Of a stretch of DNA of 64,000 nucleotides, positions 1 to 64,000 are shown in pieces (position 1 is the stretch's first letter; each line of letters starts with the position of its first letter). The notes beneath the pieces are model-generated. The model saw only the letters and a list, made by a program, of their open reading frames with translations. It was not told the DNA's origin and did no database searches. The position numbers and the translations under genes were made by a program. This DNA comes from Rubrobacter indicoceani (lineage in GTDB: Bacteria > Actinomycetota > Rubrobacteria > Rubrobacterales > Rubrobacteraceae): the NCBI RefSeq assembly GCF_003568865.1, contig NZ_CP031115.1, positions 1-64,000 of the forward strand, given 5' to 3'.

Positions 1-1353
1 GTGGCCGGTCGCGCCGAACAGGTCTGGGGAGAGGTGCTGGATAATGTCTCAGATCAGATCCACGCCCCGTCATTCAAGGTCTGGTTCGAGGGGACTCACC
101 CGCTGAACCTCTACGAGGACGCAATAGAGATATCCGTCCCGAACATACTCGCCAAGGAATATATAGAGAGCAAGTTCAAACCCCTTCTGGAGGAGGCCCT
201 TGACTCCGTCACCGGGCGGGAGGGGACGAGCCTGATCGTCACGGTCGGTGGCGAGAACGGCGGCCGCCGCTACCCGGAAAGCTCGGATATCCGCGGCGCG
301 GAGGCGGTTTTGAACGCCCGTCCACCGAGGTCCGTGCGGGTCAAGTACACCTTCGACTCGTTTGTTACGGGGGCCGGGAACCGCTTCGCTCATGCCGCCG
401 CGCTCGCCGTTTCGGAGAGCCCGGGGACGCAGTACAACCCGCTCTTCATCTACGGCGCGTCGGGGCTCGGAAAAACGCACCTCCTGCGGGCGGTCGGGCA
501 GTACATCGAGGAGCAGGACCCCGGCTCGAAGGTCCGATACGTTACCTGCGAGCAGTTCACCAACGACTTCATCAACTCGATGCGCGACAACGCACCGCTG
601 CAGTTCCAGAAACGCTACCGGGAGAACGATGTCCTTCTTATAGACGACATCCAGTTTCTGGAGAAAAAGATAGAGACGCAGGAGGCGTTCTTTCATACCT
701 TCAACGCGCTCTACGACGAAGAAAAACAGGTCGTTATCGCCTCGGACCGCCACCCGAAGCACATCGAAACGCTCGAACAGAGGCTCGTCAGCCGCTTTGA
801 GTGGGGCCTTATCGCGGATATTTCCCCGCCCGACCTCGAAACGCGCATCGCAATACTGCGCAAGAAGGCCATCCTCGACAAACTCGAAGTAGACGATGAA
901 GTCCTGACGTTTATCGCCTCCAAAGTGCTGACGAACATCCGCGAACTCGAGGGCGCGCTCGTCCGTATCCTCGCCTACGCCTCGCTCTACGGCAGGCAGG
1001 TAACCGTCGCGCTCGCCGAGGAAGTTCTGCGTGACATACTGCCGGACCAGGCCTACCGTGAGATCCCGATAGAACTCATCCAGCTGGAGGTCTGCCGCTA
1101 CTTCGGCATCGCCAAGCAGGACCTTGTTGGACAGAGCCGCTCAAAAGGGTTCGCCTACCCGCGTCAGATCTCGATGTACCTCTCCCGCGAACTCACCAAC
1201 GAGTCGCTGCCAAAAATAGGCAAGGCCTTCGGAGGACGGGATCACTCCACCGTCATGCACGCCACAAAGAAGATCTCCATCGCCATCAACTCCGACCGGG
1301 ACGTCTTCAACCAAATACACGAGATCACCCAGAACATCAAAACCAAGCGCTGA
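1..1353 (+). CDS. dnaA: Chromosomal replication initiator DnaA
   Basis: DnaA binds the 9-mer boxes of the adjacent origin, oligomerises with ATP and opens the duplex. The 450-residue protein starts with GTG at base 1. It has an N-terminal helicase-interaction domain, a short linker, a AAA+ domain with Walker A GASGLGKTHLL near residue 151 and Walker B LLIDDIQFL near 214, and a C-terminal DNA-binding domain with the DnaA signature GRDHSTVMHATKKI near 415. The length is normal for the family. The linker is short, as in many Gram-positives. The gene precedes the box cluster and dnaN in the classic order. Identification is secure. Confidence 0.98.
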   Translation: MAGRAEQVWGEVLDNVSDQIHAPSFKVWFEGTHPLNLYEDAIEISVPNILAKEYIESKFKPLLEEALDSVTGREGTSLIVTVGGENGGRRYPESSDIRGAEAVLNARPPRSVRVKYTFDSFVTGAGNRFAHAAALAVSESPGTQYNPLFIYGASGLGKTHLLRAVGQYIEEQDPGSKVRYVTCEQFTNDFINSMRDNAPLQFQKRYRENDVLLIDDIQFLEKKIETQEAFFHTFNALYDEEKQVVIASDRHPKHIETLEQRLVSRFEWGLIADISPPDLETRIAILRKKAILDKLEVDDEVLTFIASKVLTNIRELEGALVRILAYASLYGRQVTVALAEEVLRDILPDQAYREIPIELIQLEVCRYFGIAKQDLVGQSRSKGFAYPRQISMYLSRELTNESLPKIGKAFGGRDHSTVMHATKKISIAINSDRDVFNQIHEITQNIKTKR

Positions 1354-1949
1354 TCTCGGCCAGCCCCTCGCAACCCCGGAGGCTTTGTCCTAGAAGTTAT
1401 CCACAGTTTGCCGGAGTTATCCACAGGCTCGAAATCTTTTACCCCTCCCCCTCAGGGGGCATACTTTGTAACAGATTCCGGGCCTCGGAGCCGAAAGTTA
1501 TCCACAGTCTGTCCACAGGCAGGCAATCTCTCTGTGGACAACTTTTGACAAAAGTTTGCATGGTTTCGGAGTTATCCACAAAAACTGTGGATAAAAAAGG
1601 GGGTCTGTGGATAACCAACGTGCGGAGCTACCGAAAACAGGATTTTTATGTGATTCCAGACACAGTGGCCTGTGGATAACTTTGTGGATAAGAGGGGGTA
1701 AAGCTGTGGATAACTTTGTGGATAACTTTGTGGATAAGTGCGGCCTGTGGATAAGTGGGGTGGTTATCCACAATCCTTCCACAGGCAAAGCGGGGTTATC
1801 CACATTTCTATCCACAGGCGGAGTTCGGAGTTTTCGGCATAGGTAAAAGACTTTTTTCGAGTTATCCACTTATCCACAGGCCTTATTATTATTAATGTTC
1901 TAATAGACAGATGGTTAGTCATTAATAACAAGGGCCGGGAGGAGGCTGG
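1354..1949. other. oriC: Chromosomal origin of replication (oriC)
   Basis: This 596-bp gene-free stretch between dnaA and dnaN is packed with DnaA boxes. TTATCCACA occurs at 1397, 1417, 1498, 1572, 1764, 1796 and 1870. TGTGGATAA occurs at 1586, 1606, 1671, 1683, 1705, 1717, 1729 and 1746. Near-matches lie at 1533 (TGTGGACAA), 1808 (CTATCCACA) and 1862 (TTATCCACT). Boxes 1671/1683 and 1705/1717/1729 are spaced exactly 12 bp. An AT-rich stretch at about 1883-1930, just before dnaN, is the best candidate for the unwinding element. ORFs drawn through here on either strand are artefacts of the repeated boxes. Confidence 0.96.
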
Positions 1950-3086
1950 ATGAAGGTAATTTGTAGCAATGAGACGTTCAGTAAAAAGCTTGCGTTGGCA
2001 TCTCGCGGGGTGTCGGCGCGTTCGACCATTCAGTTGCTCGGCGGCGTGCTGGTCGAGGCGGGTCGGGAGGTGGTGAAGCTCTCGGCGACGGACGTGGATA
2101 TCTCCATCCGTACCAGCACTCCGGCGGAGGTCGAGGAGGAGGGTCGGGTCGTTATACCGGCGAGGATCTTCAACGACATCGTTCGAAGTCTGCCGGGTGG
2201 TCAGCTCACCATCGAGCACGATGCCTCGGGCGGGACGGTGAAGTTGTCGTCGGGGCAGAACGAGTACAGCATCCGGGCCTACGCCGCCGACGAGTTCCCG
2301 CAGCTCCCGGAGTTCGACGAGGGCCGGGCGTTCAGGATGACGGGCGAGGCGCTCGTGGATACCGTCGAGAAAGTCTCCAAGTCGTACTCCCGGGACGAGA
2401 CCCGGCCCGTGCTGACGGGCATCCTGATCAGCTTCGAGGACTCGAAGGTCAAGATGGTAACGACGGACTCGTACCGGCTCAGCATAAAGGAGACCGAGCT
2501 TGCGACGACCTTCGAGGGGGAGAGAACGGCGCTGATCCCGGCCCGGGCGATGCAGGAGGTGCAGAGGATCTTCTCGGCCTCCGAGGAGGAGCAGATCGAG
2601 ATAGACCTCTCGGAAAACCAGGCTTTGTTCCGCATCGGGGACGTAACGTTCGGCACGCGGCTCATCGGCGGGAACTTCCCGGAGTACGGTCGGCTTCTTC
2701 CGAACTCCTTTGAGCGGAACATCTCCGTCAACCGCGAGGAGTTGATGGACACCCTGCGGAGGGTGAACCTCTTTGCCCAGCGTCAGACCCCGCCCGTCCC
2801 GGTGAGCCTTGCGTTCTCGGCGGGGGAGGTCGAAGTGATGGTCAAGAGTCCCGAGATCGGGGAGGCCCACGAGAAGCTCAAGGCCGACAGCGAGGACGAG
2901 TTTCGCATATCGTTCAACCCCGGTTATCTGATAGACGGCGTAACGGCGGTTGATACTGAGAACGTCGTCTTCAAGCTCAACGAGTCCCTGAAGCCGGGGC
3001 TTATCGTCCCAAACGGCGAAGACGGCGGGGAAGACCCGGACTTTCTGTACCTGATCATGCCGATGCGCGATCCTTCCCAAGGCTAG
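1950..3086 (+). CDS. dnaN: DNA polymerase III beta sliding clamp
   Basis: The beta clamp is a dimeric ring that tethers the replicative polymerase and repair enzymes to DNA. The 378-residue product has the usual length for three repeated clamp folds and ends with the family-typical segment around LIMPMRDPS. The ATG at 1950 follows a strong Shine-Dalgarno sequence (GGGAGGAGG, 1937-1945). The gene lies directly after the origin and is followed within 13 bp by the S4-domain gene, so dnaN, the S4 gene and recF are probably co-transcribed. Confidence 0.97.
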   Translation: MKVICSNETFSKKLALASRGVSARSTIQLLGGVLVEAGREVVKLSATDVDISIRTSTPAEVEEEGRVVIPARIFNDIVRSLPGGQLTIEHDASGGTVKLSSGQNEYSIRAYAADEFPQLPEFDEGRAFRMTGEALVDTVEKVSKSYSRDETRPVLTGILISFEDSKVKMVTTDSYRLSIKETELATTFEGERTALIPARAMQEVQRIFSASEEEQIEIDLSENQALFRIGDVTFGTRLIGGNFPEYGRLLPNSFERNISVNREELMDTLRRVNLFAQRQTPPVPVSLAFSAGEVEVMVKSPEIGEAHEKLKADSEDEFRISFNPGYLIDGVTAVDTENVVFKLNESLKPGLIVPNGEDGGEDPDFLYLIMPMRDPSQG

Positions 3087-3099
3087 AGGTCAGGTCAGC

Positions 3100-3309
3100 T
3101 TGGAAGAATTCTCTATCCCCGCTGGAACGACGCTCGGGCAGGCTCTGAAGCTCGGGAACGTCGTCGGGTCGGGCGGTGAAGCGAAAGTCCTGATCCAGAC
3201 CGGAGAGGTAACGGTCAACGGCGAGGTCGAGACGCGTCGGGGCCGAAAGCTCGAGTCCGGCGACCTCGTGGAAGTCGAGGCCGTCGGCGAGCGGCTGGAG
3301 ATCTCTTGA
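3100..3309 (+). CDS. S4-domain RNA-binding protein (YaaA/RlbA type)
   Basis: This 69-residue protein is a single S4-like RNA-binding fold, with a typical core around residues 12-60 (LGQALKLGNVV followed by VTVNGEVETRRGRKL). Proteins of this small family sit between dnaN and recF in many Gram-positive bacteria and are thought to act in ribosome or RNA metabolism. Start is TTG at 3100, 13 bp after dnaN. Its stop overlaps the TTG start of recF in a TTGA overlap, which points to translational coupling. Family and position support the call well; the molecular role is not shown by the sequence. Confidence 0.88.
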   Translation: MEEFSIPAGTTLGQALKLGNVVGSGGEAKVLIQTGEVTVNGEVETRRGRKLESGDLVEVEAVGERLEIS

Positions 3310-4478
3310 CCGAATTCTCGAGCGACCTCGGGCCTCCGCACATCCGCGCCCTGAGGCTGGTGAACTTCCGGAACTACCGGGAGGCGATGGCGTACTTCGG
3401 GCCGGGGCTGAACATCGCGGTGGGAGAGAACGCCCAGGGCAAGACAAACCTGCTGGAGGCGATCTCCTTTGCCATCTCCGGCTCGTCCACCCGAACCTCG
3501 ACGGACTCCGAGGTCGTGCTCTGGAACGCAGACTTCGCCCGCGTCGAAGGTCGCGTCGCCCGCCCCGAGGGCGACGAACGGAAGATAGCCGTCGGTTACG
3601 CACCCGGCCAGAAGAAACGCATCAAGGTGGACGACGCCCCCGAGAAGTCCCTTGCCAACTACGCTGCGGGCGGGGCGGGGGTCAGAGCGATAACCTTTTT
3701 CCCGGACGACCTCCGCATCGTCAAGGGAGCGCCCTCCGACCGCCGGGAATTCCTTGACGCGCTGCTTTCGGCGCTCCGCCCGACGTACGCCAACACCGTC
3801 GGCGAGTACGCCAAGGCCGTGCAGCAGCGAAACCACCTCCTGCGCCGGATACGCGACGGTTACTCTTCCGGCAAGACCCTTGAGACCTGGGACAGGAAAG
3901 TCTCAGACCTCGGAAAAATCGTCCTTGAAGGCCGTGAGCGGGCGATGCCGCACCTCGACCGGCACTTCGCTTTGTCCATGAGGGACCTGTACGGCCCCGA
4001 GAAGGCCGCCGTCACCTATTCCGGTACCGCGACACCGGACGACTATTCCGAAGCCCTCAGAACGGCTCAGAGCGCGGACATCGAACGCGGCACCACAAGC
4101 GTCGGGCCGCACCGGGACGACCTGAAGCTGGCGCTCGGCGGGGTGGATCTGAACGTCTACGGTTCGCAGGGGCAGCAGCGGCTCGCGACGCTGGGTTTAA
4201 AGTTCGCCGCAAGGGAATATGCCCGGGGGGAAGTCGGGGAGGATCCCATACTCCTCATGGACGATGTCATGAGCGAGCTGGACGAACGCAGGCGGGAGTA
4301 TCTGGCCGAGTACTTCCTCGACAGTTCGCAGGCGATAGTCTCCACGACGAACCTTGAGTACTTCGGGGCGGAGACGCTCGGGCGTTCGCGGGTTCTGCGC
4401 ATATCCGACGGTCGAATAACGTCGGGCGCGACGGCTCGCGAGGATGGCGGCGCAACCGGCTTCCGGCGCGGAGCCTGA
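3306..4478 (+). CDS. recF: DNA replication and repair protein RecF
   Basis: RecF is an SMC-like ATPase that helps load RecA at gaps through the RecFOR pathway. The 390-residue protein has Walker A GENAQGKTN near residue 40, the ABC-type signature region (VGPHRDDL) near 262 and Walker B ILLMDDVMSELDERR near 315. The N-terminal strand IRALRLVNFRNYR is typical. The TTG start overlaps the stop of the S4 gene by 4 nt. No dciA (DUF721) gene follows, although in many Actinobacteria that gene lies between recF and gyrB. Confidence 0.96.
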   Translation: MTEFSSDLGPPHIRALRLVNFRNYREAMAYFGPGLNIAVGENAQGKTNLLEAISFAISGSSTRTSTDSEVVLWNADFARVEGRVARPEGDERKIAVGYAPGQKKRIKVDDAPEKSLANYAAGGAGVRAITFFPDDLRIVKGAPSDRREFLDALLSALRPTYANTVGEYAKAVQQRNHLLRRIRDGYSSGKTLETWDRKVSDLGKIVLEGRERAMPHLDRHFALSMRDLYGPEKAAVTYSGTATPDDYSEALRTAQSADIERGTTSVGPHRDDLKLALGGVDLNVYGSQGQQRLATLGLKFAAREYARGEVGEDPILLMDDVMSELDERRREYLAEYFLDSSQAIVSTTNLEYFGAETLGRSRVLRISDGRITSGATAREDGGATGFRRGA

Positions 4479-4534
4479 ACAAAGCAAGTCGGGTGGATTG
4501 AGGCTTATTTAAGCCGCAAACGCGCGGGTCGGGA

Positions 4535-4563
4535 TTGGGAAGAAGGGCGGTTTATGTTACAAT
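4535..4563 (+). promoter_or_regulatory. Likely sigma-70 type promoter of gyrB
   Basis: TTGGGA (4535-4540) and TACAAT (4558-4563) are separated by 17 bp, the ideal spacing for a housekeeping promoter. They lie about 90 bp before the TTG start of gyrB in the 173-bp recF-gyrB gap. A strong ribosome binding site (AAGGAGG, 4634-4640) stands just before the gyrB start. The call rests on sequence pattern only. Confidence 0.6.
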
Positions 4564-4636
4564 CTGCGGGTGAAAGTTACTAATCGCAAGAAAAGAATCT
4601 CGCAGGAGGATCACAGCGGTCGCACCCCCGAGATAA

Positions 4637-6592
<1,956 letters not shown>

Positions 6593-6669
6593 TCCCTTGC
6601 GCAGAGCGGAGGGATATCTGAGCGCGACAGAGAACACAGCGAAAGCAACGGGGAACACGGTAAACACAG

Positions 6670-9273
6670 ATGCTTGATACTTTTTCGGGGAACATACAAC
6701 CCCACTCAATAGAAGACGAGATAAAAGATTCGTTTCTCAGTTACGCGATGAGCGTGATCGTCTCCCGCGCCCTGCCAGACGTGCGAGACGGCCTGAAGCC
6801 GGTCCACCGGCGCGTCCTCTACGCGATGCACGACATCGGATTGCAGCCCAACAGGCCATATCGAAAGAGCGCGACCGTTGTCGGTGAGGTGCTCGGTAAG
6901 TATCATCCGCACGGCGACTCGTCGGTCTACGACACGCTCGTGAGGCTCGCGCAGGACTGGTCCATGCGCTACAAGCTCGTTGACGGACAGGGGAACTTCG
7001 GCTCCGTAGACGGCGACTCGGCGGCGGCGATGCGCTACACCGAGGCGCGCCTCACGCGGATGGCGACGGAGATGCTTCGCGACATCAACGCCGACACCGT
7101 CGACTTCGTGCCGAACTTCGACGAGAGCCAGACGCAGCCGAGCGTTCTGCCGGCGAGGTTCCCGAACCTGCTCGTCAACGGGAGCGAGGGCATCGCGGTC
7201 GGGATGGCGACGAAAATACCACCGCACAACCTCGGCGAGGTCATAGACGCGACCGTCGCGCTTATAGACGACCCGGAGATGGATGACCTCGCGCTCGCGA
7301 AGCACATCAAGGGGCCAGACTTTCCGACGGCGGGAATAATCGTCGGCCTGCAGGGGATCAAGAGCGCCATCGAGACGGGGCGCGGCTCCATAAAGGTCCA
7401 GGCGAAGGCCCACACCGAGCAGATGCGCGGCAACCGGACCCAGATAGTGGTCACGGAGATCCCGTACCAGGTCAACAAGAGCTACCTGCTGATGAAGATC
7501 GCGGACCTCGTCAAGGACCGGAAGCTCGACGGCATCTCGGACCTGCGCGATGAATCCGACCGGAACGGCATGCGCATCGTTATCGAGCTGAAGCGCGACG
7601 CGGTGCCGAAGGTCGTTATAAACAACCTCTACAAGCACACCCAGATGCAGCAGTCCTTCGGGGTGAACCTTGTTGCGCTGGTGGACGGCGTGCCGAAGCA
7701 ACTCTCCTACAAGGAAGTCCTGAAGCACTACGTCGCGCATCAGTTCGAGGTCGTCACACGCCGGACGCGCTACGAACTCAACCGGGCGCAGGCGCGGGCT
7801 CACATCCTTGAAGGGTTGCTTATCGCGCTCGACAACATGGACGAGGTCGTTGCGATCATCCGCAGATCGCGGAGCGTGGATACCGCCCGAAACAACCTGA
7901 TCAAGCAGTTCAGGCTCTCCGAGCGTCAGGCGCAGGCTATTCTGGATCTCCGACTCCAGCGTCTCACGGCGATGGAGCGCCGGAAGGTCGAGCAGGAGTT
8001 CAAGGATCTGCGCGAGAAGATCGAATACCTCGAGTCCCTTCTCGCCGACGACGGCAAGATCTACGGCGTCATCAAGGAGGAGCTCGCCGAGATTCGCGCC
8101 GCCTACGCCGACGAGCGTAAAACCCAGATCACCGCCGAGGAAGGCGTTGACTTCGACGTTGAAGACCTTATCGCCGAAGAAGAGATGGTTATCTCCATCT
8201 CAAACGGCGGCTACCTGAAGAGCGTCCCGGTGAACACGTTCCGCAAGCAGGGACGCGGCGGGGTCGGGGTCGCGGGGATGGACCTGAAAGAGGGCGACTA
8301 CATCGAGCACCTCTTTATAACCACGACGCACCACTACATGCTCTTCTTTACAAACCGGGGTAAGGTTTACCGCCAGAAAGTCCACCAGCTTCCGCGCATG
8401 AGCCGGGCGGCGAAGGGCAAGTTCATAACCAACTTCCTGCCGCTCGTACCCGGAGAGCGGGTCACCGCCGTGAAAGCGACCAAAGAGTTCGACGAGGCCG
8501 ACTACCTTGTCTTTGCCACGAAGCAGGGCATCGTTAAGAAAACGAAGTTCCTTGACTACAACACGCCCCTCAAGAACGATGGCATCATAGCCATCAACCT
8601 CAACGAGGGCGACGAGCTGATAGACGTCCGGCACGCCTCGGAGGGGGATGAGATCATCCTTGTAACCTGCGACGGAAAGGCGATGCGCTTCAAGCAGTCC
8701 GACGCGCGGCCGATGGGCCGGGCGACCGGCGGGGTCAAGGGCGTTACGCTTCGGGGCGACGACCTCGTTCTCTCGATGGAGGTGGTCTCCGATGAGGCCG
8801 CAGACCTCTTCCTTATAACGCAGAAGGGCTTCGGCAAGCGGACCCCGCTCTCGCAGTTCGCCACAAAGGGACGCGGTGGACAGGGTGTCATAGCGCTGAA
8901 GACCGACCGGGGAGAGCGGGGTCGTCTGGCCGGGGTGCAGGTCGTCAAGCCGGGAACTCACGAGCTGGTCCTTGTCTCGAACGTCGGGACGACCATCAGG
9001 ATGGATTGCGCCTCGGTGTCTCAGCAGGGCCGGGCGGCTCAGGGAGTTCGGGTAATGAACCTCCGGATGGGTGACTCCGTCAGCGCGATCGCAAAGGTCG
9101 TATCATCGCGGGGTGAGGACGCCCAGGGGACCTCCGACGAACTCTCGCTCGACGACATAGTCAGCGAAGAGCAGACGGGCGAGTCGAGCGCGGGACCGCC
9201 GGAACCCGGTATGCTGGAGTCAGAGGTGGACGGCTTCGGGGCCGAGCCGGAGACAAACGGGACTGGAGGGTAG
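6670..9273 (+). CDS. gyrA: DNA gyrase subunit A
   Basis: GyrA carries the DNA cleavage-religation activity. The 867-residue protein has the catalytic tyrosine in MRYTEARL at Y123. The quinolone-determining segment HPHGDSSVYDTL (80-91) keeps the wild-type Ser and Asp. The C-terminal beta-pinwheel includes a GyrA-box-like KQGRGGVGV near residue 524. An acidic tail follows, as is common. The gene lies 77 bp after gyrB. The next gene starts 1 bp after its stop, so the two are probably translated together. Confidence 0.97.
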   Translation: MLDTFSGNIQPHSIEDEIKDSFLSYAMSVIVSRALPDVRDGLKPVHRRVLYAMHDIGLQPNRPYRKSATVVGEVLGKYHPHGDSSVYDTLVRLAQDWSMRYKLVDGQGNFGSVDGDSAAAMRYTEARLTRMATEMLRDINADTVDFVPNFDESQTQPSVLPARFPNLLVNGSEGIAVGMATKIPPHNLGEVIDATVALIDDPEMDDLALAKHIKGPDFPTAGIIVGLQGIKSAIETGRGSIKVQAKAHTEQMRGNRTQIVVTEIPYQVNKSYLLMKIADLVKDRKLDGISDLRDESDRNGMRIVIELKRDAVPKVVINNLYKHTQMQQSFGVNLVALVDGVPKQLSYKEVLKHYVAHQFEVVTRRTRYELNRAQARAHILEGLLIALDNMDEVVAIIRRSRSVDTARNNLIKQFRLSERQAQAILDLRLQRLTAMERRKVEQEFKDLREKIEYLESLLADDGKIYGVIKEELAEIRAAYADERKTQITAEEGVDFDVEDLIAEEEMVISISNGGYLKSVPVNTFRKQGRGGVGVAGMDLKEGDYIEHLFITTTHHYMLFFTNRGKVYRQKVHQLPRMSRAAKGKFITNFLPLVPGERVTAVKATKEFDEADYLVFATKQGIVKKTKFLDYNTPLKNDGIIAINLNEGDELIDVRHASEGDEIILVTCDGKAMRFKQSDARPMGRATGGVKGVTLRGDDLVLSMEVVSDEAADLFLITQKGFGKRTPLSQFATKGRGGQGVIALKTDRGERGRLAGVQVVKPGTHELVLVSNVGTTIRMDCASVSQQGRAAQGVRVMNLRMGDSVSAIAKVVSSRGEDAQGTSDELSLDDIVSEEQTGESSAGPPEPGMLESEVDGFGAEPETNGTGG

Positions 9274-9274
9274 C

Positions 9275-9700
9275 ATGGAGAACCACGAGAACTGCGAGGG
9301 CGTAGTCGAATGTACCGCGCTCGTGCTCGCCGAGAGCGTCGCGGAACTCGGCGGACGGCTCACGCTGTTCGGGATACTCGATGAGATCCGCCCCTCCCGA
9401 AACGGGGACGACACCTCGTTTGTCGTCTACGCGAAGTTCGAAGGCTGCGAACACGCCACCGACCGGGCCTGGCAGGCCCGCATAGTCATCTCCGACGATG
9501 AGGGAGAGGTGATGATGGAGTCGGCGGATTACTCCGTCTGGATCGAAGGCTCCGACGAGCCCTACACCATCGTCGCGGCTTTCGACCTCCCCGAAGACTA
9601 CTTCGACGGCGGCGAGAAAGTCATCTGGGTCGAGGCCGTGCTGGAAGAAGAGACCCTCTCCCAGACCGCCATCCGGCTCCGAGACCGTTACAATGTGTAG
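9275..9700 (+). CDS. Small hypothetical protein coupled to gyrA
   Basis: I do not recognise this 141-residue acidic protein with certainty. Its middle (ALVLAESVAELGGRLTLFG, then residues on binding-like strands) recalls the DUF6941-type pattern in which a short beta-sandwich protein begins with a GKL-hlGhhD-like stretch, but this is only an impression. It has no signal peptide or membrane segment and two widely spaced Cys near the N-terminus. The ATG lies 1 bp after the gyrA stop, with the ribosome binding site (GGAGGG) inside the end of gyrA, so its expression is probably tied to gyrase. Confidence 0.8.
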   Translation: MENHENCEGVVECTALVLAESVAELGGRLTLFGILDEIRPSRNGDDTSFVVYAKFEGCEHATDRAWQARIVISDDEGEVMMESADYSVWIEGSDEPYTIVAAFDLPEDYFDGGEKVIWVEAVLEEETLSQTAIRLRDRYNV

Positions 9701-9735
9701 CGATGTACGCTGGAGATCGCCACAGAAACGCAAGG

Positions 9736-9776
9736 GACGTACGAGGCTCGGAGACCATCCGGGCCTCTTGCACGTC
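9736..9776 (+). terminator. Hairpin after the gyrA operon
   Basis: An interrupted hairpin pairs GACGT (9736-9740) with ACGTC (9772-9776), and inside it GAGGC with GCCTC and CGG with CCG, with a small loop. It lies between the gene coupled to gyrA and the NYN gene. A clear T-run is missing, so it may be a weak or factor-assisted terminator. Confidence 0.45.
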
Positions 9777-9835
9777 TGAAACGGAAAAAAAAGACCAACG
9801 GCAATGAAATCAAAAGAAAACAGGAAACTATAGTC

Positions 9836-11110
9836 ATGCAGGAAGACCTGGCAATCTTCATGGACTGGGAGAATATCTATATCTCCACCGTCCAGGAGTA
9901 CAAGACCAAACCAAACGTAAGTGCCATCCTTGAAAAAGCCCGCGAGTACGGGCGCATCGTCTCCGCTTCGGCCTACGCCGACTGGACGGACGGTGACTTC
10001 CGCTCCGCGCCGCCGACGCTCTACTCGAACGGGATCTCTCCGCGCTACATCTCGGCGCGCTACTTCCCCGGCGGCCGCTCTCACAAGCGGCGCACCAACT
10101 CGATAGACGTGATGCTCGCGGTTGAGTGCTCGGACTTTCTTCACAACCACCCGCAGGTTGACACATACGTTCTTGTAACGGGCGATGGGGACTTCATCCC
10201 GCTTGTAAGCCTTCTCCGCAGCCGGGGCAAAAAGGTCGTCGTCATCGGGGTGAGCGAGGCGACTTCCTACCATCTTATCGAGTCGGCGGACCACTTCATC
10301 TCGTACGCCTCGCTGGTCGAGGAGGACCGGGCGGCGAAACAGAAGGACAAAGAAGCGGAGAAGCCGAAGGCCGACCCGTACGAGGAGCTTGTCCGGGCGG
10401 TCGGCGCGCTGAAGAAGAACGGCAGCACGCGGGTGCTCGGACAGGTGAAGCAGCGGATGATCGTCCAGCTCGGATCGTTTGACGAGCGGAACGTCGGGTT
10501 CAAGAAGTTCAAGGACTTCGTTGTCGAAGCCGAGCGCCGCGGGCTGGTGAACACGGTCGACGAAGACCTCGAACTCCAGGTCTATCTGCCGGACGAGAAG
10601 ATACCGGAACCGAACGGCGAGGCCGAAGCCTCCGAAGCCGAAATCCCGGATGCAAAGCCTCAGAAGGTCACCGAGGACCTCGTACGCTCCGGCGGCAAGC
10701 AGAACGGACGCTCCTCCGGAGGAGCGGCAAAGAAAAAGGACGAACCGGGCGAGCCGGCGAAAGACGAAAAAGCTACAACGGAAAAACCCCCGACATCCTC
10801 CGGAGCGGGCGGCTTCGACCTCGAAGAAGACCTCACGCCCTACGAGCTCAGGACCATCTGCGAAAACCTCGGCGGCCTAAGACAGCCCGCCTCGATGGTC
10901 GAGATCTTCGGCTCCATCCGCGACCTCGACGACCGGGGCGAACTCGAACTCTCGAAGGACGAGATAGCCGAGGTGATATCGGCCATGATCTCCCTGGACT
11001 TTCTTAAAAAGGTCAGCGCAAAGCCCTACAAGGAAGCAAAGTCCAGGATGGTTTTCTACAAGCTGGAGAAGAACAGCAAGGGCGTGAAAGAAGCTCTCTC
11101 AGCCAGATAG
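9836..11110 (+). CDS. NYN-domain nuclease-like protein with LOTUS/OST-HTH domain
   Basis: The first 160 residues form a NYN (PIN-like) domain with the expected acidic residues: FMDWENIY near D10, RRTNSIDVMLAVECSDF near 90, and the TGDGDFIPL motif near 118. Residues about 180-250 look like an OST-HTH/LOTUS domain, a winged-helix RNA-binding fold. A long charged linker follows, then a second small helical domain near 330-420 that may also be winged-helix-like. NYN proteins of this layout are thought to cut or bind structured RNA. The gene is alone between two hairpins. RNA substrate and activity are not visible from the sequence. Confidence 0.9.
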   Translation: MQEDLAIFMDWENIYISTVQEYKTKPNVSAILEKAREYGRIVSASAYADWTDGDFRSAPPTLYSNGISPRYISARYFPGGRSHKRRTNSIDVMLAVECSDFLHNHPQVDTYVLVTGDGDFIPLVSLLRSRGKKVVVIGVSEATSYHLIESADHFISYASLVEEDRAAKQKDKEAEKPKADPYEELVRAVGALKKNGSTRVLGQVKQRMIVQLGSFDERNVGFKKFKDFVVEAERRGLVNTVDEDLELQVYLPDEKIPEPNGEAEASEAEIPDAKPQKVTEDLVRSGGKQNGRSSGGAAKKKDEPGEPAKDEKATTEKPPTSSGAGGFDLEEDLTPYELRTICENLGGLRQPASMVEIFGSIRDLDDRGELELSKDEIAEVISAMISLDFLKKVSAKPYKEAKSRMVFYKLEKNSKGVKEALSAR

Positions 11111-11140
11111 CCCGACAGGTCGCTATCGGAAAATCAGGCC

Positions 11141-11177
11141 GAAAGCCCCGGATCGAACGCGGTTCTCCGGGGCTTTC
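11141..11177. terminator. Bidirectional terminator hairpin
   Basis: GAAAGCCCCGGA (11141-11152) pairs perfectly with TCCGGGGCTTTC (11166-11177) around a 13-nt loop. It lies between the converging NYN-LOTUS gene (plus) and the small membrane protein gene (minus), so it can serve both. Confidence 0.8.
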
Positions 11178-11182
11178 GTGTG

Positions 11183-11497
11183 TCAGTCCGCGAGCTTGTA
11201 GACGGTAAGGGCGGCAAGGCCGAGGGCGACGGCGAACTGCACAAGGGAGAACCCGATCGTCGAAGCCACCTGAACGGCTGAGATGCTCCTGAAAACGAGC
11301 TCGACCGTGATCACCCCTACAAGCCCGACGGAGAACCATAACCCCGCCTTCAACTTGTATGCTTCACCCTTCTCCCTGAGGGTCGCCATCCCGCACAGCG
11401 AAGGAATGAAAAACACCATTATCAGGGGCACAGCCTTTAAAACCCATATAACCGCACCGAGCAACGTCTCCATAAGCGTCAGTGTATCAGAAGACAA
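11183..11497 (-). CDS. Small membrane protein of unknown function
   Basis: This 104-residue protein has three likely membrane helices (about residues 8-32, 45-65 and 72-100) and little outside the membrane. I recognise no family motif. It converges on the NYN-LOTUS gene across a shared terminator, and its 5' end faces a 130-bp gap before the next plus-strand gene. Coding potential is good, and the hydrophobic pattern supports a real protein. Confidence 0.7.
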   Translation of the reverse strand: MSSDTLTLMETLLGAVIWVLKAVPLIMVFFIPSLCGMATLREKGEAYKLKAGLWFSVGLVGVITVELVFRSISAVQVASTIGFSLVQFAVALGLAALTVYKLAD

Positions 11498-11627
11498 ACC
11501 CTACACTATAAGTAGCGAATCACTAGAAACTAGGTTAACATCCCTGACAGAGCAGACGATTACAAGGGTAAGCGGGTGCGCAAGCGCACAAAGTTGTAAC
11601 GGGTGTCTAGTACGGAGGCGATGAAGA

Positions 11628-11987
11628 ATGGGCATAAACCAGAGGGTTTCGCTCAGGAAGTTTATAGATGACATCCGACGTTGGGTAGACGACGACAGGA
11701 GCGATGAGTGGATCGCATCGGCTCTTGGGACGAGTTCTTCTTCGGTGCAGTCTTTCCGGTCGAGGAACAGCATATATCGCAGAACTTCCGGGGGCGCGTT
11801 GCCGGAGATCGGGGATCATTCCTCCTACGAGGGTGTTCTCGAGGAGGGGCCGGGTCTGTGGTTCGACCCGCAGGTTGTCGAGGATGAGCGGTGGATGAAG
11901 AACTGGAGTAAGGCGAACGACGTGGACATCCACGTAACGGCCAGCAGGATCTACATAATCAAGCACGATCCCGACGCCCCGGTATAA
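11628..11987 (+). CDS. Hypothetical protein, possible small DNA-binding protein
   Basis: The 119-residue product has a helical N-terminal half (residues 8-50) whose WIASALGTSSSSVQSFRSR stretch reads like a helix-turn-helix, as in small regulators that scan for sequence. The second half is acidic and mixed alpha/beta. No named family is evident. ATG 11628 follows GGAGG (11614-11618). Its stop codon overlaps the -10 box of the RNase P RNA gene. Confidence 0.7.
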   Translation: MGINQRVSLRKFIDDIRRWVDDDRSDEWIASALGTSSSSVQSFRSRNSIYRRTSGGALPEIGDHSSYEGVLEEGPGLWFDPQVVEDERWMKNWSKANDVDIHVTASRIYIIKHDPDAPV

Positions 11988-11988
11988 T
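11983..11988 (+). promoter_or_regulatory. -10 box of the RNase P RNA gene
   Basis: A perfect TATAAT lies 7-8 bp before the predicted 5' end of the RNase P RNA. Three of its bases are also the TAA stop codon of the preceding 119-residue ORF. A convincing -35 box is not visible. Confidence 0.6.
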
Positions 11989-11995
11989 CCCCGGA

Positions 11996-12408
11996 CGGTT
12001 CGGGCCGTCCGACCCGTCGCTGCAAGTGGGGGTAAGCCCCTTTTTGTAGAGCAAAGTCCGGACTCGTAGTAGAGACCGCTCGGGCAAACAACCCGAGGGG
12101 CGGCGGCGAAAGCCAGCCGTCACGTCAAGTGCAACAGAGAGCAGACCAGCCGATGGCGGGGGCGAGCCCGAAAGGCTATACCCGACGCACAGGTGATGGG
12201 TGAAAGGGTGGGGTAAGAGCCCACCGGCGGCAACCCGAGAGGGACCGGCCAGGTAAACTACCGGCGCGAGCAAGCCAGAATAGTGACGGGTCGCTTTTTG
12301 TGGCCCCGAACAGGTAGGCGCAGTCCCTCCGCGGAGGGACCGGTGAGACCCCTCACCGAGATGGATGACGGGATAGAGCAGAATCCGGCTTACGGGACGG
12401 CCCGGACC
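11996..12408 (+). ncRNA. rnpB: RNase P RNA (bacterial type A)
   Basis: This is the catalytic RNA that removes 5' leaders from tRNA precursors. Diagnostic conserved pieces appear in order: GAGCAAAGTCCGGACTC (12050s), GGGCAAACAACCCG (12083), AGGTAAACTACCGGC (12251) and AGAATCCGGCTTACGG (12379). The closing helix P1 is a perfect 10-bp pairing of CGGGCCGTCC (12001-12010) with GGACGGCCCG (12395-12404). Minus-strand ORFs crossing it are artefacts. The exact ends are estimated from P1 and the -10 box. Confidence 0.96.
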
Positions 12409-12419
12409 ACTTTCGTTGT

Positions 12420-12725
12420 TTGTGCAAGCCGCAAGCCCGTGCGCCGGGCGACTCGGTAGTATCCTTCACGCCAGAAGAGAATGCGAGGTTTCGGGTGAAG
12501 AGGCGGTATCACGACTGGTCCGACAGGGAGCTTGAAGTGTCGCGGCTCGGTTCGGGGGCGCGGGTGATAAAGACCTCCGACGGTGCGCCGCAGAACGAGG
12601 ACGGGATAACCTTCCATGATCCGTTCGAGAGGCGGAAACTCACCGGGACCGTCCGGCTCGCCACCGGGTACTTCGACTCCCAGGCGGACGGAATCATGTA
12701 TCAGATCACGGTCGACGTGGATTGA
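12420..12725 (+). CDS. Hypothetical protein after rnpB
   Basis: A 101-residue ORF with a polar, beta-rich composition. The most convincing part is residues 25-101. I recognise no family. The TTG at 12420 has no clear ribosome binding site and lies only about 12 bp after the RNase P RNA, so the true start may be further in, for example the GTG near 12498. An overlapping minus-strand ORF is less convincing because it runs back into rnpB. Confidence 0.5.
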   Translation: MCKPQARAPGDSVVSFTPEENARFRVKRRYHDWSDRELEVSRLGSGARVIKTSDGAPQNEDGITFHDPFERRKLTGTVRLATGYFDSQADGIMYQITVDVD

Positions 12726-12787
12726 GAGAAAGAACACAGGCCTACGCACCGGGGACATAACAGTTTCACAGAATCGCCCTATAACAA

Positions 12788-12813
12788 TGATCTATACTGC
12801 GTGACATAGATCA
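12788..12813. promoter_or_regulatory. Perfect inverted repeat overlapping the sdh promoter
   Basis: TGATCTAT (12788-12795) and ATAGATCA (12806-12813) form perfect 8-bp arms around a 10-bp spacer, 67 bp before the first sdh gene. A -10-like TATACT (12793-12798) overlaps the left arm. Arm length and an 18-bp centre-to-centre distance fit a dimeric regulator bound on one face of the helix. Which regulator is unknown. Confidence 0.6.
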
Positions 12814-12879
12814 AGTTCCGGTCAAGCTGGAAAACGGGTGCAGGTAATCTGAGAAATCTGGAGAGAAGGAGTTGGACCA

Positions 12880-13644
12880 TTGTCTAGCGTCATAACGGCC
12901 TGGAAGCGTCTTCCCTGGTGGGTCGAGCCGATGACTATCGTTGGCGTTCTCACGCTGTTCGGGCTTTATTCGACGGTGGTGATCGTCTTCGCCGGAGGGC
13001 AGTATGAAGAGTACATTTCGCCTTTCTTCTCTTTCACGGCGACGATGGAGACACCGGCCTGGGCGCCCGCCTTTATCACGGCCCCGATGCTCCTCTTGTG
13101 GATACCGCTCGGCTTCCGGGCGACCTGCTACTACTACCGCAAGGCGTACTACCGCGCTTTTTTCTGGGACCCGCCCGCCTGCGGCGAGGACGCACAGAAC
13201 CACGACCAGCCCTGGCGCAAGGACAAGAGCGACTACCGGGGCGAGCGCGCGCTCTTCGTCCTCAACAATGTCCACCGCTACTTTTTCTACGCCTCGATCA
13301 TCGTTGTGGCGTGGCTCTGGTACGAGGCGTTCAGAACGGTTTTCACCGCTGACGGTTTCCAGATAGCGGTCGGGTCTTTGATCTGGTTCGTGAACATCGT
13401 TCTGGTGTCCGCTTATACGTTCTCCTGCCATTCCTTCAGGCATCTTATAGGTGGCAACATGAACTGCTATTCCTGCACGAAAGGCGGGAACGCGAGACGA
13501 AAGCTCTACAACGGCGTCAGCAGGCTCAACGCCAGGCATCCTCAGTGGGCGTGGTACAGCCTTTTCTCACTTCTTATAACAGACATATATTTCCGCCTGA
13601 TGATGGCCGGGGTCATAACGGACTTCAAGATCATCGGTGGGTAA
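12880..13644 (+). CDS. Succinate dehydrogenase membrane anchor subunit (Sdh1-like)
   Basis: The 254-residue protein has about five membrane helices (near 18-40, 62-85, 135-155, 165-190 and 225-245) and precedes the SdhA and SdhB genes. The segment RATCYYYRKAYYRAFFW and conserved His residues in the membrane parts resemble the long single anchor of mycobacterial Sdh1-type complexes rather than the two-subunit SdhC/SdhD. It should hold quinone and possibly haem sites. TTG 12880 follows AGAAGGAG. No separate SdhD gene is present. Confidence 0.85.
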   Translation: MSSVITAWKRLPWWVEPMTIVGVLTLFGLYSTVVIVFAGGQYEEYISPFFSFTATMETPAWAPAFITAPMLLLWIPLGFRATCYYYRKAYYRAFFWDPPACGEDAQNHDQPWRKDKSDYRGERALFVLNNVHRYFFYASIIVVAWLWYEAFRTVFTADGFQIAVGSLIWFVNIVLVSAYTFSCHSFRHLIGGNMNCYSCTKGGNARRKLYNGVSRLNARHPQWAWYSLFSLLITDIYFRLMMAGVITDFKIIGG

Positions 13645-13671
13645 ACATGCAGCAAACGATAAAGGTGGTTG

Positions 13672-15480
13672 ATGGTGGAGAGTAACGGACATGGAAGCGA
13701 GACAAACGGACACCACAACGGTGCGACCCGCCATGAGGACTACGAGGTCCGTGAGTTCGATGTCCTCATAATCGGGGCGGGTGGCGCGGGGATGCGGGCC
13801 GCCGTAGAGGCAACCGGGGCCGGGCTTTCGGTCGGCATCGTGAGCAAGTCGCTGCTCGGCAAGGCGCACACCGTCATGGCCGAGGGCGGGATGGCCGCCG
13901 CCGTCGGGAACGTTGACCCGGAGGACTCCTGGCGACAGCACTTCGTGGATACGATGAACGGCGGAAAGTTCATCAACAACTGGCGGATGGCCGAGATACA
14001 CGCCAAAGAATCTCCCGACCGGGTCTTTGAACTCGAACAGTGGGGCGCGCTCTTCAACCGCACCGACGCCGGGCGCATCAGCCAGCGGGCTTTCGGGGCT
14101 CACACCTACCGCAGGCTCTGCCACGTCGGGGACCGGACCGGTCTGGAGCTTATCCGAACGATGCAGGAGAAGGTCCTCGCCACCGACGCGGAAGTCTTTA
14201 TGGAGACGACCGTTACAAAGCTCTTTCAGGACGATCGTGGACGGGTAACCGGCGCGCTGGCCTACACGCGGGCATCGGGCAAGTTCATCGTCTTCAAGGC
14301 GAAGGCGACGATCATGGCCTCCGGCGGCTGGGGGCGGATCTTCAAGGTAACGTCCAACTCGTGGGAGGGGACGGGCGACGGTGCGGTTCTCGCTTATGAG
14401 GCGGGCGCGGAGATGCTCGACATGGAGATGGTTCAGTTCCACCCGACCGGGATGGTCTGGCCTCCGGGGGTGCGCGGCCTGCTCGTAACCGAAGGGGTGC
14501 GCGGCGAGGGCGGCGTGCTGCGTAACTCCGAGGGCGAGCGGTTCATGAAGACCTACGACGAAAAGCGGATGGAGCTTTCGTCGCGAGATGTCGTGGCGCG
14601 GGCCAACTACTCCGAGGTTCAGGCCGGGCGCGGCAGCGAACACGGCGGCGTCTACCTGGACATCACACACCTCGGATACGACGGCATCATGAAGAAGCTC
14701 CCGACGATGTACGAGCAGTTCAAGGGGCTTGCCGACGTGGACATCTCGAAGGAGCCGATGGAGGTCTTCCCGACCATCCACTACACGATGGGCGGCATCA
14801 AGGTCGCTGCCGAGAACGGCGCGACGACCGTTGACGGCCTGTTCGCGGCGGGCGAGTGCGCGGCCGGGCTGCACGGGGCGAACCGCCTCGGCGGGAACTC
14901 GCTCTCGGACCTGCTGGTGTTCGGGCGGCGGGCCGGGATCGGGGCGATCGAGTACGTAGGCGAGTCGGTACACGGGACGGAAGTCTCCGACTCGGACGTT
15001 CAGGCGGAGATCGCCCGCGTTCTGGACCCGATGGAGCGTAAGCCCTCGGACAAGGACGAAAGCCCTTATCTTCTGCAGGCCGAGCTTCAGGACGTGATGA
15101 TGGCGCATGCCAACCTCGTCCGGGACGAAGACGGGCTGAAGGAAGGCCTCGGGAAGGTGCTGGCTATAAAGGACCGTGTCCCGAACGTGAAGGTCGGCGG
15201 CAACAGGATGTTCAACCCCGGCTGGCACGCGTGTCAGGACATCCGGTACCTGGTGGATGTTTCGGAGATGATCATCCGCTGCGCCCTCGAGCGCAAGGAG
15301 AAGCGCGGTTCGCAGTGGCGGCTTGACTACGAGGAGCTCACGGAAGAGTACGGCGGGGTCAACTTCATATCCAAGCGCGGGCCGCAGGGCGAGGTCGAGA
15401 TAGAGCGGCGCGAAATACCGCCGATGCCCGACCACCTCGCCGAGTTGCTCGATCAGGCGAAGAACGGAGTCAAGGTTTGA
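13672..15480 (+). CDS. sdhA: Succinate dehydrogenase flavoprotein subunit
   Basis: SdhA oxidises succinate to fumarate on FAD and passes electrons to SdhB. The roughly 602-residue protein has the dinucleotide fold DVLIIGAGGAGMRAAVEA near 30, the covalent-flavin histidine in AHTVMAEGG near residue 66, active-site HPTG and EGVRGEGG segments near 263 and 280, a conserved SRDVVARA near 303, and HYTMGG near 364. ATG 13672 is close behind AAAGGTGG; a GTG three bases on is possible. The 3' end overlaps the sdhB start (TTGA). Confidence 0.95.
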   Translation: MVESNGHGSETNGHHNGATRHEDYEVREFDVLIIGAGGAGMRAAVEATGAGLSVGIVSKSLLGKAHTVMAEGGMAAAVGNVDPEDSWRQHFVDTMNGGKFINNWRMAEIHAKESPDRVFELEQWGALFNRTDAGRISQRAFGAHTYRRLCHVGDRTGLELIRTMQEKVLATDAEVFMETTVTKLFQDDRGRVTGALAYTRASGKFIVFKAKATIMASGGWGRIFKVTSNSWEGTGDGAVLAYEAGAEMLDMEMVQFHPTGMVWPPGVRGLLVTEGVRGEGGVLRNSEGERFMKTYDEKRMELSSRDVVARANYSEVQAGRGSEHGGVYLDITHLGYDGIMKKLPTMYEQFKGLADVDISKEPMEVFPTIHYTMGGIKVAAENGATTVDGLFAAGECAAGLHGANRLGGNSLSDLLVFGRRAGIGAIEYVGESVHGTEVSDSDVQAEIARVLDPMERKPSDKDESPYLLQAELQDVMMAHANLVRDEDGLKEGLGKVLAIKDRVPNVKVGGNRMFNPGWHACQDIRYLVDVSEMIIRCALERKEKRGSQWRLDYEELTEEYGGVNFISKRGPQGEVEIERREIPPMPDHLAELLDQAKNGVKV

Positions 15481-16322
15481 CGCAGAACAATGGAAACGGA
15501 ACCTCCCGCAACGGGAGTACGACCGCCGTCGCCGACGAAGAGCCGAAGCGCATAGTGAAGCTGGGCATCTTCCGAGGCGATGAGAACGGTGGCGAAGAGG
15601 TCGAGTACGAGGTCGAACTCTCCGAGGGGATGGTCGTACTCGACGCGGTCCTGAAGATCCAGGCCGAACAGGCCGGGGACATCGCCGTGCGCTGGAACTG
15701 CAAGGCCGCACACTGCGGCTCCTGCTCGGCGGAGATAAACGGCAAGCCCAAGCTCCTGTGCAAAACCCGCGTCGACGAGCTTGCGGACGCCGGAGAGATC
15801 CACGTCGGACCCCTTCGGGCCTTCCCGGTTATCAAGGACCTCGTCTCGGACGTTACGTGGAACTACCACGTCTCTAAGGGCATCAAGCCGTTTCACTCAG
15901 ACGAAGAGGCCCCGTTCACGATGTACGAGGAGGACGTGGAGCGCCTCTACGAACCAAAGAAATGTATCGAGTGCTTTATGTGCCAGGACGTGTGCCATGT
16001 CCTGCGCACCCACCACAAGCACGAGCAATTCGCCGGTCCGAGGTTCTTTGTCAGAAACCAGTGGCTCGAGATGCACCCGATGGACAATCAGGACCGGCTG
16101 GAGGACGTCAAGGAGAAAGACGGCGTGGGCCTTTGCAACATCACCAAATGCTGCACCGAAGTCTGCCCGGTCGGGATCAAGATCACCGACAACGCCATCA
16201 TCCCGCTCAAGGAGCGCGTCGCCGACGAATACTTCGACCCGGCGAAGTGGCTGATGCGTAAGATCCGCGGTCGCAAGTCCATGACCAACCGCGAAGCCGA
16301 AGCCGTCAAGAACAACGGCTAG
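15477..16322 (+). CDS. sdhB: Succinate dehydrogenase iron-sulfur subunit
   Basis: SdhB carries electrons from FAD to the membrane anchor through three clusters. The 281-residue protein shows the [2Fe-2S] cysteines in CKAAHCGSC plus a later Cys (about 75-100), and the [4Fe-4S] and [3Fe-4S] ligands in CIECFMCQDVC (about 163-173) and CNITKCCTEVCP (about 219-230). The TTG start overlaps the sdhA stop. A hairpin terminator follows about 22 bp after the stop. The N-terminal 20 residues are a low-complexity Asn/Gly/Thr tail. Confidence 0.95.
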   Translation: MTQNNGNGTSRNGSTTAVADEEPKRIVKLGIFRGDENGGEEVEYEVELSEGMVVLDAVLKIQAEQAGDIAVRWNCKAAHCGSCSAEINGKPKLLCKTRVDELADAGEIHVGPLRAFPVIKDLVSDVTWNYHVSKGIKPFHSDEEAPFTMYEEDVERLYEPKKCIECFMCQDVCHVLRTHHKHEQFAGPRFFVRNQWLEMHPMDNQDRLEDVKEKDGVGLCNITKCCTEVCPVGIKITDNAIIPLKERVADEYFDPAKWLMRKIRGRKSMTNREAEAVKNNG

Positions 16323-16344
16323 CCAGAGCTAAGCTAGAAACACC

Positions 16345-16377
16345 AACGCCGCTCCTGAAAACAATGGGGGCGGCGTT
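16345..16377. terminator. Hairpin terminator after sdhB
   Basis: AACGCCGC (16345-16352) pairs with GCGGCGTT (16370-16377), followed on the plus strand by a T-rich run. It separates the sdh operon from the converging AT-rich DUF4062 gene and also marks the left edge of that low-GC segment. Confidence 0.75.
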
Positions 16378-16385
16378 CTGTTTCT

Positions 16386-17726
16386 TTACTTCAGAAGGTC
16401 TCTCAACACGGCACGAATTTTGACGCTCAATGCCAGAGTAGCTTCTGCATCTTTCTGCCCTTTACGGACGACACCAAAGTTGAAGCTGAATCCGAGTCTA
16501 GACAAGGTCTGGAAGTGACTGGAAACATCTTTCGCTTTTCTATAATAATCATCCAGATATTCGAAAAGATTTCTATCAAGCGAAGAAGCAATAGTCGCCT
16601 TGTTGCGCTCCCATTCAGCAGTTTCGAGCTTGCCTAGTTCAGTTACTCGCCCGTTCTCAGTGCTCACAGGTCCGATTTCTAGATTTTTGACTCGACTCAG
16701 GATCTTCTCGTTAGAGTTCATCTCTCTTTCTATTAGTATCAGCGGCCCTTTATATTGGTCGAAGATATTAACCACTGTCGTGTCGCTGAGTCTAGCTACC
16801 AACGCTTGTACAAACTCCATTGATCCTTGTGGATTGCCGCCGTGGTGTGCACGCTCAATAACGCTTCCTTGCGAGTCAAGGATAACTAGCAGAAAGCTTT
16901 CCAATGGATCTGACCCTTCTACAAACGATCGCACACCTTCGGAGTTAATATCTGCGAAAGCTTGTACGAAGTTTGCTGAAAACAAGTTCTTAGTTGTATC
17001 GTATTGCATAAAGTACTTCAGGTTGTAGTCTACTCTGCTTTGCTCAGGATGCTTTGAGTTGTAGATAACCATGAAAATCGGTTTGTCCGATTGGTGTGCC
17101 GTTCTTAGAGCTTGTTTCACATCTCTGTAGACTGTGCCTTTGAAATACGTGCTTATATCAACTTCATCTATACCGGAAGAGATCAAGAGTTTGCCTTCAA
17201 TGGGGCCTTTTTTGGAGCTTAGCAAATCGTGCATTTTGATTGCCAAGTCTTTTGAGAACGTTTTTCTTAGCTCCTCACGAGTGGAAAAATTTCCCACAAG
17301 CCCTCTCTTATAAAATGCTCTCTTTGCATTCCTTAGTGCTGTAAGTTGGTCTGGATCTATTGTGCTCGGAGAGGTTTCTACATTCGAAAAATACAGCATT
17401 ACAGGTTTGCCTGAACTAATAAACCTTTCTATCTCCTCAATAGTTCCAGACTGCTCATTTTCTGTAGGTGCTCCGATACGTGTCCAGAAAACGCCCACAA
17501 GGAGATCACAACTGTCTACTAATCTGTCGTTGATTAAACTCTGCGGAGAGCCGCTTAAGTCCGGTATAGAATCTCTCTCCCATTTGACAGTTTGTAGAAC
17601 GGTCTGTACATAATTGGAGTTCTGAGCGTTCCAAGAATCTATTTCGTCACTAACGATCGCTCTTTCATCTGGGACGTCGGACGGAGATGCTACCAACACC
17701 CGGTACGTCAAGGCACTAAATGGCAA
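16386..17726 (-). CDS. DUF4062-domain protein with thioredoxin-like middle domain
   Basis: The N-terminal part (TYRVLVASPSDVPDER, then DLLVGVFWTRIG and SGTIEEIERFISSGKP) is a DUF4062 domain, a TIR/nucleotide-binding-like fold often found with defence and signalling genes. The middle third (KPIFMVIYNS through a long alpha/beta stretch) looks thioredoxin-like but lacks a CxxC pair. The C-terminus is helical. The gene is clearly AT-richer than its neighbours and lies just beyond the 3' end of tRNA-Gly. The TTG at 17726, behind AGAGGTG, fits the domain start; a TTG at 17795 would add 23 residues. Its function is not known. Confidence 0.85.
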   Translation of the reverse strand: MPFSALTYRVLVASPSDVPDERAIVSDEIDSWNAQNSNYVQTVLQTVKWERDSIPDLSGSPQSLINDRLVDSCDLLVGVFWTRIGAPTENEQSGTIEEIERFISSGKPVMLYFSNVETSPSTIDPDQLTALRNAKRAFYKRGLVGNFSTREELRKTFSKDLAIKMHDLLSSKKGPIEGKLLISSGIDEVDISTYFKGTVYRDVKQALRTAHQSDKPIFMVIYNSKHPEQSRVDYNLKYFMQYDTTKNLFSANFVQAFADINSEGVRSFVEGSDPLESFLLVILDSQGSVIERAHHGGNPQGSMEFVQALVARLSDTTVVNIFDQYKGPLILIEREMNSNEKILSRVKNLEIGPVSTENGRVTELGKLETAEWERNKATIASSLDRNLFEYLDDYYRKAKDVSSHFQTLSRLGFSFNFGVVRKGQKDAEATLALSVKIRAVLRDLLK

Positions 17727-17858
17727 GCGTTCACCTCTATAGATTGAACCTACTTCAGATGGCGAGTGCAGCGTAATTATGGTGCGAGAAATCAAAGTTC
17801 GGAACCTTGTCGTCTCAAAGTTTCGGTTGGGGTAAATAATGCTGCGGATACCGGAAAG

Positions 17859-17931
17859 AGCGGACGACGGGGGTCGAACCCGCGACCTCCAGCTTGGGAA
17901 GCTGGCGCTCTACCAACTGAGCTACGTCCGC
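17859..17931 (-). tRNA. tRNA-Gly (anticodon CCC)
   Basis: A 73-nt cloverleaf lies on the minus strand: acceptor stem GCGGACG with CGTCCGC, D-arm with AGCTCAGTTGGTAGAGC, anticodon stem CCAGC/GCTGG around the loop TTCCCAA (anticodon CCC), and T-arm GCGGGTTCGACCCCCG. The discriminator is T, as usual for bacterial tRNA-Gly. CCA is not encoded. Confidence 0.97.
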
Positions 17932-17949
17932 AAAAGTGCCGCTGCATGC

Positions 17950-17956
17950 TATTCTA
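17950..17956. promoter_or_regulatory. Overlapping divergent -10 boxes (tRNA-Gly and NUDIX gene)
   Basis: Read on the plus strand, TATTCT (17950-17955) ends 6 nt before the GTG of the NUDIX gene. Read on the minus strand, TAGAAT (17956-17951) lies 20 nt before tRNA-Gly. The two promoters would share five bases. Confidence 0.45.
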
Positions 17957-17961
17957 GCACG

Positions 17962-18477
17962 GTGCAAGAGCCTTTCCGACAGGAGTACGAGTTCTGCCCG
18001 CGCTGCGGCGGGTGCCTGGAACAGAAGGTCATCAAGGACGGTGAACCGGCCCGTCTGGTCTGCACGAACTGTGGTTTCGTCTTTTACCTCGGGCCGAAGC
18101 TGGTTGCGGGCGCGCTGTTCGAGGATAAGGGCGGGATAGTGCTGGTGAAGCGCGGCATCAACCCGTCGTACGGTCTGTGGACTTTTCCCGGCGGGTTCGT
18201 GGAGCGGGGGGAAAGGGTCGAGGCCGCCGCTGAACGCGAGACGCTCGAAGAAACCGGCGTGGTCGTGAAGGCGAAGGAGATCGTCGGTCTGTATACCTAC
18301 GACGGTCTCGTCCCGGCGATAGCGGTCTACGCCGCCGAGATCGTCGGCGGGGAACTCGCGCCGCTTGACGAGACGCTGGAAGTCCGAAGTTTTGCGAAGG
18401 ACCGACTTCCCTGGGAGGAGATGGCCTTCCAGAGCACGGAGCAAGCCCTGAAGGACTATATGAGAACCTCGCCGTAA
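17962..18477 (+). CDS. NUDIX hydrolase with N-terminal zinc ribbon
   Basis: The 171-residue protein begins with a zinc ribbon (CPRCGG near 11 and CTNCGF near 37), followed by a NUDIX domain with the Nudix box GGFVERGERVEAAAERET continuing into LEETGV (about 73-95). Such proteins hydrolyse nucleoside diphosphates linked to another group; the zinc ribbon is typical of NADH pyrophosphatase-like and related subfamilies, but the substrate is not decidable here. GTG 17962 has no Shine-Dalgarno sequence and stands 6 nt after a -10-like TATTCT, so the mRNA may be leaderless. Upstream in-frame codons would overlap the tRNA and were rejected. Confidence 0.9.
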   Translation: MQEPFRQEYEFCPRCGGCLEQKVIKDGEPARLVCTNCGFVFYLGPKLVAGALFEDKGGIVLVKRGINPSYGLWTFPGGFVERGERVEAAAERETLEETGVVVKAKEIVGLYTYDGLVPAIAVYAAEIVGGELAPLDETLEVRSFAKDRLPWEEMAFQSTEQALKDYMRTSP

Positions 18478-18498
18478 CCCCGCGCTGCCGGGGATCTG

Positions 18499-19407
18499 TC
18501 AGAGAAGAACCTTCAGGACTTCCAGGGCGGCGAGGTCGCTGCTCTTGGCCTCCACCATGATGTCCGCGCCTCCCTCCGGCGTGCCGTAGAGGGCCGACAC
18601 GAGGCGTTCTGTGTCTTCGGGGCGGACGAACTCGTCGTGCGCCCCGGCCCTTTTGTCCGGATTCTGGCTTGAGAGGTGGATCTTCGGCCTTGAGTTCCGG
18701 CCTCTTGTTTTCCAGGTGGATATGGCAAGGGCCACCGCTTCTTTGTAGGGCAGGCCGCCGGAGAGAAAGCCGTGATGGAAAACATCCAGCACCATCGGCA
18801 CGCCGAGCCGCCGCGAGGCTTCGAGCGTCTCGGGGGTGGACCAGATCCTCTCGTCGTTCTCGAGCGCGAGGTAGCGAAGCACCGCCGTCTCCGGCAGGAG
18901 AACCGCCAGCAGGCGTTGTATTGTGGCTTTGCGGTCGCCGTATGCGCCGCCCACGTGAAGGACCATCACGCCGTCCTCCGCGCCGAGCAGGTCGAGAAGC
19001 TGCGCCGTGTACCGCAACTCCCACAGGCTTCTCTGACTGACCTCCGGGTTCGGGCTCGCCGGGGCAACAAACTGGCCGGGGTGCATGCTCAGCCTCACGT
19101 CGAGCGACCTTGCAAGGTCTCCGACCTCTCTTATCTCCTCGCCGTGTTCTTCAAGCCAGTTGTAGGGGAAGTCCGGGTGAGAGGCGAACGGGACAAAGCT
19201 CTGGCCGACCCTGAACAGCCGGAACCCTCTCTCTGCGCTCCAGCGGAGGATCTCCCTAAGCTCCGAGACGTTTCTCTTTACGAGGCCCCGCAGCTTCTCC
19301 CGGTCGGCTACGCTCTTCAGCCGCAGGGTGTGGTTCGTGTTCATCCCGAGGGTCAGGTTGCGTGTCGTGTACCCGATCCGGAACGCGGGTTCGCCAGGTA
19401 AGTCCAT
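18499..19407 (-). CDS. uvsE: UV DNA damage endonuclease UvsE/UvdE
   Basis: UvdE nicks DNA 5' to pyrimidine dimers and (6-4) products, opening a light-independent repair route. The 302-residue protein has the TIM-barrel family pattern: IGYTTRNLTLG near 12, RVGQSFVPFASHP near 66, RLSMHPGQFV near 104, HVGGAYGDR near 152, LENDER near 181 and DVFHHG near 208. The metal-binding His and Glu residues are in place. It converges on the NUDIX gene. The -10-like TAGTCT ends 6 nt before the ATG. The enzyme is typical of radiation-tolerant taxa such as Deinococcus and Bacillus, and fits Rubrobacter. Confidence 0.94.
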   Translation of the reverse strand: MDLPGEPAFRIGYTTRNLTLGMNTNHTLRLKSVADREKLRGLVKRNVSELREILRWSAERGFRLFRVGQSFVPFASHPDFPYNWLEEHGEEIREVGDLARSLDVRLSMHPGQFVAPASPNPEVSQRSLWELRYTAQLLDLLGAEDGVMVLHVGGAYGDRKATIQRLLAVLLPETAVLRYLALENDERIWSTPETLEASRRLGVPMVLDVFHHGFLSGGLPYKEAVALAISTWKTRGRNSRPKIHLSSQNPDKRAGAHDEFVRPEDTERLVSALYGTPEGGADIMVEAKSSDLAALEVLKVLL

Positions 19408-19465
19408 GACCAGAGACTAGCTCGTCGAGCACGGTGGCGGGGTGAGAAAAAGTACCCGAAGAGGC

Positions 19466-20029
19466 TCAGCCCCCGCGCAGAAGGAAACCCCGCGCGGCGG
19501 AGACGATCCCGGTCTCGTCCGCGAGCCGCCCGAAGCCGGGCAACTCCTCCGTCGAGGCCATCAGGCCTGAGTCGGGACCGACAAACTCGTGGCCCCAGCT
19601 TCTCAACGTCTCGACGTTGCGGACGGTCGCCGGGTTTTGCCACATCTCGGGGTTCATGGCGGGCGCCCAGAGAACCTTCTTCGCCCCAGCGAGGACCGTT
19701 GCAGATACCAGGTCGTCCCCGAGGCCTACGGCGGCTCGGGCCAGCGAGTCTGCGGTGGCGGGGGCGATAAGGACGAGGTCAGCCCAGCGCGCGAGCGAGA
19801 CGTGTTCGACGCGGCCGGAATGCTCCCACCACGTTCGGTCGGTGTGGACGTATCCTCCGGCGGCGATGGCGAGCGTTTCTTCGGGAATAAAGCGGAAGGC
19901 CGCGTCCGTTGCGGCGACCTTCACCTCGCAGCCGGATTCCCGGAGACGACGGATCACGCCGGGGGCCTTGTAGGCCGCGATGCCGCCCGTAACGGCGACG
20001 AGGATTTTTCTGGCAGACCCTTCTTGCAT
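19466..20029 (-). CDS. coaC: Flavoprotein, phosphopantothenoylcysteine decarboxylase type
   Basis: This 187-residue protein is a homo-oligomeric flavin-containing Cys decarboxylase. It has ILVAVTGGIAAYKA near 9, the catalytic His in VEHVSLARWADLVLIAPATA near 75, and the substrate motif PAMNPEMW near 123. In coenzyme A synthesis this activity converts phosphopantothenoylcysteine to phosphopantetheine. Here only the CoaC half is present; the usual fused CoaB synthetase domain is absent and no coaB is in the window. Another HFCD decarboxylase role is therefore possible. A -10-like TAGTAT lies 7 nt before the ATG. Confidence 0.82.
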   Translation of the reverse strand: MQEGSARKILVAVTGGIAAYKAPGVIRRLRESGCEVKVAATDAAFRFIPEETLAIAAGGYVHTDRTWWEHSGRVEHVSLARWADLVLIAPATADSLARAAVGLGDDLVSATVLAGAKKVLWAPAMNPEMWQNPATVRNVETLRSWGHEFVGPDSGLMASTEELPGFGRLADETGIVSAARGFLLRGG

Positions 20030-20270
20030 GAGGTGAATACTACAGGAAGAGAAGCGAAGAGCCGGATTGTGTCGGCGGGACCCGACCCTTCGCTGACGGG
20101 GTAATCGGAGTCCCGGGAAAGGAGGTGAAAGATCGGGACCTGTCCGTCAGGGGTTTTATCGGCCCGCCTTCGCGCGGTCTTTAATCTCCTGCGGAAAAGA
20201 CCTGAACGCGATTTAGAGCGGAGAACCGGTCGCTCCGGTCCCCCGCCGTGAACTCTCGCAATGTTTGTAA

Positions 20271-20723
20271 CTACTTGCGTACGACGAGCGTGTGGGCCAC
20301 CATGTCGCCGAGACGCTGGTTTTTGCCGCTTACGAGAACGACGATAAAGCCTACGAGGTAGGCAAGGAAGCCGTCCACTATCCGCAGCACGGTTCTGAGG
20401 GCCGCGCCGCCATAGCCCGGAACGTTGCCGTCCGACTCCCGGACGACCTTTATACCGAGGAGCATCTTCCCGACCGTCTGTCCGAAACGCCCCTCCATAA
20501 AGATGTAGTAACCGAAGATCAGGGCAAAGAAAAGCAACGCCGGCAGACCGCTCAGCGAGACGCTTGCACCTCCACCCTCAGCCGTCGCGCCGCCGAGCAG
20601 CAAACCCAGCACCACCTGCAACACGATGAACAGCACAGCGTCCACCAGCGTCGCCAGAACCCGCCTGCCCGTTACCTGAACGTCTTCGGCGGTCGAGACC
20701 GAAGAACCGGTTGCCTGAGCCAT
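20271..20723 (-). CDS. RDD family membrane protein
   Basis: The 150-residue protein has the RDD signature: GRRVLATLVDAVLF in helix 1, GQTVGKMLLGIKVVR before helix 3, and LRTVLRIVDGF in the last helix. Three membrane helices are expected. RDD proteins are small inner-membrane proteins, some implicated in ion transport. ATG 20723 follows AAGGAGG; an upstream in-frame start would add 29 poorly conserved residues. The 240-bp gap downstream to coaC holds no gene that I can support. Confidence 0.85.
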   Translation of the reverse strand: MAQATGSSVSTAEDVQVTGRRVLATLVDAVLFIVLQVVLGLLLGGATAEGGGASVSLSGLPALLFFALIFGYYIFMEGRFGQTVGKMLLGIKVVRESDGNVPGYGGAALRTVLRIVDGFLAYLVGFIVVLVSGKNQRLGDMVAHTLVVRK

Positions 20724-20805
20724 GTGCATCCTCCTTGAACTTCCGTTTCGCATTCTGCTCCAGAATGATCGAAAGAAATTATAGTAACGTTGCATAATTT
20801 GCAGC

Positions 20806-20830
20806 ATCACTCAAACTACGTATTTTCCGG
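20806..20830 (+). repeat. 25-bp repeated element, copy A
   Basis: ATCACTCAA, 2 bases, TACGTATTT, 1 base, CCGG. The same 25-bp pattern returns at 56536-56560 with 22 of 25 identical bases. Copy A lies 24 bp before the ATG of the SDR gene in an AT-rich divergent promoter region. A shared regulator site or conserved promoter element is likely. Confidence 0.6.
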
Positions 20831-20854
20831 AGAAACTCTGCTAACTTACGGGCA

Positions 20855-21661
20855 ATGAATGCAATAAGTGGCGACCGCGTACCCTTGACCGGGAGAACCA
20901 CAATAGTTACCGGGGCTTCGAGCGGTATCGGGGAGGCGACGGCCCGGGAGCTTGCCCGGCTCGGGGCTTCGGTGGTGCTGGCGGCCCGCGACGGGGGCAG
21001 GCTGCGCGCTCTTGAGGCCGAAATCTCCGCGAGCGGGGGAGACGCGACGGTTATCGAGACGGATGTAACGGACCGGGCTTCCGTAGAGGCGATGGTCGCG
21101 GTGGCGGGCAAACGGTACGGTGGGGTCGATTTCCTGGTGAACAACGCCGGGATGGGGCTGTCGGGGCGCGTCTCGGAGCTTAGAGCCGAAGATGTCCGCC
21201 ACGTCTACGAGGTCAACGTCCTCGGGGTGTTGAACTGTGTTCAGGCGACGCTGCCGCACCTGTCGGCGGGGGGACGCATAGTGAACGTCTCGTCGGTGGT
21301 CGGCATGAGGTCCATCCCGATGGTCGGCGGTTACTGCTCGTCCAAGTTCGCCCTGAACGCCCTGACGGATGCCCTTCGCGTCGAGGTTGCCCTGCGGGGC
21401 ATACACGTAACGAGCGTCTACCCCGGCACGACCCGGACGGACTTCCGGGAGAACGCCCGTCGGACGGGCGGCGAGAAACGCGGCTGGCGTCCGTCCGGGG
21501 TGCCGCCGGAGAAGGTCGCGAAAACGGTGTCGCGGGTGCTGGCGGCGAGAAAGCCCCCGAGGGACGCCTACGTGTCCTTCACCGACCACCTGTTTATCGT
21601 TGGGGTCTCGCTTTTCCCCGGCCTGACGGACGTTGTTCTCCGTCTCTGGGCCAGGGGCTAG
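20855..21661 (+). CDS. Short-chain dehydrogenase/reductase
   Basis: The 268-residue protein is a classical SDR: the cofactor motif TGASSGIGEA near residue 20, NNAG near 96, and the active-site Ser and YCSSK (Tyr/Lys) near 150-168, then PGTTRTDF near 188. The AARD stretch at the end of the second strand suggests NADP(H). The substrate is unknown. A -10-like TAACTT lies 7 nt before the ATG, and a repeated 25-bp element stands just upstream. The next gene starts 5 bp after the stop. Confidence 0.9.
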   Translation: MNAISGDRVPLTGRTTIVTGASSGIGEATARELARLGASVVLAARDGGRLRALEAEISASGGDATVIETDVTDRASVEAMVAVAGKRYGGVDFLVNNAGMGLSGRVSELRAEDVRHVYEVNVLGVLNCVQATLPHLSAGGRIVNVSSVVGMRSIPMVGGYCSSKFALNALTDALRVEVALRGIHVTSVYPGTTRTDFRENARRTGGEKRGWRPSGVPPEKVAKTVSRVLAARKPPRDAYVSFTDHLFIVGVSLFPGLTDVVLRLWARG

Positions 21662-21665
21662 AGGG

Positions 21666-22289
21666 TTGGACTTCGATGCGGGGGCCGTGGCCCGTTTCCG
21701 TCGCTACCGCAAGCACGCTGATGCAACGCTCGGTGACATGCGGCTCGCCGAAGAGGCCGCCCGCGCTTTCTGCGAGCGGTTCTTCGAGGAGCTGGAATAC
21801 TGCACCCGGTACGCAAACGAGGCCGGGTTCGAGGCGAGTACGGACCGCTCCGAGAGACGGATGCGTCTGAAGCTCTCCGCCGCAGAAGGGGCGGGCGCGG
21901 AGGTGGTGTTCGCCCGGCTTGAAGGCGCGGCTCACGAAACCGAAGAGTTTCTTCTGCACGAGACGCTGAGCCGCCACACCCTGCCCTCCGAGGGGTATTC
22001 GGGAAGGGTACTCGGGTGGGCCCCGCCGGAAGAGGAGCCGTGCCAGACCTTCTCCGTCTACCGCGACGGTTCGTGGCGTACGACAGGTCTGCTGGTCGAG
22101 AGGTCCCGCGGAAAGACAGGTGATCCAAAGGAAGTCCTGAGGGGTTTCTGTCTCAGGATACTCGGGCGGGTCGTGGACCTCTGCGCCCCGACCGACGGCG
22201 TGGGAAGGGTCTGGAGAACGGAAAAATACAGGCTCTCCGAGTACGGACGCGGCGCAGAGCCGCCCGTCGAGACCCGCTGGCTGAAGTAG
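21666..22289 (+). CDS. Hypothetical protein following the SDR gene
   Basis: I recognise no family in this roughly 207-residue soluble protein. It is rich in Arg and Glu with an amphipathic helical first half (AEEAARAFCERFFEELEYC) and a mixed second half ending in VETRWLK. It has six Cys with no clear metal motif. TTG 21666 lies 5 bp after the SDR stop, so the pair is probably an operon; an upstream in-frame start at 21633 would overlap the SDR gene. It converges on the beta-CASP gene. Confidence 0.72.
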   Translation: MDFDAGAVARFRRYRKHADATLGDMRLAEEAARAFCERFFEELEYCTRYANEAGFEASTDRSERRMRLKLSAAEGAGAEVVFARLEGAAHETEEFLLHETLSRHTLPSEGYSGRVLGWAPPEEEPCQTFSVYRDGSWRTTGLLVERSRGKTGDPKEVLRGFCLRILGRVVDLCAPTDGVGRVWRTEKYRLSEYGRGAEPPVETRWLK

Positions 22290-22317
22290 CGGCGCAGCAG
22301 GTCCCGGAAGGTGAGGT

Positions 22318-24837
22318 TTACAGCACCGTTCGGACGGTTTCGCCGACCGTTGGGGTGTGGATCTTGTGCTGCGGGGCAAGTTTAAACGCGAGGTCGCTGA
22401 TACGCCGGCGGGAGCCGTGGATCAGGATGATCTGCCTTGGCGAGAGCCGTTTCGTTATGCTGAGAAGGTCGCCCTGGGTGCAGTGGGCTGCGAAGTTCAC
22501 CTTCTCGACCCGCCAGCCTTCTTCGCCCGAGGGAAGCGGCATATAGGCCGAGGAAGCGTTAGACGGCAGGATAACGGCGTTTTTCGGGTCGTTCTCCAGT
22601 CGCTTGCGGTAAAACGCGCTTGCCCCACCCTGCATCGTAACGGGGCTTGCGATTATGGCGCACGGGCTGGTCAGGATGCGCTCCCGCGCGCTGTCGTCGT
22701 TGGCGACGGCGCGGATGTTCTCGGAGAAGAAAACCTCGCGCGGGTTTGACTGCTGAAGGTAGGGTTTCATGTAGCCGAGCTGTTCGGCGTAGAGCCGTTC
22801 GGAGGTCGTTACCACCGAGCCGTCCACGTAGATAAACACGTCGTCTTCCAGTTCCTTCGAGAAGTGCTTGAGGGCGAGTATGATCTCCTGCGCCTGGCCG
22901 AGCGCGTAGGTCGGGATCAGAACCGAGCCCTCCTTTAAGAGCGTCGTGTCGTTTATGACCTCTATCATGGTCCTCACCGAGTCGGCGAACGGCTGGGCCT
23001 GCTGGTCGGCGAGCGTCGCCTCCATGATGAGCAGGTCTATGTCATGCACATCGGGCAACTTCGCCGAGGGGATCGAGAAATGGTCTTCAAGAGATATGTC
23101 TCCGGTATGGAAGACCCGTGCCGAGCCGTTCGTGAGCAGGACGCTCGCCGCCCCGAGGAGGTGCCCGCTCTCGGTCAGCCGGATCTTTGTATCCCCGATT
23201 GAGAAGTCTTTGCCGAACTCCATCGGGATGAGCCGCTTCTTTACCTCGTGGATTGGCACGCCGCCCGGTATGCTGCCGCCCATCGCGGCATGGTCGTTCA
23301 GGGCGTTGACGATGAGCCTCGCTGACGGCGGGGTACAGTAGATCGGGAGGTTCGGACGGTCCCGGACAAGCACGGGGAGCGCGCCGCAGTGGTCGAGGTG
23401 CGCGTGGGTTATAACGGCGGCGTCGAGCTTCTCCGCGCTCGCGAACATCGGGGCCGCCGGACCGCGACCGTCGGGCTTTATCCCGGCGTCTATGAGTATC
23501 CGGGATTTTTCGAAGTCCAGCAGGTGGCTGCTCCCGCCTACTTCTCCGGCCCCGCCAAGCGCCCTGAAGGAGAGCGAAGGCCTCGGTCGGACGCTGATGG
23601 CGGCGGCCTTCTCCCTGACCTCCAAGGCCCCGGTCCCCTCGACGGTCGCCACTTTCCGCTCGACCGGGGGCTTCTGTCGGCTACCTTGAGAGGACTCCGG
23701 ATCTTCTGCTTCGTCGTCGGTGCGCGAGCCGCCACGACTCTCCGGCGAACGTCCGTTTCTGAGATCTTCGTGGGTCTGCAGAACCCGTCCCATAAACTCC
23801 AGCAGCTTCGCCGTCTGAGCGGCGTGTTCTATTGAAGCGGGCATGGCGGAGACTTCGTTCTTCACCGCCCGGACCACAAGGTCTCCGAAGCCTCTGTCCG
23901 TAAAGCGGGCGTTCTGAAGCGCGTTCCGGATCTTGTCCCGCTCTTTTGTAACGGAGTCGAGTTCTCCGTGCAGTTCGTCGACCCGCTCGGCGGCCCTGGA
24001 GTATGCTTTCCGCTCACCCTCCAGCGCGCGTTCTAGCTGCTCGCCCCGGTGTTCGAGGCCGGAGAGCCGGCCCTCAAGAGAGGATCGCTCCTGAAGAATA
24101 GTGCTGACCCTCTCCTCGGCCTCCCGCGACCGCGAGTTGTGGCCCCGGAGCTGCTCCGTGAGGGATTCGACCTCTTCCGCCAGAGCTCTGGCCCTTTCCG
24201 CCGCGGCGCGCTGCTGAAAGGAGAGGCGTTCGTTCTCCCTGCGGGTAAGCTCCAGTTCCGACTCCAGCTCCCGGACCCGGGCGTCCTTTGTGGCCCGGTC
24301 TGCCTCTTTGACGCTTTTGTCGGCGTACCTCTCGACCAGCTCCCGCACCACCTCTTCCGGCGGCGGCTCTTCGTTAAGGGCAGCGGCCAGCAGCAGACCC
24401 TCCGGGGTGTGCTGCTGCACGGACTCGTCGAGGTTGTCCTGCGTCAGAGCGCCTGCGGCCTCCCTGAGTTCCGCTGGGACCTGAACCTCTATCGCCGTCC
24501 TGAACGCATCCCAGGCGGCCTGGTCCTGCATGACCCGCTTCGTTACCTCCCGTATGACGAGGGCGTTGTTGCTGCGCCTCGTAAGGGCATCGGCCTGCAT
24601 GCTCCTCGGCAGGAGCACGTCCTCAAGCCCGGAGACGTTCCGGCACAGGTCGAAAAGAGCCTTGCGGGTATCGAGCCGCCCGAGACGTTCCTTGATCAGG
24701 GCCTCCGGCAGGCTTCCAACCCTCATGGAGAGGATCTCGTCCGAGGTGTTCCGCTCCGGTGAATCTCCCTCCGGCGGGGGTTTCTCCCGCTCTTCTTCCT
24801 TTCTACCGCCTCCAGCTCTGGGTGTAAGATCTGACAT
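22318..24837 (-). CDS. Coiled-coil / metallo-beta-lactamase beta-CASP fusion protein
   Basis: The C-terminal 420 residues form an MBL/beta-CASP domain as in RNase J and CPSF73-like nucleases: HAHLDHCG (478-485), ESGHLLGA (His 559), HTGD (Asp 580), motif A LLIMEATLAD (Glu 606), a motif-B-like TYALGQAQE (643-651), FAAHCTQGD (His 785) and a final HG (807). Metal ligands look intact. The N-terminal 400 residues are unusual: a helical region (40-170), a long coiled coil (about 165-310) and a Ser/Gly/Pro linker (360-420). No standard RNase J beta-CASP protein has such an extension. ATG 24837 follows GAGGGAG. Confidence 0.9.
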   Translation of the reverse strand: MSDLTPRAGGGRKEEEREKPPPEGDSPERNTSDEILSMRVGSLPEALIKERLGRLDTRKALFDLCRNVSGLEDVLLPRSMQADALTRRSNNALVIREVTKRVMQDQAAWDAFRTAIEVQVPAELREAAGALTQDNLDESVQQHTPEGLLLAAALNEEPPPEEVVRELVERYADKSVKEADRATKDARVRELESELELTRRENERLSFQQRAAAERARALAEEVESLTEQLRGHNSRSREAEERVSTILQERSSLEGRLSGLEHRGEQLERALEGERKAYSRAAERVDELHGELDSVTKERDKIRNALQNARFTDRGFGDLVVRAVKNEVSAMPASIEHAAQTAKLLEFMGRVLQTHEDLRNGRSPESRGGSRTDDEAEDPESSQGSRQKPPVERKVATVEGTGALEVREKAAAISVRPRPSLSFRALGGAGEVGGSSHLLDFEKSRILIDAGIKPDGRGPAAPMFASAEKLDAAVITHAHLDHCGALPVLVRDRPNLPIYCTPPSARLIVNALNDHAAMGGSIPGGVPIHEVKKRLIPMEFGKDFSIGDTKIRLTESGHLLGAASVLLTNGSARVFHTGDISLEDHFSIPSAKLPDVHDIDLLIMEATLADQQAQPFADSVRTMIEVINDTTLLKEGSVLIPTYALGQAQEIILALKHFSKELEDDVFIYVDGSVVTTSERLYAEQLGYMKPYLQQSNPREVFFSENIRAVANDDSARERILTSPCAIIASPVTMQGGASAFYRKRLENDPKNAVILPSNASSAYMPLPSGEEGWRVEKVNFAAHCTQGDLLSITKRLSPRQIILIHGSRRRISDLAFKLAPQHKIHTPTVGETVRTVL

Positions 24838-24982
24838 AGCGACTCCCTCTGCTAATGAGAAATTGAATGTTGACTGCTCGTTTCATACGCTTCAATTTTA
24901 TCATGGCCCCTGTCCGGACCCGCCGATTCGGACCGCGAGCCTGAGGTTCCTCAACTGCTGTAGAATCCCGGGGTGAACCAGC

Positions 24983-25291
24983 TTGAAACACAAACCTGAA
25001 ACGGAAAAGCGGGGTACAGAGTTGCCGGAGACATCGAGCAGAGACCAGATAGACGGGATCGTAAAGGTACTGGCGCGCTCGCCGGGGCGGTTTCCGGTCC
25101 TGATCGTCGAGGCCTCCGGGCGGCTCCTTGCGACGCACCACGAGACTTCCTACGATCTTGGAGCGGGCAAACCCGTCGAACGCAGCTGGATAAGGGACAA
25201 CGCGATAGGTCGCCACAGCTTTATCGAGGTGGACCCGCCCGAAGAAGTTTCAAGCAGAGACCTCCTGAGCTACGCCGCCGGCGAACTCTAG
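24983..25291 (+). CDS. Small hypothetical protein
   Basis: A 102-residue charged protein with a short central hydrophobic stretch (RFPVLIVEASGRLLA); no family is recognised. TTG 24983 has no clear ribosome binding site; a TTG at 25022 (residue 14) is an alternative. A -10-like TAGAAT (24961-24966) is followed after 6 nt by a GTG in another frame that opens only 8 codons, so the 5' end is uncertain. Its stop overlaps that of pknB in a shared CTAG. Confidence 0.6.
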   Translation: MKHKPETEKRGTELPETSSRDQIDGIVKVLARSPGRFPVLIVEASGRLLATHHETSYDLGAGKPVERSWIRDNAIGRHSFIEVDPPEEVSSRDLLSYAAGEL

Positions 25292-27417
25292 TCGTCCTCC
25301 GAATCACCGCTGTCTTCGCCGGCCCCCGGAGAGCTCAGAACCTCTCGAAGGTTTGCGTTGGGAGAGCTATCCGAGCCGTTGCCGTTGTCGGGTGAACCCC
25401 CCGAACCCCCGTTGCCCGGTCGCTCCGAGTCGCCGTTTCGTCCGTTGCCGACCGGACCGTTGTTGCCTGAATTGTCACTGGAGCCGGACGGGGTCTCCGG
25501 TTCTTCCTGCACCGGCTGCGGCTCCTGCTGGGAGCCGAGGCTGTAGGTAAGGTTGACTATCGCGTTCTGGTCCAGAGCGAGGGAGGTTCCGCCGGAGGGG
25601 TCCTGGGAGATCACCGTCCCCTGAGGCTCGGCGCTCTCCACCCCGACCGAGGAGTACCCGAGACCGAGACCACCTATCGTCGAGATCGCAGCGTTTATCT
25701 CCTGTCCGACCACGTTCGGAACCTCGACCTGTTCCGGCCCGGAGCTCACTACGATATCTACCGGAGAGTCTGCTTCTACCTCCGTTCCGGGCGCCGGGTT
25801 CTGGTCAAGGACGCCGCCCTCCGCAACGTCGTTGCTCTCTGCTTCGGTAACGGTGCCGAGCGTGAGGTTCGCGTCCCGGAGTATCGCCGCGCTCTCGGAC
25901 TGCGTCGCGCCGTAGGGGATGTTCGGGACGGCTACAAGCTCCGCGCCGCTGCCGACGGTCAGCGTTATGGTGGATCCCACATCCCGGCTGGAGCCGCTGC
26001 CGGGGTTCTGCGAGAGGACGCGACCTTCGTCGGCGGCTTCGCTCTCCCGCTCTTCGATCGAAACTTCGAAACCCGCCTCCCGGATGTCCGAGGCGGCGTT
26101 CTGCTGCGTGAGGTCTACTACGTCCGGTACAGCGTTGCTGCCACTCGCGGTCGTGACGACGATCTCCGAGCCTTCGGTGAGCGTGCCGCCGGATGGCGCG
26201 GGTTCCTGATCCAGAATAGTGTCCCGGGCCTCCGGGCTGTTTTCTTCGTCGCCCCGGGTCAGCTCGAAGTCGTTTCCGACCTGCTCCCGCGCCTCGGCGA
26301 AAGTGAGCCCGGCGAGATCCGGCACGTCCAGTTCCGCGGCCTGCGGGTCCTCGTTGGTCTCCGGGGCGCCCGCGCCGGAGAGCAGGCTGTAAGCACCGAA
26401 CCCGAGAAGGGCCAGAAGGCCTAGGATAAGCAGGAGCGGCAGTAGACCGCGACGCTTTCTCTGCGACGGTCTTTCGGTCTCGCGCTGCGCGCCGGGCATC
26501 GTGGCCGTCCGGGAAGCCGCCCCGGCGGCGGCAGGTCCCATCAGCTCTGTACCGTCGAGCCTGTCCATCACCTGAGTCGCCGCAGCGCTTGTCGGGGACT
26601 CGCCGCGAGCCGCCCTCTCGAGGTCTTCGATCAACTCTTCGTCAGAACCGTAACGGTCTTTCGGGTCTTTCTGAAGCAGCCGGATAACTATCGCGTTCAG
26701 GCCCGCCGGAACGGACTCGTTCACCTCTCTGGGCGGCGGTGGCGTGCCGTTGACGTGCTTCATGGCGATGCCGATGGGCGTGTCCGCGTCGAACGGAAGC
26801 TCCCCGGTCAGCATCTCGTAGAGCAGCACCCCGAGCGAGTAGAGATCACTCGCCGGACCGACCGACTCGCCCATCGCCTGCTCCGGTGAGATGTAGTGGG
26901 CCGTCCCCATCACGGCCCCGGTCTTGGTCATCGTGGACGACGAGGCCGCCCGCGCTATGCCGAAGTCCGTTACCTTTATGTCCCCGGACTCCGTGACAAG
27001 GATGTTGTGCGGCTTTATATCCCGGTGGACCACGCCCCGGTCATGCGCCCCCTTGAGCGCCTCGGCGATCTGAGCCGCCACCGAAGCCGCCGTCTTCGGC
27101 GGAAGCGCGCCCCGCTTGAGTATTCTGTCCTTGAGCGTTCCGCCCGAAAGATATTCCATCGCGATATAGTAGGTTCCGTCCTCGGACTCACCCCGGTCGT
27201 AGATGGAGACGATGTTCGGATGGGCGAGCCCCGCCGCGCTCTGCGCTTCGCGCCGGAAGCGTTCGACAAACTCCTCGTCGCGGGCGTAGCGGGAGTTCAT
27301 CACCTTCAGGGCCACGTTGCGGTCGAGAACGCTGTCCCTCGCAAGAAAAACATCAGCCATGCCCCCGCTGCCGAGGATGCTGACGATCTCGTACCTGTTG
27401 TCTACTAACTGTTCCAC
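25288..27417 (-). CDS. pknB: PASTA-domain Ser/Thr protein kinase PknB
   Basis: A transmembrane kinase sensing cell-wall fragments. The 709-residue protein has a glycine-rich loop LGSGGMADVF (15-24), catalytic Lys 38, HRDIKPHN (131-138) and DFG (151-153), a Pro/Arg-rich juxtamembrane part, one membrane helix near 328-346, and four extracellular PASTA repeats (about 365-640). A Pro/Gly/Ser/Asn-rich acidic tail ends it. It is last in the minus-strand cell-wall operon, directly after pbpA. TATAAT (27431-27426) ends 8 nt before its GTG start, so it may also have its own leaderless transcript. Confidence 0.95.
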   Translation of the reverse strand: MEQLVDNRYEIVSILGSGGMADVFLARDSVLDRNVALKVMNSRYARDEEFVERFRREAQSAAGLAHPNIVSIYDRGESEDGTYYIAMEYLSGGTLKDRILKRGALPPKTAASVAAQIAEALKGAHDRGVVHRDIKPHNILVTESGDIKVTDFGIARAASSSTMTKTGAVMGTAHYISPEQAMGESVGPASDLYSLGVLLYEMLTGELPFDADTPIGIAMKHVNGTPPPPREVNESVPAGLNAIVIRLLQKDPKDRYGSDEELIEDLERAARGESPTSAAATQVMDRLDGTELMGPAAAGAASRTATMPGAQRETERPSQRKRRGLLPLLLILGLLALLGFGAYSLLSGAGAPETNEDPQAAELDVPDLAGLTFAEAREQVGNDFELTRGDEENSPEARDTILDQEPAPSGGTLTEGSEIVVTTASGSNAVPDVVDLTQQNAASDIREAGFEVSIEERESEAADEGRVLSQNPGSGSSRDVGSTITLTVGSGAELVAVPNIPYGATQSESAAILRDANLTLGTVTEAESNDVAEGGVLDQNPAPGTEVEADSPVDIVVSSGPEQVEVPNVVGQEINAAISTIGGLGLGYSSVGVESAEPQGTVISQDPSGGTSLALDQNAIVNLTYSLGSQQEPQPVQEEPETPSGSSDNSGNNGPVGNGRNGDSERPGNGGSGGSPDNGNGSDSSPNANLREVLSSPGAGEDSGDSEDD

Positions 27418-27484
27418 GAAGCCCGATTATACCCGTGAGCGTACTCGCGTCCGAAGCGGAACGTCAAGCATTGTATACGATGCG

Positions 27485-29062
27485 TCATCCCGCGCCGCCC
27501 TGCTGGAAGAACTGCTCGAAGCTCTGCTGGATCTCGGGCGGCAGGTCCTGCGGCAGTTGCTGGGGGAAGTTTTCTTCGAGGCCCTGTGGAATCCCCTGCG
27601 GGTCCGTCGGGAGATCCTGCTGGAGCTGGTCCTCCATCTGCGGCTGGGCGTTGCCGTCGAGATCCAGGTAAGTATCTATAACCGCCATCGCCGCCGGGAG
27701 CCCGGCGGCTTCACCGTCGCCGCCGTTCTCGATCATGGCCGCCACCGCTATCTGAGGCTCATCCGCCGGGGCCGAAGCGATAAACCACGAGTGTGGATCG
27801 CCCGAGGGGGTCTCGGCGGTTCCGGTCTTGCCCGCTATCTCCACCGAACGCTGGGCGAGGTTTGCGGAGCCTTCGTCCACGACCCCGACCATCATGTCCT
27901 GGAGCGTATCGGCGAGTTGTTCATCAAGGACTTCCTCGCGGACCTGAGGCTGGGTACGGTCTATGATGACGCCGTCCGGCGAACGGACTTCCCGGATAAG
28001 GTGCGGCTCCATCGCCGTGCCGCCGTTCGCTATCGTGGCGGCGACCTGAGCCATCTCAAAGACGTTCGAGACGTTCGAGTCCTGTCCGAAGGCAAGCTGG
28101 GCGATGTCGCCCTGACCGAGCTGGCTCGGGGTGACGGGCAGCACGAAGTCCTCGTAGCTGCTCCCGTAACCGAAGTCCCCGGCCGTCTCATAGAGCAGCT
28201 CCGCCCCGATCTCATCCACCGTAACCTGAGCGAAGATCGTGTTGATGGAAAGCTCGAGCGCGCGGGCGAAGTTCACGGCCCCGTATACACCGTCGTCGTA
28301 GTTGACGACGGTGTAGCCCGGTCGCTCGAAGACGCCCGTGTCGGTGAACATGTCGGTGGGCCTGACGCCGTCCTTCAGGGCCGCCGCCGCCGTAACGACC
28401 TTGAAGACCGAGCCGGGCGGGTAGAGCCCCTGAGTTGCGCGGTTGAGAAGCGGCTCCGCCGGGTCGTTTATAAGCTCGTCAAAGACCTCGTCTATGTTGT
28501 TCGGGTCATAGGACGGGTAAGAGACGAGCGCAAGGATCTCACCCGTCTGCGGGTCCATCGCGACTATCGAGCCGCGTCCGGTTTCGCTGGAGGCGACGGC
28601 GTTGTAGGCGGCGCGCTGGAGTTCGTCGTTTATCGTGAGGGTTACGTTGTTGCCGGGCTGCGGACCACCGGAGACCTGGTTTATAAGCTCGTCCAGGGTG
28701 GAGGGGTCGGCGGTTCCGGAGAGGTTGGCGTTCTCGGCGATCTCGATCCCGGTCGCCCCGTAACGCGTGCTCCAATAGCCGACTATCCCGGCGTAGAGCG
28801 GTCCCTCCGGGTAGACGCGGCTGTAGGTCGAGTTGCCCCCCGTCTCGGAGGGTTGCTCCTCGCTCCGGGCAAGAACGGTCTCGCCGTTCGCTGCAAAGAT
28901 GGTTCCGCGCGGAGCCTCGAGGGCCCGGCGGGTCTGGAGGCTGTTCTCCGGGTTGTTTGCCAGCGACTCGCGGGCGTAGACCTGCCAGTAGGCCAGTACC
29001 GCCACAAGCGCGACAAAGCCGAGGGCGAAAAGGTAGAACGTGCGTCTCAAGTGCCGGTTCAT
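27485..29062 (-). CDS. pbpA: Class B penicillin-binding protein (PbpA type)
   Basis: A membrane-anchored transpeptidase for peptidoglycan cross-linking. The protein (about 525 residues) starts with a short cytoplasmic tail and one membrane helix (about 11-30), then a dimerisation domain, then the transpeptidase with the SVFK tetrad (about Ser 221), SIN (about 275) and KTG (about 415). The tail is rich in Gln, Pro and Asp. ATG 29062 is preferred; an in-frame TTG at 29071 lies 3 codons earlier. It partners FtsW/RodA, which is encoded just upstream with almost no gap. Confidence 0.94.
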   Translation of the reverse strand: MNRHLRRTFYLFALGFVALVAVLAYWQVYARESLANNPENSLQTRRALEAPRGTIFAANGETVLARSEEQPSETGGNSTYSRVYPEGPLYAGIVGYWSTRYGATGIEIAENANLSGTADPSTLDELINQVSGGPQPGNNVTLTINDELQRAAYNAVASSETGRGSIVAMDPQTGEILALVSYPSYDPNNIDEVFDELINDPAEPLLNRATQGLYPPGSVFKVVTAAAALKDGVRPTDMFTDTGVFERPGYTVVNYDDGVYGAVNFARALELSINTIFAQVTVDEIGAELLYETAGDFGYGSSYEDFVLPVTPSQLGQGDIAQLAFGQDSNVSNVFEMAQVAATIANGGTAMEPHLIREVRSPDGVIIDRTQPQVREEVLDEQLADTLQDMMVGVVDEGSANLAQRSVEIAGKTGTAETPSGDPHSWFIASAPADEPQIAVAAMIENGGDGEAAGLPAAMAVIDTYLDLDGNAQPQMEDQLQQDLPTDPQGIPQGLEENFPQQLPQDLPPEIQQSFEQFFQQGGAG

Positions 29063-29074
29063 GGGGTCCAAAAG

Positions 29075-30376
29075 CTAGGAGTTTCCTTCCTCTGAGCCGA
29101 CGCGACGTTCGTTCTGGCCGGACTTCTCCGAGATCACGAGCAGAAGCCCCGCAATGATGAAGTTCCCTACCACCGATGAACCGCCGTAGGAGACAAACGG
29201 AAGGGTAACACCCGTCAGGGGTATGGCCCGGATCACCCCGCCCACGATCGTGATCGTCTGTATGGCGAACATCGCCGTGAGGCCGAACGCAAGGAGCTTT
29301 GAGGCAGCGTCGCGGGCGACCATCGCTATCTTTATACCCCGGTACACAAAGACAAGGAAGGTGAGCAGCAGCGCCGACGCCCCGAGCAGCCCGAGTTCGC
29401 TTGCGATCGCGCTGAAGATAAAGTCCGTCTGCACCTCGGGGATGGTCTGGGCGAACCCGGCCCCGAGCCCCGTCCCCGTCAGGCCGCCATCGGCAACGTT
29501 AAAGATGGACTGGAGAATCTGGAACCCCATCCCGTCCGGATCCCGCCAGGGGTCGAGCCAGGCCACGACCCGCACCCGAACGTGGCCGAAGACAAAGTAC
29601 GCGATGGTCGAGCCGACGGCGAACATAAGGAAACCTGCCAGCACGTAAGCGACCCGGCCCGTCGCCGCGTAGAGCATCAGAAGCGGCACGACAAAGAACA
29701 GCAGGCTGCTCCCGAGGTCTTTCTCGAAGACGAGCAGGGCAAGAGAGGCCGCCCAGACAAGGGCTACCGGGCCGAAATACTTTAGGTTCGGGAACTGTAT
29801 GCCCATAAACGTGCGGCTCGTCGCGGCGAGCAGGTCGCGCACCTCCGCCAGATATCCGGCAAAGAAGATGATCAGCGCGATGCGGGCGAACTCCGATGGC
29901 TGGAAGCTCACCGGGCCGAGCGCGACCCAGAGCCGCGCCCCGTTCACCTCGTAGCCCAGAGGGGTGAACGTCAGGCAGATCAGGACCATCGCCAGAAAGG
30001 CGAAAAGGTATTTGTAGCCGAAGAGCCGCTCGTAGTCCCGGAAAAACAGCACCGTCAGGAACAGCGCCGCGCTACCGACGAGTATCCAGACCGCCTGCGT
30101 TATCGCAAGCCCCTCGACCCCCTCCACATCGTAGGTGAGGCGGAAGATCATCACCAGCCCGACCCCCGTGAGCATCGTTACTATGGGCAGGATCAGGACA
30201 TCCGAGTTCGGCAGAAGCACCCTTACGGCAAGGTACAGTCCGAAGAGCGTTCCGGCGTAGTAAGCCCCGTAGATAAGGGGCGGGCTGGTAGCCTCCTGGA
30301 CAAAGATAAGCGTCGAGAAGCCGACCAGACAGATGGATATCGCGAGCAGCATCGGTAGCGTAGCTCTCTGCGTCAC
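29075..30376 (-). CDS. SEDS peptidoglycan polymerase (FtsW/RodA family)
   Basis: A multi-pass glycosyltransferase that builds glycan strands with its cognate class B PBP. The 433-residue protein has about ten membrane helices and the SEDS pattern: GARLWVALGPVSFQPSEFAR near 150, GSSLLFF near 223 and LPFVSYGGSSVVGNF near 395. It overlaps closely with pstP upstream and pbpA downstream. In mycobacterial order this is rodA. FtsW and RodA cannot be separated by sequence reading alone; context favours RodA. Confidence 0.93.
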   Translation of the reverse strand: MTQRATLPMLLAISICLVGFSTLIFVQEATSPPLIYGAYYAGTLFGLYLAVRVLLPNSDVLILPIVTMLTGVGLVMIFRLTYDVEGVEGLAITQAVWILVGSAALFLTVLFFRDYERLFGYKYLFAFLAMVLICLTFTPLGYEVNGARLWVALGPVSFQPSEFARIALIIFFAGYLAEVRDLLAATSRTFMGIQFPNLKYFGPVALVWAASLALLVFEKDLGSSLLFFVVPLLMLYAATGRVAYVLAGFLMFAVGSTIAYFVFGHVRVRVVAWLDPWRDPDGMGFQILQSIFNVADGGLTGTGLGAGFAQTIPEVQTDFIFSAIASELGLLGASALLLTFLVFVYRGIKIAMVARDAASKLLAFGLTAMFAIQTITIVGGVIRAIPLTGVTLPFVSYGGSSVVGNFIIAGLLLVISEKSGQNERRVGSEEGNS

Positions 30377-30379
30377 GGC

Positions 30380-31669
30380 CTAGTTCACCCCGCCCTGCTG
30401 ATCCTGCCGTCTCTCACGCTGCTCGTTCTGCTGCTGCTCGCGCTGCCGAGCCTCTGCTTGCTCCTCGGCTTCGCGGCGGTTCTGCTCGGCGTCGCTCTCA
30501 AGCTGCGTGACAACGGCGTTCAGGTCTTCCTCGGTGTAGAGGGTGTTCTCCAGTATCGGGGCGCGGGACGATTCGTTGACGTTCTCGATGTTGACGCCCG
30601 TAGCCCGGTCCTGTCCGCTTAGCGAGAACCCGAGGATGGTCATCGGAAGACCCCGGTAGACCACCACCTCGCCGTCCGCCGCTTCGTCAAGGAAGTATCT
30701 GCTCGAGCCCCACGCGTATACCGGGGTAAGAGCGAGAAGCAGCAGCGCGAGCACCGCCGCGCCCCGCACCAGCCGACCGAAGAAAGTACCGCGCCTGCTG
30801 CCCGGTCGTCTTGCGGCCCCGGGCTTTGCCTTATCCGGTTCCCTCTCAGACCTTCGGCCCCGCTTTACTCCCTGCGTGCCGGCGACCGTTGCGCCGACGG
30901 TAGGTATCTCCCGCGTGCCGTTGCCTCGCTCCGGCGGGTCGTCGCGCCTTTCGCGAACGTCCACGATAACAGCGGTGACGTTGTCCGTGCCGCCCGCCTC
31001 CAGAGCCTCCGAGAGCAGGATGTTCGCCGGGGTCTCCGGATCCTGCAGGTTCTCCAGCAGAACCTGGCGAATCCTGTCCTCGCGCACCATGTCCGACAGG
31101 CCGTCCGAGCAGAGCAGTATCCGGTCGTCGGCCTCTATCGGGATGATGGAGGTATCCGTCTCCACCTTCTCCTCCGCACCGAGGGCGCGGGTGATAAGGT
31201 TCTTCTGGGGATGTTCGGCGGCCTCCTCGCGGGATATCTCGCCGCTTCTCACAAGCTCCGCCACAAGGGAGTGATCCTCCGTGAGCGGCCGGAACTTATC
31301 TCCGCGCATAAGGTACGCCCGCGAATCTCCAACGTGGGCCACCTCCGCAACCGGCCTGCGCCGCGTCCCGCCGAACCGGATGGCGACAACCGTCGTGCCC
31401 ATCCCGCCGAGCCGCTCATCGCCCTTCGACGCGGTCCGTATCCGGCGGTTCGCTTCCTTTATCGCATCTTCAAAGGAGTCCTCCGGCGACATCTTCTTCA
31501 GAACGTCGACGGTCATCCGGCTCGCGACCTCACCGGCTTCAAAGCCCCCGATACCGTCGGCGACCGCAAAGAGCGTCTCGTCGGCACCCTCGCCCACGAG
31601 CAGCGAGTCCTCGTTGTTCTCGCGGACCTTGCCGGGGTCGGTCAGGCCGAAGTGTTCAAGATAAAACAT
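30380..31669 (-). CDS. pstP: PP2C-type protein phosphatase (PstP-like)
   Basis: This phosphatase removes phosphates placed by the Ser/Thr kinases of the same operon. The 429-residue protein has a PPM domain in the first 235 residues with the metal-binding motifs VREN(N)EDS near 14, VADGIGGFEAGE near 36, VGDSRAYLM near 118, SDGLSDMV near 192 and GGTDNVTAVIVD near 230. A basic linker, one membrane helix (about 297-315) and an extracellular, Gln-rich tail follow. It starts 11 bp after fhaB. Confidence 0.94.
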   Translation of the reverse strand: MFYLEHFGLTDPGKVRENNEDSLLVGEGADETLFAVADGIGGFEAGEVASRMTVDVLKKMSPEDSFEDAIKEANRRIRTASKGDERLGGMGTTVVAIRFGGTRRRPVAEVAHVGDSRAYLMRGDKFRPLTEDHSLVAELVRSGEISREEAAEHPQKNLITRALGAEEKVETDTSIIPIEADDRILLCSDGLSDMVREDRIRQVLLENLQDPETPANILLSEALEAGGTDNVTAVIVDVRERRDDPPERGNGTREIPTVGATVAGTQGVKRGRRSEREPDKAKPGAARRPGSRRGTFFGRLVRGAAVLALLLLALTPVYAWGSSRYFLDEAADGEVVVYRGLPMTILGFSLSGQDRATGVNIENVNESSRAPILENTLYTEEDLNAVVTQLESDAEQNRREAEEQAEARQREQQQNEQRERRQDQQGGVN

Positions 31670-31680
31670 AATCCTAAAGG

Positions 31681-32163
31681 TTACTCCACGAACCGGAAGA
31701 TGGTGGAACCGACCTTGATCTCATCCCCGTCCCGGAGCGGTGTCGCTCCGACGGCCTTGTTCCCGTTGACGAACGTACCGTTCGTGGAGCCGAGATCCTC
31801 GACGTAGAGCAGGCCCCCGTGCTTGGTGAACCTTGCGTGTCTGCCGGAGGCGTATTCGTCGCCCTGAAGCACGATGTCCCCTTCCGAAGAACGTCCGACG
31901 GAGGTCGCATCGCCAAGAAGCGTGTGCTTTGAGCCGTTCTCCAGCACCTCGGACCGCTCGACGAGGAGTTCGGAGGCGCTGCGGGGCTTTTTTTGCTGGG
32001 TTCTCGGGGCGGCGGCCCCGCCCGCGACCCCGGAGAACTCGTCCTCGTCGGGGATGCTTCTGAGGTCGCCGACGCCGCGCCGCACAACGGCGTAGACAAA
32101 GGCGAAGAGCAGGAGCAGGAGCAGAGCCTTCGCCGCAAGCAGCGGGACCTGAAGCTCGAGCAC
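31681..32163 (-). CDS. fhaB: FHA-domain protein FhaB
   Basis: A membrane-anchored phosphothreonine reader. The 160-residue protein has one N-terminal membrane helix (about 9-25) and a C-terminal FHA domain with SVGRSSEGDIVL, SGRHARF and DLGSTNGTFVNG (about 85-135). The GTG start shares one base with the fhaA stop (TAGTG). A longer in-frame ORF upstream is only an artefact running through fhaA. FHA proteins of this cluster link kinase signals to cell-wall synthesis. Confidence 0.92.
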   Translation of the reverse strand: MLELQVPLLAAKALLLLLLFAFVYAVVRRGVGDLRSIPDEDEFSGVAGGAAAPRTQQKKPRSASELLVERSEVLENGSKHTLLGDATSVGRSSEGDIVLQGDEYASGRHARFTKHGGLLYVEDLGSTNGTFVNGNKAVGATPLRDGDEIKVGSTIFRFVE

Positions 32164-33020
32164 TAGTCTCTCCCGGCGGAGGGGTTCCCGCTCCGCCTGT
32201 CCCTTGAGAGTCGGCTCGGCTCCTCTATGCGCCGGATAAAACGCGCCGTACTCTGGCCGAAGGTCAACTCGTCGCCGCTCTCGATGCGCTCGCGACTGCC
32301 TATCGGGGCCCCGTCGAGAAGCGTCCCGTTCGTGGAGCCGAGGTCTTCGATCACGAAGCCGTTGTCTTCGCGGGAGATCCGGGCGTGCTTGCGGGAGACG
32401 TTCGGGTCCGAAACAACGATGTCGTTCTCCTGGGAACGCCCGACCGTCCACGGCCCGCCACCCTGAAGCGGCTGGTTTTTGCCGTCCATCGCAAGCTCGA
32501 CGACCTCGCGGGCGAGGCCGTGCTGTCGGGCCTCCTCCGCGCTTATCGCCGAAGTGCCCTCGCCCACCGAACCGCTCGTTATCTGCTCGGTCTTGAAGAT
32601 CCTTGTCTGACCCGAAGTGTCCTGCGGCGCGCCCTTCTCCCTCGGGCCTTCGCCACCGGTCAGCTTCGCCGTAACCCCGAACTCTCCGAAGCGAAGGGAA
32701 TCCTCGGTGGTGAAGTGGACCTTCGGCGGGGTCATCAGGTGGTAGTTCTTGCTCTCGGCGTGCGAGCTTGCGTACTGGATCAGCTCATCGCGCAGCGAGT
32801 CCTCGTAGACGGTGATGGAGCTTGCGTCGTCCTCCGAGAGGTGGATGGTGAAGTCGTTCGGGGCGTAGACGCGGGAGATGGAGACCATCCGGCCCTCGTC
32901 CATCTGCTTGGTAAGGCCCTTGGCGATCTCGACCGGGTGAATACGCCTCCTGAACGCCCGCCCGAAGACCCCTTCGACGAGGCCTCCCATTCTCTTCTCG
33001 ATGCCCTTGAGGAAGCCCAA
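32163..33020 (-). CDS. fhaA: FHA-domain protein FhaA (DUF3662 plus FHA)
   Basis: The 285-residue protein begins with the DUF3662 domain (MGFLKGIEKRMGGLVEG, then RIHPVEIAKGLTKQMDEG), about residues 1-120. A linker leads to a C-terminal FHA domain with TVGRSQENDIVV, SRKHARI and LGSTNGTLLDG. In mycobacteria FhaA binds the phosphorylated pseudokinase-like MviN and helps control lipid II export. The start is TTG at 33020. Its stop overlaps the fhaB start. Confidence 0.93.
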   Translation of the reverse strand: MGFLKGIEKRMGGLVEGVFGRAFRRRIHPVEIAKGLTKQMDEGRMVSISRVYAPNDFTIHLSEDDASSITVYEDSLRDELIQYASSHAESKNYHLMTPPKVHFTTEDSLRFGEFGVTAKLTGGEGPREKGAPQDTSGQTRIFKTEQITSGSVGEGTSAISAEEARQHGLAREVVELAMDGKNQPLQGGGPWTVGRSQENDIVVSDPNVSRKHARISREDNGFVIEDLGSTNGTLLDGAPIGSRERIESGDELTFGQSTARFIRRIEEPSRLSRDRRSGNPSAGRD

Positions 33021-33074
33021 CGAAAACCCCGACCTTCTAATTACTTCCGACTACTTCGAACTCGTTACTCCGCA

Positions 33075-34769
33075 CTACCTTGACCGTGACACGATATACC
33101 TCAGCGCAGCATACAGTATAGACGCGAGGGCAAGGGAAGTCACAGCCTCACCGAACGCCTGCGCGGTTGCGGAGACAAACAGAGCATACCCGACCACGCC
33201 CCCGCCGATAGCCGCAAGCCCGCCCACGAGCGGCTTCCCGGCCCACTCCCCGACCGAGACCACCACGGCCATCGCGGCCCAGAGAAGCGGCAGGAGAAGT
33301 ACCCAGGGAAAGAGCGTTACTATCCGCTCCAGGTGCGCTAAAAGCTCGTTTGCCCCGTAGCCGGGCTGGATGTTCCTGAAGGCCTGACCGTTGTAGGTCA
33401 GCACCCCATCGCCGAAGGTCAGGTTTGCAAAGACAAGGACGATGCCGGCGAGGGCCGAAGACACCCCCGCCGCAACGGGTCTCAGGAGCATGCCGAGGAT
33501 CAGCGGCAGACCCGCCGCGAGGTTTGCAAGGGCGAGCGGCGCGGCCAGAACCGGGGCGAGCGGCGACCTGCCGGCCCCCCTCGGGGAGAGCCGCGAAACC
33601 GCAACCCAGACCGCGCCCGCAGCCGGCACGAGCAGCCCGAGACCGGTACCCGCACCGCCATCTCTGAGCAGCGCGACCGAGAGGGCCACTATGACGGCCA
33701 GCGCGGCGAGCCTCGGCATCAGGTACCCGGCGACCCCGAAGCCGACCGCTACCCCGACGGACTGCGCCCCGTCGAGCGTCAGGACCCCGTTCGCCAGAAG
33801 ATAGCCGAGGTAACCGGCCGCAAGGCCGTTCGTGGCCCGTAGCAGGCCGCCGGTCGCTCTGGACGATACGATGCTCCTTGCCGGGGTGCGCTCCCGGGGA
33901 AGGTCGGGGCGTTCTCCGGCGTACGGTTCCGGGTAGGGCCTCGGGGTCTGCCGCCGACCCGGGGTGCGCTCCGTCTCCCTGACGGTTTTTCTGCCTGTTC
34001 TGGTGGCCTGGCGGGCAACGCGGGCGGGGGCTTTCCTGCCGGTTAGGACTTTCAGGGCGGCCCAGGCGCTCTGCGGGCGGTGAGCCGGGTTCGGGCTCGT
34101 CGCCAAGTCCACAAACTGCCTCAGGCGCGGCGAGGGTTCCTCCGGCTGGTGAGAGAGCAGGGTGCGAGCCGTCGCGCCAACGGCGTAGATATCGGTCAGG
34201 GCCGAAGGGTCGGAGCCGTCCATAATCTCGGGCGCAATGTAACCCGGCGTGCCGACCGCGAAGCCTATTCGCGTGAGCCTGGTGTCCCCGGCCCGGTAGG
34301 CCACCCCGAAGTCCGTGAGCTTCACGGTCCCGTCCCGGTCAACAAGGGCGTTCTGAGGCTTGATGTCGCGGTGGATAATGCCTTGCGAGTGAGCGTAGAC
34401 AAGGGCTTCAAGGATCTGGGCCAGGCAGTCCGCCACCTCGGCGCAGTCGTAATAGCGCCCGGCCTCGTCGAGGGGCAGACCAGAGATAAACTCCGTTACA
34501 AGGTAGATCTCCCGCTCGCCGTCTATGACTTCAAGGGTCTCGACGATGTTCCGGTGGCGCAGGCCCTCGGCTATCTGCCCCTCGCGCAACGCTCTGGAAC
34601 GCTCGCCGTCGTTGTAGACCGGGATCACCTTCACCGCAACGTCATCGGAGGAGCCGAAAAAGGAACGTTCGAGCGGCCTCGCCCGCCAGACGGTGGCGAA
34701 GCCGCCGCGCCCGACTACCTCGGAGAGCGCGTAACGATTCTGTCCCTCTATGTATCTCGCCTCTGCCAC
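33075..34769 (-). CDS. Ser/Thr protein kinase with multi-pass membrane C-terminus
   Basis: The 564-residue protein has a complete kinase domain (GRGGFATVW 20-28, Lys 47, HRDIKPQN 133-140, DFG 153-155) and the substrate loop GTPGYIAPE. A basic Arg/Pro-rich linker follows (about 245-310), then roughly eight hydrophobic segments to the end, with no PASTA repeats. It stands first in the operon, 54 bp before fhaA. The protein is expected to phosphorylate the downstream FhaA or PBP/SEDS partners. GTG 34769 follows CGGAG. What the membrane part senses is unknown. Confidence 0.92.
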   Translation of the reverse strand: MAEARYIEGQNRYALSEVVGRGGFATVWRARPLERSFFGSSDDVAVKVIPVYNDGERSRALREGQIAEGLRHRNIVETLEVIDGEREIYLVTEFISGLPLDEAGRYYDCAEVADCLAQILEALVYAHSQGIIHRDIKPQNALVDRDGTVKLTDFGVAYRAGDTRLTRIGFAVGTPGYIAPEIMDGSDPSALTDIYAVGATARTLLSHQPEEPSPRLRQFVDLATSPNPAHRPQSAWAALKVLTGRKAPARVARQATRTGRKTVRETERTPGRRQTPRPYPEPYAGERPDLPRERTPARSIVSSRATGGLLRATNGLAAGYLGYLLANGVLTLDGAQSVGVAVGFGVAGYLMPRLAALAVIVALSVALLRDGGAGTGLGLLVPAAGAVWVAVSRLSPRGAGRSPLAPVLAAPLALANLAAGLPLILGMLLRPVAAGVSSALAGIVLVFANLTFGDGVLTYNGQAFRNIQPGYGANELLAHLERIVTLFPWVLLLPLLWAAMAVVVSVGEWAGKPLVGGLAAIGGGVVGYALFVSATAQAFGEAVTSLALASILYAALRYIVSRSR

Positions 34770-34811
34770 TTGCTCCGGGCTATTGTAAGCTATCCGGCCA
34801 CCGGGAAGACG

Positions 34812-34841
34812 TTAGCGTCCCGGGCGACATGCTGGTAGAAT
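34812..34841 (+). promoter_or_regulatory. Likely promoter of tRNA-Leu
   Basis: TTAGCG (34812-34817) and TAGAAT (34836-34841) stand 18 bp apart, about 70 bp before the tRNA. The kinase gene on the other strand starts 42 bp to the left. Confidence 0.45.
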
Positions 34842-34909
34842 CCCGTCTGCTCGCGGGTCGGCCCTGCAAAAGCCTTGCGGAAGTCGGTCCACGAGAAAGA
34901 CCACGCGAC

Positions 34910-34993
34910 GGGCGAGTGGCGGAATTGGTAGACGCGCTAGGTTCAGGGTCTAGTGTCCGAAAGGACGTGGGGGTTCGAGTCCCCCCTCGCCCA
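34910..34993 (+). tRNA. tRNA-Leu (anticodon CAG)
   Basis: An 84-nt class II tRNA: acceptor stem GGGCGAG with CTCGCCC, D-arm with TGGCGGAATTGGTAGACGCG, anticodon loop TTCAGGG (anticodon CAG), a long variable arm TGTCCGAAAGGACG, and T-arm GGGGGTTCGAGTCCCCC. The discriminator is A and CCA is not encoded. Minus-strand ORFs across it are artefacts. Confidence 0.97.
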
Positions 34994-35089
34994 CTTCCCG
35001 CGTTTCAGGTGCAGAGATAGAACCTTCCGAACTACCCCGGATCATCTCTCCGGTGTGCGGGGTCCTACGGGGAGCAGGGGGGCGGAGCG

Positions 35090-36241
35090 ATAGCTGAACG
35101 CGGCGAACGCGGCAGGTCCGAGAGACCGAACGAATCCGAGCGGCTCGACGGGCGTTACCAGGGTCGGTCGTCCAGGCGTGCCTCAAGGGAGCGGCAGGAC
35201 AAGCAGCGCCGTCAGGCCCCGGCCAAACCGGCCAAGCAGCAGGGCAAGCGCAGGATAGGTCTTCTGCCGCCCTGGCTTACGCTCCTGCTCTCCGTCTTTC
35301 TTCTCTTTATGGCGTTTGTCTTTATCTTCGTGGTGGTGCGCGGCTGCGTCGCAACCCAGGAATCAACCGAGATCCGCAAGTACGTGACCAGCTCCGACAG
35401 CCTTCTCTCCGAATCCTCAGCCCTCGGCAACGAGCGCCTGCAGGCAACCCTTGCGGACGCCGGGGGCGACCCTCAGAACGTTGACGCGGGGGTCGTCAAC
35501 CAGGTTGCAAACGAATCGGAGCTTCTCTACGAGCAAGCCCTCGGCAACCAGGAGGTCCCGACGGAGTTCGAGGGTGCGGACAGCTACCTTGTAAGCTCTC
35601 TCGGCATTCGGGCCGAGGCTACAAGAGACCTTGCAAACGCCCTTGAAACACCGGATACCTTCCAGGAGACGCTGGCCGACTCCACCGAGAGCTACCGGCT
35701 CTCGGACGGAATGCTCAGAAACCACTACTTCCCGGCGGTGGGGAGCTCGCTTGAAAGCGTCGGTCAGGTTCAGGATCAGAGCTTCCTCGAAGAACCGCCG
35801 CCGTTTATGGACTACGAGGAGACGGGCTTTGACGTCGGGCTCCAGAACGCCGTCGGGACCCGCAACGACCCGAACGCCCTGCACGGGGTAGAGGTCACCT
35901 CCACGACCGTGGCCGGGCAGGACCTCTACCCCGGAGGCGAGGTGGTCCTAACGGGCGACGATGTCCCGACCTTCAGCGTAACCGTAACCAACGGCGGTGA
36001 AGTCCCCGAGACTGCCGTACCGGTCGAGGTTATCCTGAACACCTCCGCCGAACGTCAGGCGCAGACCGCAACCATCGAGCGCATAGACGCAAACGGCGGC
36101 ACCGCGACCGTCGAGGTCAGCGGCTTCCGACCCGGTGAGGTAGACGAGACCGCCGAGGTAACGGTCGAGGTCGGACCGGTTCAGTACGAGGAGTTCACCG
36201 ACAACAACACCCTGGCCGGTTTCGTCACCTTCGGGGTGTAG
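35090..36241 (+). CDS. Membrane-anchored protein, non-standard or frameshifted start
   Basis: A basic cytoplasmic tail (about 60 residues, rich in Arg, Gln and Lys), one membrane helix (LLPPWLTLLLSVFLLFMAFVF) and an extracellular part ending in a CARDB-like beta-sandwich (TFSVTVTNGGEVPETAVPV to the end). The reading frame is open from a TAG near 35016 but contains no ATG, GTG or TTG before 35309, which lies inside the helix and cannot be the true start. An ATA at 35090 behind GGCGGAG, or a CTG at 35264, are candidates. Function is unknown. Confidence 0.75.
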   Translation: MAERGERGRSERPNESERLDGRYQGRSSRRASRERQDKQRRQAPAKPAKQQGKRRIGLLPPWLTLLLSVFLLFMAFVFIFVVVRGCVATQESTEIRKYVTSSDSLLSESSALGNERLQATLADAGGDPQNVDAGVVNQVANESELLYEQALGNQEVPTEFEGADSYLVSSLGIRAEATRDLANALETPDTFQETLADSTESYRLSDGMLRNHYFPAVGSSLESVGQVQDQSFLEEPPPFMDYEETGFDVGLQNAVGTRNDPNALHGVEVTSTTVAGQDLYPGGEVVLTGDDVPTFSVTVTNGGEVPETAVPVEVILNTSAERQAQTATIERIDANGGTATVEVSGFRPGEVDETAEVTVEVGPVQYEEFTDNNTLAGFVTFGV

Positions 36242-36259
36242 AGGGGATTCAGGCAGCTA

Positions 36260-36541
36260 ATGGTAACCGCCATAGTCCTTATAACCGCCGAGAGCGGACG
36301 GGTGCAGGAAGTCGCCCAGAACGTCATAGAGATAGAGGGCGTAACCGAAGCGTACTCCGTCACCGGTGATCACGACCTCGTCGCCCTTGTGCGCCTTTCA
36401 GACTTCGAGGCTCTTGGAGAGGTGGTTCCGGGCCGGATAGCTCAGGTCAAGGGTATAGAGCGCACCGAGACGATGGTCGCCTTCCGGGCCTACTCAAACT
36501 ACGACCTCGACCGGGCCTGGAGCATGGGCTTCGAGGAATAG
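36260..36541 (+). CDS. Stand-alone RAM-domain protein (Lrp/AsnC ligand-binding type)
   Basis: The 93-residue protein is a single RAM (AsnC_trans_reg) domain: AIVLITAESGRVQEVA then YSVTGDHDLVALVRLSDFE. It lacks the DNA-binding helix-turn-helix of full Lrp proteins. Such domains bind amino acids or act as partners in regulation. ATG 36260 follows GAGGGG. It starts 18 bp after the membrane protein and 15 bp before the arginase relic. Confidence 0.9.
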   Translation: MVTAIVLITAESGRVQEVAQNVIEIEGVTEAYSVTGDHDLVALVRLSDFEALGEVVPGRIAQVKGIERTETMVAFRAYSNYDLDRAWSMGFEE

Positions 36542-36556
36542 GGGAAGGCCCGGGCT

Positions 36557-37421
36557 TTGGCCGTGCGCTTGATCATCGTTCCCTACGACTCGGGACACAG
36601 AGGGGTCCGAATGGGACGCGGCCCAGAACACCTCGTCGGTAATGGTCTGAATGAGGCGTTGCTGAAGACGGCCGACGTTGTAGAAGTCCTTGTTCTTGAA
36701 CCCCGGAGCCCCTTTCCGGCGAGGTGTCGGTGTCTTTCGAGCTAGACCGACTTATCTCCCTGGAAGTTAGCGATTGCCTGAAGTCTGAAGATTTTCCGCT
36801 GGTGCTGTCCGGCAACTGCAACAACGCCGTTGGAACTATGTCCGGTATAGGTTGCGAAGATCTCGGCTTCGTCTGGCTTGACGGACACGTTGATTTCAAC
36901 CACCCTGACGCGACGACCACACCGGCTTCTCGGACAATATGGGCCTCTCCATTGCCGTAGGAGACTGCTGGGGTGGCATGGCGGCTCAGGTTCCGGGGTT
37001 CTCTCCTGTAAGCGGGAGAAACGTAGTTGTAGCGGGATCTCGCGAGATAGAATCCGCAGAGCAGAAGCGGTTGGATAACTCCGATGTTGCTCTGTTCGAG
37101 GCGCGCTCCCTGAAGGACAAGGCGGGCAAGGACGGGCTGGATTCTGCTCTTGAGAGGCTGGGAGAGCGTACTCGGAACGTCTACTTGCACCTGGACCTCG
37201 ACGTTCTGGACCCGGAAATCGTCGGAGCCGCCAACGAATTCGCGCCAGCGTCGGGCCTGATGGTAGAAGAGGCAGAAAGGATAGTCCGATTCGTGCAGGC
37301 GCATTGTAACGTCGCTGCGGTTGGAATCGCCTCCTATGACCCGGCCCTGGATCTCAGCAACAACGTACTTCTCGCCGGGGTAAGGCTGATTGGAGGTCTA
37401 TCCCGAGTTGTCAGCGGCTAG
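36557..37421 (+). pseudogene. Arginase/ureohydrolase family pseudogene with two frameshifts
   Basis: Three frames together spell one arginase-family protein: VRLIIVPYDSGHRGVRMGRGP in the first (36557-36745), SGNCNNAVG and WLDGHVDFNHPD in the second (36724-36960), and MGLSIAVGDCWGG with HLDLDVLDPE in the third (36939-37421). The metal motifs DGHVD and DLDVLDP are intact, but one base appears missing in about 36700-36725 and another near 36905-36930. Composition is lower in GC than the surroundings, suggesting acquisition and decay. Sequencing error is the alternative explanation. Confidence 0.85.
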
Positions 37422-38548
37422 CCCGGCTCCCCAGCCATCGCCGGGCGCGTGTTCTCTATAAGGTACGCCACCACGTCAAGAAAATCACCGCTTTTCTCGT
37501 AGACTTCGCGCTGACGCTGGCTTCCGCTCCCGCTCTCTACTATGTCGAGGACGGTCAGCAGCTCCGCTTCGCAGTCGAGGTCCTGAGCGTGCTCACGGAG
37601 GTTTGCAACGAGCGAGCGAGCGAGGTCCTTCGCCGGGGTATTGGCCCCTTCAACGACGCTGTAGAAGTCGGCGTTCATGCCGTGCCGGGAGGCCCGCCAC
37701 TTGTTCTCCAGCCCGAGCTCGCGGTTGTACGGGCCTTTCGGGGCGGACGAATCCTCTATCGAACGCCGGACGACGCACTGCGTCAGGGCGGTCAGGGCGA
37801 CGGTGTCCTTGAGCGTCGTCTGGGAGTCAAAGACTCGAAGCTCTATCGTCCCGAACTTCGAGTGTGGCCTCACGTCCCACCAGCAGTAGGTGTAATCCTC
37901 CATCGCGCCGGAGTGGACCATCATGTCTACGTAGCTCTCAAAAGAGTCGTAGTCGGGGAAGGCCGGGGGCATCCCGGCGCGGGGGAAGGTTTCGAAGATC
38001 TTCACCCGGCTTGATTCAAAGCCCGTGTCCATCCCCTGCCAGAACGGGCTGTTCGCCGAGAGGGCGAGGAGCAGGGGCGCCTGCTCTGCGAGGCGGTTGT
38101 GGGCCTGAATCGCGGCCTCCGGGCCGGGGACGGCGACGTGGACGTGCTGGCCGAAGATCACCTCGCGCTCTGCAACCCAGCGCAGCGTCGCGATGACCTT
38201 CCGGTAGCGATCCTGATCCGTGATCACCTGATCCCGGTAGCGGCTGAACGGGTGAGTACCCGCCGAGGCCAGCGATGCGCCACAGGCCGCCGTCCACGAA
38301 CCGACCCGACTGCGGAGTTCGCGTAGAATCTTCTCGGCGTTCTCTACCGTGACCGCCGGCGGGGTCTTTATCTCCAGAACTGACTGAAAAAGCTCATAGG
38401 AAACGGCGTCCGAGAGCTCCTCCGGCAGCCGCGCCATGACCTCCTCGATCTTCGGGACGAGTTCTCCCGTCTCCGCGTCTACGATGCAAAGCTCTTCCTC
38501 TACACCGAGGGTGTAGTCGGAGTTGCCGCCCACGAACTCTACGGGCAT
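37418..38548 (-). CDS. Carboxylate-amine ligase (GCS2/YbdK family)
   Basis: The 376-residue protein belongs to the glutamate-cysteine ligase family 2: YTLGVEEELCIVD near 12, GQHVHVAVP near 128, and FGTIELRVFDSQ near 243. These enzymes ligate an amino group to the gamma-carboxyl of glutamate using ATP. The natural substrate cannot be told from sequence; a low-molecular thiol or related small peptide is possible. ATG 38548 follows AAGGAGA. The 3' end touches the arginase relic. Confidence 0.9.
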   Translation of the reverse strand: MPVEFVGGNSDYTLGVEEELCIVDAETGELVPKIEEVMARLPEELSDAVSYELFQSVLEIKTPPAVTVENAEKILRELRSRVGSWTAACGASLASAGTHPFSRYRDQVITDQDRYRKVIATLRWVAEREVIFGQHVHVAVPGPEAAIQAHNRLAEQAPLLLALSANSPFWQGMDTGFESSRVKIFETFPRAGMPPAFPDYDSFESYVDMMVHSGAMEDYTYCWWDVRPHSKFGTIELRVFDSQTTLKDTVALTALTQCVVRRSIEDSSAPKGPYNRELGLENKWRASRHGMNADFYSVVEGANTPAKDLARSLVANLREHAQDLDCEAELLTVLDIVESGSGSQRQREVYEKSGDFLDVVAYLIENTRPAMAGEPG

Positions 38549-38596
38549 GACGGTCTCCTTAATGCTGGTCGTGATTTTCGCGCCCCCCGGGGATGT

Positions 38597-38965
38597 CTAC
38601 CCGAGGGCCTCTTCCATCCAACTCTCGAACACCTCGCGCGGCATCCCACCCGAGTACGCCTCGACCACGCGGTTTTCACCGTCAGGGACGCAGACCGTCG
38701 GAGAGGCCGCTACTTTGTACTCTTCGGCCGGCTCCGGCTGGTAGAGGGTAGGGCCGCTGACTCCGAGACCCTCCGCAAAGCCTCGCGCGGCCTCCGGCGT
38801 GTCATCCTGCGTCTCGTCTACGCCGACCTTCACCGTATGAAGGCCGACTGAATTGCACCGCTGCCCCGGCTTGCTGATAACCGGAGCCCTGTTCTGGCAG
38901 TGAGGGCACCATAAAGCAAAGACAACCGGCAGCGAAGCGTTCTGAGCGCCCGGCGAGAAGCTCAC
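38597..38965 (-). CDS. Thioredoxin-like protein, probably 5'-truncated
   Basis: The 122-residue ORF has the active site WCPHC (near residue 19) and a cis-Pro-like ASPTVCV near 85, so the fold is thioredoxin/TlpA-like. The GTG start at 38965 cuts close to the first strand. Just upstream, another frame encodes SDQALTGEAASGFFG and runs to a TGA, so one frameshift would join the two. The protein may be a broken remnant of a membrane-anchored thioredoxin. Confidence 0.75.
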   Translation of the reverse strand: MSFSPGAQNASLPVVFALWCPHCQNRAPVISKPGQRCNSVGLHTVKVGVDETQDDTPEAARGFAEGLGVSGPTLYQPEPAEEYKVAASPTVCVPDGENRVVEAYSGGMPREVFESWMEEALG

Positions 38966-39047
38966 GCCGCCGCTGATGTTCTCACCCGAAGAAACCGGAT
39001 GCAGCCTCGCCGGTCAGGGCCTGATCGCTCACCGTAAAGTCCCCCGG

Positions 39048-39248
39048 TCACCGAGCACCTGTCGCGGGCAGCAGGGCGAAGACAACAAGGACCAGTATCG
39101 CCAGCGCGGTAAAGCCCGTCAGAGCCAGGACAATGATCCGGTTGTCGCCGGAGGCCGGTTTCGCGTCCCTGTCGGAGACGACGCGGCTCTTTTTGTTCGA
39201 GTACTTGCCTCCGGTGCCGGAGTTCTTCTCCGGGGTGTTTCGTGCCAT
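39048..39248 (-). CDS. Small single-pass membrane protein, probable N-terminal piece of the thioredoxin gene
   Basis: The 66-residue ORF has a basic, polar tail followed by one membrane helix (IIVLALTGFTALAILVLVVF) and ends in LLPATGAR. ATG 39248 follows AGAAGGGG. After its TGA the same frame continues open through PGDFTVSDQALTGEAASGFFG, up to where the thioredoxin frame takes over. A tail-plus-helix before a WCPHC domain is a common layout for anchored thioredoxins. Confidence 0.6.
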   Translation of the reverse strand: MARNTPEKNSGTGGKYSNKKSRVVSDRDAKPASGDNRIIVLALTGFTALAILVLVVFALLPATGAR

Positions 39249-39541
39249 TCTCGCGACCCCTTCTACAGCTCCGCTTGCATGCTCGGACGGATGATATAGT
39301 AGCCGCTGCCGACGGATAATGCGATACAGCGAAAGACGGACTCATCTCGATTTTCCCCGGTTCCTGCGCTACGCTTGTTCCCCGGCTCGTACTCTTCGGC
39401 GTAGTGAAGGTGGTGGACACCGGAGCGTTCGCCGCCATCCGCTTGTATGGTTCACCTCTGCCCGTACGGTCTGTATCTTTCTCGGGGACTTCGCCTTTCC
39501 GGACCTCGGCCTGCACCCGGCCCTCGCGTCGCCCGGACGCT
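39249..39541. other. Intergenic stretch between thioredoxin remnant and EamA gene
   Basis: About 290 bp without a gene I can support. ORFs on both strands lack ribosome binding sites and family signals. TATA-like stretches occur near 39287-39298 and may serve as the promoter of the minus-strand small membrane ORF. Confidence 0.5.
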
Positions 39542-40480
39542 TCAGCGAAGGCTCGCTCCTTCGTCGGAGGACAGACGGCTCCTCCGGGGTTTTGAGAGCC
39601 TGATCTGAGCAACCGCCGCCCCACCGACCACGAGCACCGCCCCCGCAACCTTCGTCACCGTCAACTCCTCCGAGAGAAAAAAGACCCCGACGGCCCCGGC
39701 GACCACCGGCTCCACCATCGCGATGATGGCTGCCTGACCGGCCTCCAGAAGCTTCAACCCAGCCGTGTAGAGCGCGTAGGTCAGAGCCGTATGCACCACC
39801 GCCGAAGCCGCGAGCAGCAGGTATACCCATCCTGTAAGCCCCGCCAGGGTACCGAGCTTCGGCAGCGCAAAGACCACGAGCACAGCCGCCCCGACGCCGA
39901 GGATGTAGCAGGTTATCGTTGACGAGGGCAGGCGGGCCGTGAGCGGCTTGCCGACCACCGAGTAGAGGCCGTAGGACAGCCCCGCTCCGAGACCGGTCAG
40001 CACCACGAACGGGCTCACACTCAGCTCCGAGGGCGACGTTACCCCGACGACCAGCAGGATGCCGACCGCCGTCATCGTCAGCGCGGCCAGACGAACAACG
40101 CTCAGGGCTTCCTTCAGAAAGACACGGGCCAGCACCACCACAAACGCCGGGGAACTGTAGAGCAGGACCGCCGCCGTTCCGACCTCCGTCTCCTGAACCG
40201 TATAGAAGTAGAGCAGGTAGAAACACCCGATGGAGACGATGCCGAGCGGGACGAGCGAGGCGAGATCCCGCGCCCCCACCCGCAGTGTCCCCAGTCGGCG
40301 CCTGACCGCCAGCACCGAGAAAATAACCAGAAAAGCCCCCAGAGCACGCGTCGCAACGACCGCCTCGAACGCCACGCCCTCGGCGTAGAGAAACTTCGCC
40401 ACAAGGCCAAGAGTGCCCCAGATGATCGCCGCCAGAGCAACAAGGAACGCCCCGAGCAGCCTGCCGTCCCACTTTCTCAT
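39542..40480 (-). CDS. EamA/DMT family transporter
   Basis: The 312-residue protein has ten hydrophobic helices in two EamA repeats, typical of drug/metabolite exporters in the DMT superfamily: AAIIWGTLGLVAKFLYAEG in the first and LGAGLSYGLYSVVGKPL in the second. The substrate is unknown. ATG 40480 follows CGGCTCC with only a weak Shine-Dalgarno sequence. Confidence 0.9.
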   Translation of the reverse strand: MRKWDGRLLGAFLVALAAIIWGTLGLVAKFLYAEGVAFEAVVATRALGAFLVIFSVLAVRRRLGTLRVGARDLASLVPLGIVSIGCFYLLYFYTVQETEVGTAAVLLYSSPAFVVVLARVFLKEALSVVRLAALTMTAVGILLVVGVTSPSELSVSPFVVLTGLGAGLSYGLYSVVGKPLTARLPSSTITCYILGVGAAVLVVFALPKLGTLAGLTGWVYLLLAASAVVHTALTYALYTAGLKLLEAGQAAIIAMVEPVVAGAVGVFFLSEELTVTKVAGAVLVVGGAAVAQIRLSKPRRSRLSSDEGASLR

Positions 40481-40504
40481 GGAGCCGGAAGCCCCGGCAC
40501 GGGT

Positions 40505-42358
40505 TCAGTGGCGGTCAAGCTTGCGACCGATCTCTCTTAAACTCGTTCTGAAGCAGATGGACCTGCCGTGCGGACACGTCGCCGGGAGCCGGCTCGTCAG
40601 CCAGTCGTGTACCAGCTGCTCCATCTCCGGCTGCGACATCCTGTCGCCCATCTTCACCGCCGAGTGACACGCGATGGTCGCGAGTATTCTTTCTTCGCGC
40701 TTCCGGCCCGGTTCCGTGCCGCCGATAGCCGCCAGGGCGTTCTTGAAAGCCCCGGCCAGATCCCCGTCCGCCAGGGTCGAGACAACCCCCGTCAGGCGCA
40801 CCGAGTTCGGGCCGAAAAGCTCGGACTCAAAGCCGTAGACCGCCAGTTCTTCAAGGTTCTCCCGGGCGGTTTCGGCCTCGGACGGGGCGAGCTCCACAAC
40901 CTCCGGGACAAACAGGGACTGCATCGCAGCCGTCTCCTCACCCTCGTTCAGCCGGTCGAGCAGGACCCGCTCGTGGGCGACGTGCTGGTCTATGACCCAC
41001 ATCGCCTCCGGGTCTTCGGCAAGGATGTAGCCCGCCCCGAGCTGCCCTATAACCCGCAACTCCGAAAGCTCCGGCAACGCTCCGCGCTCCGGCAGGTCAT
41101 CCGTCTCCCCCCATCCCGGGGCTTGTGATGCACCGGGATGGTACGGTTTCTCGCCGGGGTGCGAGATGCCGGAGAGTTCCTCCCGGGCTCTGGGGATGCG
41201 CCCGGCCGGGGACGGGTCGTAGCCCGGCTTCTCCTCGGCGGCGCGCCAGCGGTCGGCCCAGTTTTCGCGGGGGCGGTAGCCGGTGGTCTGGCTCGCCGGG
41301 GGGAACCGCTCCTGGACGTAGGGACGCTCGAGGCCTGCGGGCCGGTAGGAGGCCGTCGGGGGTCGCCACTCTATAGACTGTCTTACCGCCGCTCCTATGG
41401 CGGCGCGGGCGGCCCGGTCGTCTGAGAACCGGACGGTCTGTTTTGTAGGATGAACGTTTACGTCAACACGCCTCGGGTCAACGGCTACGTCTATGCAGAG
41501 GGGGGGATAGCGGCCCGCCGGAAGGGTCGCCCGGTAAGCGTCGTCGAGGCCGCGCATCAGGCCGTCTGCCCTGACCCACCGGCCGTTTACCGAGATCGTC
41601 TGGTGGACCCGGCTCCCCTCCGTAAGGCTCGGCAGGGCGGCGAAACCCGAGACGCGGAACGCTCCGGAATCGTATGAGACCTCGCGAAGCGCCCTTGCTT
41701 TACCGACCCCGATCATCTGCGCCAGCCGCTCCAGGGCGTCCTTTGCGATCGGCAGCGAGAGGTAATCCCGGCCTTTCTCCGTAAGCCGGAAACCGACCTC
41801 CGGGTGAGCGGCTGCGATGTGCGTCATCACATCCACGATGGCGGACCGCTCGGGGCGTGAGCCCCGCAGAAACGCCCGCCGCGCCGGTACGTTGTAGAAG
41901 AGCCGGTCAACGGTTACGGTCGTGCCTTTCGGACAGCCGACGGACGAAACCACAGCCTCCGCTCCGCCGTCGACCACGACGCGGGTTCCGGAACCCTCCC
42001 CGGTCGAGGTGGTCAGCTCAAAGGCCGAGACGCTTGCGACAGAGGGCAGGGCTTCGCCGCGAAAGCCGAGGGTCCGGACGGATTCAAGGTCGTCTATCGA
42101 GGAGATCTTGCTTGTAGCGTGGCGCAGCACCGAGGTCGCCGCGTCTTCGGCGTTCATGCCGCTTCCGTCGTCCCGGACGACCATCCGGGAGGTCCCGCCC
42201 TCAGCCAGCTCGACCTCGATCCGGGTTGCTCCGGCGTCCAGGGCGTTCTCGACCAGTTCCTTTACGACCGAGGCCGGTCGGTCGACCACCTCACCGGCCG
42301 CGACCTGCTGGGCGATGATCGGCTCAAGGACCCTCACGCTGGATTTCATGTTTGTCAT
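40505..42358 (-). CDS. mutL: DNA mismatch repair protein MutL
   Basis: MutL links mismatch detection to strand removal. The roughly 617-residue protein has a GHKL ATPase ([36 protein letters not shown]) and a C-terminal domain with [14 protein letters not shown], close to the endonuclease motif DQHA-x2-E-x4-E but with the final Glu replaced by Asp. A C-terminal CPHGRS motif is kept. The ATG at 42358 stands 7 nt after a -10 TAGAAT (42371-42366); longer starts would cross accB and were rejected. No mutS is in the window. Confidence 0.95.
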
Positions 42359-42365
42359 GTTACGG

Positions 42366-42411
42366 ATTCTACAGTCGGGTGCGGGTTTTCCCACGACTGC
42401 GAGTGTAGAAT
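42366..42411. promoter_or_regulatory. Divergent promoters of mutL and accB
   Basis: TAGAAT on the minus strand (42371-42366) and TAGAAT on the plus strand (42406-42411) face opposite ways, ending 7 nt and 8 nt before the mutL and accB start codons. Clear -35 boxes are not visible. Confidence 0.6.
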
Positions 42412-42419
42412 CCCGCCCT

Positions 42420-42923
42420 ATGCAGGAGACACACGAAAGCGCAGGGACGGGACGTACACGGTTGAACGGCGACGCTGGAGAGAACAGGGTGGAGGAGAAC
42501 GAAAAGATCCCCTTCAGGGAGGTCGAGAGGCTGACCGGGCTTTTAAAGGAGAGCGGCCTGGCCGAGATCTCCGTCAAGAACGGCGACCTTGAAATCTCCG
42601 TCAAGGCGGCCTTCGCCGCTCCGCTTCAGGCCGGGCCCCGGCCGACCGTTCAGGGCGCTTCGCCCGAAGAAGAGCCCGAGGTCGGGCACCGGGTGAAGTC
42701 GCCGCTCGTCGGGACTTTCTACCGGTCGCCCGCGCCGAGCGAGGGGCCGTTCGTGGAGGTCGGGCAGAAGGTCCGGGCCGGTCAGACCCTGTGCATCGTC
42801 GAGGCCATGAAGCTGATGAACGAGATCCCGGCCGACATCTCGGGCGAGGTCGTCGAGGTTCTGGTGGCGGACGGGAGCGGCGTCGAGTTCGACGAGCCCC
42901 TCTTTGCAATCAGGCCGGAATAA
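42420..42923 (+). CDS. accB: Acetyl-CoA carboxylase biotin carboxyl carrier protein
   Basis: AccB carries biotin between carboxylase and carboxyltransferase. The 167-residue protein has a helix near residues 28-45 ([12 protein letters not shown]), a Pro/Ala-rich linker, and a biotinyl domain with EAMKLMNEI; the Lys receives biotin. The ATG at 42420, 8 nt after TAGAAT, fits a leaderless message; GTG 42489, behind GGAG, is an alternative. The gene is directly followed by accC. Confidence 0.93.
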
Positions 42924-42930
42924 GGGCTTC

Positions 42931-44322
42931 GTGCTAGGAAAGGTACTCGTTGCCAACCGGGGTGAGATCGCACTCCGGGTTATCCGGGCCTGCCGCGAGC
43001 TCGGGGTGCGCTCCGTAGCCGTCTACTCGACCGCCGATTCTGACTCGCTGCACCGGATTCTCGCCGACGAATCGGTGTGCATCGGGCCGCCGCCCGCCCC
43101 GGCGAGCTACCTGAACATCGCCGCCATCATCTCGGCCGCCGAGCTTACCGGGGCCGACGCGATACACCCCGGCTACGGCTTTCTGGCGGAGAACGCGAAG
43201 TTCGCCGAGATCTGCGAGCGGGTAGGCCTAAAGTTTATCGGGCCTTCATCCAGGGTGATCTCGAAGATGGGCGACAAAGCCGCCGCCCGCGAGGCGGCGA
43301 GGCTCGCCGGGGTTCCGATAACCCCCGGCTCCGACGGCCTGTGCGAGAGCGTCGCCGAAGTGAAGGCCCTCGGCTCCGAGCTTGGCTACCCGCTCGTGAT
43401 AAAGGCAAGCGCGGGCGGCGGCGGCAAGGGGATGCGGGTCGTTGGCTCCGAGGCCGAGGTCGAGCGGGCGTTCACCGAGGCGTCCCGCGAGGCCGGGGCG
43501 GCTTTCGGGGACGGCTCCCTCTACGCCGAGCGGTTCCTTCAGGAGCTTCGCCACATCGAGGTGCAGGTGCTCGGAGACTCGCACGGCAACGCCTATGCCT
43601 TTCCGGAGCGCGACTGCTCGGTGCAGCGCCGGTATCAGAAGCTTATAGAGGAGTCGCCCGCGCCGGGGCTGCCGGAAGAGCACCGGCGCGGGCTGATGGA
43701 GTCGGCCAGAAAGCTTGTCGAGTCGCTTGGTTACGAGGGCGCCGGGACGGTTGAGTTCGTGTACTCCGAGGACCGGGAGACAAGGGGCGAGTTCTACTTT
43801 ATCGAGATGAACACGCGCCTTCAGGTGGAGCATCCCGTAACGGAGGTCGTAAGCGGCGTCGACCTTGTCGCGGAGCAGCTCCGGGCGGCCTCCGGCGAGA
43901 AGCTGAAGCTGCCCGACGGCTACGACCGACCGAACGGACACGCCATCGAGTTCCGCATCAACGCCGAAGACCCGAGGCGCGGCTTTATGCCGCAGGCCGG
44001 AACGGTCGAGTTCTACAACCCGCCCGGCGGCCCCGGCGTCCGGGTCGATTCGCACCTGTACGCCGGGTACCGGGTACCCCCGAACTACGACTCGCTGCTC
44101 GCCAAGCTCATCGTGCACGACCGGGACCGGGAGGCGGCCCTGGCCCGCGGCTCGCGCGCCCTGGACGAGTTCGCTATCTCCGGGATAGAGACGACGCTGC
44201 CGCTGCACCTCGCGGTGCTGGAGAACGAAGAGTTCCGGCGGGGCGGGGTCCCGACCCGCTTTCTCGATGGAAAAGAACTCAGGAACGGCGAGGGTGTCTT
44301 GCGGCTCGTACCGTCTTCCTGA
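42931..44322 (+). CDS. accC: Acetyl-CoA carboxylase, biotin carboxylase subunit
   Basis: AccC uses ATP and bicarbonate to carboxylate the biotin on AccB. The 463-residue protein has an N-terminal VLVANRGEIALRVIRACRE, an ATP-grasp domain with KASAGGGGKGM, ERDCSVQRRYQK and the catalytic EMNTRLQVEHPVTE. GTG 42931 is 7 bp after accB. The 3' end overlaps the converging AI-2E transporter gene by 44 bp. The carboxyltransferase genes are not in the window. Confidence 0.95.
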   Translation: MLGKVLVANRGEIALRVIRACRELGVRSVAVYSTADSDSLHRILADESVCIGPPPAPASYLNIAAIISAAELTGADAIHPGYGFLAENAKFAEICERVGLKFIGPSSRVISKMGDKAAAREAARLAGVPITPGSDGLCESVAEVKALGSELGYPLVIKASAGGGGKGMRVVGSEAEVERAFTEASREAGAAFGDGSLYAERFLQELRHIEVQVLGDSHGNAYAFPERDCSVQRRYQKLIEESPAPGLPEEHRRGLMESARKLVESLGYEGAGTVEFVYSEDRETRGEFYFIEMNTRLQVEHPVTEVVSGVDLVAEQLRAASGEKLKLPDGYDRPNGHAIEFRINAEDPRRGFMPQAGTVEFYNPPGGPGVRVDSHLYAGYRVPPNYDSLLAKLIVHDRDREAALARGSRALDEFAISGIETTLPLHLAVLENEEFRRGGVPTRFLDGKELRNGEGVLRLVPSS

Positions 44323-45508
44323 GGCCGCGCTTCAGCTTCGCCATAAGCTGCCCGTGGCCTTTTACGGCGGGTTCCGGGGCGTCGGGGTCCTCGCCGACCT
44401 CGTCCATCCGGGCGACCCAGACCATATCCACAAGGACTATAAGGGCGGCGGTCAGGGGAACGGCGAGCAGAACCCCGACGAGGCCGAAAAGCGTACCCAT
44501 GATAAGGATGGCGAAGATCACCACCGCCGGGTGGAGGTCCACCGCCCGGCTCATGACCATCGGCTGGATCAGGTACGACTCCACCGTCTGGATGCCGAGG
44601 TAGACGACCACCACCCAGAACGCCAGAACCGGGTCGTTGACGAGCGCTATAAGCAGCGGCGGGACCAGCGAGATGGCCGCCCCCAGATACGGAACAAACG
44701 AGAGCAGCGCGGCGAGTATCCCGAGCAGCAGCGCAAACGGGATGCCGAGGATAAAGAGGGCTATGGTCCAGAGCGTCCCGATTATGAGCATCGAGGCGAG
44801 CTGCCCCATAAACCACCGCTGGACGGCGGTGTACATCGCCCGAAGGATGTCCCGGACCCCCTGGCGGCGTCCGGCCGGGAACAGCACCACGAACCCCTCG
44901 ACTATCGGGCGGGGCTTCAGGACGGCGTAGATGGTCGCTATCAGGACCACCGCCCCGAGGGAGACCACGTTCGCCACCCCGGCCCCGAAGTTCGCCACCG
45001 TCGAGAGCGTCCCGCCCGAGAGGAAGTTCCGCACCGATTCGGCGATGCTGCCCGTATCGAGCGGGAGGGAGAAGTCAAAGCCGAAGCGCCTCTGGAGGCT
45101 TGTGAGGTACCCTTGAGTGTTCTCGAGAAGAGACGGTATCGCTCCCGCGAACTGCTCGGCCTGATCTCCGATGGTCGGGGCCACCAGAAACCCGAAGGCC
45201 GTGAACAGAAAGATCGCCCCACCGAAGACCGTGAGCGTCCCGAGCCCGCGCCGCCAGCCGCGCCGCTCCAGCGCGTCGACCGGGCCGCTGACGATGATGG
45301 AGAAAAGAAGCGTCAGCAGGATCACCAGCACGACGACCGAGATCTCGTAGACAAGGTAGCCGATCAGAACAAGCGCAAAGACCAGCCCGATCCCGAGGTA
45401 TACGCTGCGTTCCGGGTTCGTCGGATGAACCGTCCGATCCGGATCCTTTCCGGCCGTCGCCCTTCTGTCTTCCCTGTTCTCTTTAGCCAAGCCCGGCCTT
45501 TCGCCCAC
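44279..45508 (-). CDS. AI-2E family transporter (PerM-like)
   Basis: The 409-residue protein has about eight membrane helices and the family's long soluble stretch between them, with GILAALLSFVPYLGAAISL, typical of this family. Members export small molecules or act in sodium/proton balance; the true substrate is unclear. GTG 45508 stands 5 nt after a TATATT (45519-45514), with no Shine-Dalgarno sequence. Confidence 0.9.
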   Translation of the reverse strand: MGERPGLAKENREDRRATAGKDPDRTVHPTNPERSVYLGIGLVFALVLIGYLVYEISVVVLVILLTLLFSIIVSGPVDALERRGWRRGLGTLTVFGGAIFLFTAFGFLVAPTIGDQAEQFAGAIPSLLENTQGYLTSLQRRFGFDFSLPLDTGSIAESVRNFLSGGTLSTVANFGAGVANVVSLGAVVLIATIYAVLKPRPIVEGFVVLFPAGRRQGVRDILRAMYTAVQRWFMGQLASMLIIGTLWTIALFILGIPFALLLGILAALLSFVPYLGAAISLVPPLLIALVNDPVLAFWVVVVYLGIQTVESYLIQPMVMSRAVDLHPAVVIFAILIMGTLFGLVGVLLAVPLTAALIVLVDMVWVARMDEVGEDPDAPEPAVKGHGQLMAKLKRGLRKTVRAARHPRRS

Positions 45509-45703
45509 ACCTGAATATAGGATTCCGTGGTGAGTTTCTACCCGCAGAGACCGACCGCAAAGCCTGAACCCGACCGACTATTCCCGCACGTGCTATCTTC
45601 TGTTCCGGTCTGGTCGGCTGACCGCCGGGTCGGAGCGGCGAGCAAATATACGAACATCTCATCTTCGGGAAGGCTTTCAGAGCAATTGGCGCAGAAGAGC
45701 AAC

Positions 45704-46519
45704 GTGCGGGAGACGGGTGAACCCGAAGCAGAACACCTGACGCTCGGGGGGATGGCTCGCATGGACGGCCTCGACCTCTACGGCCCGAACTTCATGAGCG
45801 AAGCCTACCGAAAGAACGGCGAGATCCACGTAAACGTCGAGAAGGCCCGGGGCCGCGCCCCCGGCAACCCCGCCGTAGCGATGCTGTCCCGGCTCCCTGT
45901 TATCCGGTCCTTCTTTTTCTGGGGGAGGCTTCTGATGCAGGTCGTGGGTTCCGTCTGGGCGGTGGTCTTTTTCGCCGCAACGGTCGGGGTTCTCTGGCTT
46001 CTCGTTACGCTCTTCGAGGCCGGGAGCGATTCGGTCGGACCGCTCGGCCCTCTCTTTGACTTTCTGGCGGTGTTCCCGATACTTCCGATACTCCTGATCT
46101 TCCTTCTCGTGATGCGGTTTTCGGCTATCGGACGCTATCACGGTGCGGAACACAAGGTCGTTGCGGCCTACGAGACGTACGGAGAGGTTACGATGGAGAA
46201 CGCTCGCAGAAGCGACCGCTTGCACCCGAGGTGCGGCACGAACATCCTTGCCTACATCATGCTCGCCGCCCTCCTCGACCCGCTTATCGGCTGGTGGGGA
46301 TACGCCATTCTGCAGTTTATCCTGATCTCCGAGGCCTGGTACATCTTCGGGCAGACCCGACCATCGATCGCGGTCGGGAACTTTCTTCAGCGGTTCTTTA
46401 CCACCACCGAACCCCGCCGCCGGGAACTCGAAGTCGGGGTCGAGTCCATCAACCGCCTTATCGCCGCCGAGCGCGGCGGCCCCGTCGAACCGAAGCTGAG
46501 CCTCCCCGCCCGCTTCTGA
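45704..46519 (+). CDS. DUF1385 family membrane protein
   Basis: The roughly 271-residue protein matches the DUF1385 pattern: LGGMARMDGLDLYGPNF at the start, RYHGAEHKVVAAYE in the middle, and RLHPRCGTN near 185. Four or five membrane helices are expected. The histidine/cysteine motifs suggest metal or haem contact, but the function is unknown. An ORF opening at 45527 would add 59 residues without family support; GTG 45704 is chosen because the domain starts about 13 residues later. Confidence 0.85.
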   Translation: MRETGEPEAEHLTLGGMARMDGLDLYGPNFMSEAYRKNGEIHVNVEKARGRAPGNPAVAMLSRLPVIRSFFFWGRLLMQVVGSVWAVVFFAATVGVLWLLVTLFEAGSDSVGPLGPLFDFLAVFPILPILLIFLLVMRFSAIGRYHGAEHKVVAAYETYGEVTMENARRSDRLHPRCGTNILAYIMLAALLDPLIGWWGYAILQFILISEAWYIFGQTRPSIAVGNFLQRFFTTTEPRRRELEVGVESINRLIAAERGGPVEPKLSLPARF

Positions 46520-46529
46520 GCCGCAGGGA

Positions 46530-47738
46530 TCAGCGGCGTGGCGCGTCGTTGCGAGGCTTCTCCTCGTCGGTGGGTTCCTGCCGGCCCTGCTCGTCCTCCG
46601 GTCGTCTGAGCATCGCGGTCTGCTGGCCCCGCCGCTGCTCCGACCCTTCTCCCCGGTGGGCGGAGTCCGACGGCGGGCTCGGAGTCGAAGAGACCGGGAC
46701 CGCCGCACCGCCCGTACCGTTCAGGCGGAGGTAGGCGAGGGTCCAGTAGGAGTGAAAATACGTACCCGTAGCGGCGGAGACGAGCAGGGCCGGCAGCAGA
46801 AACAGAACCCCGCCAACGATGCCGAGCGCTATCCCGGTTGTCGTCGCGCCCGAGAGACCGGCTGCGATCCCCGGTCCGAGAAGGATCAGGCCGGCAAGCC
46901 CGAGGACGATAAGCGTCGCGATCCCGACCGCGATCTTCAGGCCGATGTTCAAAAGCCACACGAGCAGGCTTCGGCCGAAGTTGCGCCGGAACAGCCCGTA
47001 GGCCCCGCCGATGGAGGCCGCCACACCGCTGCGCCCGACCACCAGCTCTCGGACCGCAAGCTGCGAGACGATCGCAAACGGAACAAAGATCGCGATAAAG
47101 AGCAAGACCCCGACTATGCCGAAGATAACGCTCATCGCCACCCTGAGACCCACCGACTGCGAGAGCAGGAACGTAAAAAGCACGGGAAGCCCGACTATCG
47201 CCGCAACGGCGACAAACAACCCGACCCCGATCAGGAAAAGAAGGATCGCCTGAAGCAGGACCCGCCAGAAGTTCGAGAGGCCCGCCCGCCACGTCTGGCC
47301 GAAACGCCGCTCCTCGCCGCCGTCTATCGCCGCTACGCTTGAAGCCAGACCGCCCTGAGAGATGATGATTAGTGCGATCACGGCTAGAACCAGAACCAGC
47401 GCGAGGATCACCGCCCCGATTATCAGGGCGATGGTCCCGCCGCCCGGGCCTGACTGAAGCCCGAGCGGCAGAGCCCCCGAAAAACCCGTGCTGGACGCGT
47501 TCTGCATCGTCGAAGAGAAAAGCTGGTCCAGTCCCGGAACCTCCTGGTCCTGCTGACCGCCCCCGAGGTTCGTCGGAAAGTTGAGGTTGGAGGTCAGACC
47601 GCCCCCGACGAACAGCCCGAAAAACCACAGGAACTTGTTGCGCCATGAGATACGGAGCGCGCTCTTCATCAGCTCGCCGTAGGAGAACCGCCTCTCCGGC
47701 GAGTTACGCTCTCCGTAAGGCCCCTGCGGGTAATCCAT
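46530..47738 (-). CDS. Multi-pass membrane protein of unknown function
   Basis: The 402-residue protein has six or more long membrane segments (about residues 33-48, 100-125, 155-185, 195-225, 260-295 and 305-335) and a charged, Pro/Arg/Glu-rich cytoplasmic tail after residue 345. It resembles loosely the membrane domains in glycerophosphodiester-type proteins, without a catalytic part. ATG 47738 follows GGAGGACG. It lies 27 bp after the ATP-grasp gene, so the two may be co-transcribed. Confidence 0.8.
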   Translation of the reverse strand: MDYPQGPYGERNSPERRFSYGELMKSALRISWRNKFLWFFGLFVGGGLTSNLNFPTNLGGGQQDQEVPGLDQLFSSTMQNASSTGFSGALPLGLQSGPGGGTIALIIGAVILALVLVLAVIALIIISQGGLASSVAAIDGGEERRFGQTWRAGLSNFWRVLLQAILLFLIGVGLFVAVAAIVGLPVLFTFLLSQSVGLRVAMSVIFGIVGVLLFIAIFVPFAIVSQLAVRELVVGRSGVAASIGGAYGLFRRNFGRSLLVWLLNIGLKIAVGIATLIVLGLAGLILLGPGIAAGLSGATTTGIALGIVGGVLFLLPALLVSAATGTYFHSYWTLAYLRLNGTGGAAVPVSSTPSPPSDSAHRGEGSEQRRGQQTAMLRRPEDEQGRQEPTDEEKPRNDAPRR

Positions 47739-47765
47739 CGTCCTCCGCTCCGTGAAACGATCTCG

Positions 47766-49190
47766 CTACTCTTCCAGAACCCAGGTATCCTTCATCTTGC
47801 CGCCGCTCGATATGTTGACGATGTGCTTGCCCGGCGCGGCAACCCGCGTCAAAGACCCCGGGACCAACTCTACGTACGCCGGGTCGTCGGGTTTCGGACA
47901 CAGCGCGAGCATCCGGTAGTCGGCAAAGGAATCCTTCAGCACGAACTCCTCGCCTTCCGTCTCCGTTACAAGGTGCGTCGAGAAGTCGACCATCGGCTGG
48001 GCGATGTACTCGACCGGGTCGGCCTCGACTATCTTTCGGAACCTCTCGATGTTCTCCCGAGATTCCTCCGGGCCGATCATGACCTCCTTGCCGCCGTACC
48101 CGCCCCGGCTCTTGACCACGAGGCCCGCGAAGTTCTCCATCACGTAGTCGTAGTCTCTCTTTACCGCGAGCGACCACGTCCGGGCGTTCTCGATAAGCGG
48201 CTCCTCCCCGAGGTAGTGCCGCACCATCTCGGGGATAAAGGCGTAGACGCCCTTGTCGTCTATGATCTCGGAGTTGGGCGCGAACAGCACGTGCACCTTT
48301 CCCGCCGCATGGCTTTCGAGCAGGCCCGGAACTTCGGCGTACAGAACGTCCTCGTCCACTCGCTCGTATACGACATCTATCACCGTGCCCGTCGGCTCAA
48401 AGACAAGGAAACCGTCCGAGTTGACGGAGATATCTTTTGTCTCGGCGAGGATGGCGTTCATCTCTTCGGCGTAGATGTTGTGGTCGAGGTAGAACTGATC
48501 CCCCGGCCCGCTCGATACAACGGCGAGCGTTGCATCCGGTCCCTTTGGAGACGCCGCCCGAAGCGAATCCCCGAGCCGTGCAAGCCAGCCGTCAAGGGAG
48601 CGAACCGGCAGCTCCCGGTGGGACTCCGGCAGAAAGACCTCGCTCATCATCTTCCGGCGGCGGGTCATCGCGGCGAGGCCGACGGGCATCTTTGCGTTCT
48701 CTTCAAGGACAAGATACTCCCAGCCCCCGGTCTGGCCGCTCTTGTCGCTCTCGACGGCGACGACGTCGAAGGCGATCTGACGCACCGGAACCGCTCCGAA
48801 GCGGTTCGGGTCGTCCACGTTGTAGAGGATGCTGGACTCCACGACCGACCTCGGCACCACCTCCTCGGTCCCGGCCTCGAGGCTGCGCAGGAATTCGTTT
48901 ATGGCTACAAGCCGCTGGGTCAGGCCGCGTTCGAGGCGGTCCCACTCCGCTGCGGGGATGATGCGCGGAAACCAGTCGGTCGGGTGCGTCTTGTCACCCT
49001 CTTTTATGCCGAACCGGTGCTGCTCGTCGAGCAGGAGGCGGTGGGCTTTTTCGCGTCGTTCCCGCCAGCCGACCGCGCCGACACGCTGCATCTCGGCGAT
49101 GATGGGTTTGTAGATCTGGCGTGGCGAGTTGTCGGGGAGGAAGACCTCGTTTGCGCCGCTGAGGTTCCGTTTAAATCTCATGAGTTCCAT
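47766..49190 (-). CDS. Circularly permuted ATP-grasp family protein
   Basis: The 474-residue protein is a circularly permuted ATP-grasp enzyme (DUF404/DUF407 type): PTDWFPRIIPAAEWDRLERGL near 85, YLVLEENAKMPVG near 158, then VVSSGPGDQFYLDH, and GLVVKSRGGYGGKEVMIGP near 355. Such enzymes make peptide-like bonds, often beside a transglutaminase-like or alpha-E partner. Here no partner is present. The -10 TATAAT (49204-49199) stands 8 nt before the ATG. A long antisense ORF across the gene is an artefact. Confidence 0.9.
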   Translation of the reverse strand: MELMRFKRNLSGANEVFLPDNSPRQIYKPIIAEMQRVGAVGWRERREKAHRLLLDEQHRFGIKEGDKTHPTDWFPRIIPAAEWDRLERGLTQRLVAINEFLRSLEAGTEEVVPRSVVESSILYNVDDPNRFGAVPVRQIAFDVVAVESDKSGQTGGWEYLVLEENAKMPVGLAAMTRRRKMMSEVFLPESHRELPVRSLDGWLARLGDSLRAASPKGPDATLAVVSSGPGDQFYLDHNIYAEEMNAILAETKDISVNSDGFLVFEPTGTVIDVVYERVDEDVLYAEVPGLLESHAAGKVHVLFAPNSEIIDDKGVYAFIPEMVRHYLGEEPLIENARTWSLAVKRDYDYVMENFAGLVVKSRGGYGGKEVMIGPEESRENIERFRKIVEADPVEYIAQPMVDFSTHLVTETEGEEFVLKDSFADYRMLALCPKPDDPAYVELVPGSLTRVAAPGKHIVNISSGGKMKDTWVLEE

Positions 49191-49300
49191 GACCGGGGAT
49201 TATACGCTTTGACGGGTCTGTCGCTCCGCCTTGGCGAGGCCCGTATTCGGGTTTGCCGGGAGAGTTGCTAATGGTGCCGGTTTTGTTAAAGTACCGTTGA

Positions 49301-49573
49301 ATGGAACCCCACATACAAGAGAGCGCAGAGCGTCAGGTCGCGTTGAGGCGGATGGCCGGGCGGATGCTGGGCATCACGGGCCTGGTCTGCGCGGTGCTCG
49401 CGGTGCTTGCGGTGCTCTCCGCAACGGGCCTGGGTCTTATGGAGGGGATGGTCGGCGTTCTTTTCGGCGTCGCGGGGTACATGCTCGGCTCGCGGTTCTT
49501 CGGCAACGCGGCGGTTGTCTCCTGCCTGGTCGCGCTCTTTATCGTGCTGGTCCTCGGCCAGAATCTGAGCTAG
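49301..49573 (+). CDS. Small membrane protein
   Basis: The 90-residue product has a basic N-terminal helix, then three membrane segments (about 22-42, 46-62 and 68-86). No family is recognised. The ATG at 49301 follows TAAAGT (49287-49292) by 8 nt and TTGCTA (49265-49270) lies 16 bp before that, a good promoter with a leaderless start. Confidence 0.75.
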   Translation: MEPHIQESAERQVALRRMAGRMLGITGLVCAVLAVLAVLSATGLGLMEGMVGVLFGVAGYMLGSRFFGNAAVVSCLVALFIVLVLGQNLS

Positions 49574-49684
49574 CCTTTCCCCTGGCGGACTTTCTGCTTT
49601 GCGCCCCCGGTTTCGGGGTACAGGGAGCCCGTGTGTACGGTCGGTTGAGGAGAGCCTGAAAACAACCCACGGGAAGGAAAAGAC

Positions 49685-50224
49685 ATGGATCAGGGTCCGG
49701 GAAATTCGGAGGAACGCGGCAGGCTCGGAAGGGAGCGGGGAGGGGAGTCCGGGCAGGACTTCGGGGGTCGCCCCCACCCGCCGGAGCAGTACCCCGGCCA
49801 TCGGCCCCCGGACGAGCGCGGCTCCTCCGGCGGTCGGGACCTAGAAGATGACCGGGGCTATGACGACCCGGGCTCGGGCTACCGGGACCGGGACGACCGG
49901 GCGCGCTCCGAATACCCGTACGGCGGCGGGGCGTACGGGGAACAGCGGGGCAGCGGCGGGAAAGGCTGGGGCATTGCGGCCCTGATCCTCTCCGTACTCG
50001 CCCTTATCGGTGCTTTCGTCCTTGCTTTCTTTAACCTTGTTCTTGCTATACCGGGCCTCATACTCGGCATCGTGGCGAGGCGTAAAGGCTCCAGAGGGCT
50101 CGGTCTGACCGCCATCGTGCTGAGCATCATCGCCATCCTGCTCGGGATCGTGGTGACGGTCGCGGTCGGTGCGCTGCTCCTGAACAGCCCGGAGTTCCAG
50201 CAGGTGCTCCAGGAGGCTCAGTAG
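49685..50224 (+). CDS. DUF4190-type membrane protein with disordered N-terminus
   Basis: Residues 1-90 are Gly/Arg/Asp/Pro-rich and disordered. They lead into two membrane helices (about 95-125 and 135-165) with GIAALILSVLALIGAFVL and a small basic loop ARRKGSRGLG, the pattern of DUF4190 proteins in Actinobacteria. A short acidic tail follows. The function is unknown. The gene precedes the dnaD operon by 60 bp. Confidence 0.85.
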   Translation: MDQGPGNSEERGRLGRERGGESGQDFGGRPHPPEQYPGHRPPDERGSSGGRDLEDDRGYDDPGSGYRDRDDRARSEYPYGGGAYGEQRGSGGKGWGIAALILSVLALIGAFVLAFFNLVLAIPGLILGIVARRKGSRGLGLTAIVLSIIAILLGIVVTVAVGALLLNSPEFQQVLQEAQ

Positions 50225-50247
50225 CGGTAATCGGTCGTTAATCGGTC

Positions 50248-50277
50248 TTGGAGAGAGCCGGTCTGTACGACTATACT
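50248..50277 (+). promoter_or_regulatory. Promoter of the dnaD operon
   Basis: TTGGAG (50248-50253) and TATACT (50272-50277) with 18-bp spacing. The -10 box ends 7 nt before the ATG of the DnaD gene, so transcription should start at or just before the first codon. Confidence 0.6.
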
Positions 50278-50284
50278 GGGGTGC

Positions 50285-51124
50285 ATGACCGAAGACCGTT
50301 ACACCAGTGCTCTGTCCGGGGGAAGGCTGCGGCTCACCGCGCCCGACGTCCGTGCCGAACGCGGGGCGCGGGCGCGGCTCTACGTGCGCTGGATGCCGCA
50401 TCTCGGCTCCGAAGCCGTCGCCCTCTACGAGTTGCTGCGTATTCTGCCGGACATCGGCAACGACGACACCGACTTTGAAGAGCTTGCGGAGCTTCTCGAC
50501 TCCACCCCAGAGTCGGTCGAGGCTTCTGTCTCGGTTCTGCTCGGCAACGGGTTCATCACCGAGCGCGGGGGCTGGCTGGAGGTCGCGCCTTACCCGCCGG
50601 CTTCCTCGCCGACCGCCTCGAAGGCCGGAGGGCTCTCGACCGGGCGGCGAGCCGCAAAGGCACCCCGGCCCGCCGGGGGCGACCCCGAGGTGGACGAGTT
50701 CCCGGAGCGGAAGATAGAGGTCGTGCGGGCCGAGACCGAAGGGGTTTCGGCGGAGGACTACTTCCGGTACATGGGGACGCTCCCCGCGCCGCACATCATC
50801 GAGTTTCTGAACGGCTACTCCGAGCGCGACGGGGTCGAGCCGGACGTAATACGGGAGTCCCTGAAGATAGCGAGCGAACGCGACGCAAGACGCGTCGGGT
50901 ACGTCAGGAGCATCCTGGAGCGGTGGATCGAGCGCGGCGTAAAGACCCTGGAGGACGTGAACCTTTTCGAGCAGGACCGCAAGCTCCGGCTCGTCGAGCA
51001 GAGCGGGGTCGTTAAGGGCGGGGCCACCCTGCTGAAGAAGACGGCCGGAGGAGGTGTGAACGGTGGAGCGGATAGACAGGATACTGCCCCAAGCGAAGAG
51101 GATTACCGGTGGTTCTGGGAGTAG
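50285..51124 (+). CDS. DnaD-domain replication protein
   Basis: The 279-residue protein has an N-terminal winged-helix-like part (about 30-100) and a C-terminal DnaD domain (158-226) with FLNGYSERDGVEPDVIRESL, YVRSILERWIERGVKTLEDV. The YxxxIL-W pattern matches the DnaD/DnaB domain that helps open the origin and load helicase in Firmicutes. It overlaps the helicase-loader gene by 62 bp, which starts in another frame. Actinobacteria usually lack such proteins. Confidence 0.85.
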   Translation: MTEDRYTSALSGGRLRLTAPDVRAERGARARLYVRWMPHLGSEAVALYELLRILPDIGNDDTDFEELAELLDSTPESVEASVSVLLGNGFITERGGWLEVAPYPPASSPTASKAGGLSTGRRAAKAPRPAGGDPEVDEFPERKIEVVRAETEGVSAEDYFRYMGTLPAPHIIEFLNGYSERDGVEPDVIRESLKIASERDARRVGYVRSILERWIERGVKTLEDVNLFEQDRKLRLVEQSGVVKGGATLLKKTAGGGVNGGADRQDTAPSEEDYRWFWE

Positions 51125-51935
51125 GGGAAGCAGCAAAGACCGCGACGACGGGGTCTTGAGGCTCGACGACGAGGTCTGTCCGCACTGCGGACGCAGCCTT
51201 GAAGCCGAGTACGTGGAGTTTCCACCCGCCCTTGCAAAAAAGTACGGCAAGCCCGGTGAGTGGGACTACCTACCCTGCACCCCGGAGTGCGAGAAAAAAA
51301 ACGAACGGCAGGAGTGGGAGCACGCCCGGCGCGAATCTCGCGTTGTGTCTCTGAAGGAGCGCAGCGGCCTCTCCAAGCGCATGAAGGGCTACACGCTCGA
51401 CAGCTTCAACAAGTTCGCCAGCGAAGGGGCCGTTCGGGCCTTTGAGAAGGTCATGCGCTACGTGGACGAGTGGGAAGAGCGCCGGGAGGACGGGAGCGGG
51501 CTGTACTTCTTCGGCGGCGTCGGGACCGGAAAGACGCATCTGGCGGTCGCGGTGATGAACGAGGTTATCCAGAAAAAGCGCGTCCCCGGTCTGTTCGTGA
51601 CCGTGCCGGAGCTTCTGGACAACATTCGTGGGACGTACAACGACCCCGGGCGCAACCTCGATGACTGGATGGACGCCGTCAAGAACGCCGAGATGCTCGT
51701 CCTTGACGACCTCGGCAGCGAGCGGGCTACCGAGTGGGTTCAGGAGCGGATCTTCGTTATAGTCAACCACCGCTACCGCGAGGCCCTGCCGACGATCTTC
51801 ACCTCCAACATCGGGCCGCAGGAGCTTCCGGCCAAGCTCGGGGACCGGACATCCAGCCGCATCATCGCCGTCAGCGAGGGCGTCAGGCTCGACGGGCGAG
51901 ACCACCGCGAAACGGTCAGAAACGAGGGGAGATAG
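51063..51935 (+). CDS. DnaC/DnaI-type helicase loader ATPase
   Basis: The 290-residue protein has an N-terminal zinc ribbon (Cys 39, 42, 72, 76) and an AAA+ domain with Walker A GGVGTGKT (151-158) and Walker B MLVLDDLGSE (about 206-215), sensor region TSNIGP and an arginine-finger segment near 262. It is the layout of DnaI/DnaC, which loads the replicative helicase. GTG 51063 follows GGAGGAGG inside the end of the DnaD gene. A TTG-start gene follows 2 bp later, so the three form an operon. Confidence 0.9.
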   Translation: MERIDRILPQAKRITGGSGSRGSSKDRDDGVLRLDDEVCPHCGRSLEAEYVEFPPALAKKYGKPGEWDYLPCTPECEKKNERQEWEHARRESRVVSLKERSGLSKRMKGYTLDSFNKFASEGAVRAFEKVMRYVDEWEERREDGSGLYFFGGVGTGKTHLAVAVMNEVIQKKRVPGLFVTVPELLDNIRGTYNDPGRNLDDWMDAVKNAEMLVLDDLGSERATEWVQERIFVIVNHRYREALPTIFTSNIGPQELPAKLGDRTSSRIIAVSEGVRLDGRDHRETVRNEGR

Positions 51936-51937
51936 GG

Positions 51938-52669
51938 TTGCGCGAGGAGTTCATGATCATGCGCCAGGGCAAGCAGTACGTTCTTTTCGCGGGGCTGCTC
52001 GACGAGGCCCACTCGCGCGGCCTCAAGGGGATAGACACCGAGCTCGTGCAGGTTCCGCACGCGGACAACGGCAACACCGCGATAGTCAAGGCGACGGTTG
52101 AGATGGAGGACGGGCGCGTCTTCGGCGGCATCGGGGACGCCTCGCCGGAGAACGTCGGGCGGAACATCGCGCCGCACCTGATCCGCATGGCCGAGACCCG
52201 CGCCAAGGCCCGCGCTCTCCGGGACGCGGTAAACGTCGGCTCCACAGCGCTCGAAGAACTCTCCGACGGCGACGATTCCCCCCAGACCCCGCCCGGCCCC
52301 CAGGGTCGGGCAAACCAGGGCCAGAGCCGCCCGGCCCAGATCCGGGAGGCTCCGCGCAACTCCGGTGCGTCCGGTAGACCCGACGGCGGAGGGGCTCGCA
52401 AACCGTCGAGGCCGACCCCGGTTCGAAACGAAGACGCCGCGCCGGAGCCGGAGGAGGCGGGGTCGGATAAGGGCCGTCCCCCCGAAAAAGCCGGGCAGAA
52501 AGCCCTCAAAAGCCAGATAGACCTTCTGAAGACGCTTATCACTGAAGCTCGCGGGCCGGAGGGCATCGAGCGGATGGAGAAGCACCTCGGAAAGCCCGTA
52601 ACCGACCTTACCCGCAGCGAGGCCGACTCCTGGATAGACCGCCTCACCCCCGCCGAAGAGCGCGAATAG
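51938..52669 (+). CDS. Putative Rad52/annealing-like protein after the helicase loader
   Basis: The first 105 residues (YVLFAGLLDEAHSRGLKGID, then ATVEMEDGRVFGGIGDAS and RMAETRAKARALRDAVNVG) recall single-strand annealing proteins, where a beta sheet is followed by a helix with A-E-T-x-A-x-x-R-A. A Pro/Gly/Arg-rich linker follows, then a helical C-terminal domain (QIDLLKTLITEARG to end). The assignment is tentative. TTG 51938 follows GAGGGGAG and lies 2 bp after the loader gene. The ORF opening at 51734 overlaps the loader and was not used. Confidence 0.75.
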   Translation: MREEFMIMRQGKQYVLFAGLLDEAHSRGLKGIDTELVQVPHADNGNTAIVKATVEMEDGRVFGGIGDASPENVGRNIAPHLIRMAETRAKARALRDAVNVGSTALEELSDGDDSPQTPPGPQGRANQGQSRPAQIREAPRNSGASGRPDGGGARKPSRPTPVRNEDAAPEPEEAGSDKGRPPEKAGQKALKSQIDLLKTLITEARGPEGIERMEKHLGKPVTDLTRSEADSWIDRLTPAEERE

Positions 52670-52761
52670 ACCCGTCGCGGGGCTTGCCCGGAATCCTCCG
52701 TTGAGGCACACTCCGGTGATCCGACCATAAGGGAAGGTCGGGGAACGGAGACGAACTCTAC

Positions 52762-53670
52762 ATGGAGATGCGAAAGAAGGCGGCGGGTCCTGTCCGGGCG
52801 GTGCTGCTCACCTTTTTATGCTTTGCTTCATTGTCCTGCGGGGCGCTCGCCGCGGCCCCGGGCGGCTCCGGGGTCGAGCCGCCGCCGGTCGGGGCGCTCT
52901 CCGTCAGCTTTATAGACGTCGGGCAGGGGGACTCCATCCTTGTGCAGGCCGGAGGCGAGAGCTACCTCATAGACGCCGGAAACCCGGAGGAAGGCCCGAA
53001 GGTCGTTGACTTTCTGAGGTCTCGCGGGGTAGACGAACTCGACGGGATGGTCGCAACAAGTGGCGACGCCGACCACTCCGGCGGTCTGGCCGACGTGCTG
53101 GACGCCTTCACCGTCGAGAACATCTACGTCTCCGGCTACCCGAAAGAGACCCTCACCTACACGAACTTTCTGAGAACCGCCCGGAACGAGGTGGACGAGG
53201 AAGGGGCTACCTTCGCCGCTCTCAGCACCGGGACTACCCTTGACTGGGCCGGGCTCCGGGTGGACGTTCTGAACCCGCCCGCCGGGGGCGGGGAGGTCTA
53301 TACCGGGTCAAACGACAGCTCGGTGGCGTTGCTTCTGACCTACGGACGGGCGCGGATCATCTTTGCCGGGGACGCGGAGAAGAAGGCCGAGGAGTACCTC
53401 GCCGCAAGCCCGAAAAGCGGGGCGGTAACGGTGATGAAGGTCAACCATCACGGGTCGAACACCTCGACCACCACCGCCTTTCTCGCTCGCTACAGGCCCG
53501 AGGTCGCGGTTATACAGAGCGGGGAGGACAACACCTACGGGCATCCGACGCCGGAGGTTCTGAAGAGGCTCGACGAGGCGGGCGCGGAGGTTTTCAGAAC
53601 GGACCTGCACGGGGACGTCATCGTCACCATAGAGCAGGATGATGTGGAGGTCGCCGTGACTGAGCCGTAA
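52762..53670 (+). CDS. Secreted ComEC-like metallo-beta-lactamase protein
   Basis: The 302-residue protein has an N-terminal signal peptide (about 1-31) and an MBL fold like the C-terminal domain of ComEC: VSFIDVGQGDSILV near 48, the motif TSGDADHSGG near 99, FAGDAEKKAEEY near 200 and MKVNHHGSNTS near 225. The usual motif-2 first His is replaced by Ser (Ser 100), so metal binding may be altered. The membrane parts of ComEC are absent. Role could be extracellular nuclease or other hydrolase. Confidence 0.9.
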   Translation: MEMRKKAAGPVRAVLLTFLCFASLSCGALAAAPGGSGVEPPPVGALSVSFIDVGQGDSILVQAGGESYLIDAGNPEEGPKVVDFLRSRGVDELDGMVATSGDADHSGGLADVLDAFTVENIYVSGYPKETLTYTNFLRTARNEVDEEGATFAALSTGTTLDWAGLRVDVLNPPAGGGEVYTGSNDSSVALLLTYGRARIIFAGDAEKKAEEYLAASPKSGAVTVMKVNHHGSNTSTTTAFLARYRPEVAVIQSGEDNTYGHPTPEVLKRLDEAGAEVFRTDLHGDVIVTIEQDDVEVAVTEP

Positions 53671-53770
53671 AGGAGGTGCAGGCTAGGTGTGTACTTGAGG
53701 TATGGAACCGTTAAAGTAGACTTGCTGCTCCGGGGAATCCACCCGGAGATTACAAAAGAAAGGAAGAGGA

Positions 53771-54214
53771 ATGGTCAGCTTCAACAAGGTCATAGTCGCC
53801 GGGAACCTCACGCGTGATCCGGAACTGCGCTTTACGGGCGGGGGCGTGCCGGTCTGTTCGTTCGGGCTGGCCGTGAACCGCGTTCGCTCTAAAAACGAAG
53901 AGGTGGACTTCTTCGATGTTTCGGCGTGGCGCGAACTCGGCGAGACGATCGCCAACTACAAGAAGAAGGGCGACCCCATCCTTGTCGAAGGCCGCCTCCA
54001 GTTCCGCTCCTGGGAGGCTCAGGACGGCTCCAAGCGCAACAAGGTGGACATAGTCGCGGACAACGTGCAGTTCCTCGGCGGGCGCGGCGACGGTGACGGT
54101 TCCGGCGGTTCCGGCGGTGGCGGTCAGCGTCGGCAGGGCGGCAACCAGGGCGGCGGAAACCAACGGGGTGATGTAGACCTGAACGAAGAGGACTTCGACG
54201 ATATCCCGTTCTAG
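53771..54214 (+). CDS. ssb: Single-stranded DNA-binding protein
   Basis: SSB coats single-stranded DNA at forks and repair sites. The 147-residue protein has the OB-fold (NKVIVAGNLTRDPELRFT, AVNRVRSKNEEVDFFDVSAW), a Gly/Gln-rich linker and the acidic tip DFDDIPF for partner contacts. ATG 53771 follows AAGGAAGAGG. A hairpin terminator follows. It is close to the dnaD-dnaC-Rad52-like operon, but a 100-bp gap with possible promoter boxes (TTGAGG 53695, TAGACT 53717) precedes it. Confidence 0.96.
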   Translation: MVSFNKVIVAGNLTRDPELRFTGGGVPVCSFGLAVNRVRSKNEEVDFFDVSAWRELGETIANYKKKGDPILVEGRLQFRSWEAQDGSKRNKVDIVADNVQFLGGRGDGDGSGGSGGGGQRRQGGNQGGGNQRGDVDLNEEDFDDIPF

Positions 54215-54235
54215 CCTGAGTTTAAGAGCAGAAGG

Positions 54236-54268
54236 GCCGGTCCCGGGGGCGTGTGGGACCGGCTTTTT
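54236..54268 (+). terminator. Rho-independent terminator after ssb
   Basis: GCCGGTCCC (54236-54244) pairs perfectly with GGGACCGGC (54255-54263), followed by TTTTT (54264-54268). Confidence 0.9.
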
Positions 54269-54303
54269 CGTTGTTTCGGCGTCCGGGCCGGAGAGGTGGA
54301 ATT

Positions 54304-54726
54304 GTGTCTGAGGGGTCTTTCGATCTCGCGCGTTTCGTTGCGGCTCAGGAGGACAGTTACGAGGCCGCGCTCTCGGAGCTCCGGCGCGGCAGAAAGACGG
54401 GGCACTGGATGTGGTTTGTCTTTCCGCAGATACACGGCCTCGGTGCGAGCGCGATGGCGCAGAAGTACGCTATCTGCTCGCTCGATGAGGCGCGGGCTTA
54501 TCTGGAGCATCCCGTTCTCGGGGGTCGTCTGCGGGAATGCGCCGAGGCTCTGCGCGCCCATCCGGATCGCTTTGCAGAGGAGATCCTGGGCGAAACGGAT
54601 TCTATGAAGCTGCGGTCCTCGATGACGCTCTTCGAGCGGGCCGCCGCCGACCCCGCACCGTTCGCCGGGGTGCTGCAACTCTTTTACGGAGGCGAACGCG
54701 ACCCGGCCACGCTGGCGCGGCTCTAG
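54304..54726 (+). CDS. DUF1810 family protein
   Basis: The 140-residue protein matches DUF1810: FDLARFVAAQEDSYEAALSEL, GHWMWFVFPQIHGLG, AMAQKYAICSLDEARAYL and HPVLGGRL. The fold is known from NAD-metabolism and phage-like contexts but the reaction is not established. GTG 54304 follows GGAGAGG. It stands alone between the ssb terminator and the MFS gene. Confidence 0.9.
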   Translation: MSEGSFDLARFVAAQEDSYEAALSELRRGRKTGHWMWFVFPQIHGLGASAMAQKYAICSLDEARAYLEHPVLGGRLRECAEALRAHPDRFAEEILGETDSMKLRSSMTLFERAAADPAPFAGVLQLFYGGERDPATLARL

Positions 54727-54773
54727 CGGGGGGCGCCCCGTTTCGATGATGGTCGAGCCTGTATGATCGAAGC

Positions 54774-55937
54774 GTGAAGGGAGCGGGACACGGATCCGGG
54801 CGGCTGATGAGCAGGACGCTCGTTCTGGTCTCCTGCGCGACGTTCGCGGCGATCTTCGGGCATCAGATCCTTTTCTCCGTCGTGCCGCTCTACGTGGACG
54901 ATCTGGGCGGTGGCAGCACCGGGGCGGGGGCTGCGAACGGGCTCTACATGTTCGCAACCGTTCTCACCCAAATACAGATGCCCCGCATCCTGCCCCGGTT
55001 CGGATACCGGGCGATGCTCGTCTTCGGGATGCTCCTGCTCGGCGCACCGACCCTGCTCTACGGGGTCGCCGGTTCACTGACACCGATACTCGCGCTCTCA
55101 CTGCTCAGGGGAATAGGTTTCGGGATGGTTACGGTTGTGGTCTTCGCTGTCATCGCGGAGATCACACCCCCCGGCAGGCTCGGGGAGGCCCTCGGCATCG
55201 TCCTTGTCTTTACCACTGTCCCGACGGTATTCTGCGGCGCGCTCGGACTCTGGATGGCGCAGAACGTGGGGTTCCTGTCGGTGTTTCTGCTCGGTACTGC
55301 GCTGCCGCTTTTCGGGTTTCTCTGCGCGCTCGGTATCGGGGCCGCGCCGCAACCGGCCGGGGGTTCGACCGCCGGGTTCTTTGCCGGTCTGTCCCGCGGG
55401 CCGCTTCTGAGGGTCATGCTCGTGTTCGCGTCCGTGACGGTCTCTGCGGGGATGGTACTGACCTTTCTCCCGATCTCGGCCTCCGGCCCCGGGCTTTTCT
55501 CCGCGACGGGTGCGCTGCTCTTCTTTGCCGGCTCGACGACTTTCTTTCGCTGGTGGGCCGGGCGGATGTCCGACCGCTACGGTTCGTTTATCTTGCTCGT
55601 GCCCGGCCTGCTCCTAGCCGCGGTCGGGGTGTGGTCGCTCTCGGCCGACGGGGTCTGGCTTCTTGTCGGGGCCGTTGTCTTCGGGGCGGGGTTCGGTATC
55701 CTGCAGAACGCGACGCTGCTTATGATGATGGAGCGGGTCGAGAAGGGGGAGTACGGTCTCGGAAGCACGCTGTGGAACGTCGCCTTCGACGCCGGGTCCG
55801 GGGCCGGAGCCTTTGCTTTCGGGTTCGTGATCCCATACACCGGCTTTCCCCTGGCCTACGCCCTGTGCGCCGGGCTGCTCGTCTGTACGGTTTTCGTGGT
55901 ATCCCTTGACGGAAGCCGGACAAAGGAGACTGCGTGA
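54774..55937 (+). CDS. MFS transporter
   Basis: The 387-residue protein has twelve membrane helices in the major facilitator pattern, with the loop motif NRLGEALG-like GRLGEALGIVL and a central basic loop. Substrate is unknown; multidrug or sugar efflux is possible. GTG 54774 stands 6 nt after TATGAT (54762-54767), without a Shine-Dalgarno sequence. The stop overlaps the cupin start (GTGA). Confidence 0.88.
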   Translation: MKGAGHGSGRLMSRTLVLVSCATFAAIFGHQILFSVVPLYVDDLGGGSTGAGAANGLYMFATVLTQIQMPRILPRFGYRAMLVFGMLLLGAPTLLYGVAGSLTPILALSLLRGIGFGMVTVVVFAVIAEITPPGRLGEALGIVLVFTTVPTVFCGALGLWMAQNVGFLSVFLLGTALPLFGFLCALGIGAAPQPAGGSTAGFFAGLSRGPLLRVMLVFASVTVSAGMVLTFLPISASGPGLFSATGALLFFAGSTTFFRWWAGRMSDRYGSFILLVPGLLLAAVGVWSLSADGVWLLVGAVVFGAGFGILQNATLLMMMERVEKGEYGLGSTLWNVAFDAGSGAGAFAFGFVIPYTGFPLAYALCAGLLVCTVFVVSLDGSRTKETA

Positions 55938-56458
55938 GCGCGAAAAACAACCCCGACGCAGAGGCCCGGGAGTTCTTGTTCAGGGATGACGGACGCATCC
56001 CGAACAGCCCGCTGCCGCTGCTCTTCTACCCGAGAGCCCTCTCCGGCAGAGACCTCGAACCCTCACGCTGCAAAAAGCTCTTTGCCGGGAACAACTGGCT
56101 CGGAGCGTGGGTAAACGGGGTCTTCTCGTTCCACCACTACCACTCGACCTCGCACGAAGTCCTCGCCGTTATCACCGGTTCGGCGAACATCACCTTCGGC
56201 GGTGAAAACGGCGAAACGGTCGAGGCCGGAGCGGGCGACGTGGTCGTGATCCCGGCCGGGGTCGGACACTGCAACCGGGGTTCGAGCAGAGACTTTCGGG
56301 TGATCGGCGCCTACCCCGAAGGCCGCTCCTACGACCTCCTCACCGGGGAACCCGATGAACGACCGCAGTCGCTCGAAAACATAGGGAACGTCCCGCTCCC
56401 GAAGGCCGACCCGCTCTCCGGCCCGGACGGCCCGCTACGCAAAGCCTGGAGACCCTGA
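55934..56458 (+). CDS. Cupin-domain protein
   Basis: The 174-residue protein has a single cupin barrel with the metal motif HHYHSTSHEVLAV (HxH-x4-E type) and the second motif PAGVGHCN. It may bind a metal and modify a small molecule. GTG 55934 overlaps the MFS stop by 4 nt, so the pair is an operon and the cupin protein could act on the transported compound. Confidence 0.85.
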   Translation: MSAKNNPDAEAREFLFRDDGRIPNSPLPLLFYPRALSGRDLEPSRCKKLFAGNNWLGAWVNGVFSFHHYHSTSHEVLAVITGSANITFGGENGETVEAGAGDVVVIPAGVGHCNRGSSRDFRVIGAYPEGRSYDLLTGEPDERPQSLENIGNVPLPKADPLSGPDGPLRKAWRP

Positions 56459-56804
56459 ACGGAAAACCGGGATCACTCGAGCGTCCGGTAAGTGTGAATA
56501 ATGCTTGAAATATAAAAGCGGAATTACCTAGAAAAATCACTCAATTTACGTATTTACCGGGTCAGGAAGTGTTTATAGACTTTCTGTGACCGGGAGAGGT
56601 GAAGGGTTTCGGGGGTAGAGGTATCTTCGGGGCAAGGATCAGGAAAGCCCCGGTCTTTGCAGAGAGGTTCCGGGGAAAGGGGCTTTTCGGGAGAAAGGTG
56701 GGGAAAGGGGAGGCTTTTTGGTGTCCGTGACGGGGTGATGAATCCGGATTGATATACGGGGAACAACCGAAACACCAGAGATCAGAGCAGCAGAAAGGGA
56801 TGAG
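56459..56804. other. Long leader region of the secreted repeat protein gene
   Basis: No gene is supported here. It holds the second copy of the 25-bp element (56536-56560). After it the plus strand is purine-rich, with an AAAGCCCC (56644-56651) / GGGGCTTT (56679-56686) hairpin and an alternative CCCCGG (56648-56653) / CCGGGG (56670-56675) pairing that uses some of the same bases. ORFs on the minus strand lack family signals. Confidence 0.55.
56536..56560 (+). repeat. 25-bp repeated element, copy B
   Basis: ATCACTCAA, 2 bases, TACGTATTT, 1 base, CCGG; 22 of 25 bases match copy A at 20806-20830, and the spacing is identical. It lies about 245 bp before the secreted protein gene. Confidence 0.6.
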
Positions 56805-59492
56805 ATGCAGGAGAGTTTGAGTCTGCCGACCTTCGGGACGGGGAGAGACATGTTTATTTTTCCGGCGGTCGGGGTTTGCGCGTTCTTGCTCCTCCTGCTG
56901 GTCTCCGCGCCCGCTCTGGCGCAGAGCGATACGTTTTCGAATCCGGCTTCGATAGCCGTGCCGGGAGCGAGCGCTTCGGGGAAGGCGTCTCCGTACCCGT
57001 CGAGCCTCGCGGTGAGCGGTCTCGGCGGCGAGGTAACGGACGTAAACGTGACGCTCAGGGGCGTGTCTCACGGCTACCCGGACGACATAGACGTTCTGCT
57101 TGTATCTCCCGGCGGAAAGAACGTGCTGCTCATGGCCGACTCCGGTGGCAGCCGCAACCCCGGAGGCGCGGACATCACCTTAGACGATGAGGCCACCGCC
57201 TTTCTGACGGATAGTTCCCTGATCCCGTCCGGCTCATACAAACCGACAAAGAACGGAACCTCTAAAGACGAGTTTCCGGCACCCGGACCCGGAGCCGGGC
57301 CGTTCGGTGAGAAGCTCTCCGCTTTTGATGGCACCGACCCGAACGGGGAGTGGAAGCTCTACGTTCGAGACGACTCATCGGGCGAGGCCGGGACGAACAA
57401 CACCGGGGCGATCTCCGGCGGTTACTCTCTCACCATCGAGACCACCGGGAAAAAGAACGCCGCCGACACCCCGGCCAGCGAACCGCCCGCTAACAAGCCG
57501 CCCGTTATAGATGCGGTCACGGCGGATACGGCAGACGAAGGCGGGACGGCGAAGGTCTCGGTAACGGCCTCGGACCCCGACGGCGACTCTCTCACCTACG
57601 ACTTTGACTGCAACGGCGACGGCGACTTCATCGACGAAGGTGACAGGTCGGGCTCGCCCGAGGCCACCGCAGAATGCGCCTTCGACGACGATGGCGAGTA
57701 CGGGGTCCCGGTGCGGGTAACCGATGAAGACGGCGCGACCGATACCGGCGCGGCGACCGTAACCGTCCGAAACGTCGCCCCGGGCGCAACCCTTATCGGA
57801 CCGGACAGGGCAGACGAGGGTGAGACAAAGGCTTATACCTTTGAGGTGAACGATCCCGGCAGGACTGACACGCACACGGCGGTCGCCTCCTGCGGTACCG
57901 GCGGGAAGCTTGTCGAGGGCTCGCTGCGGTACGACCAGAAAGCCCGCAGGGGCGGCTTCGAGTGCTTTTTCCCGGACGGGGACGCAGCCACGGAGGCAAC
58001 CGTTCGCGTAGCAGACTCGGGCGGCGCTCGGGATACGGACGACCGCGTCGTCAGGGTAACGGTGGAGAACGTCGCGCCCGGCATCTCGCCTTTAGAAGAC
58101 CGGACCATCGAAGAGGACGGTTCGACCGGGCCGATCGAGTTCACAACAGAAGACGTGGACGCCGATACGGTTGCGGTCAGCGCCGCGTCCGGCGATCAGA
58201 GCCTTGTACGCGGGGAGGACATCACGCTCGGCGGAAAGGGTGAAGACCGCACCATCACCGTTACCCCCGTCGCCGACGGCAGTGGAGCGACGACGATCTC
58301 GGTAACCGCCGGTGACGGGACGGACTCCGCAACCGAAGAGTTCACCGTAACCGTGACCCCGGTCAACGACGCACCGGTGGCCGCCGATGCCGCCGGGACC
58401 ATCGAGGAGGACGGAGAAGACGGCGCGACCTTCGACCTGCACACCCTTGCAATCGACGGAGAAACGGCGGACACCGACCTCGTCTACGCCGTGGACGGCG
58501 GCCCGGGCGCGGAAGAAGGGGCGGTGACCATATCGCCCGAGGGCGTGCTCGCCTACAGGCCGGCGGAGAACTATCACGGCAAAACGACCGTTGTTTACCG
58601 GGCCACCGACAAAGGCGGTCTCTCGGATACCGGCACGTTGAGCATCACGGTCACGCCCGTCAACGACGCCCCCGTCGCCGGGGACGACGAGAAGACCGCG
58701 ACCGTCGAAGAGCCGCTCACCTTCTCAGCCGACGACCTCACCGCCAACGACACGGACGTCGACGGCGACGACCTCACCGTAACAGGCGTGGACGAAGCCA
58801 GAAACGGGACGGTCGGCCTCGCCGACGGTCGGGTAACGTTTACCGGGGACGGCGCGGGACCGGCCGGTTTCAGCTACACCGTTTCGGATGGCAGGGGCGG
58901 GACCGACACCGGCACGGTAGACGTCGCGGTCGCGGCGGCCCCCGCGGCAAACCGCGTCCCGGTCGCCGGGGACGACTCGGCCGGCACAAACGAAGACCGG
59001 GCGACGAACATCGCCGTCCGGGCCAACGACACCGACGCACTTACCATCGAGTCCGTAAGCCAGCCGTCGAACGGCGCGGCCACCGTCTCCGGTGGACGGG
59101 TGCGCTACACCCCCGATGCCGATTTCAACGGTTCGGACGGCTTCACCTACACCGTCTCCGACGGCAGGGGTGCTACGGCGACGGCGAGCGTCCGGATCGT
59201 GGTGCGGGCGGTGAACGACGCCCCCGTTGCGGCAAACGACCCCGTCCGGACGGCCGTCAACCGGCCCGTCAGCCTGAACGCTCTCGCCAACGACCGCGAC
59301 GTGGACGGCGATGTCCCGATCCTTACCGGAGCGCGGCAGAAAAAGCCGGGAACCCTGCAGGCCGACCAGAGTGGAAACATTCAGTTTACGCCCGCACGAA
59401 ACGTAACCGGGGTTTTCAGGATCACCTACGCCATCAGCGACGGCCGGGGCGGGCGGGATCAGGCCATCGTCGGAATCACCGTTACAAAGTAG
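56805..59492 (+). CDS. Secreted protein with P-domain-like N-terminus and cadherin-like repeats
   Basis: The 895-residue protein has a signal peptide (helix FPAVGVCAFLLLLLVSAPALAQ). Residues about 43-213 look like a proprotein-convertase P domain (SHGYPDDIDVLLVSPGG, DPNGEWKLYVRDD). Then follow PKD-like domains with DPDGDSLTYDFDCNGDGDF, and several VCBS/cadherin-like repeats (PVNDAPVA, GADGFTYTVSDGRG type). No protease domain or cell-wall sorting signal is seen. The start could be ATG 56850 (MFIFPAV, behind GGGAGAG). A calcium-binding adhesion or matrix role is likely. Confidence 0.88.
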   Translation: MQESLSLPTFGTGRDMFIFPAVGVCAFLLLLLVSAPALAQSDTFSNPASIAVPGASASGKASPYPSSLAVSGLGGEVTDVNVTLRGVSHGYPDDIDVLLVSPGGKNVLLMADSGGSRNPGGADITLDDEATAFLTDSSLIPSGSYKPTKNGTSKDEFPAPGPGAGPFGEKLSAFDGTDPNGEWKLYVRDDSSGEAGTNNTGAISGGYSLTIETTGKKNAADTPASEPPANKPPVIDAVTADTADEGGTAKVSVTASDPDGDSLTYDFDCNGDGDFIDEGDRSGSPEATAECAFDDDGEYGVPVRVTDEDGATDTGAATVTVRNVAPGATLIGPDRADEGETKAYTFEVNDPGRTDTHTAVASCGTGGKLVEGSLRYDQKARRGGFECFFPDGDAATEATVRVADSGGARDTDDRVVRVTVENVAPGISPLEDRTIEEDGSTGPIEFTTEDVDADTVAVSAASGDQSLVRGEDITLGGKGEDRTITVTPVADGSGATTISVTAGDGTDSATEEFTVTVTPVNDAPVAADAAGTIEEDGEDGATFDLHTLAIDGETADTDLVYAVDGGPGAEEGAVTISPEGVLAYRPAENYHGKTTVVYRATDKGGLSDTGTLSITVTPVNDAPVAGDDEKTATVEEPLTFSADDLTANDTDVDGDDLTVTGVDEARNGTVGLADGRVTFTGDGAGPAGFSYTVSDGRGGTDTGTVDVAVAAAPAANRVPVAGDDSAGTNEDRATNIAVRANDTDALTIESVSQPSNGAATVSGGRVRYTPDADFNGSDGFTYTVSDGRGATATASVRIVVRAVNDAPVAANDPVRTAVNRPVSLNALANDRDVDGDVPILTGARQKKPGTLQADQSGNIQFTPARNVTGVFRITYAISDGRGGRDQAIVGITVTK

Positions 59493-59540
59493 CTCGCCGG
59501 GCTGACCGGATCGCTCCTGGAAGGACATGCTCTAACCGTG

Positions 59541-59564
59541 AAACGGGTCCATCGTGGCCCGTTT
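59541..59564 (+). terminator. Hairpin after the secreted protein gene
   Basis: AAACGGG (59541-59547) pairs with CCCGTTT (59558-59564), 50 bp after the stop. No long T-run follows. The remaining 160 bp before transaldolase holds no supported gene. Confidence 0.55.
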
Positions 59565-59723
59565 CCCCGTTCTCCGGCTGGTGGGTCGCCCGGGCGTTCC
59601 CGGGCGGGCCATACGGCGTCCGATGGAACCCGGCGGTGTTTTTCGGCGGATAGCTGCGGGGGTAGACTAGGGTCAGGCCGACGAAGAGCCTCGCCGGCGT
59701 CTAATTCAAGAGTGGAGGCAAGT

Positions 59724-60818
59724 ATGAACGAGCGCTTAGCGAAGATGCAGGAGATTGGCCAGAGCGTCTGGATAGACTCGCTCTCCCGCGACGATATCCA
59801 GAACGGCGACCTCCAGAAACTCGCCGATGAGGGCGTAACCGGCGTAACCTCAAACCCGACGATCTTCCAGAAAGCCATCAGCGGCTCATCGCTCTACGAC
59901 GACCAGCTGGCGAAGGTCGCGAAAGAAGAGGACGATCCGAAGGAGATCTTCTTCCGGCTCGCCGTTGATGATATCCGCGACGCCTGCGACATCTTCCGGC
60001 CCGTCTGGGAAAAGACCGACGGCCTGGACGGCTACGTCTCGCTGGAGGTCTCGCCCGACCTCGCGCACGACACGCAGGGCACGATAGACGAGGCTCAGCG
60101 GCTCTTCGACATGGTCGACCGACCGAACCTGCTGGTGAAGATCCCCGCGACCGAGGCGGGGCTTCCGGCTATAGAGGAGATGATCTCACGCGGACGTTCC
60201 ATAAACGTGACCCTGATCTTCTCCCTGGAGCGTTACCGGAAGGTGACGGATGCCTACATAAGCGGTCTGAAGAAATACGCTGAATCCGGCGGCGATCCGT
60301 CCGGCGTGTCGAGCGTCGCCAGCTTCTTTATCTCCCGCGTTGATTCCGAGGCCGACGACCGGCTCGAGAAGACCGGGCGCAAGGATCTCCAGGGGCGTCT
60401 CGCGGTAGACAACGCCAGGCTCGCCTACGCGGACTTCGAGAGGATATTCTCCGGCGCAGAGTGGGACGCTCTGGCCGAAAAGGGGGCCAACCCGCAGCGT
60501 CCGCTCTGGGCTTCGACCTCTACAAAGAACCCGGACTACTCGGCCCTGAAGTACGTTGAGGCGCTTATCGGCCCGAATACGGTCAACACGATGCCGCTCG
60601 AAACGGTCGAGGCGACGATGAAGGAGGCCGAGGTCGCGAACAACATCCGCAAGGACGTGGACGACGCTCGCGACCTGATGAAAAGGCTCGAAGAGGTCGG
60701 GGTCGATTACGACGATGTATCCCTGACGCTTGAGAAGGAAGGCGTGCAGAAGTTCGCCGACTCGTTCGAAGAGCTTCTCGACGGTATCCGGGAGAAGTCC
60801 AGCCAGCTTGTAGGGTAG
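59724..60818 (+). CDS. tal: Transaldolase
   Basis: Transaldolase moves a three-carbon dihydroxyacetone unit between sugar phosphates in the non-oxidative pentose phosphate pathway. The 364-residue protein has VTSNPTIFQKAIS near 36, the Schiff-base Lys in LVKIPATEAGLPAIEE near 138, and SINVTLIFSLERY near 160. Its length fits the actinobacterial type. ATG 59724 follows GTGGAGG. The ORF beginning at 59538 has no family support before this point. It starts the oxidative/non-oxidative operon. Confidence 0.95.
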   Translation: MNERLAKMQEIGQSVWIDSLSRDDIQNGDLQKLADEGVTGVTSNPTIFQKAISGSSLYDDQLAKVAKEEDDPKEIFFRLAVDDIRDACDIFRPVWEKTDGLDGYVSLEVSPDLAHDTQGTIDEAQRLFDMVDRPNLLVKIPATEAGLPAIEEMISRGRSINVTLIFSLERYRKVTDAYISGLKKYAESGGDPSGVSSVASFFISRVDSEADDRLEKTGRKDLQGRLAVDNARLAYADFERIFSGAEWDALAEKGANPQRPLWASTSTKNPDYSALKYVEALIGPNTVNTMPLETVEATMKEAEVANNIRKDVDDARDLMKRLEEVGVDYDDVSLTLEKEGVQKFADSFEELLDGIREKSSQLVG

Positions 60819-60897
60819 CAGCGGCGAAACCGGGTATGTCTCCGGCCGGAGGTACGATGACCGGCCGGTGCAGGCAAGCGAAAAACGGAGGTAGCGC

Positions 60898-61818
60898 ATG
60901 ACGGATATAGGCATCTACGGTCTCGGACGGATGGGCGCTAACATGGTCCGCAGGCTGCACCAGAGCGGCGAACACCGCGTCGTGGCCGGGAACCGCTCGG
61001 ACGGCAAGGTAGACGACATCAGGAAAGAGGGCGTCGAGGGCGTCTACTCAATGGAGGAGATGGTGAAGGCCCTGTCAACGCCGCGCGCCATCTGGGTTAT
61101 GGTCCCCTCCGGCGACGCGACGACCGACGCGCTCTACGCCTTCGCCGACCTTATGGACGAGGGCGATATCATCATAGACGGCGGCAACTCGTACTTCCGG
61201 GACTCCGTGCACCACGCAAAGGTCCTCGGGGAGAAGGGCATCCGCTTTCTGGATGCCGGTACGAGCGGCGGCGTGTGGGGCCTCGAGGTCGGGTACTGTC
61301 TGATGGTCGGCGGGGATTCAAGCGCGTTCGAGGAGGTAGAACCGGCGATAAAGACCCTTGCCCCGCCGGAGGGTTACGCGTATCTCGGTGAGGCCGGGGC
61401 GGGGCATTTCACGAAGATGGTCCACAACGGCATCGAGTACGGCATGATGCAGGCGTACGCCGAGGGGTTCGAGATCCTTGAAAAGTCCCGCTACGACTTT
61501 GACCTTCGGGCGGTATCCAACCTGTGGAACCAGGGGAGCGTCGTCAGGAGCTGGCTGCTGGAGCTTGCTCACGACGCCTTTGCAAGGGACGCGAAGCTCG
61601 ATGCGGTGCGGGGCTACGCCGAGGACTCCGGTGAGGGACGCTGGACGGTTATCGAGGCGATAAACGAAGACGTACCGGCGAACACCATCGCGGGTTCGCT
61701 CTTTGCGCGGTTTGCGAGTCGGCAGGACGATTCGTTTGCGATGAAGGTCATCGCCGCGCTTCGCGGAGAGTTCGGCGGCCACGCCATAAAAGAGGCCGCT
61801 ACGAAGGACGAGAAGTAG
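60898..61818 (+). CDS. gnd: 6-phosphogluconate dehydrogenase (decarboxylating), short type
   Basis: The enzyme converts 6-phosphogluconate to ribulose 5-phosphate and CO2. The 306-residue protein belongs to the short GntZ/YqeC-like form: GLGRMGANMVRRLHQSG near 8, IDGGNSYFRDS near 96, DAGTSGGVWGLEVGYCLMVGG near 118, and KMVHNGIEYGMMQAYAEG near 172. The cofactor may be NAD rather than NADP. It lies 79 bp after tal and 13 bp before zwf. Confidence 0.93.
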   Translation: MTDIGIYGLGRMGANMVRRLHQSGEHRVVAGNRSDGKVDDIRKEGVEGVYSMEEMVKALSTPRAIWVMVPSGDATTDALYAFADLMDEGDIIIDGGNSYFRDSVHHAKVLGEKGIRFLDAGTSGGVWGLEVGYCLMVGGDSSAFEEVEPAIKTLAPPEGYAYLGEAGAGHFTKMVHNGIEYGMMQAYAEGFEILEKSRYDFDLRAVSNLWNQGSVVRSWLLELAHDAFARDAKLDAVRGYAEDSGEGRWTVIEAINEDVPANTIAGSLFARFASRQDDSFAMKVIAALRGEFGGHAIKEAATKDEK

Positions 61819-61831
61819 GGGAGAAGCCCTG

Positions 61832-63385
61832 ATGACCGACGTAAAGACCCCCGAGACGTACGACAACCTGAAGAAAGCCCTGGCCGAGGACCCCGGAATC
61901 TCCGAGAGTCCGGCCCCGGCGGTCGTGGTTATCTTCGGGGCATCCGGCGACCTCACCCAGAGAAAGCTTATCCCCGCGCTCTATGACCTTGCGTCCTCCC
62001 GGCAGCTCCCGATGGAGTTCGCCGTCGTCGGCATCTCGCGCACCGAGATGTCCCACGACGAGTTCCGCGAGCGTCTGCGCGAAGGACTCAAAGAGCAGCG
62101 CGAAAGCACCTTCTCCGAGGAGGTCTGGCGGACGTTCTCGCAGGGGGTGTTCTACATGGCCGGTGACTCGACCGCGCCGGAGACCTACACGGAGCTGCAG
62201 GACCTTCTGCAGAAGCTCGATAACGAGCGCGGCACGGGCGGAAACCGGGTGTTCTATCTCTCCTCGTCGCCGTCGCTGTTCCCGGCGATAGTGGATCAAC
62301 TCGGGGAGAGCGGGATGAGCGAGGAGACGGAAGACGCCTACTCGCGCATCGTTATCGAAAAGCCCTTCGGGCGCGACCTCGCAAGCGCGCAGGAGTTGAA
62401 CAACGAGATACAGCTGCGGTTTCGGGAGGAGCAGATCTACCGCATAGACCACTATCTCGGCAAGGAGACCGTCCAGAACATCCTGGCTCTGCGGTTCTCC
62501 AACGGCATCTTCGAGCCGCTGTGGAACCAGAACTACGTAGACCACGTCCAGATCACGGTCGCCGAGGACATCGGGGTCGGGACGCGCGGCGCGTTCTACG
62601 AGGAGGCGGGCGCTCTACGCGATATCGTCCAGAACCACCTCATGCAGGTGCTCTGCCTGACCGCGATGGAGCCGCCCGTGAACTTCGACGCCGACTCCGT
62701 GCGCGAGGAGAAAGTAAAAGTCCTTAAAGCCGTCCGCCCGATAAAAGAATCCGAGGTGGACTCTGTGGCGGTGCGCGGTCAGTACACGAAGGGCTGGGTC
62801 TGGGGTGAGGAGGTCGAGGGCTACCGCGAAGAGGAGGAGGTCGCAGAGGATTCCCTGACGGATACCTTTGTGGCGATGAAGCTCTTTGTAGACAACTGGC
62901 GCTGGGCGGGGGTTCCGTTCTACGTCCGGGCGGGCAAGCGGCTCCCGAAGAAGGCTACGGAGATAGCCATTCGCTTCAAGCCGACGCCGCACACGCCGTT
63001 CGCCCACGCCGGGGACGACGGCACCGAGCCGAACGTCCTTGTGCTTCGGATACAGCCGGAAGAGGGGGTCTCGCTCAAGCTCGGGGCAAAGGTTCCGGGT
63101 ACGAAGATGGAGATCGGCTCGGTCAACATGGACCTGCTCTACGGTTCGGCGTTTATCGAGGAGGCTCCGGAGGCCTACGGTCGGCTTCTGCTCGATCTCA
63201 TGCTCGGCGACCCGACGCTCTTTATCCGGGCCGACGAGGCGGAGGGCTCGTGGAAGATCCTCGCCCCGGTGATGAGCGCGTGGGCGCGGAAGCGGAAGAT
63301 CCCGTTCTACCCGGCTGGGGAGTGGGGGCCCGAGGAGGCGACGGTCCTTCTCGAAGACGACGGGCGTGAGTGGAGAAGGCCGTGA
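61832..63385 (+). CDS. zwf: Glucose-6-phosphate 1-dehydrogenase
   Basis: Zwf starts the oxidative pentose phosphate pathway, making NADPH and 6-phosphogluconolactone. The 517-residue protein has the cofactor motif IFGASGDLTQRKL near 28, the active-site YRIDHYLGKETVQN near 207, and the later conserved RFSNGIFEPLWN and AGKRLPKK. Its stop overlaps the opcA start in GTGA. ATG 61832 follows AGGGGAG. Confidence 0.96.
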   Translation: MTDVKTPETYDNLKKALAEDPGISESPAPAVVVIFGASGDLTQRKLIPALYDLASSRQLPMEFAVVGISRTEMSHDEFRERLREGLKEQRESTFSEEVWRTFSQGVFYMAGDSTAPETYTELQDLLQKLDNERGTGGNRVFYLSSSPSLFPAIVDQLGESGMSEETEDAYSRIVIEKPFGRDLASAQELNNEIQLRFREEQIYRIDHYLGKETVQNILALRFSNGIFEPLWNQNYVDHVQITVAEDIGVGTRGAFYEEAGALRDIVQNHLMQVLCLTAMEPPVNFDADSVREEKVKVLKAVRPIKESEVDSVAVRGQYTKGWVWGEEVEGYREEEEVAEDSLTDTFVAMKLFVDNWRWAGVPFYVRAGKRLPKKATEIAIRFKPTPHTPFAHAGDDGTEPNVLVLRIQPEEGVSLKLGAKVPGTKMEIGSVNMDLLYGSAFIEEAPEAYGRLLLDLMLGDPTLFIRADEAEGSWKILAPVMSAWARKRKIPFYPAGEWGPEEATVLLEDDGREWRRP

Positions 63386-64000
63386 CCGAGATAGGTGAAG
63401 AACGCCGCACCCCCGAGAACGGCGGCGGAAAGATGACGGTCGATCAGGTCGAGCGCGAGCTGGCCCGGCTGCGCATGAACGACGACGGCACGGTGGGCCT
63501 GCGCTCCAGCGTCCTGAACCTTATTGTTGTAACAAGCGAGCAGGACGCGCCCCAGATCACCCGCTCCATAAGCGAGCTCGCCGACCGCTATCCCTCGCGG
63601 GCGATAGTCCTGATCTCCGACCCCGACGGCGAGAAGAACCTCGACGTGCGGCTCGCGGCCTTCTGCAGCCTCAGGGGCGGGGCAAACCAGCACATCTGCT
63701 CCGAGCAGATAACGGTCCATGCCGAAGGCCCGCCCGCCCGGCACCTCGACTCGATAGCCGGGCCGCTCCTGATGCCCGACCTCCCGACGTTCCTCTTCTA
63801 CCCCGGTGAGTTCTCCGCCGAGTCGCCGGAGTTCTCGCGCGTTGCCTCGCTCTCGGAACACATAATCGTGGACTCCAACTCCTCAAGCGATTTCGAGGAG
63901 ACGTTTCGCGAGGTGGCGAAGCTGACGGGTGAGGCGAGCTGTCCGCCCGTCGGGGACCTTCAGTGGGCGACGCTGACGCCCTGGCGGTCTCTGGCGGGCG
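63382..64000 (+). CDS. opcA: Glucose-6-phosphate dehydrogenase assembly protein OpcA (partial)
   Basis: OpcA stimulates or assembles glucose-6-phosphate dehydrogenase. The visible 206 residues contain VLNLIVVTSEQDAPQ, RYPSRAIVLISDPDGE, EQITVHAEGPPARHL, LLMPDLPTFLFYPG and the WATLTPWRSL segment, all typical of OpcA in Actinobacteria and cyanobacteria. The GTG start overlaps the zwf stop. The gene runs off the end of the window and its 3' end is not seen. Confidence 0.93.
   Translation, partial: MTEIGEERRTPENGGGKMTVDQVERELARLRMNDDGTVGLRSSVLNLIVVTSEQDAPQITRSISELADRYPSRAIVLISDPDGEKNLDVRLAAFCSLRGGANQHICSEQITVHAEGPPARHLDSIAGPLLMPDLPTFLFYPGEFSAESPEFSRVASLSEHIIVDSNSSSDFEETFREVAKLTGEASCPPVGDLQWATLTPWRSLAG

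What the first reader, a model, noticed from the sequence alone, without database searches (positions are those of the whole stretch)
22318..24837. Beta-CASP nuclease-like domain fused to a 400-residue coiled-coil N-terminus
Seen: intact MBL/beta-CASP motifs (HAHLDHCG 478, His 559, Asp 580, Glu 606, His 785) preceded by about 400 residues that are mostly helical and coiled-coil (165-310), joined by a flexible linker. RNase J and CPSF73-like proteins are usually 450-650 residues with no such N-terminal extension. Inference: the coiled coil may dimerise the enzyme or attach it to ribosomes, DNA or a structural partner. It could be a distinct RNA-processing or DNA-associated nuclease class.
Basis: partly seen in the sequence, partly recalled or inferred. 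Interest (0 to 1): 0.65.

Follow-up and report, generated by a model that had tools for sequence, protein, structure and literature searches.

The report
Coiled-coil RNA-cutting enzyme of Rubrobacteraceae
Bacteria of the Rubrobacteraceae family carry a probable RNA-cutting enzyme of the type that trims messenger RNA ends in our own cells, permanently fused to a rigid rod and a helical head that I could match to nothing known, so it is a real and lineage-specific variant of a familiar enzyme whose partner and job are still unknown.

Summary
It is one 839-residue ORF on the minus strand (22318-24837). In front lie a helical head (43-158), a 149-residue coiled-coil helix (161-309), a conserved helical hairpin (310-360) and a variable linker.

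The fusion is not a misassembly. It occurs in all 36 Rubrobacteraceae genomes searched (a few cut by contig ends, one frameshifted), in the same gene neighbourhood. The coil has the same length in all 34 full-length proteins, and its heptad period is 3.5. The N-terminal part matches nothing outside the family: not the rest of the phylum, Planctomycetota, plasmids, Pfam or the PDB.

The catalytic half is not RNase J. It belongs to the CPSF73/aCPSF1/TTHA0252 side. It groups with a bacterial branch (Deinococcus, Nostoc, Herpetosiphon, Planctomycetota) whose members often carry other accessory domains. It has lost that branch's GYxDEESPGR segment.

Best reading: a dimeric RNA-processing or decay ribonuclease tethered through its head to an unknown partner. 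I rate it a new variant of a known kind. The dimer, substrate and partner are inferred.

The parts
22318..24837 (-). Whole gene: 839-aa coiled-coil beta-CASP metallo-hydrolase (stop codon included)
   Evidence: 36 of 36 family genomes have it
24718..24837 (-). Residues 1-40: variable, low-confidence tail (starts MSD; MSDPIP in most relatives)
24364..24711 (-). Residues 43-158: conserved all-helical head domain, 70% mean pairwise identity; 43-120 basic (net about +4), 121-158 acidic (net about -9)
   Evidence: no Pfam hit, no PDB sequence hit outside the coil
23911..24357 (-). Residues 161-309: single long coiled-coil helix, period 3.5, no indel in the family
23758..23910 (-). Residues 310-360: conserved two-helix segment (RFTDxGFGxLLxRAVKNEV...EFMxxVL), 76% mean pairwise identity
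23584..23757 (-). Residues 361-418: variable flexible linker (27% identity, 38-79 aa long) with an acidic patch in most members
22321..23583 (-). Residues 419-839: MBL / beta-CASP / RMMBL catalytic region, 84% mean pairwise identity
23383..23406 (-). Motif 2, HAHLDHCG (478-485)
22414..22422 (-).
24895..24903 (-). Probable promoter element: extended -10 TGATAAAAT about 57 bp upstream of the start codon, conserved between genera
   Evidence: alignment of seven upstream regions; not found by the generic sigma-70 scan

Best explanation
A Rubrobacteraceae-specific RNA nuclease of the CPSF73/aCPSF1/TTHA0252-like beta-CASP group. SHOWN by sequence: a complete two-metal active site of the RNA type, an obligate N-terminal extension built of head, coil and helical hairpin, and vertical inheritance in one fixed gene neighbourhood. 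INFERRED: the two-zinc MBL site cuts single-stranded RNA (endo- and/or 5'-3' exo-, as in TTHA0252) between the MBL and beta-CASP lobes. Two chains pair through the heptad coil into a parallel dimer about 20 nm long. The flexible acidic linker lets each catalytic domain swing from the end of the rod. The paired, partly basic heads hold the enzyme on a fixed partner such as RNA, the ribosome, RNA polymerase or another decay factor. In function it would be a tethered RNA processing or decay enzyme working beside RNase J and RNase Y in a family that has no RNase E/G. That plays the role the KH domains play in archaeal aCPSF1: bring substrate to the blade.
For: Catalytic identity: best profiles are aCPSF1 TIGR03675 202 bits against RNase J TIGR00649 43 bits; best solved relatives are aCPSF1 140, TTHA0252 129 and Cas14 119 bits against RNase J 45 bits. 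All ten active-site residues are present, with His in motif C. TTHA0252 has 5'-3' exo-RNase and probable endo activity, and its disruption changes about 200 genes in log phase (PMC4229858). The coil has constant length and period 3.5 and a helix with pLDDT about 90. The head (70%) and hairpin (76%) are nearly as conserved as the catalytic part (84%), while the linker is 27%: the N-terminal modules are under selection as folded units. Fusion in 36/36 family genomes, with conserved synteny. RNase E/G is absent from 25/25 family genomes but present in 14/16 genomes of other families, while RNase Y and RNase J are present.
Against: No substrate, oligomer or partner was tested. The first half of the coil (165-235) shows no significant 3.5 period on its own (228/1000 shuffles), so only 236-310 is statistically firm. 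Three nearly universal segments of the relatives are changed in every family member looked at: GRAQE to GQAQE, SAHAD to AAHCTQ, and GYxDEESPGR lost; these could reduce or retune activity. RNase Y and J are present, so the enzyme need not fill an RNase E gap, and that absence is one evolutionary event rather than independent evidence. One sister species has a frameshift at residue about 160.
Confidence: 0.6

Rival explanations
1. A bacterial counterpart of archaeal FttA/aCPSF1: it couples to RNA polymerase through its N-terminal rod and ends transcription by cutting the nascent RNA.
For: aCPSF1/FttA is the best profile and structure hit, and that family also carries an N-terminal accessory module. 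The protein is universal and single-copy in the family.
Against: No KH domains are detected and the N-terminal model is all-helical. Rho is present in 24 of 25 family genomes, so there is no missing terminator to replace. The tree places it with a bacterial branch, not with the one aCPSF1 row.
Confidence: 0.12
2. A DNA-associated or DNA-repair nuclease (SNM1/Artemis-like), attached to DNA or to a structural partner by the coiled coil, fitting a radiation-resistant lineage.
For: The coil hits SMC and Rad50 coils weakly. A ligase-associated exonuclease profile matches at 48 bits. A very weak structural similarity to the HNF-1A DNA-binding region, Z about 3, covers residues 32-114.
Against: Motif C is His807 as in the RNA enzymes. 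All the close solved relatives are RNA enzymes. The SMC/Rad50 hits lie only in the coil and are composition-driven.
Confidence: 0.1
3. A catalytically weakened or regulatory paralogue: the coil and head do the work, and the nuclease is slow or has become an RNA-binding scaffold (like CPSF100 beside CPSF73).
For: GRAQE, SAHAD and GYxDEESPGR, nearly invariant in relatives, are changed in every Rubrobacteraceae member compared, on a long stem branch of 1.75 changes per site.
Against: All ten metal-binding and catalytic residues are kept in the eight family members compared. The catalytic half is the best conserved part of the protein at 84%; loss of function normally relaxes it.
Confidence: 0.15
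4. The fusion is an assembly or frame artefact of two neighbouring genes.
For: In the sister species G001 the head (about 1-160) and the rest lie in two different frames.
Against: A single open frame in dozens of independent genomes from the rest of the family. The G001 break lies in a CCGCCCCCC run and may be a sequencing error or a single-species mutation.
Confidence: 0.01

Closest known systems
Archaeal aCPSF1 / FttA (MTH1203, PH1404; TIGR03675)
   Same: MBL + beta-CASP core with the same ten active-site residues; an N-terminal accessory module; best-scoring family (202 bits)
   Different: N-terminus is head + coiled coil + hairpin, not two KH domains; score far below the family cut-off of 580 bits; differs in GQAQE, AAHCTQ and the missing GY...G segment
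Thermus thermophilus TTHA0252 (bacterial beta-CASP RNase)
   Same: Bacterial CPSF73-like RNA nuclease core, 129 bits, RNA-type motif C
   Different: TTHA0252 is 431 residues with no extension; compact proteins of this kind in other Actinobacteria and Planctomycetota form a separate branch in the tree (TTHA0252 itself was not in the tree)
Bacterial 'GYQDEESPGR' beta-CASP branch (Deinococcus, Nostoc, Herpetosiphon, Planctomycetota; annotated 'MBL fold metallo-hydrolase')
   Same: Nearest branch in the tree (97/95 support); members often carry extra domains
   Different: Their extra domains are elsewhere (mostly C-terminal; N-terminal in Nostoc); only Rubrobacteraceae have the head-coil module, and only they have lost the GYxDEESPGR segment
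RNase J (TIGR00649)
   Same: MBL/beta-CASP superfamily, HxHxDH
   Different: 43 bits against a cut-off of 400; the genome has a separate RNase J-like protein at C1:1428633; no RNase J C-terminal domain
Type VII CRISPR Cas14 (MBL/beta-CASP)
   Same: Similar beta-CASP core (134 bits)
   Different: Cut-off 800 bits not met; conserved housekeeping neighbourhood; Cas14's extra part is C-terminal

Membership tests
MBL/beta-CASP nuclease superfamily | Motifs 1-4 plus A, B and C in one MBL domain with an inserted beta-CASP domain | tested here: met
   Pfam Lactamase_B_2, Beta-Casp and RMMBL above cut-off; all ten residues
RNA-type (CPSF73/TTHA0252/aCPSF1) beta-CASP group | His in motif C, and closer to this group than to RNase J or SNM1 | tested here: met
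   His807; 140-106 bits to aCPSF1, TTHA0252 and YSH1 against 45 bits to RNase J; tree
RNA-type (CPSF73/TTHA0252/aCPSF1) beta-CASP group | Cuts RNA | not testable with these tools
   needs purified protein
aCPSF1/FttA | Score above TIGR03675 cut-off | tested here: not met
   202 of 580 bits
aCPSF1/FttA | Tandem N-terminal KH domains | tested here: not met
   No KH hit; the N-terminal model has no strands (head pLDDT about 60-88)
RNase J | Score above TIGR00649 cut-off | tested here: not met
   43 of 400 bits
RNase J | C-terminal domain after the MBL domain | tested here: not met
   The protein ends 32 residues after motif C
Cas14 (type VII CRISPR) | Score above NF045584 cut-off | tested here: not met
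   134 of 800 bits
Coiled-coil protein | Heptad periodicity beyond composition | tested here: met
   Period 3.50; 2/1000 shuffles over 165-310 and 5/1000 over 236-310; first half alone not significant
Parallel dimer through the coil | Two chains in solution | not testable with these tools
   only single-chain prediction was available
Known fold for the head (43-158) | Clear structural match | tested here: inconclusive
   No Foldseek hit with E <= 0.001; only middling Z in the second look; the head was not predicted alone

The most novel reading that the evidence does not exclude
The head-coil module docks this CPSF73-like nuclease on RNA polymerase or the ribosome, giving Rubrobacteraceae a cleavage-coupled RNA 3'-end or decay pathway that resembles archaeal FttA or eukaryotic CPSF73 but arose independently in bacteria, in a lineage that lacks RNase E/G.
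Probability: 0.12. Interest if true: 0.75.

Novelty: new variant of a known kind. Interest (0 to 1): 0.42.

Why it matters
CPSF73-like nucleases end and process transcripts in archaea and eukaryotes, while the bacterial members of this group are almost unstudied. A universal, single-copy, single-lineage member with its own rigid docking rod is a clean system in which to ask what bacterial CPSF73-like enzymes do and how accessory domains aim them. It also marks a whole bacterial family that has this enzyme and no RNase E/G.

Tried and rejected
Search of the N-terminal half in Pfam, also split from the coil: nothing. N-terminal profile against the PDB by sequence: only coil-to-coil hits, GCN4 and myosin chimeras. 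NCBIfam and PADLOC hits (SMC, Rad50, EzrA, JetC, LmuB, PbeC and others) fall only in the coil and were rejected as compositional; the LmuA hit at 443-491 is just the MBL core. Fold search of the N-terminal model: no E <= 0.001; the VIA second look gave only helical-bundle-level Z. N-terminal half in viral contigs and plasmids: none; phages hold only distant catalytic relatives. The full-length AlphaFold model is poor in the catalytic half (8 sequences, pLDDT often under 50) and was not used for function. An apparent 406-residue N-terminal extension in L105 (Planctomycetota) was rejected: the real start is MKLRFWGAADT and the rest is a chance open frame in GC-rich DNA. The pknB operon idea was rejected: a conserved divergent gene (orf102) separates the gene from pknB, and it has its own conserved promoter. 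Third item was mistyped and is not used.

Full report
WHAT IS THERE. The ORF lies on the minus strand, window 22318-24837, 839 residues from an ATG with a good ribosome-binding sequence. Pfam finds Lactamase_B_2 446-630, Beta-Casp 649-760 and RMMBL 776-824. Aligned to solved enzymes and read with the residue list for MTH1203 (PMC3095777), the active site is complete: Asp450 (motif 1), His478/His480/Asp482/His483 (2), His559 (3), Asp580 (4), Glu606 (A), His785 (B), His807 (C).

THE N-TERMINAL HALF. With 34 full-length relatives the protein divides into a variable tail 1-40, a head 43-158 (mean pairwise identity 70%), a coil 161-309 (60%), a helical hairpin 310-360 (76%), a linker 361-418 (27%, 38 to 79 residues long) and the catalytic part (84%). 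The coil has exactly the same length in all 34. Its hydrophobicity peaks at a period of 3.50, reached by 2 of 1000 shuffles over 165-310 and 5 of 1000 over 236-310; the first half alone is not significant. A rod of about 149 residues would be about 22 nm long (1.5 A per residue, general knowledge). The head is basic in 43-120 (mean net charge +3.9) and acidic in 121-158 (-9.0).

IS THE FUSION REAL AND HOW FAR DOES IT REACH. It is found in 36 of 36 family genomes in the first survey (several cut by contig ends) and in 39 family genomes in the phylum survey. In 296 genomes of the phylum the N-terminal profile finds the family and, outside it, only two weak hits confined to the coil. Outside the family 12 genomes of the phylum have a catalytic relative, in open frames of 467-563 codons, without the extension. 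In 199 Planctomycetota genomes 23 have catalytic relatives and no match begins before model position 353. No N-terminal match occurs in viral contigs or plasmids. The gene neighbourhood is fixed: orf218 and an SDR gene on one side; a small divergent gene (orf102), then pknB, pbpA, rodA and a PP2C phosphatase gene on the other. The window's closest relative, G001, has the head in a different frame from residue about 160, at a CCGCCCCCC run. That is a single case and may be a sequencing error.

WHICH KIND OF BETA-CASP. Profiles: aCPSF1 202 bits, Cas14 134, RNase J 43. Solved structures: aCPSF1 140, TTHA0252 129, Cas14 119, YSH1 106, RNase J 45 bits. It is the only Beta-Casp Pfam hit in its genome; a separate RNase J-like ORF lies at C1:1428633. 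A maximum-likelihood tree of 36 catalytic domains puts the Rubrobacteraceae (100/100) with Nostoc, Herpetosiphon, Deinococcus and some Planctomycetota proteins at 97/95, apart from the compact proteins of other Actinobacteria and Planctomycetota. The stem branch is long (1.75). That sister branch shares a GYxDEESPGR segment, which the Rubrobacteraceae have lost; they also changed GRAQE to GQAQE and SAHAD to AAHCTQ, all while keeping the ten active-site residues. Members of the sister branch often carry extra domains (Nostoc 226 residues N-terminal; Herpetosiphon and Planctomycetota about 300-400 C-terminal), so gaining an accessory domain is a habit of this branch, but this particular one is seen only here.

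HOW IT MOST LIKELY WORKS. Shown: an intact RNA-type active site, a conserved rod and head, a loose linker, vertical inheritance. Inferred: a dimer through the coil, RNA cleavage, and tethering by the head. TTHA0252, a bacterial relative, has 5'-3' exo-RNase and probable endo activity, and its disruption altered about 207 genes in log phase (PMC4229858). In aCPSF1 the N-terminal KH domains bind RNA and the enzyme works best as a dimer (PMC3095777). The head-coil module is the natural analogue. RNase E/G is absent from all 25 family genomes tested, while 14 of 16 genomes from other families have it. RNase Y (22 of 25, the misses in incomplete genomes) and Rho (24 of 25) are present. So this enzyme works beside RNase J and Y; whether it fills part of an RNase E role is open, and the co-occurrence is a single evolutionary event.

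EXPRESSION. The upstream regions share an extended -10 element TGnTAAAAT about 57 bp before the start codon, and orf102 diverges from the same intergenic region. The gene is therefore probably its own transcription unit, not the tail of the pknB operon, although a generic sigma-70 scan did not pick this element up.

LIMITS. Only Actinobacteria and Planctomycetota genomes, plasmids, phages and viral contigs were covered, so other coiled-coil beta-CASP fusions may exist elsewhere. The head was not folded alone. No paper in the library searched describes this protein, but subscription journals are mostly not held.

Noticed in passing
window 24983-25291 (+): A 102-aa ORF, divergent from the beta-CASP gene, is conserved at about 47-63% identity next to it in nearly all Rubrobacteraceae loci, with no Pfam match even at E 10.
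   Followed up: partly
window 21633-22289 (+): A 218-aa ORF convergent with the beta-CASP gene is conserved (45-58%) across the family, with no Pfam match.
   Followed up: partly
own genome and 24 family genomes: RNase E/G is absent from 25 of 25 Rubrobacteraceae genomes while 14 of 16 genomes of other families in the phylum have it.
   Followed up: partly
L013 (G001), near locus position 3580-3590: In the sister species the head domain is out of frame with the rest at a CCGCCCCCC run near residue 160: natural frameshift or sequencing error.
   Followed up: partly
window 16386-17795 (-): A 469-aa protein with a weak DUF4062-like N-terminus and partial PADLOC hits (PDC-S60, PD-T4-6): a possible defence-related gene.
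   Followed up: no
L101-L104 and L099: Planctomycetota and Herpetosiphon relatives carry 300-400 residue C-terminal extensions on the same catalytic core, of unexamined nature.
   Followed up: no
window 18499-19407 (-): UvdE-type UV endonuclease gene (PF03851, E 1.6e-50) a few kb away.
   Followed up: no
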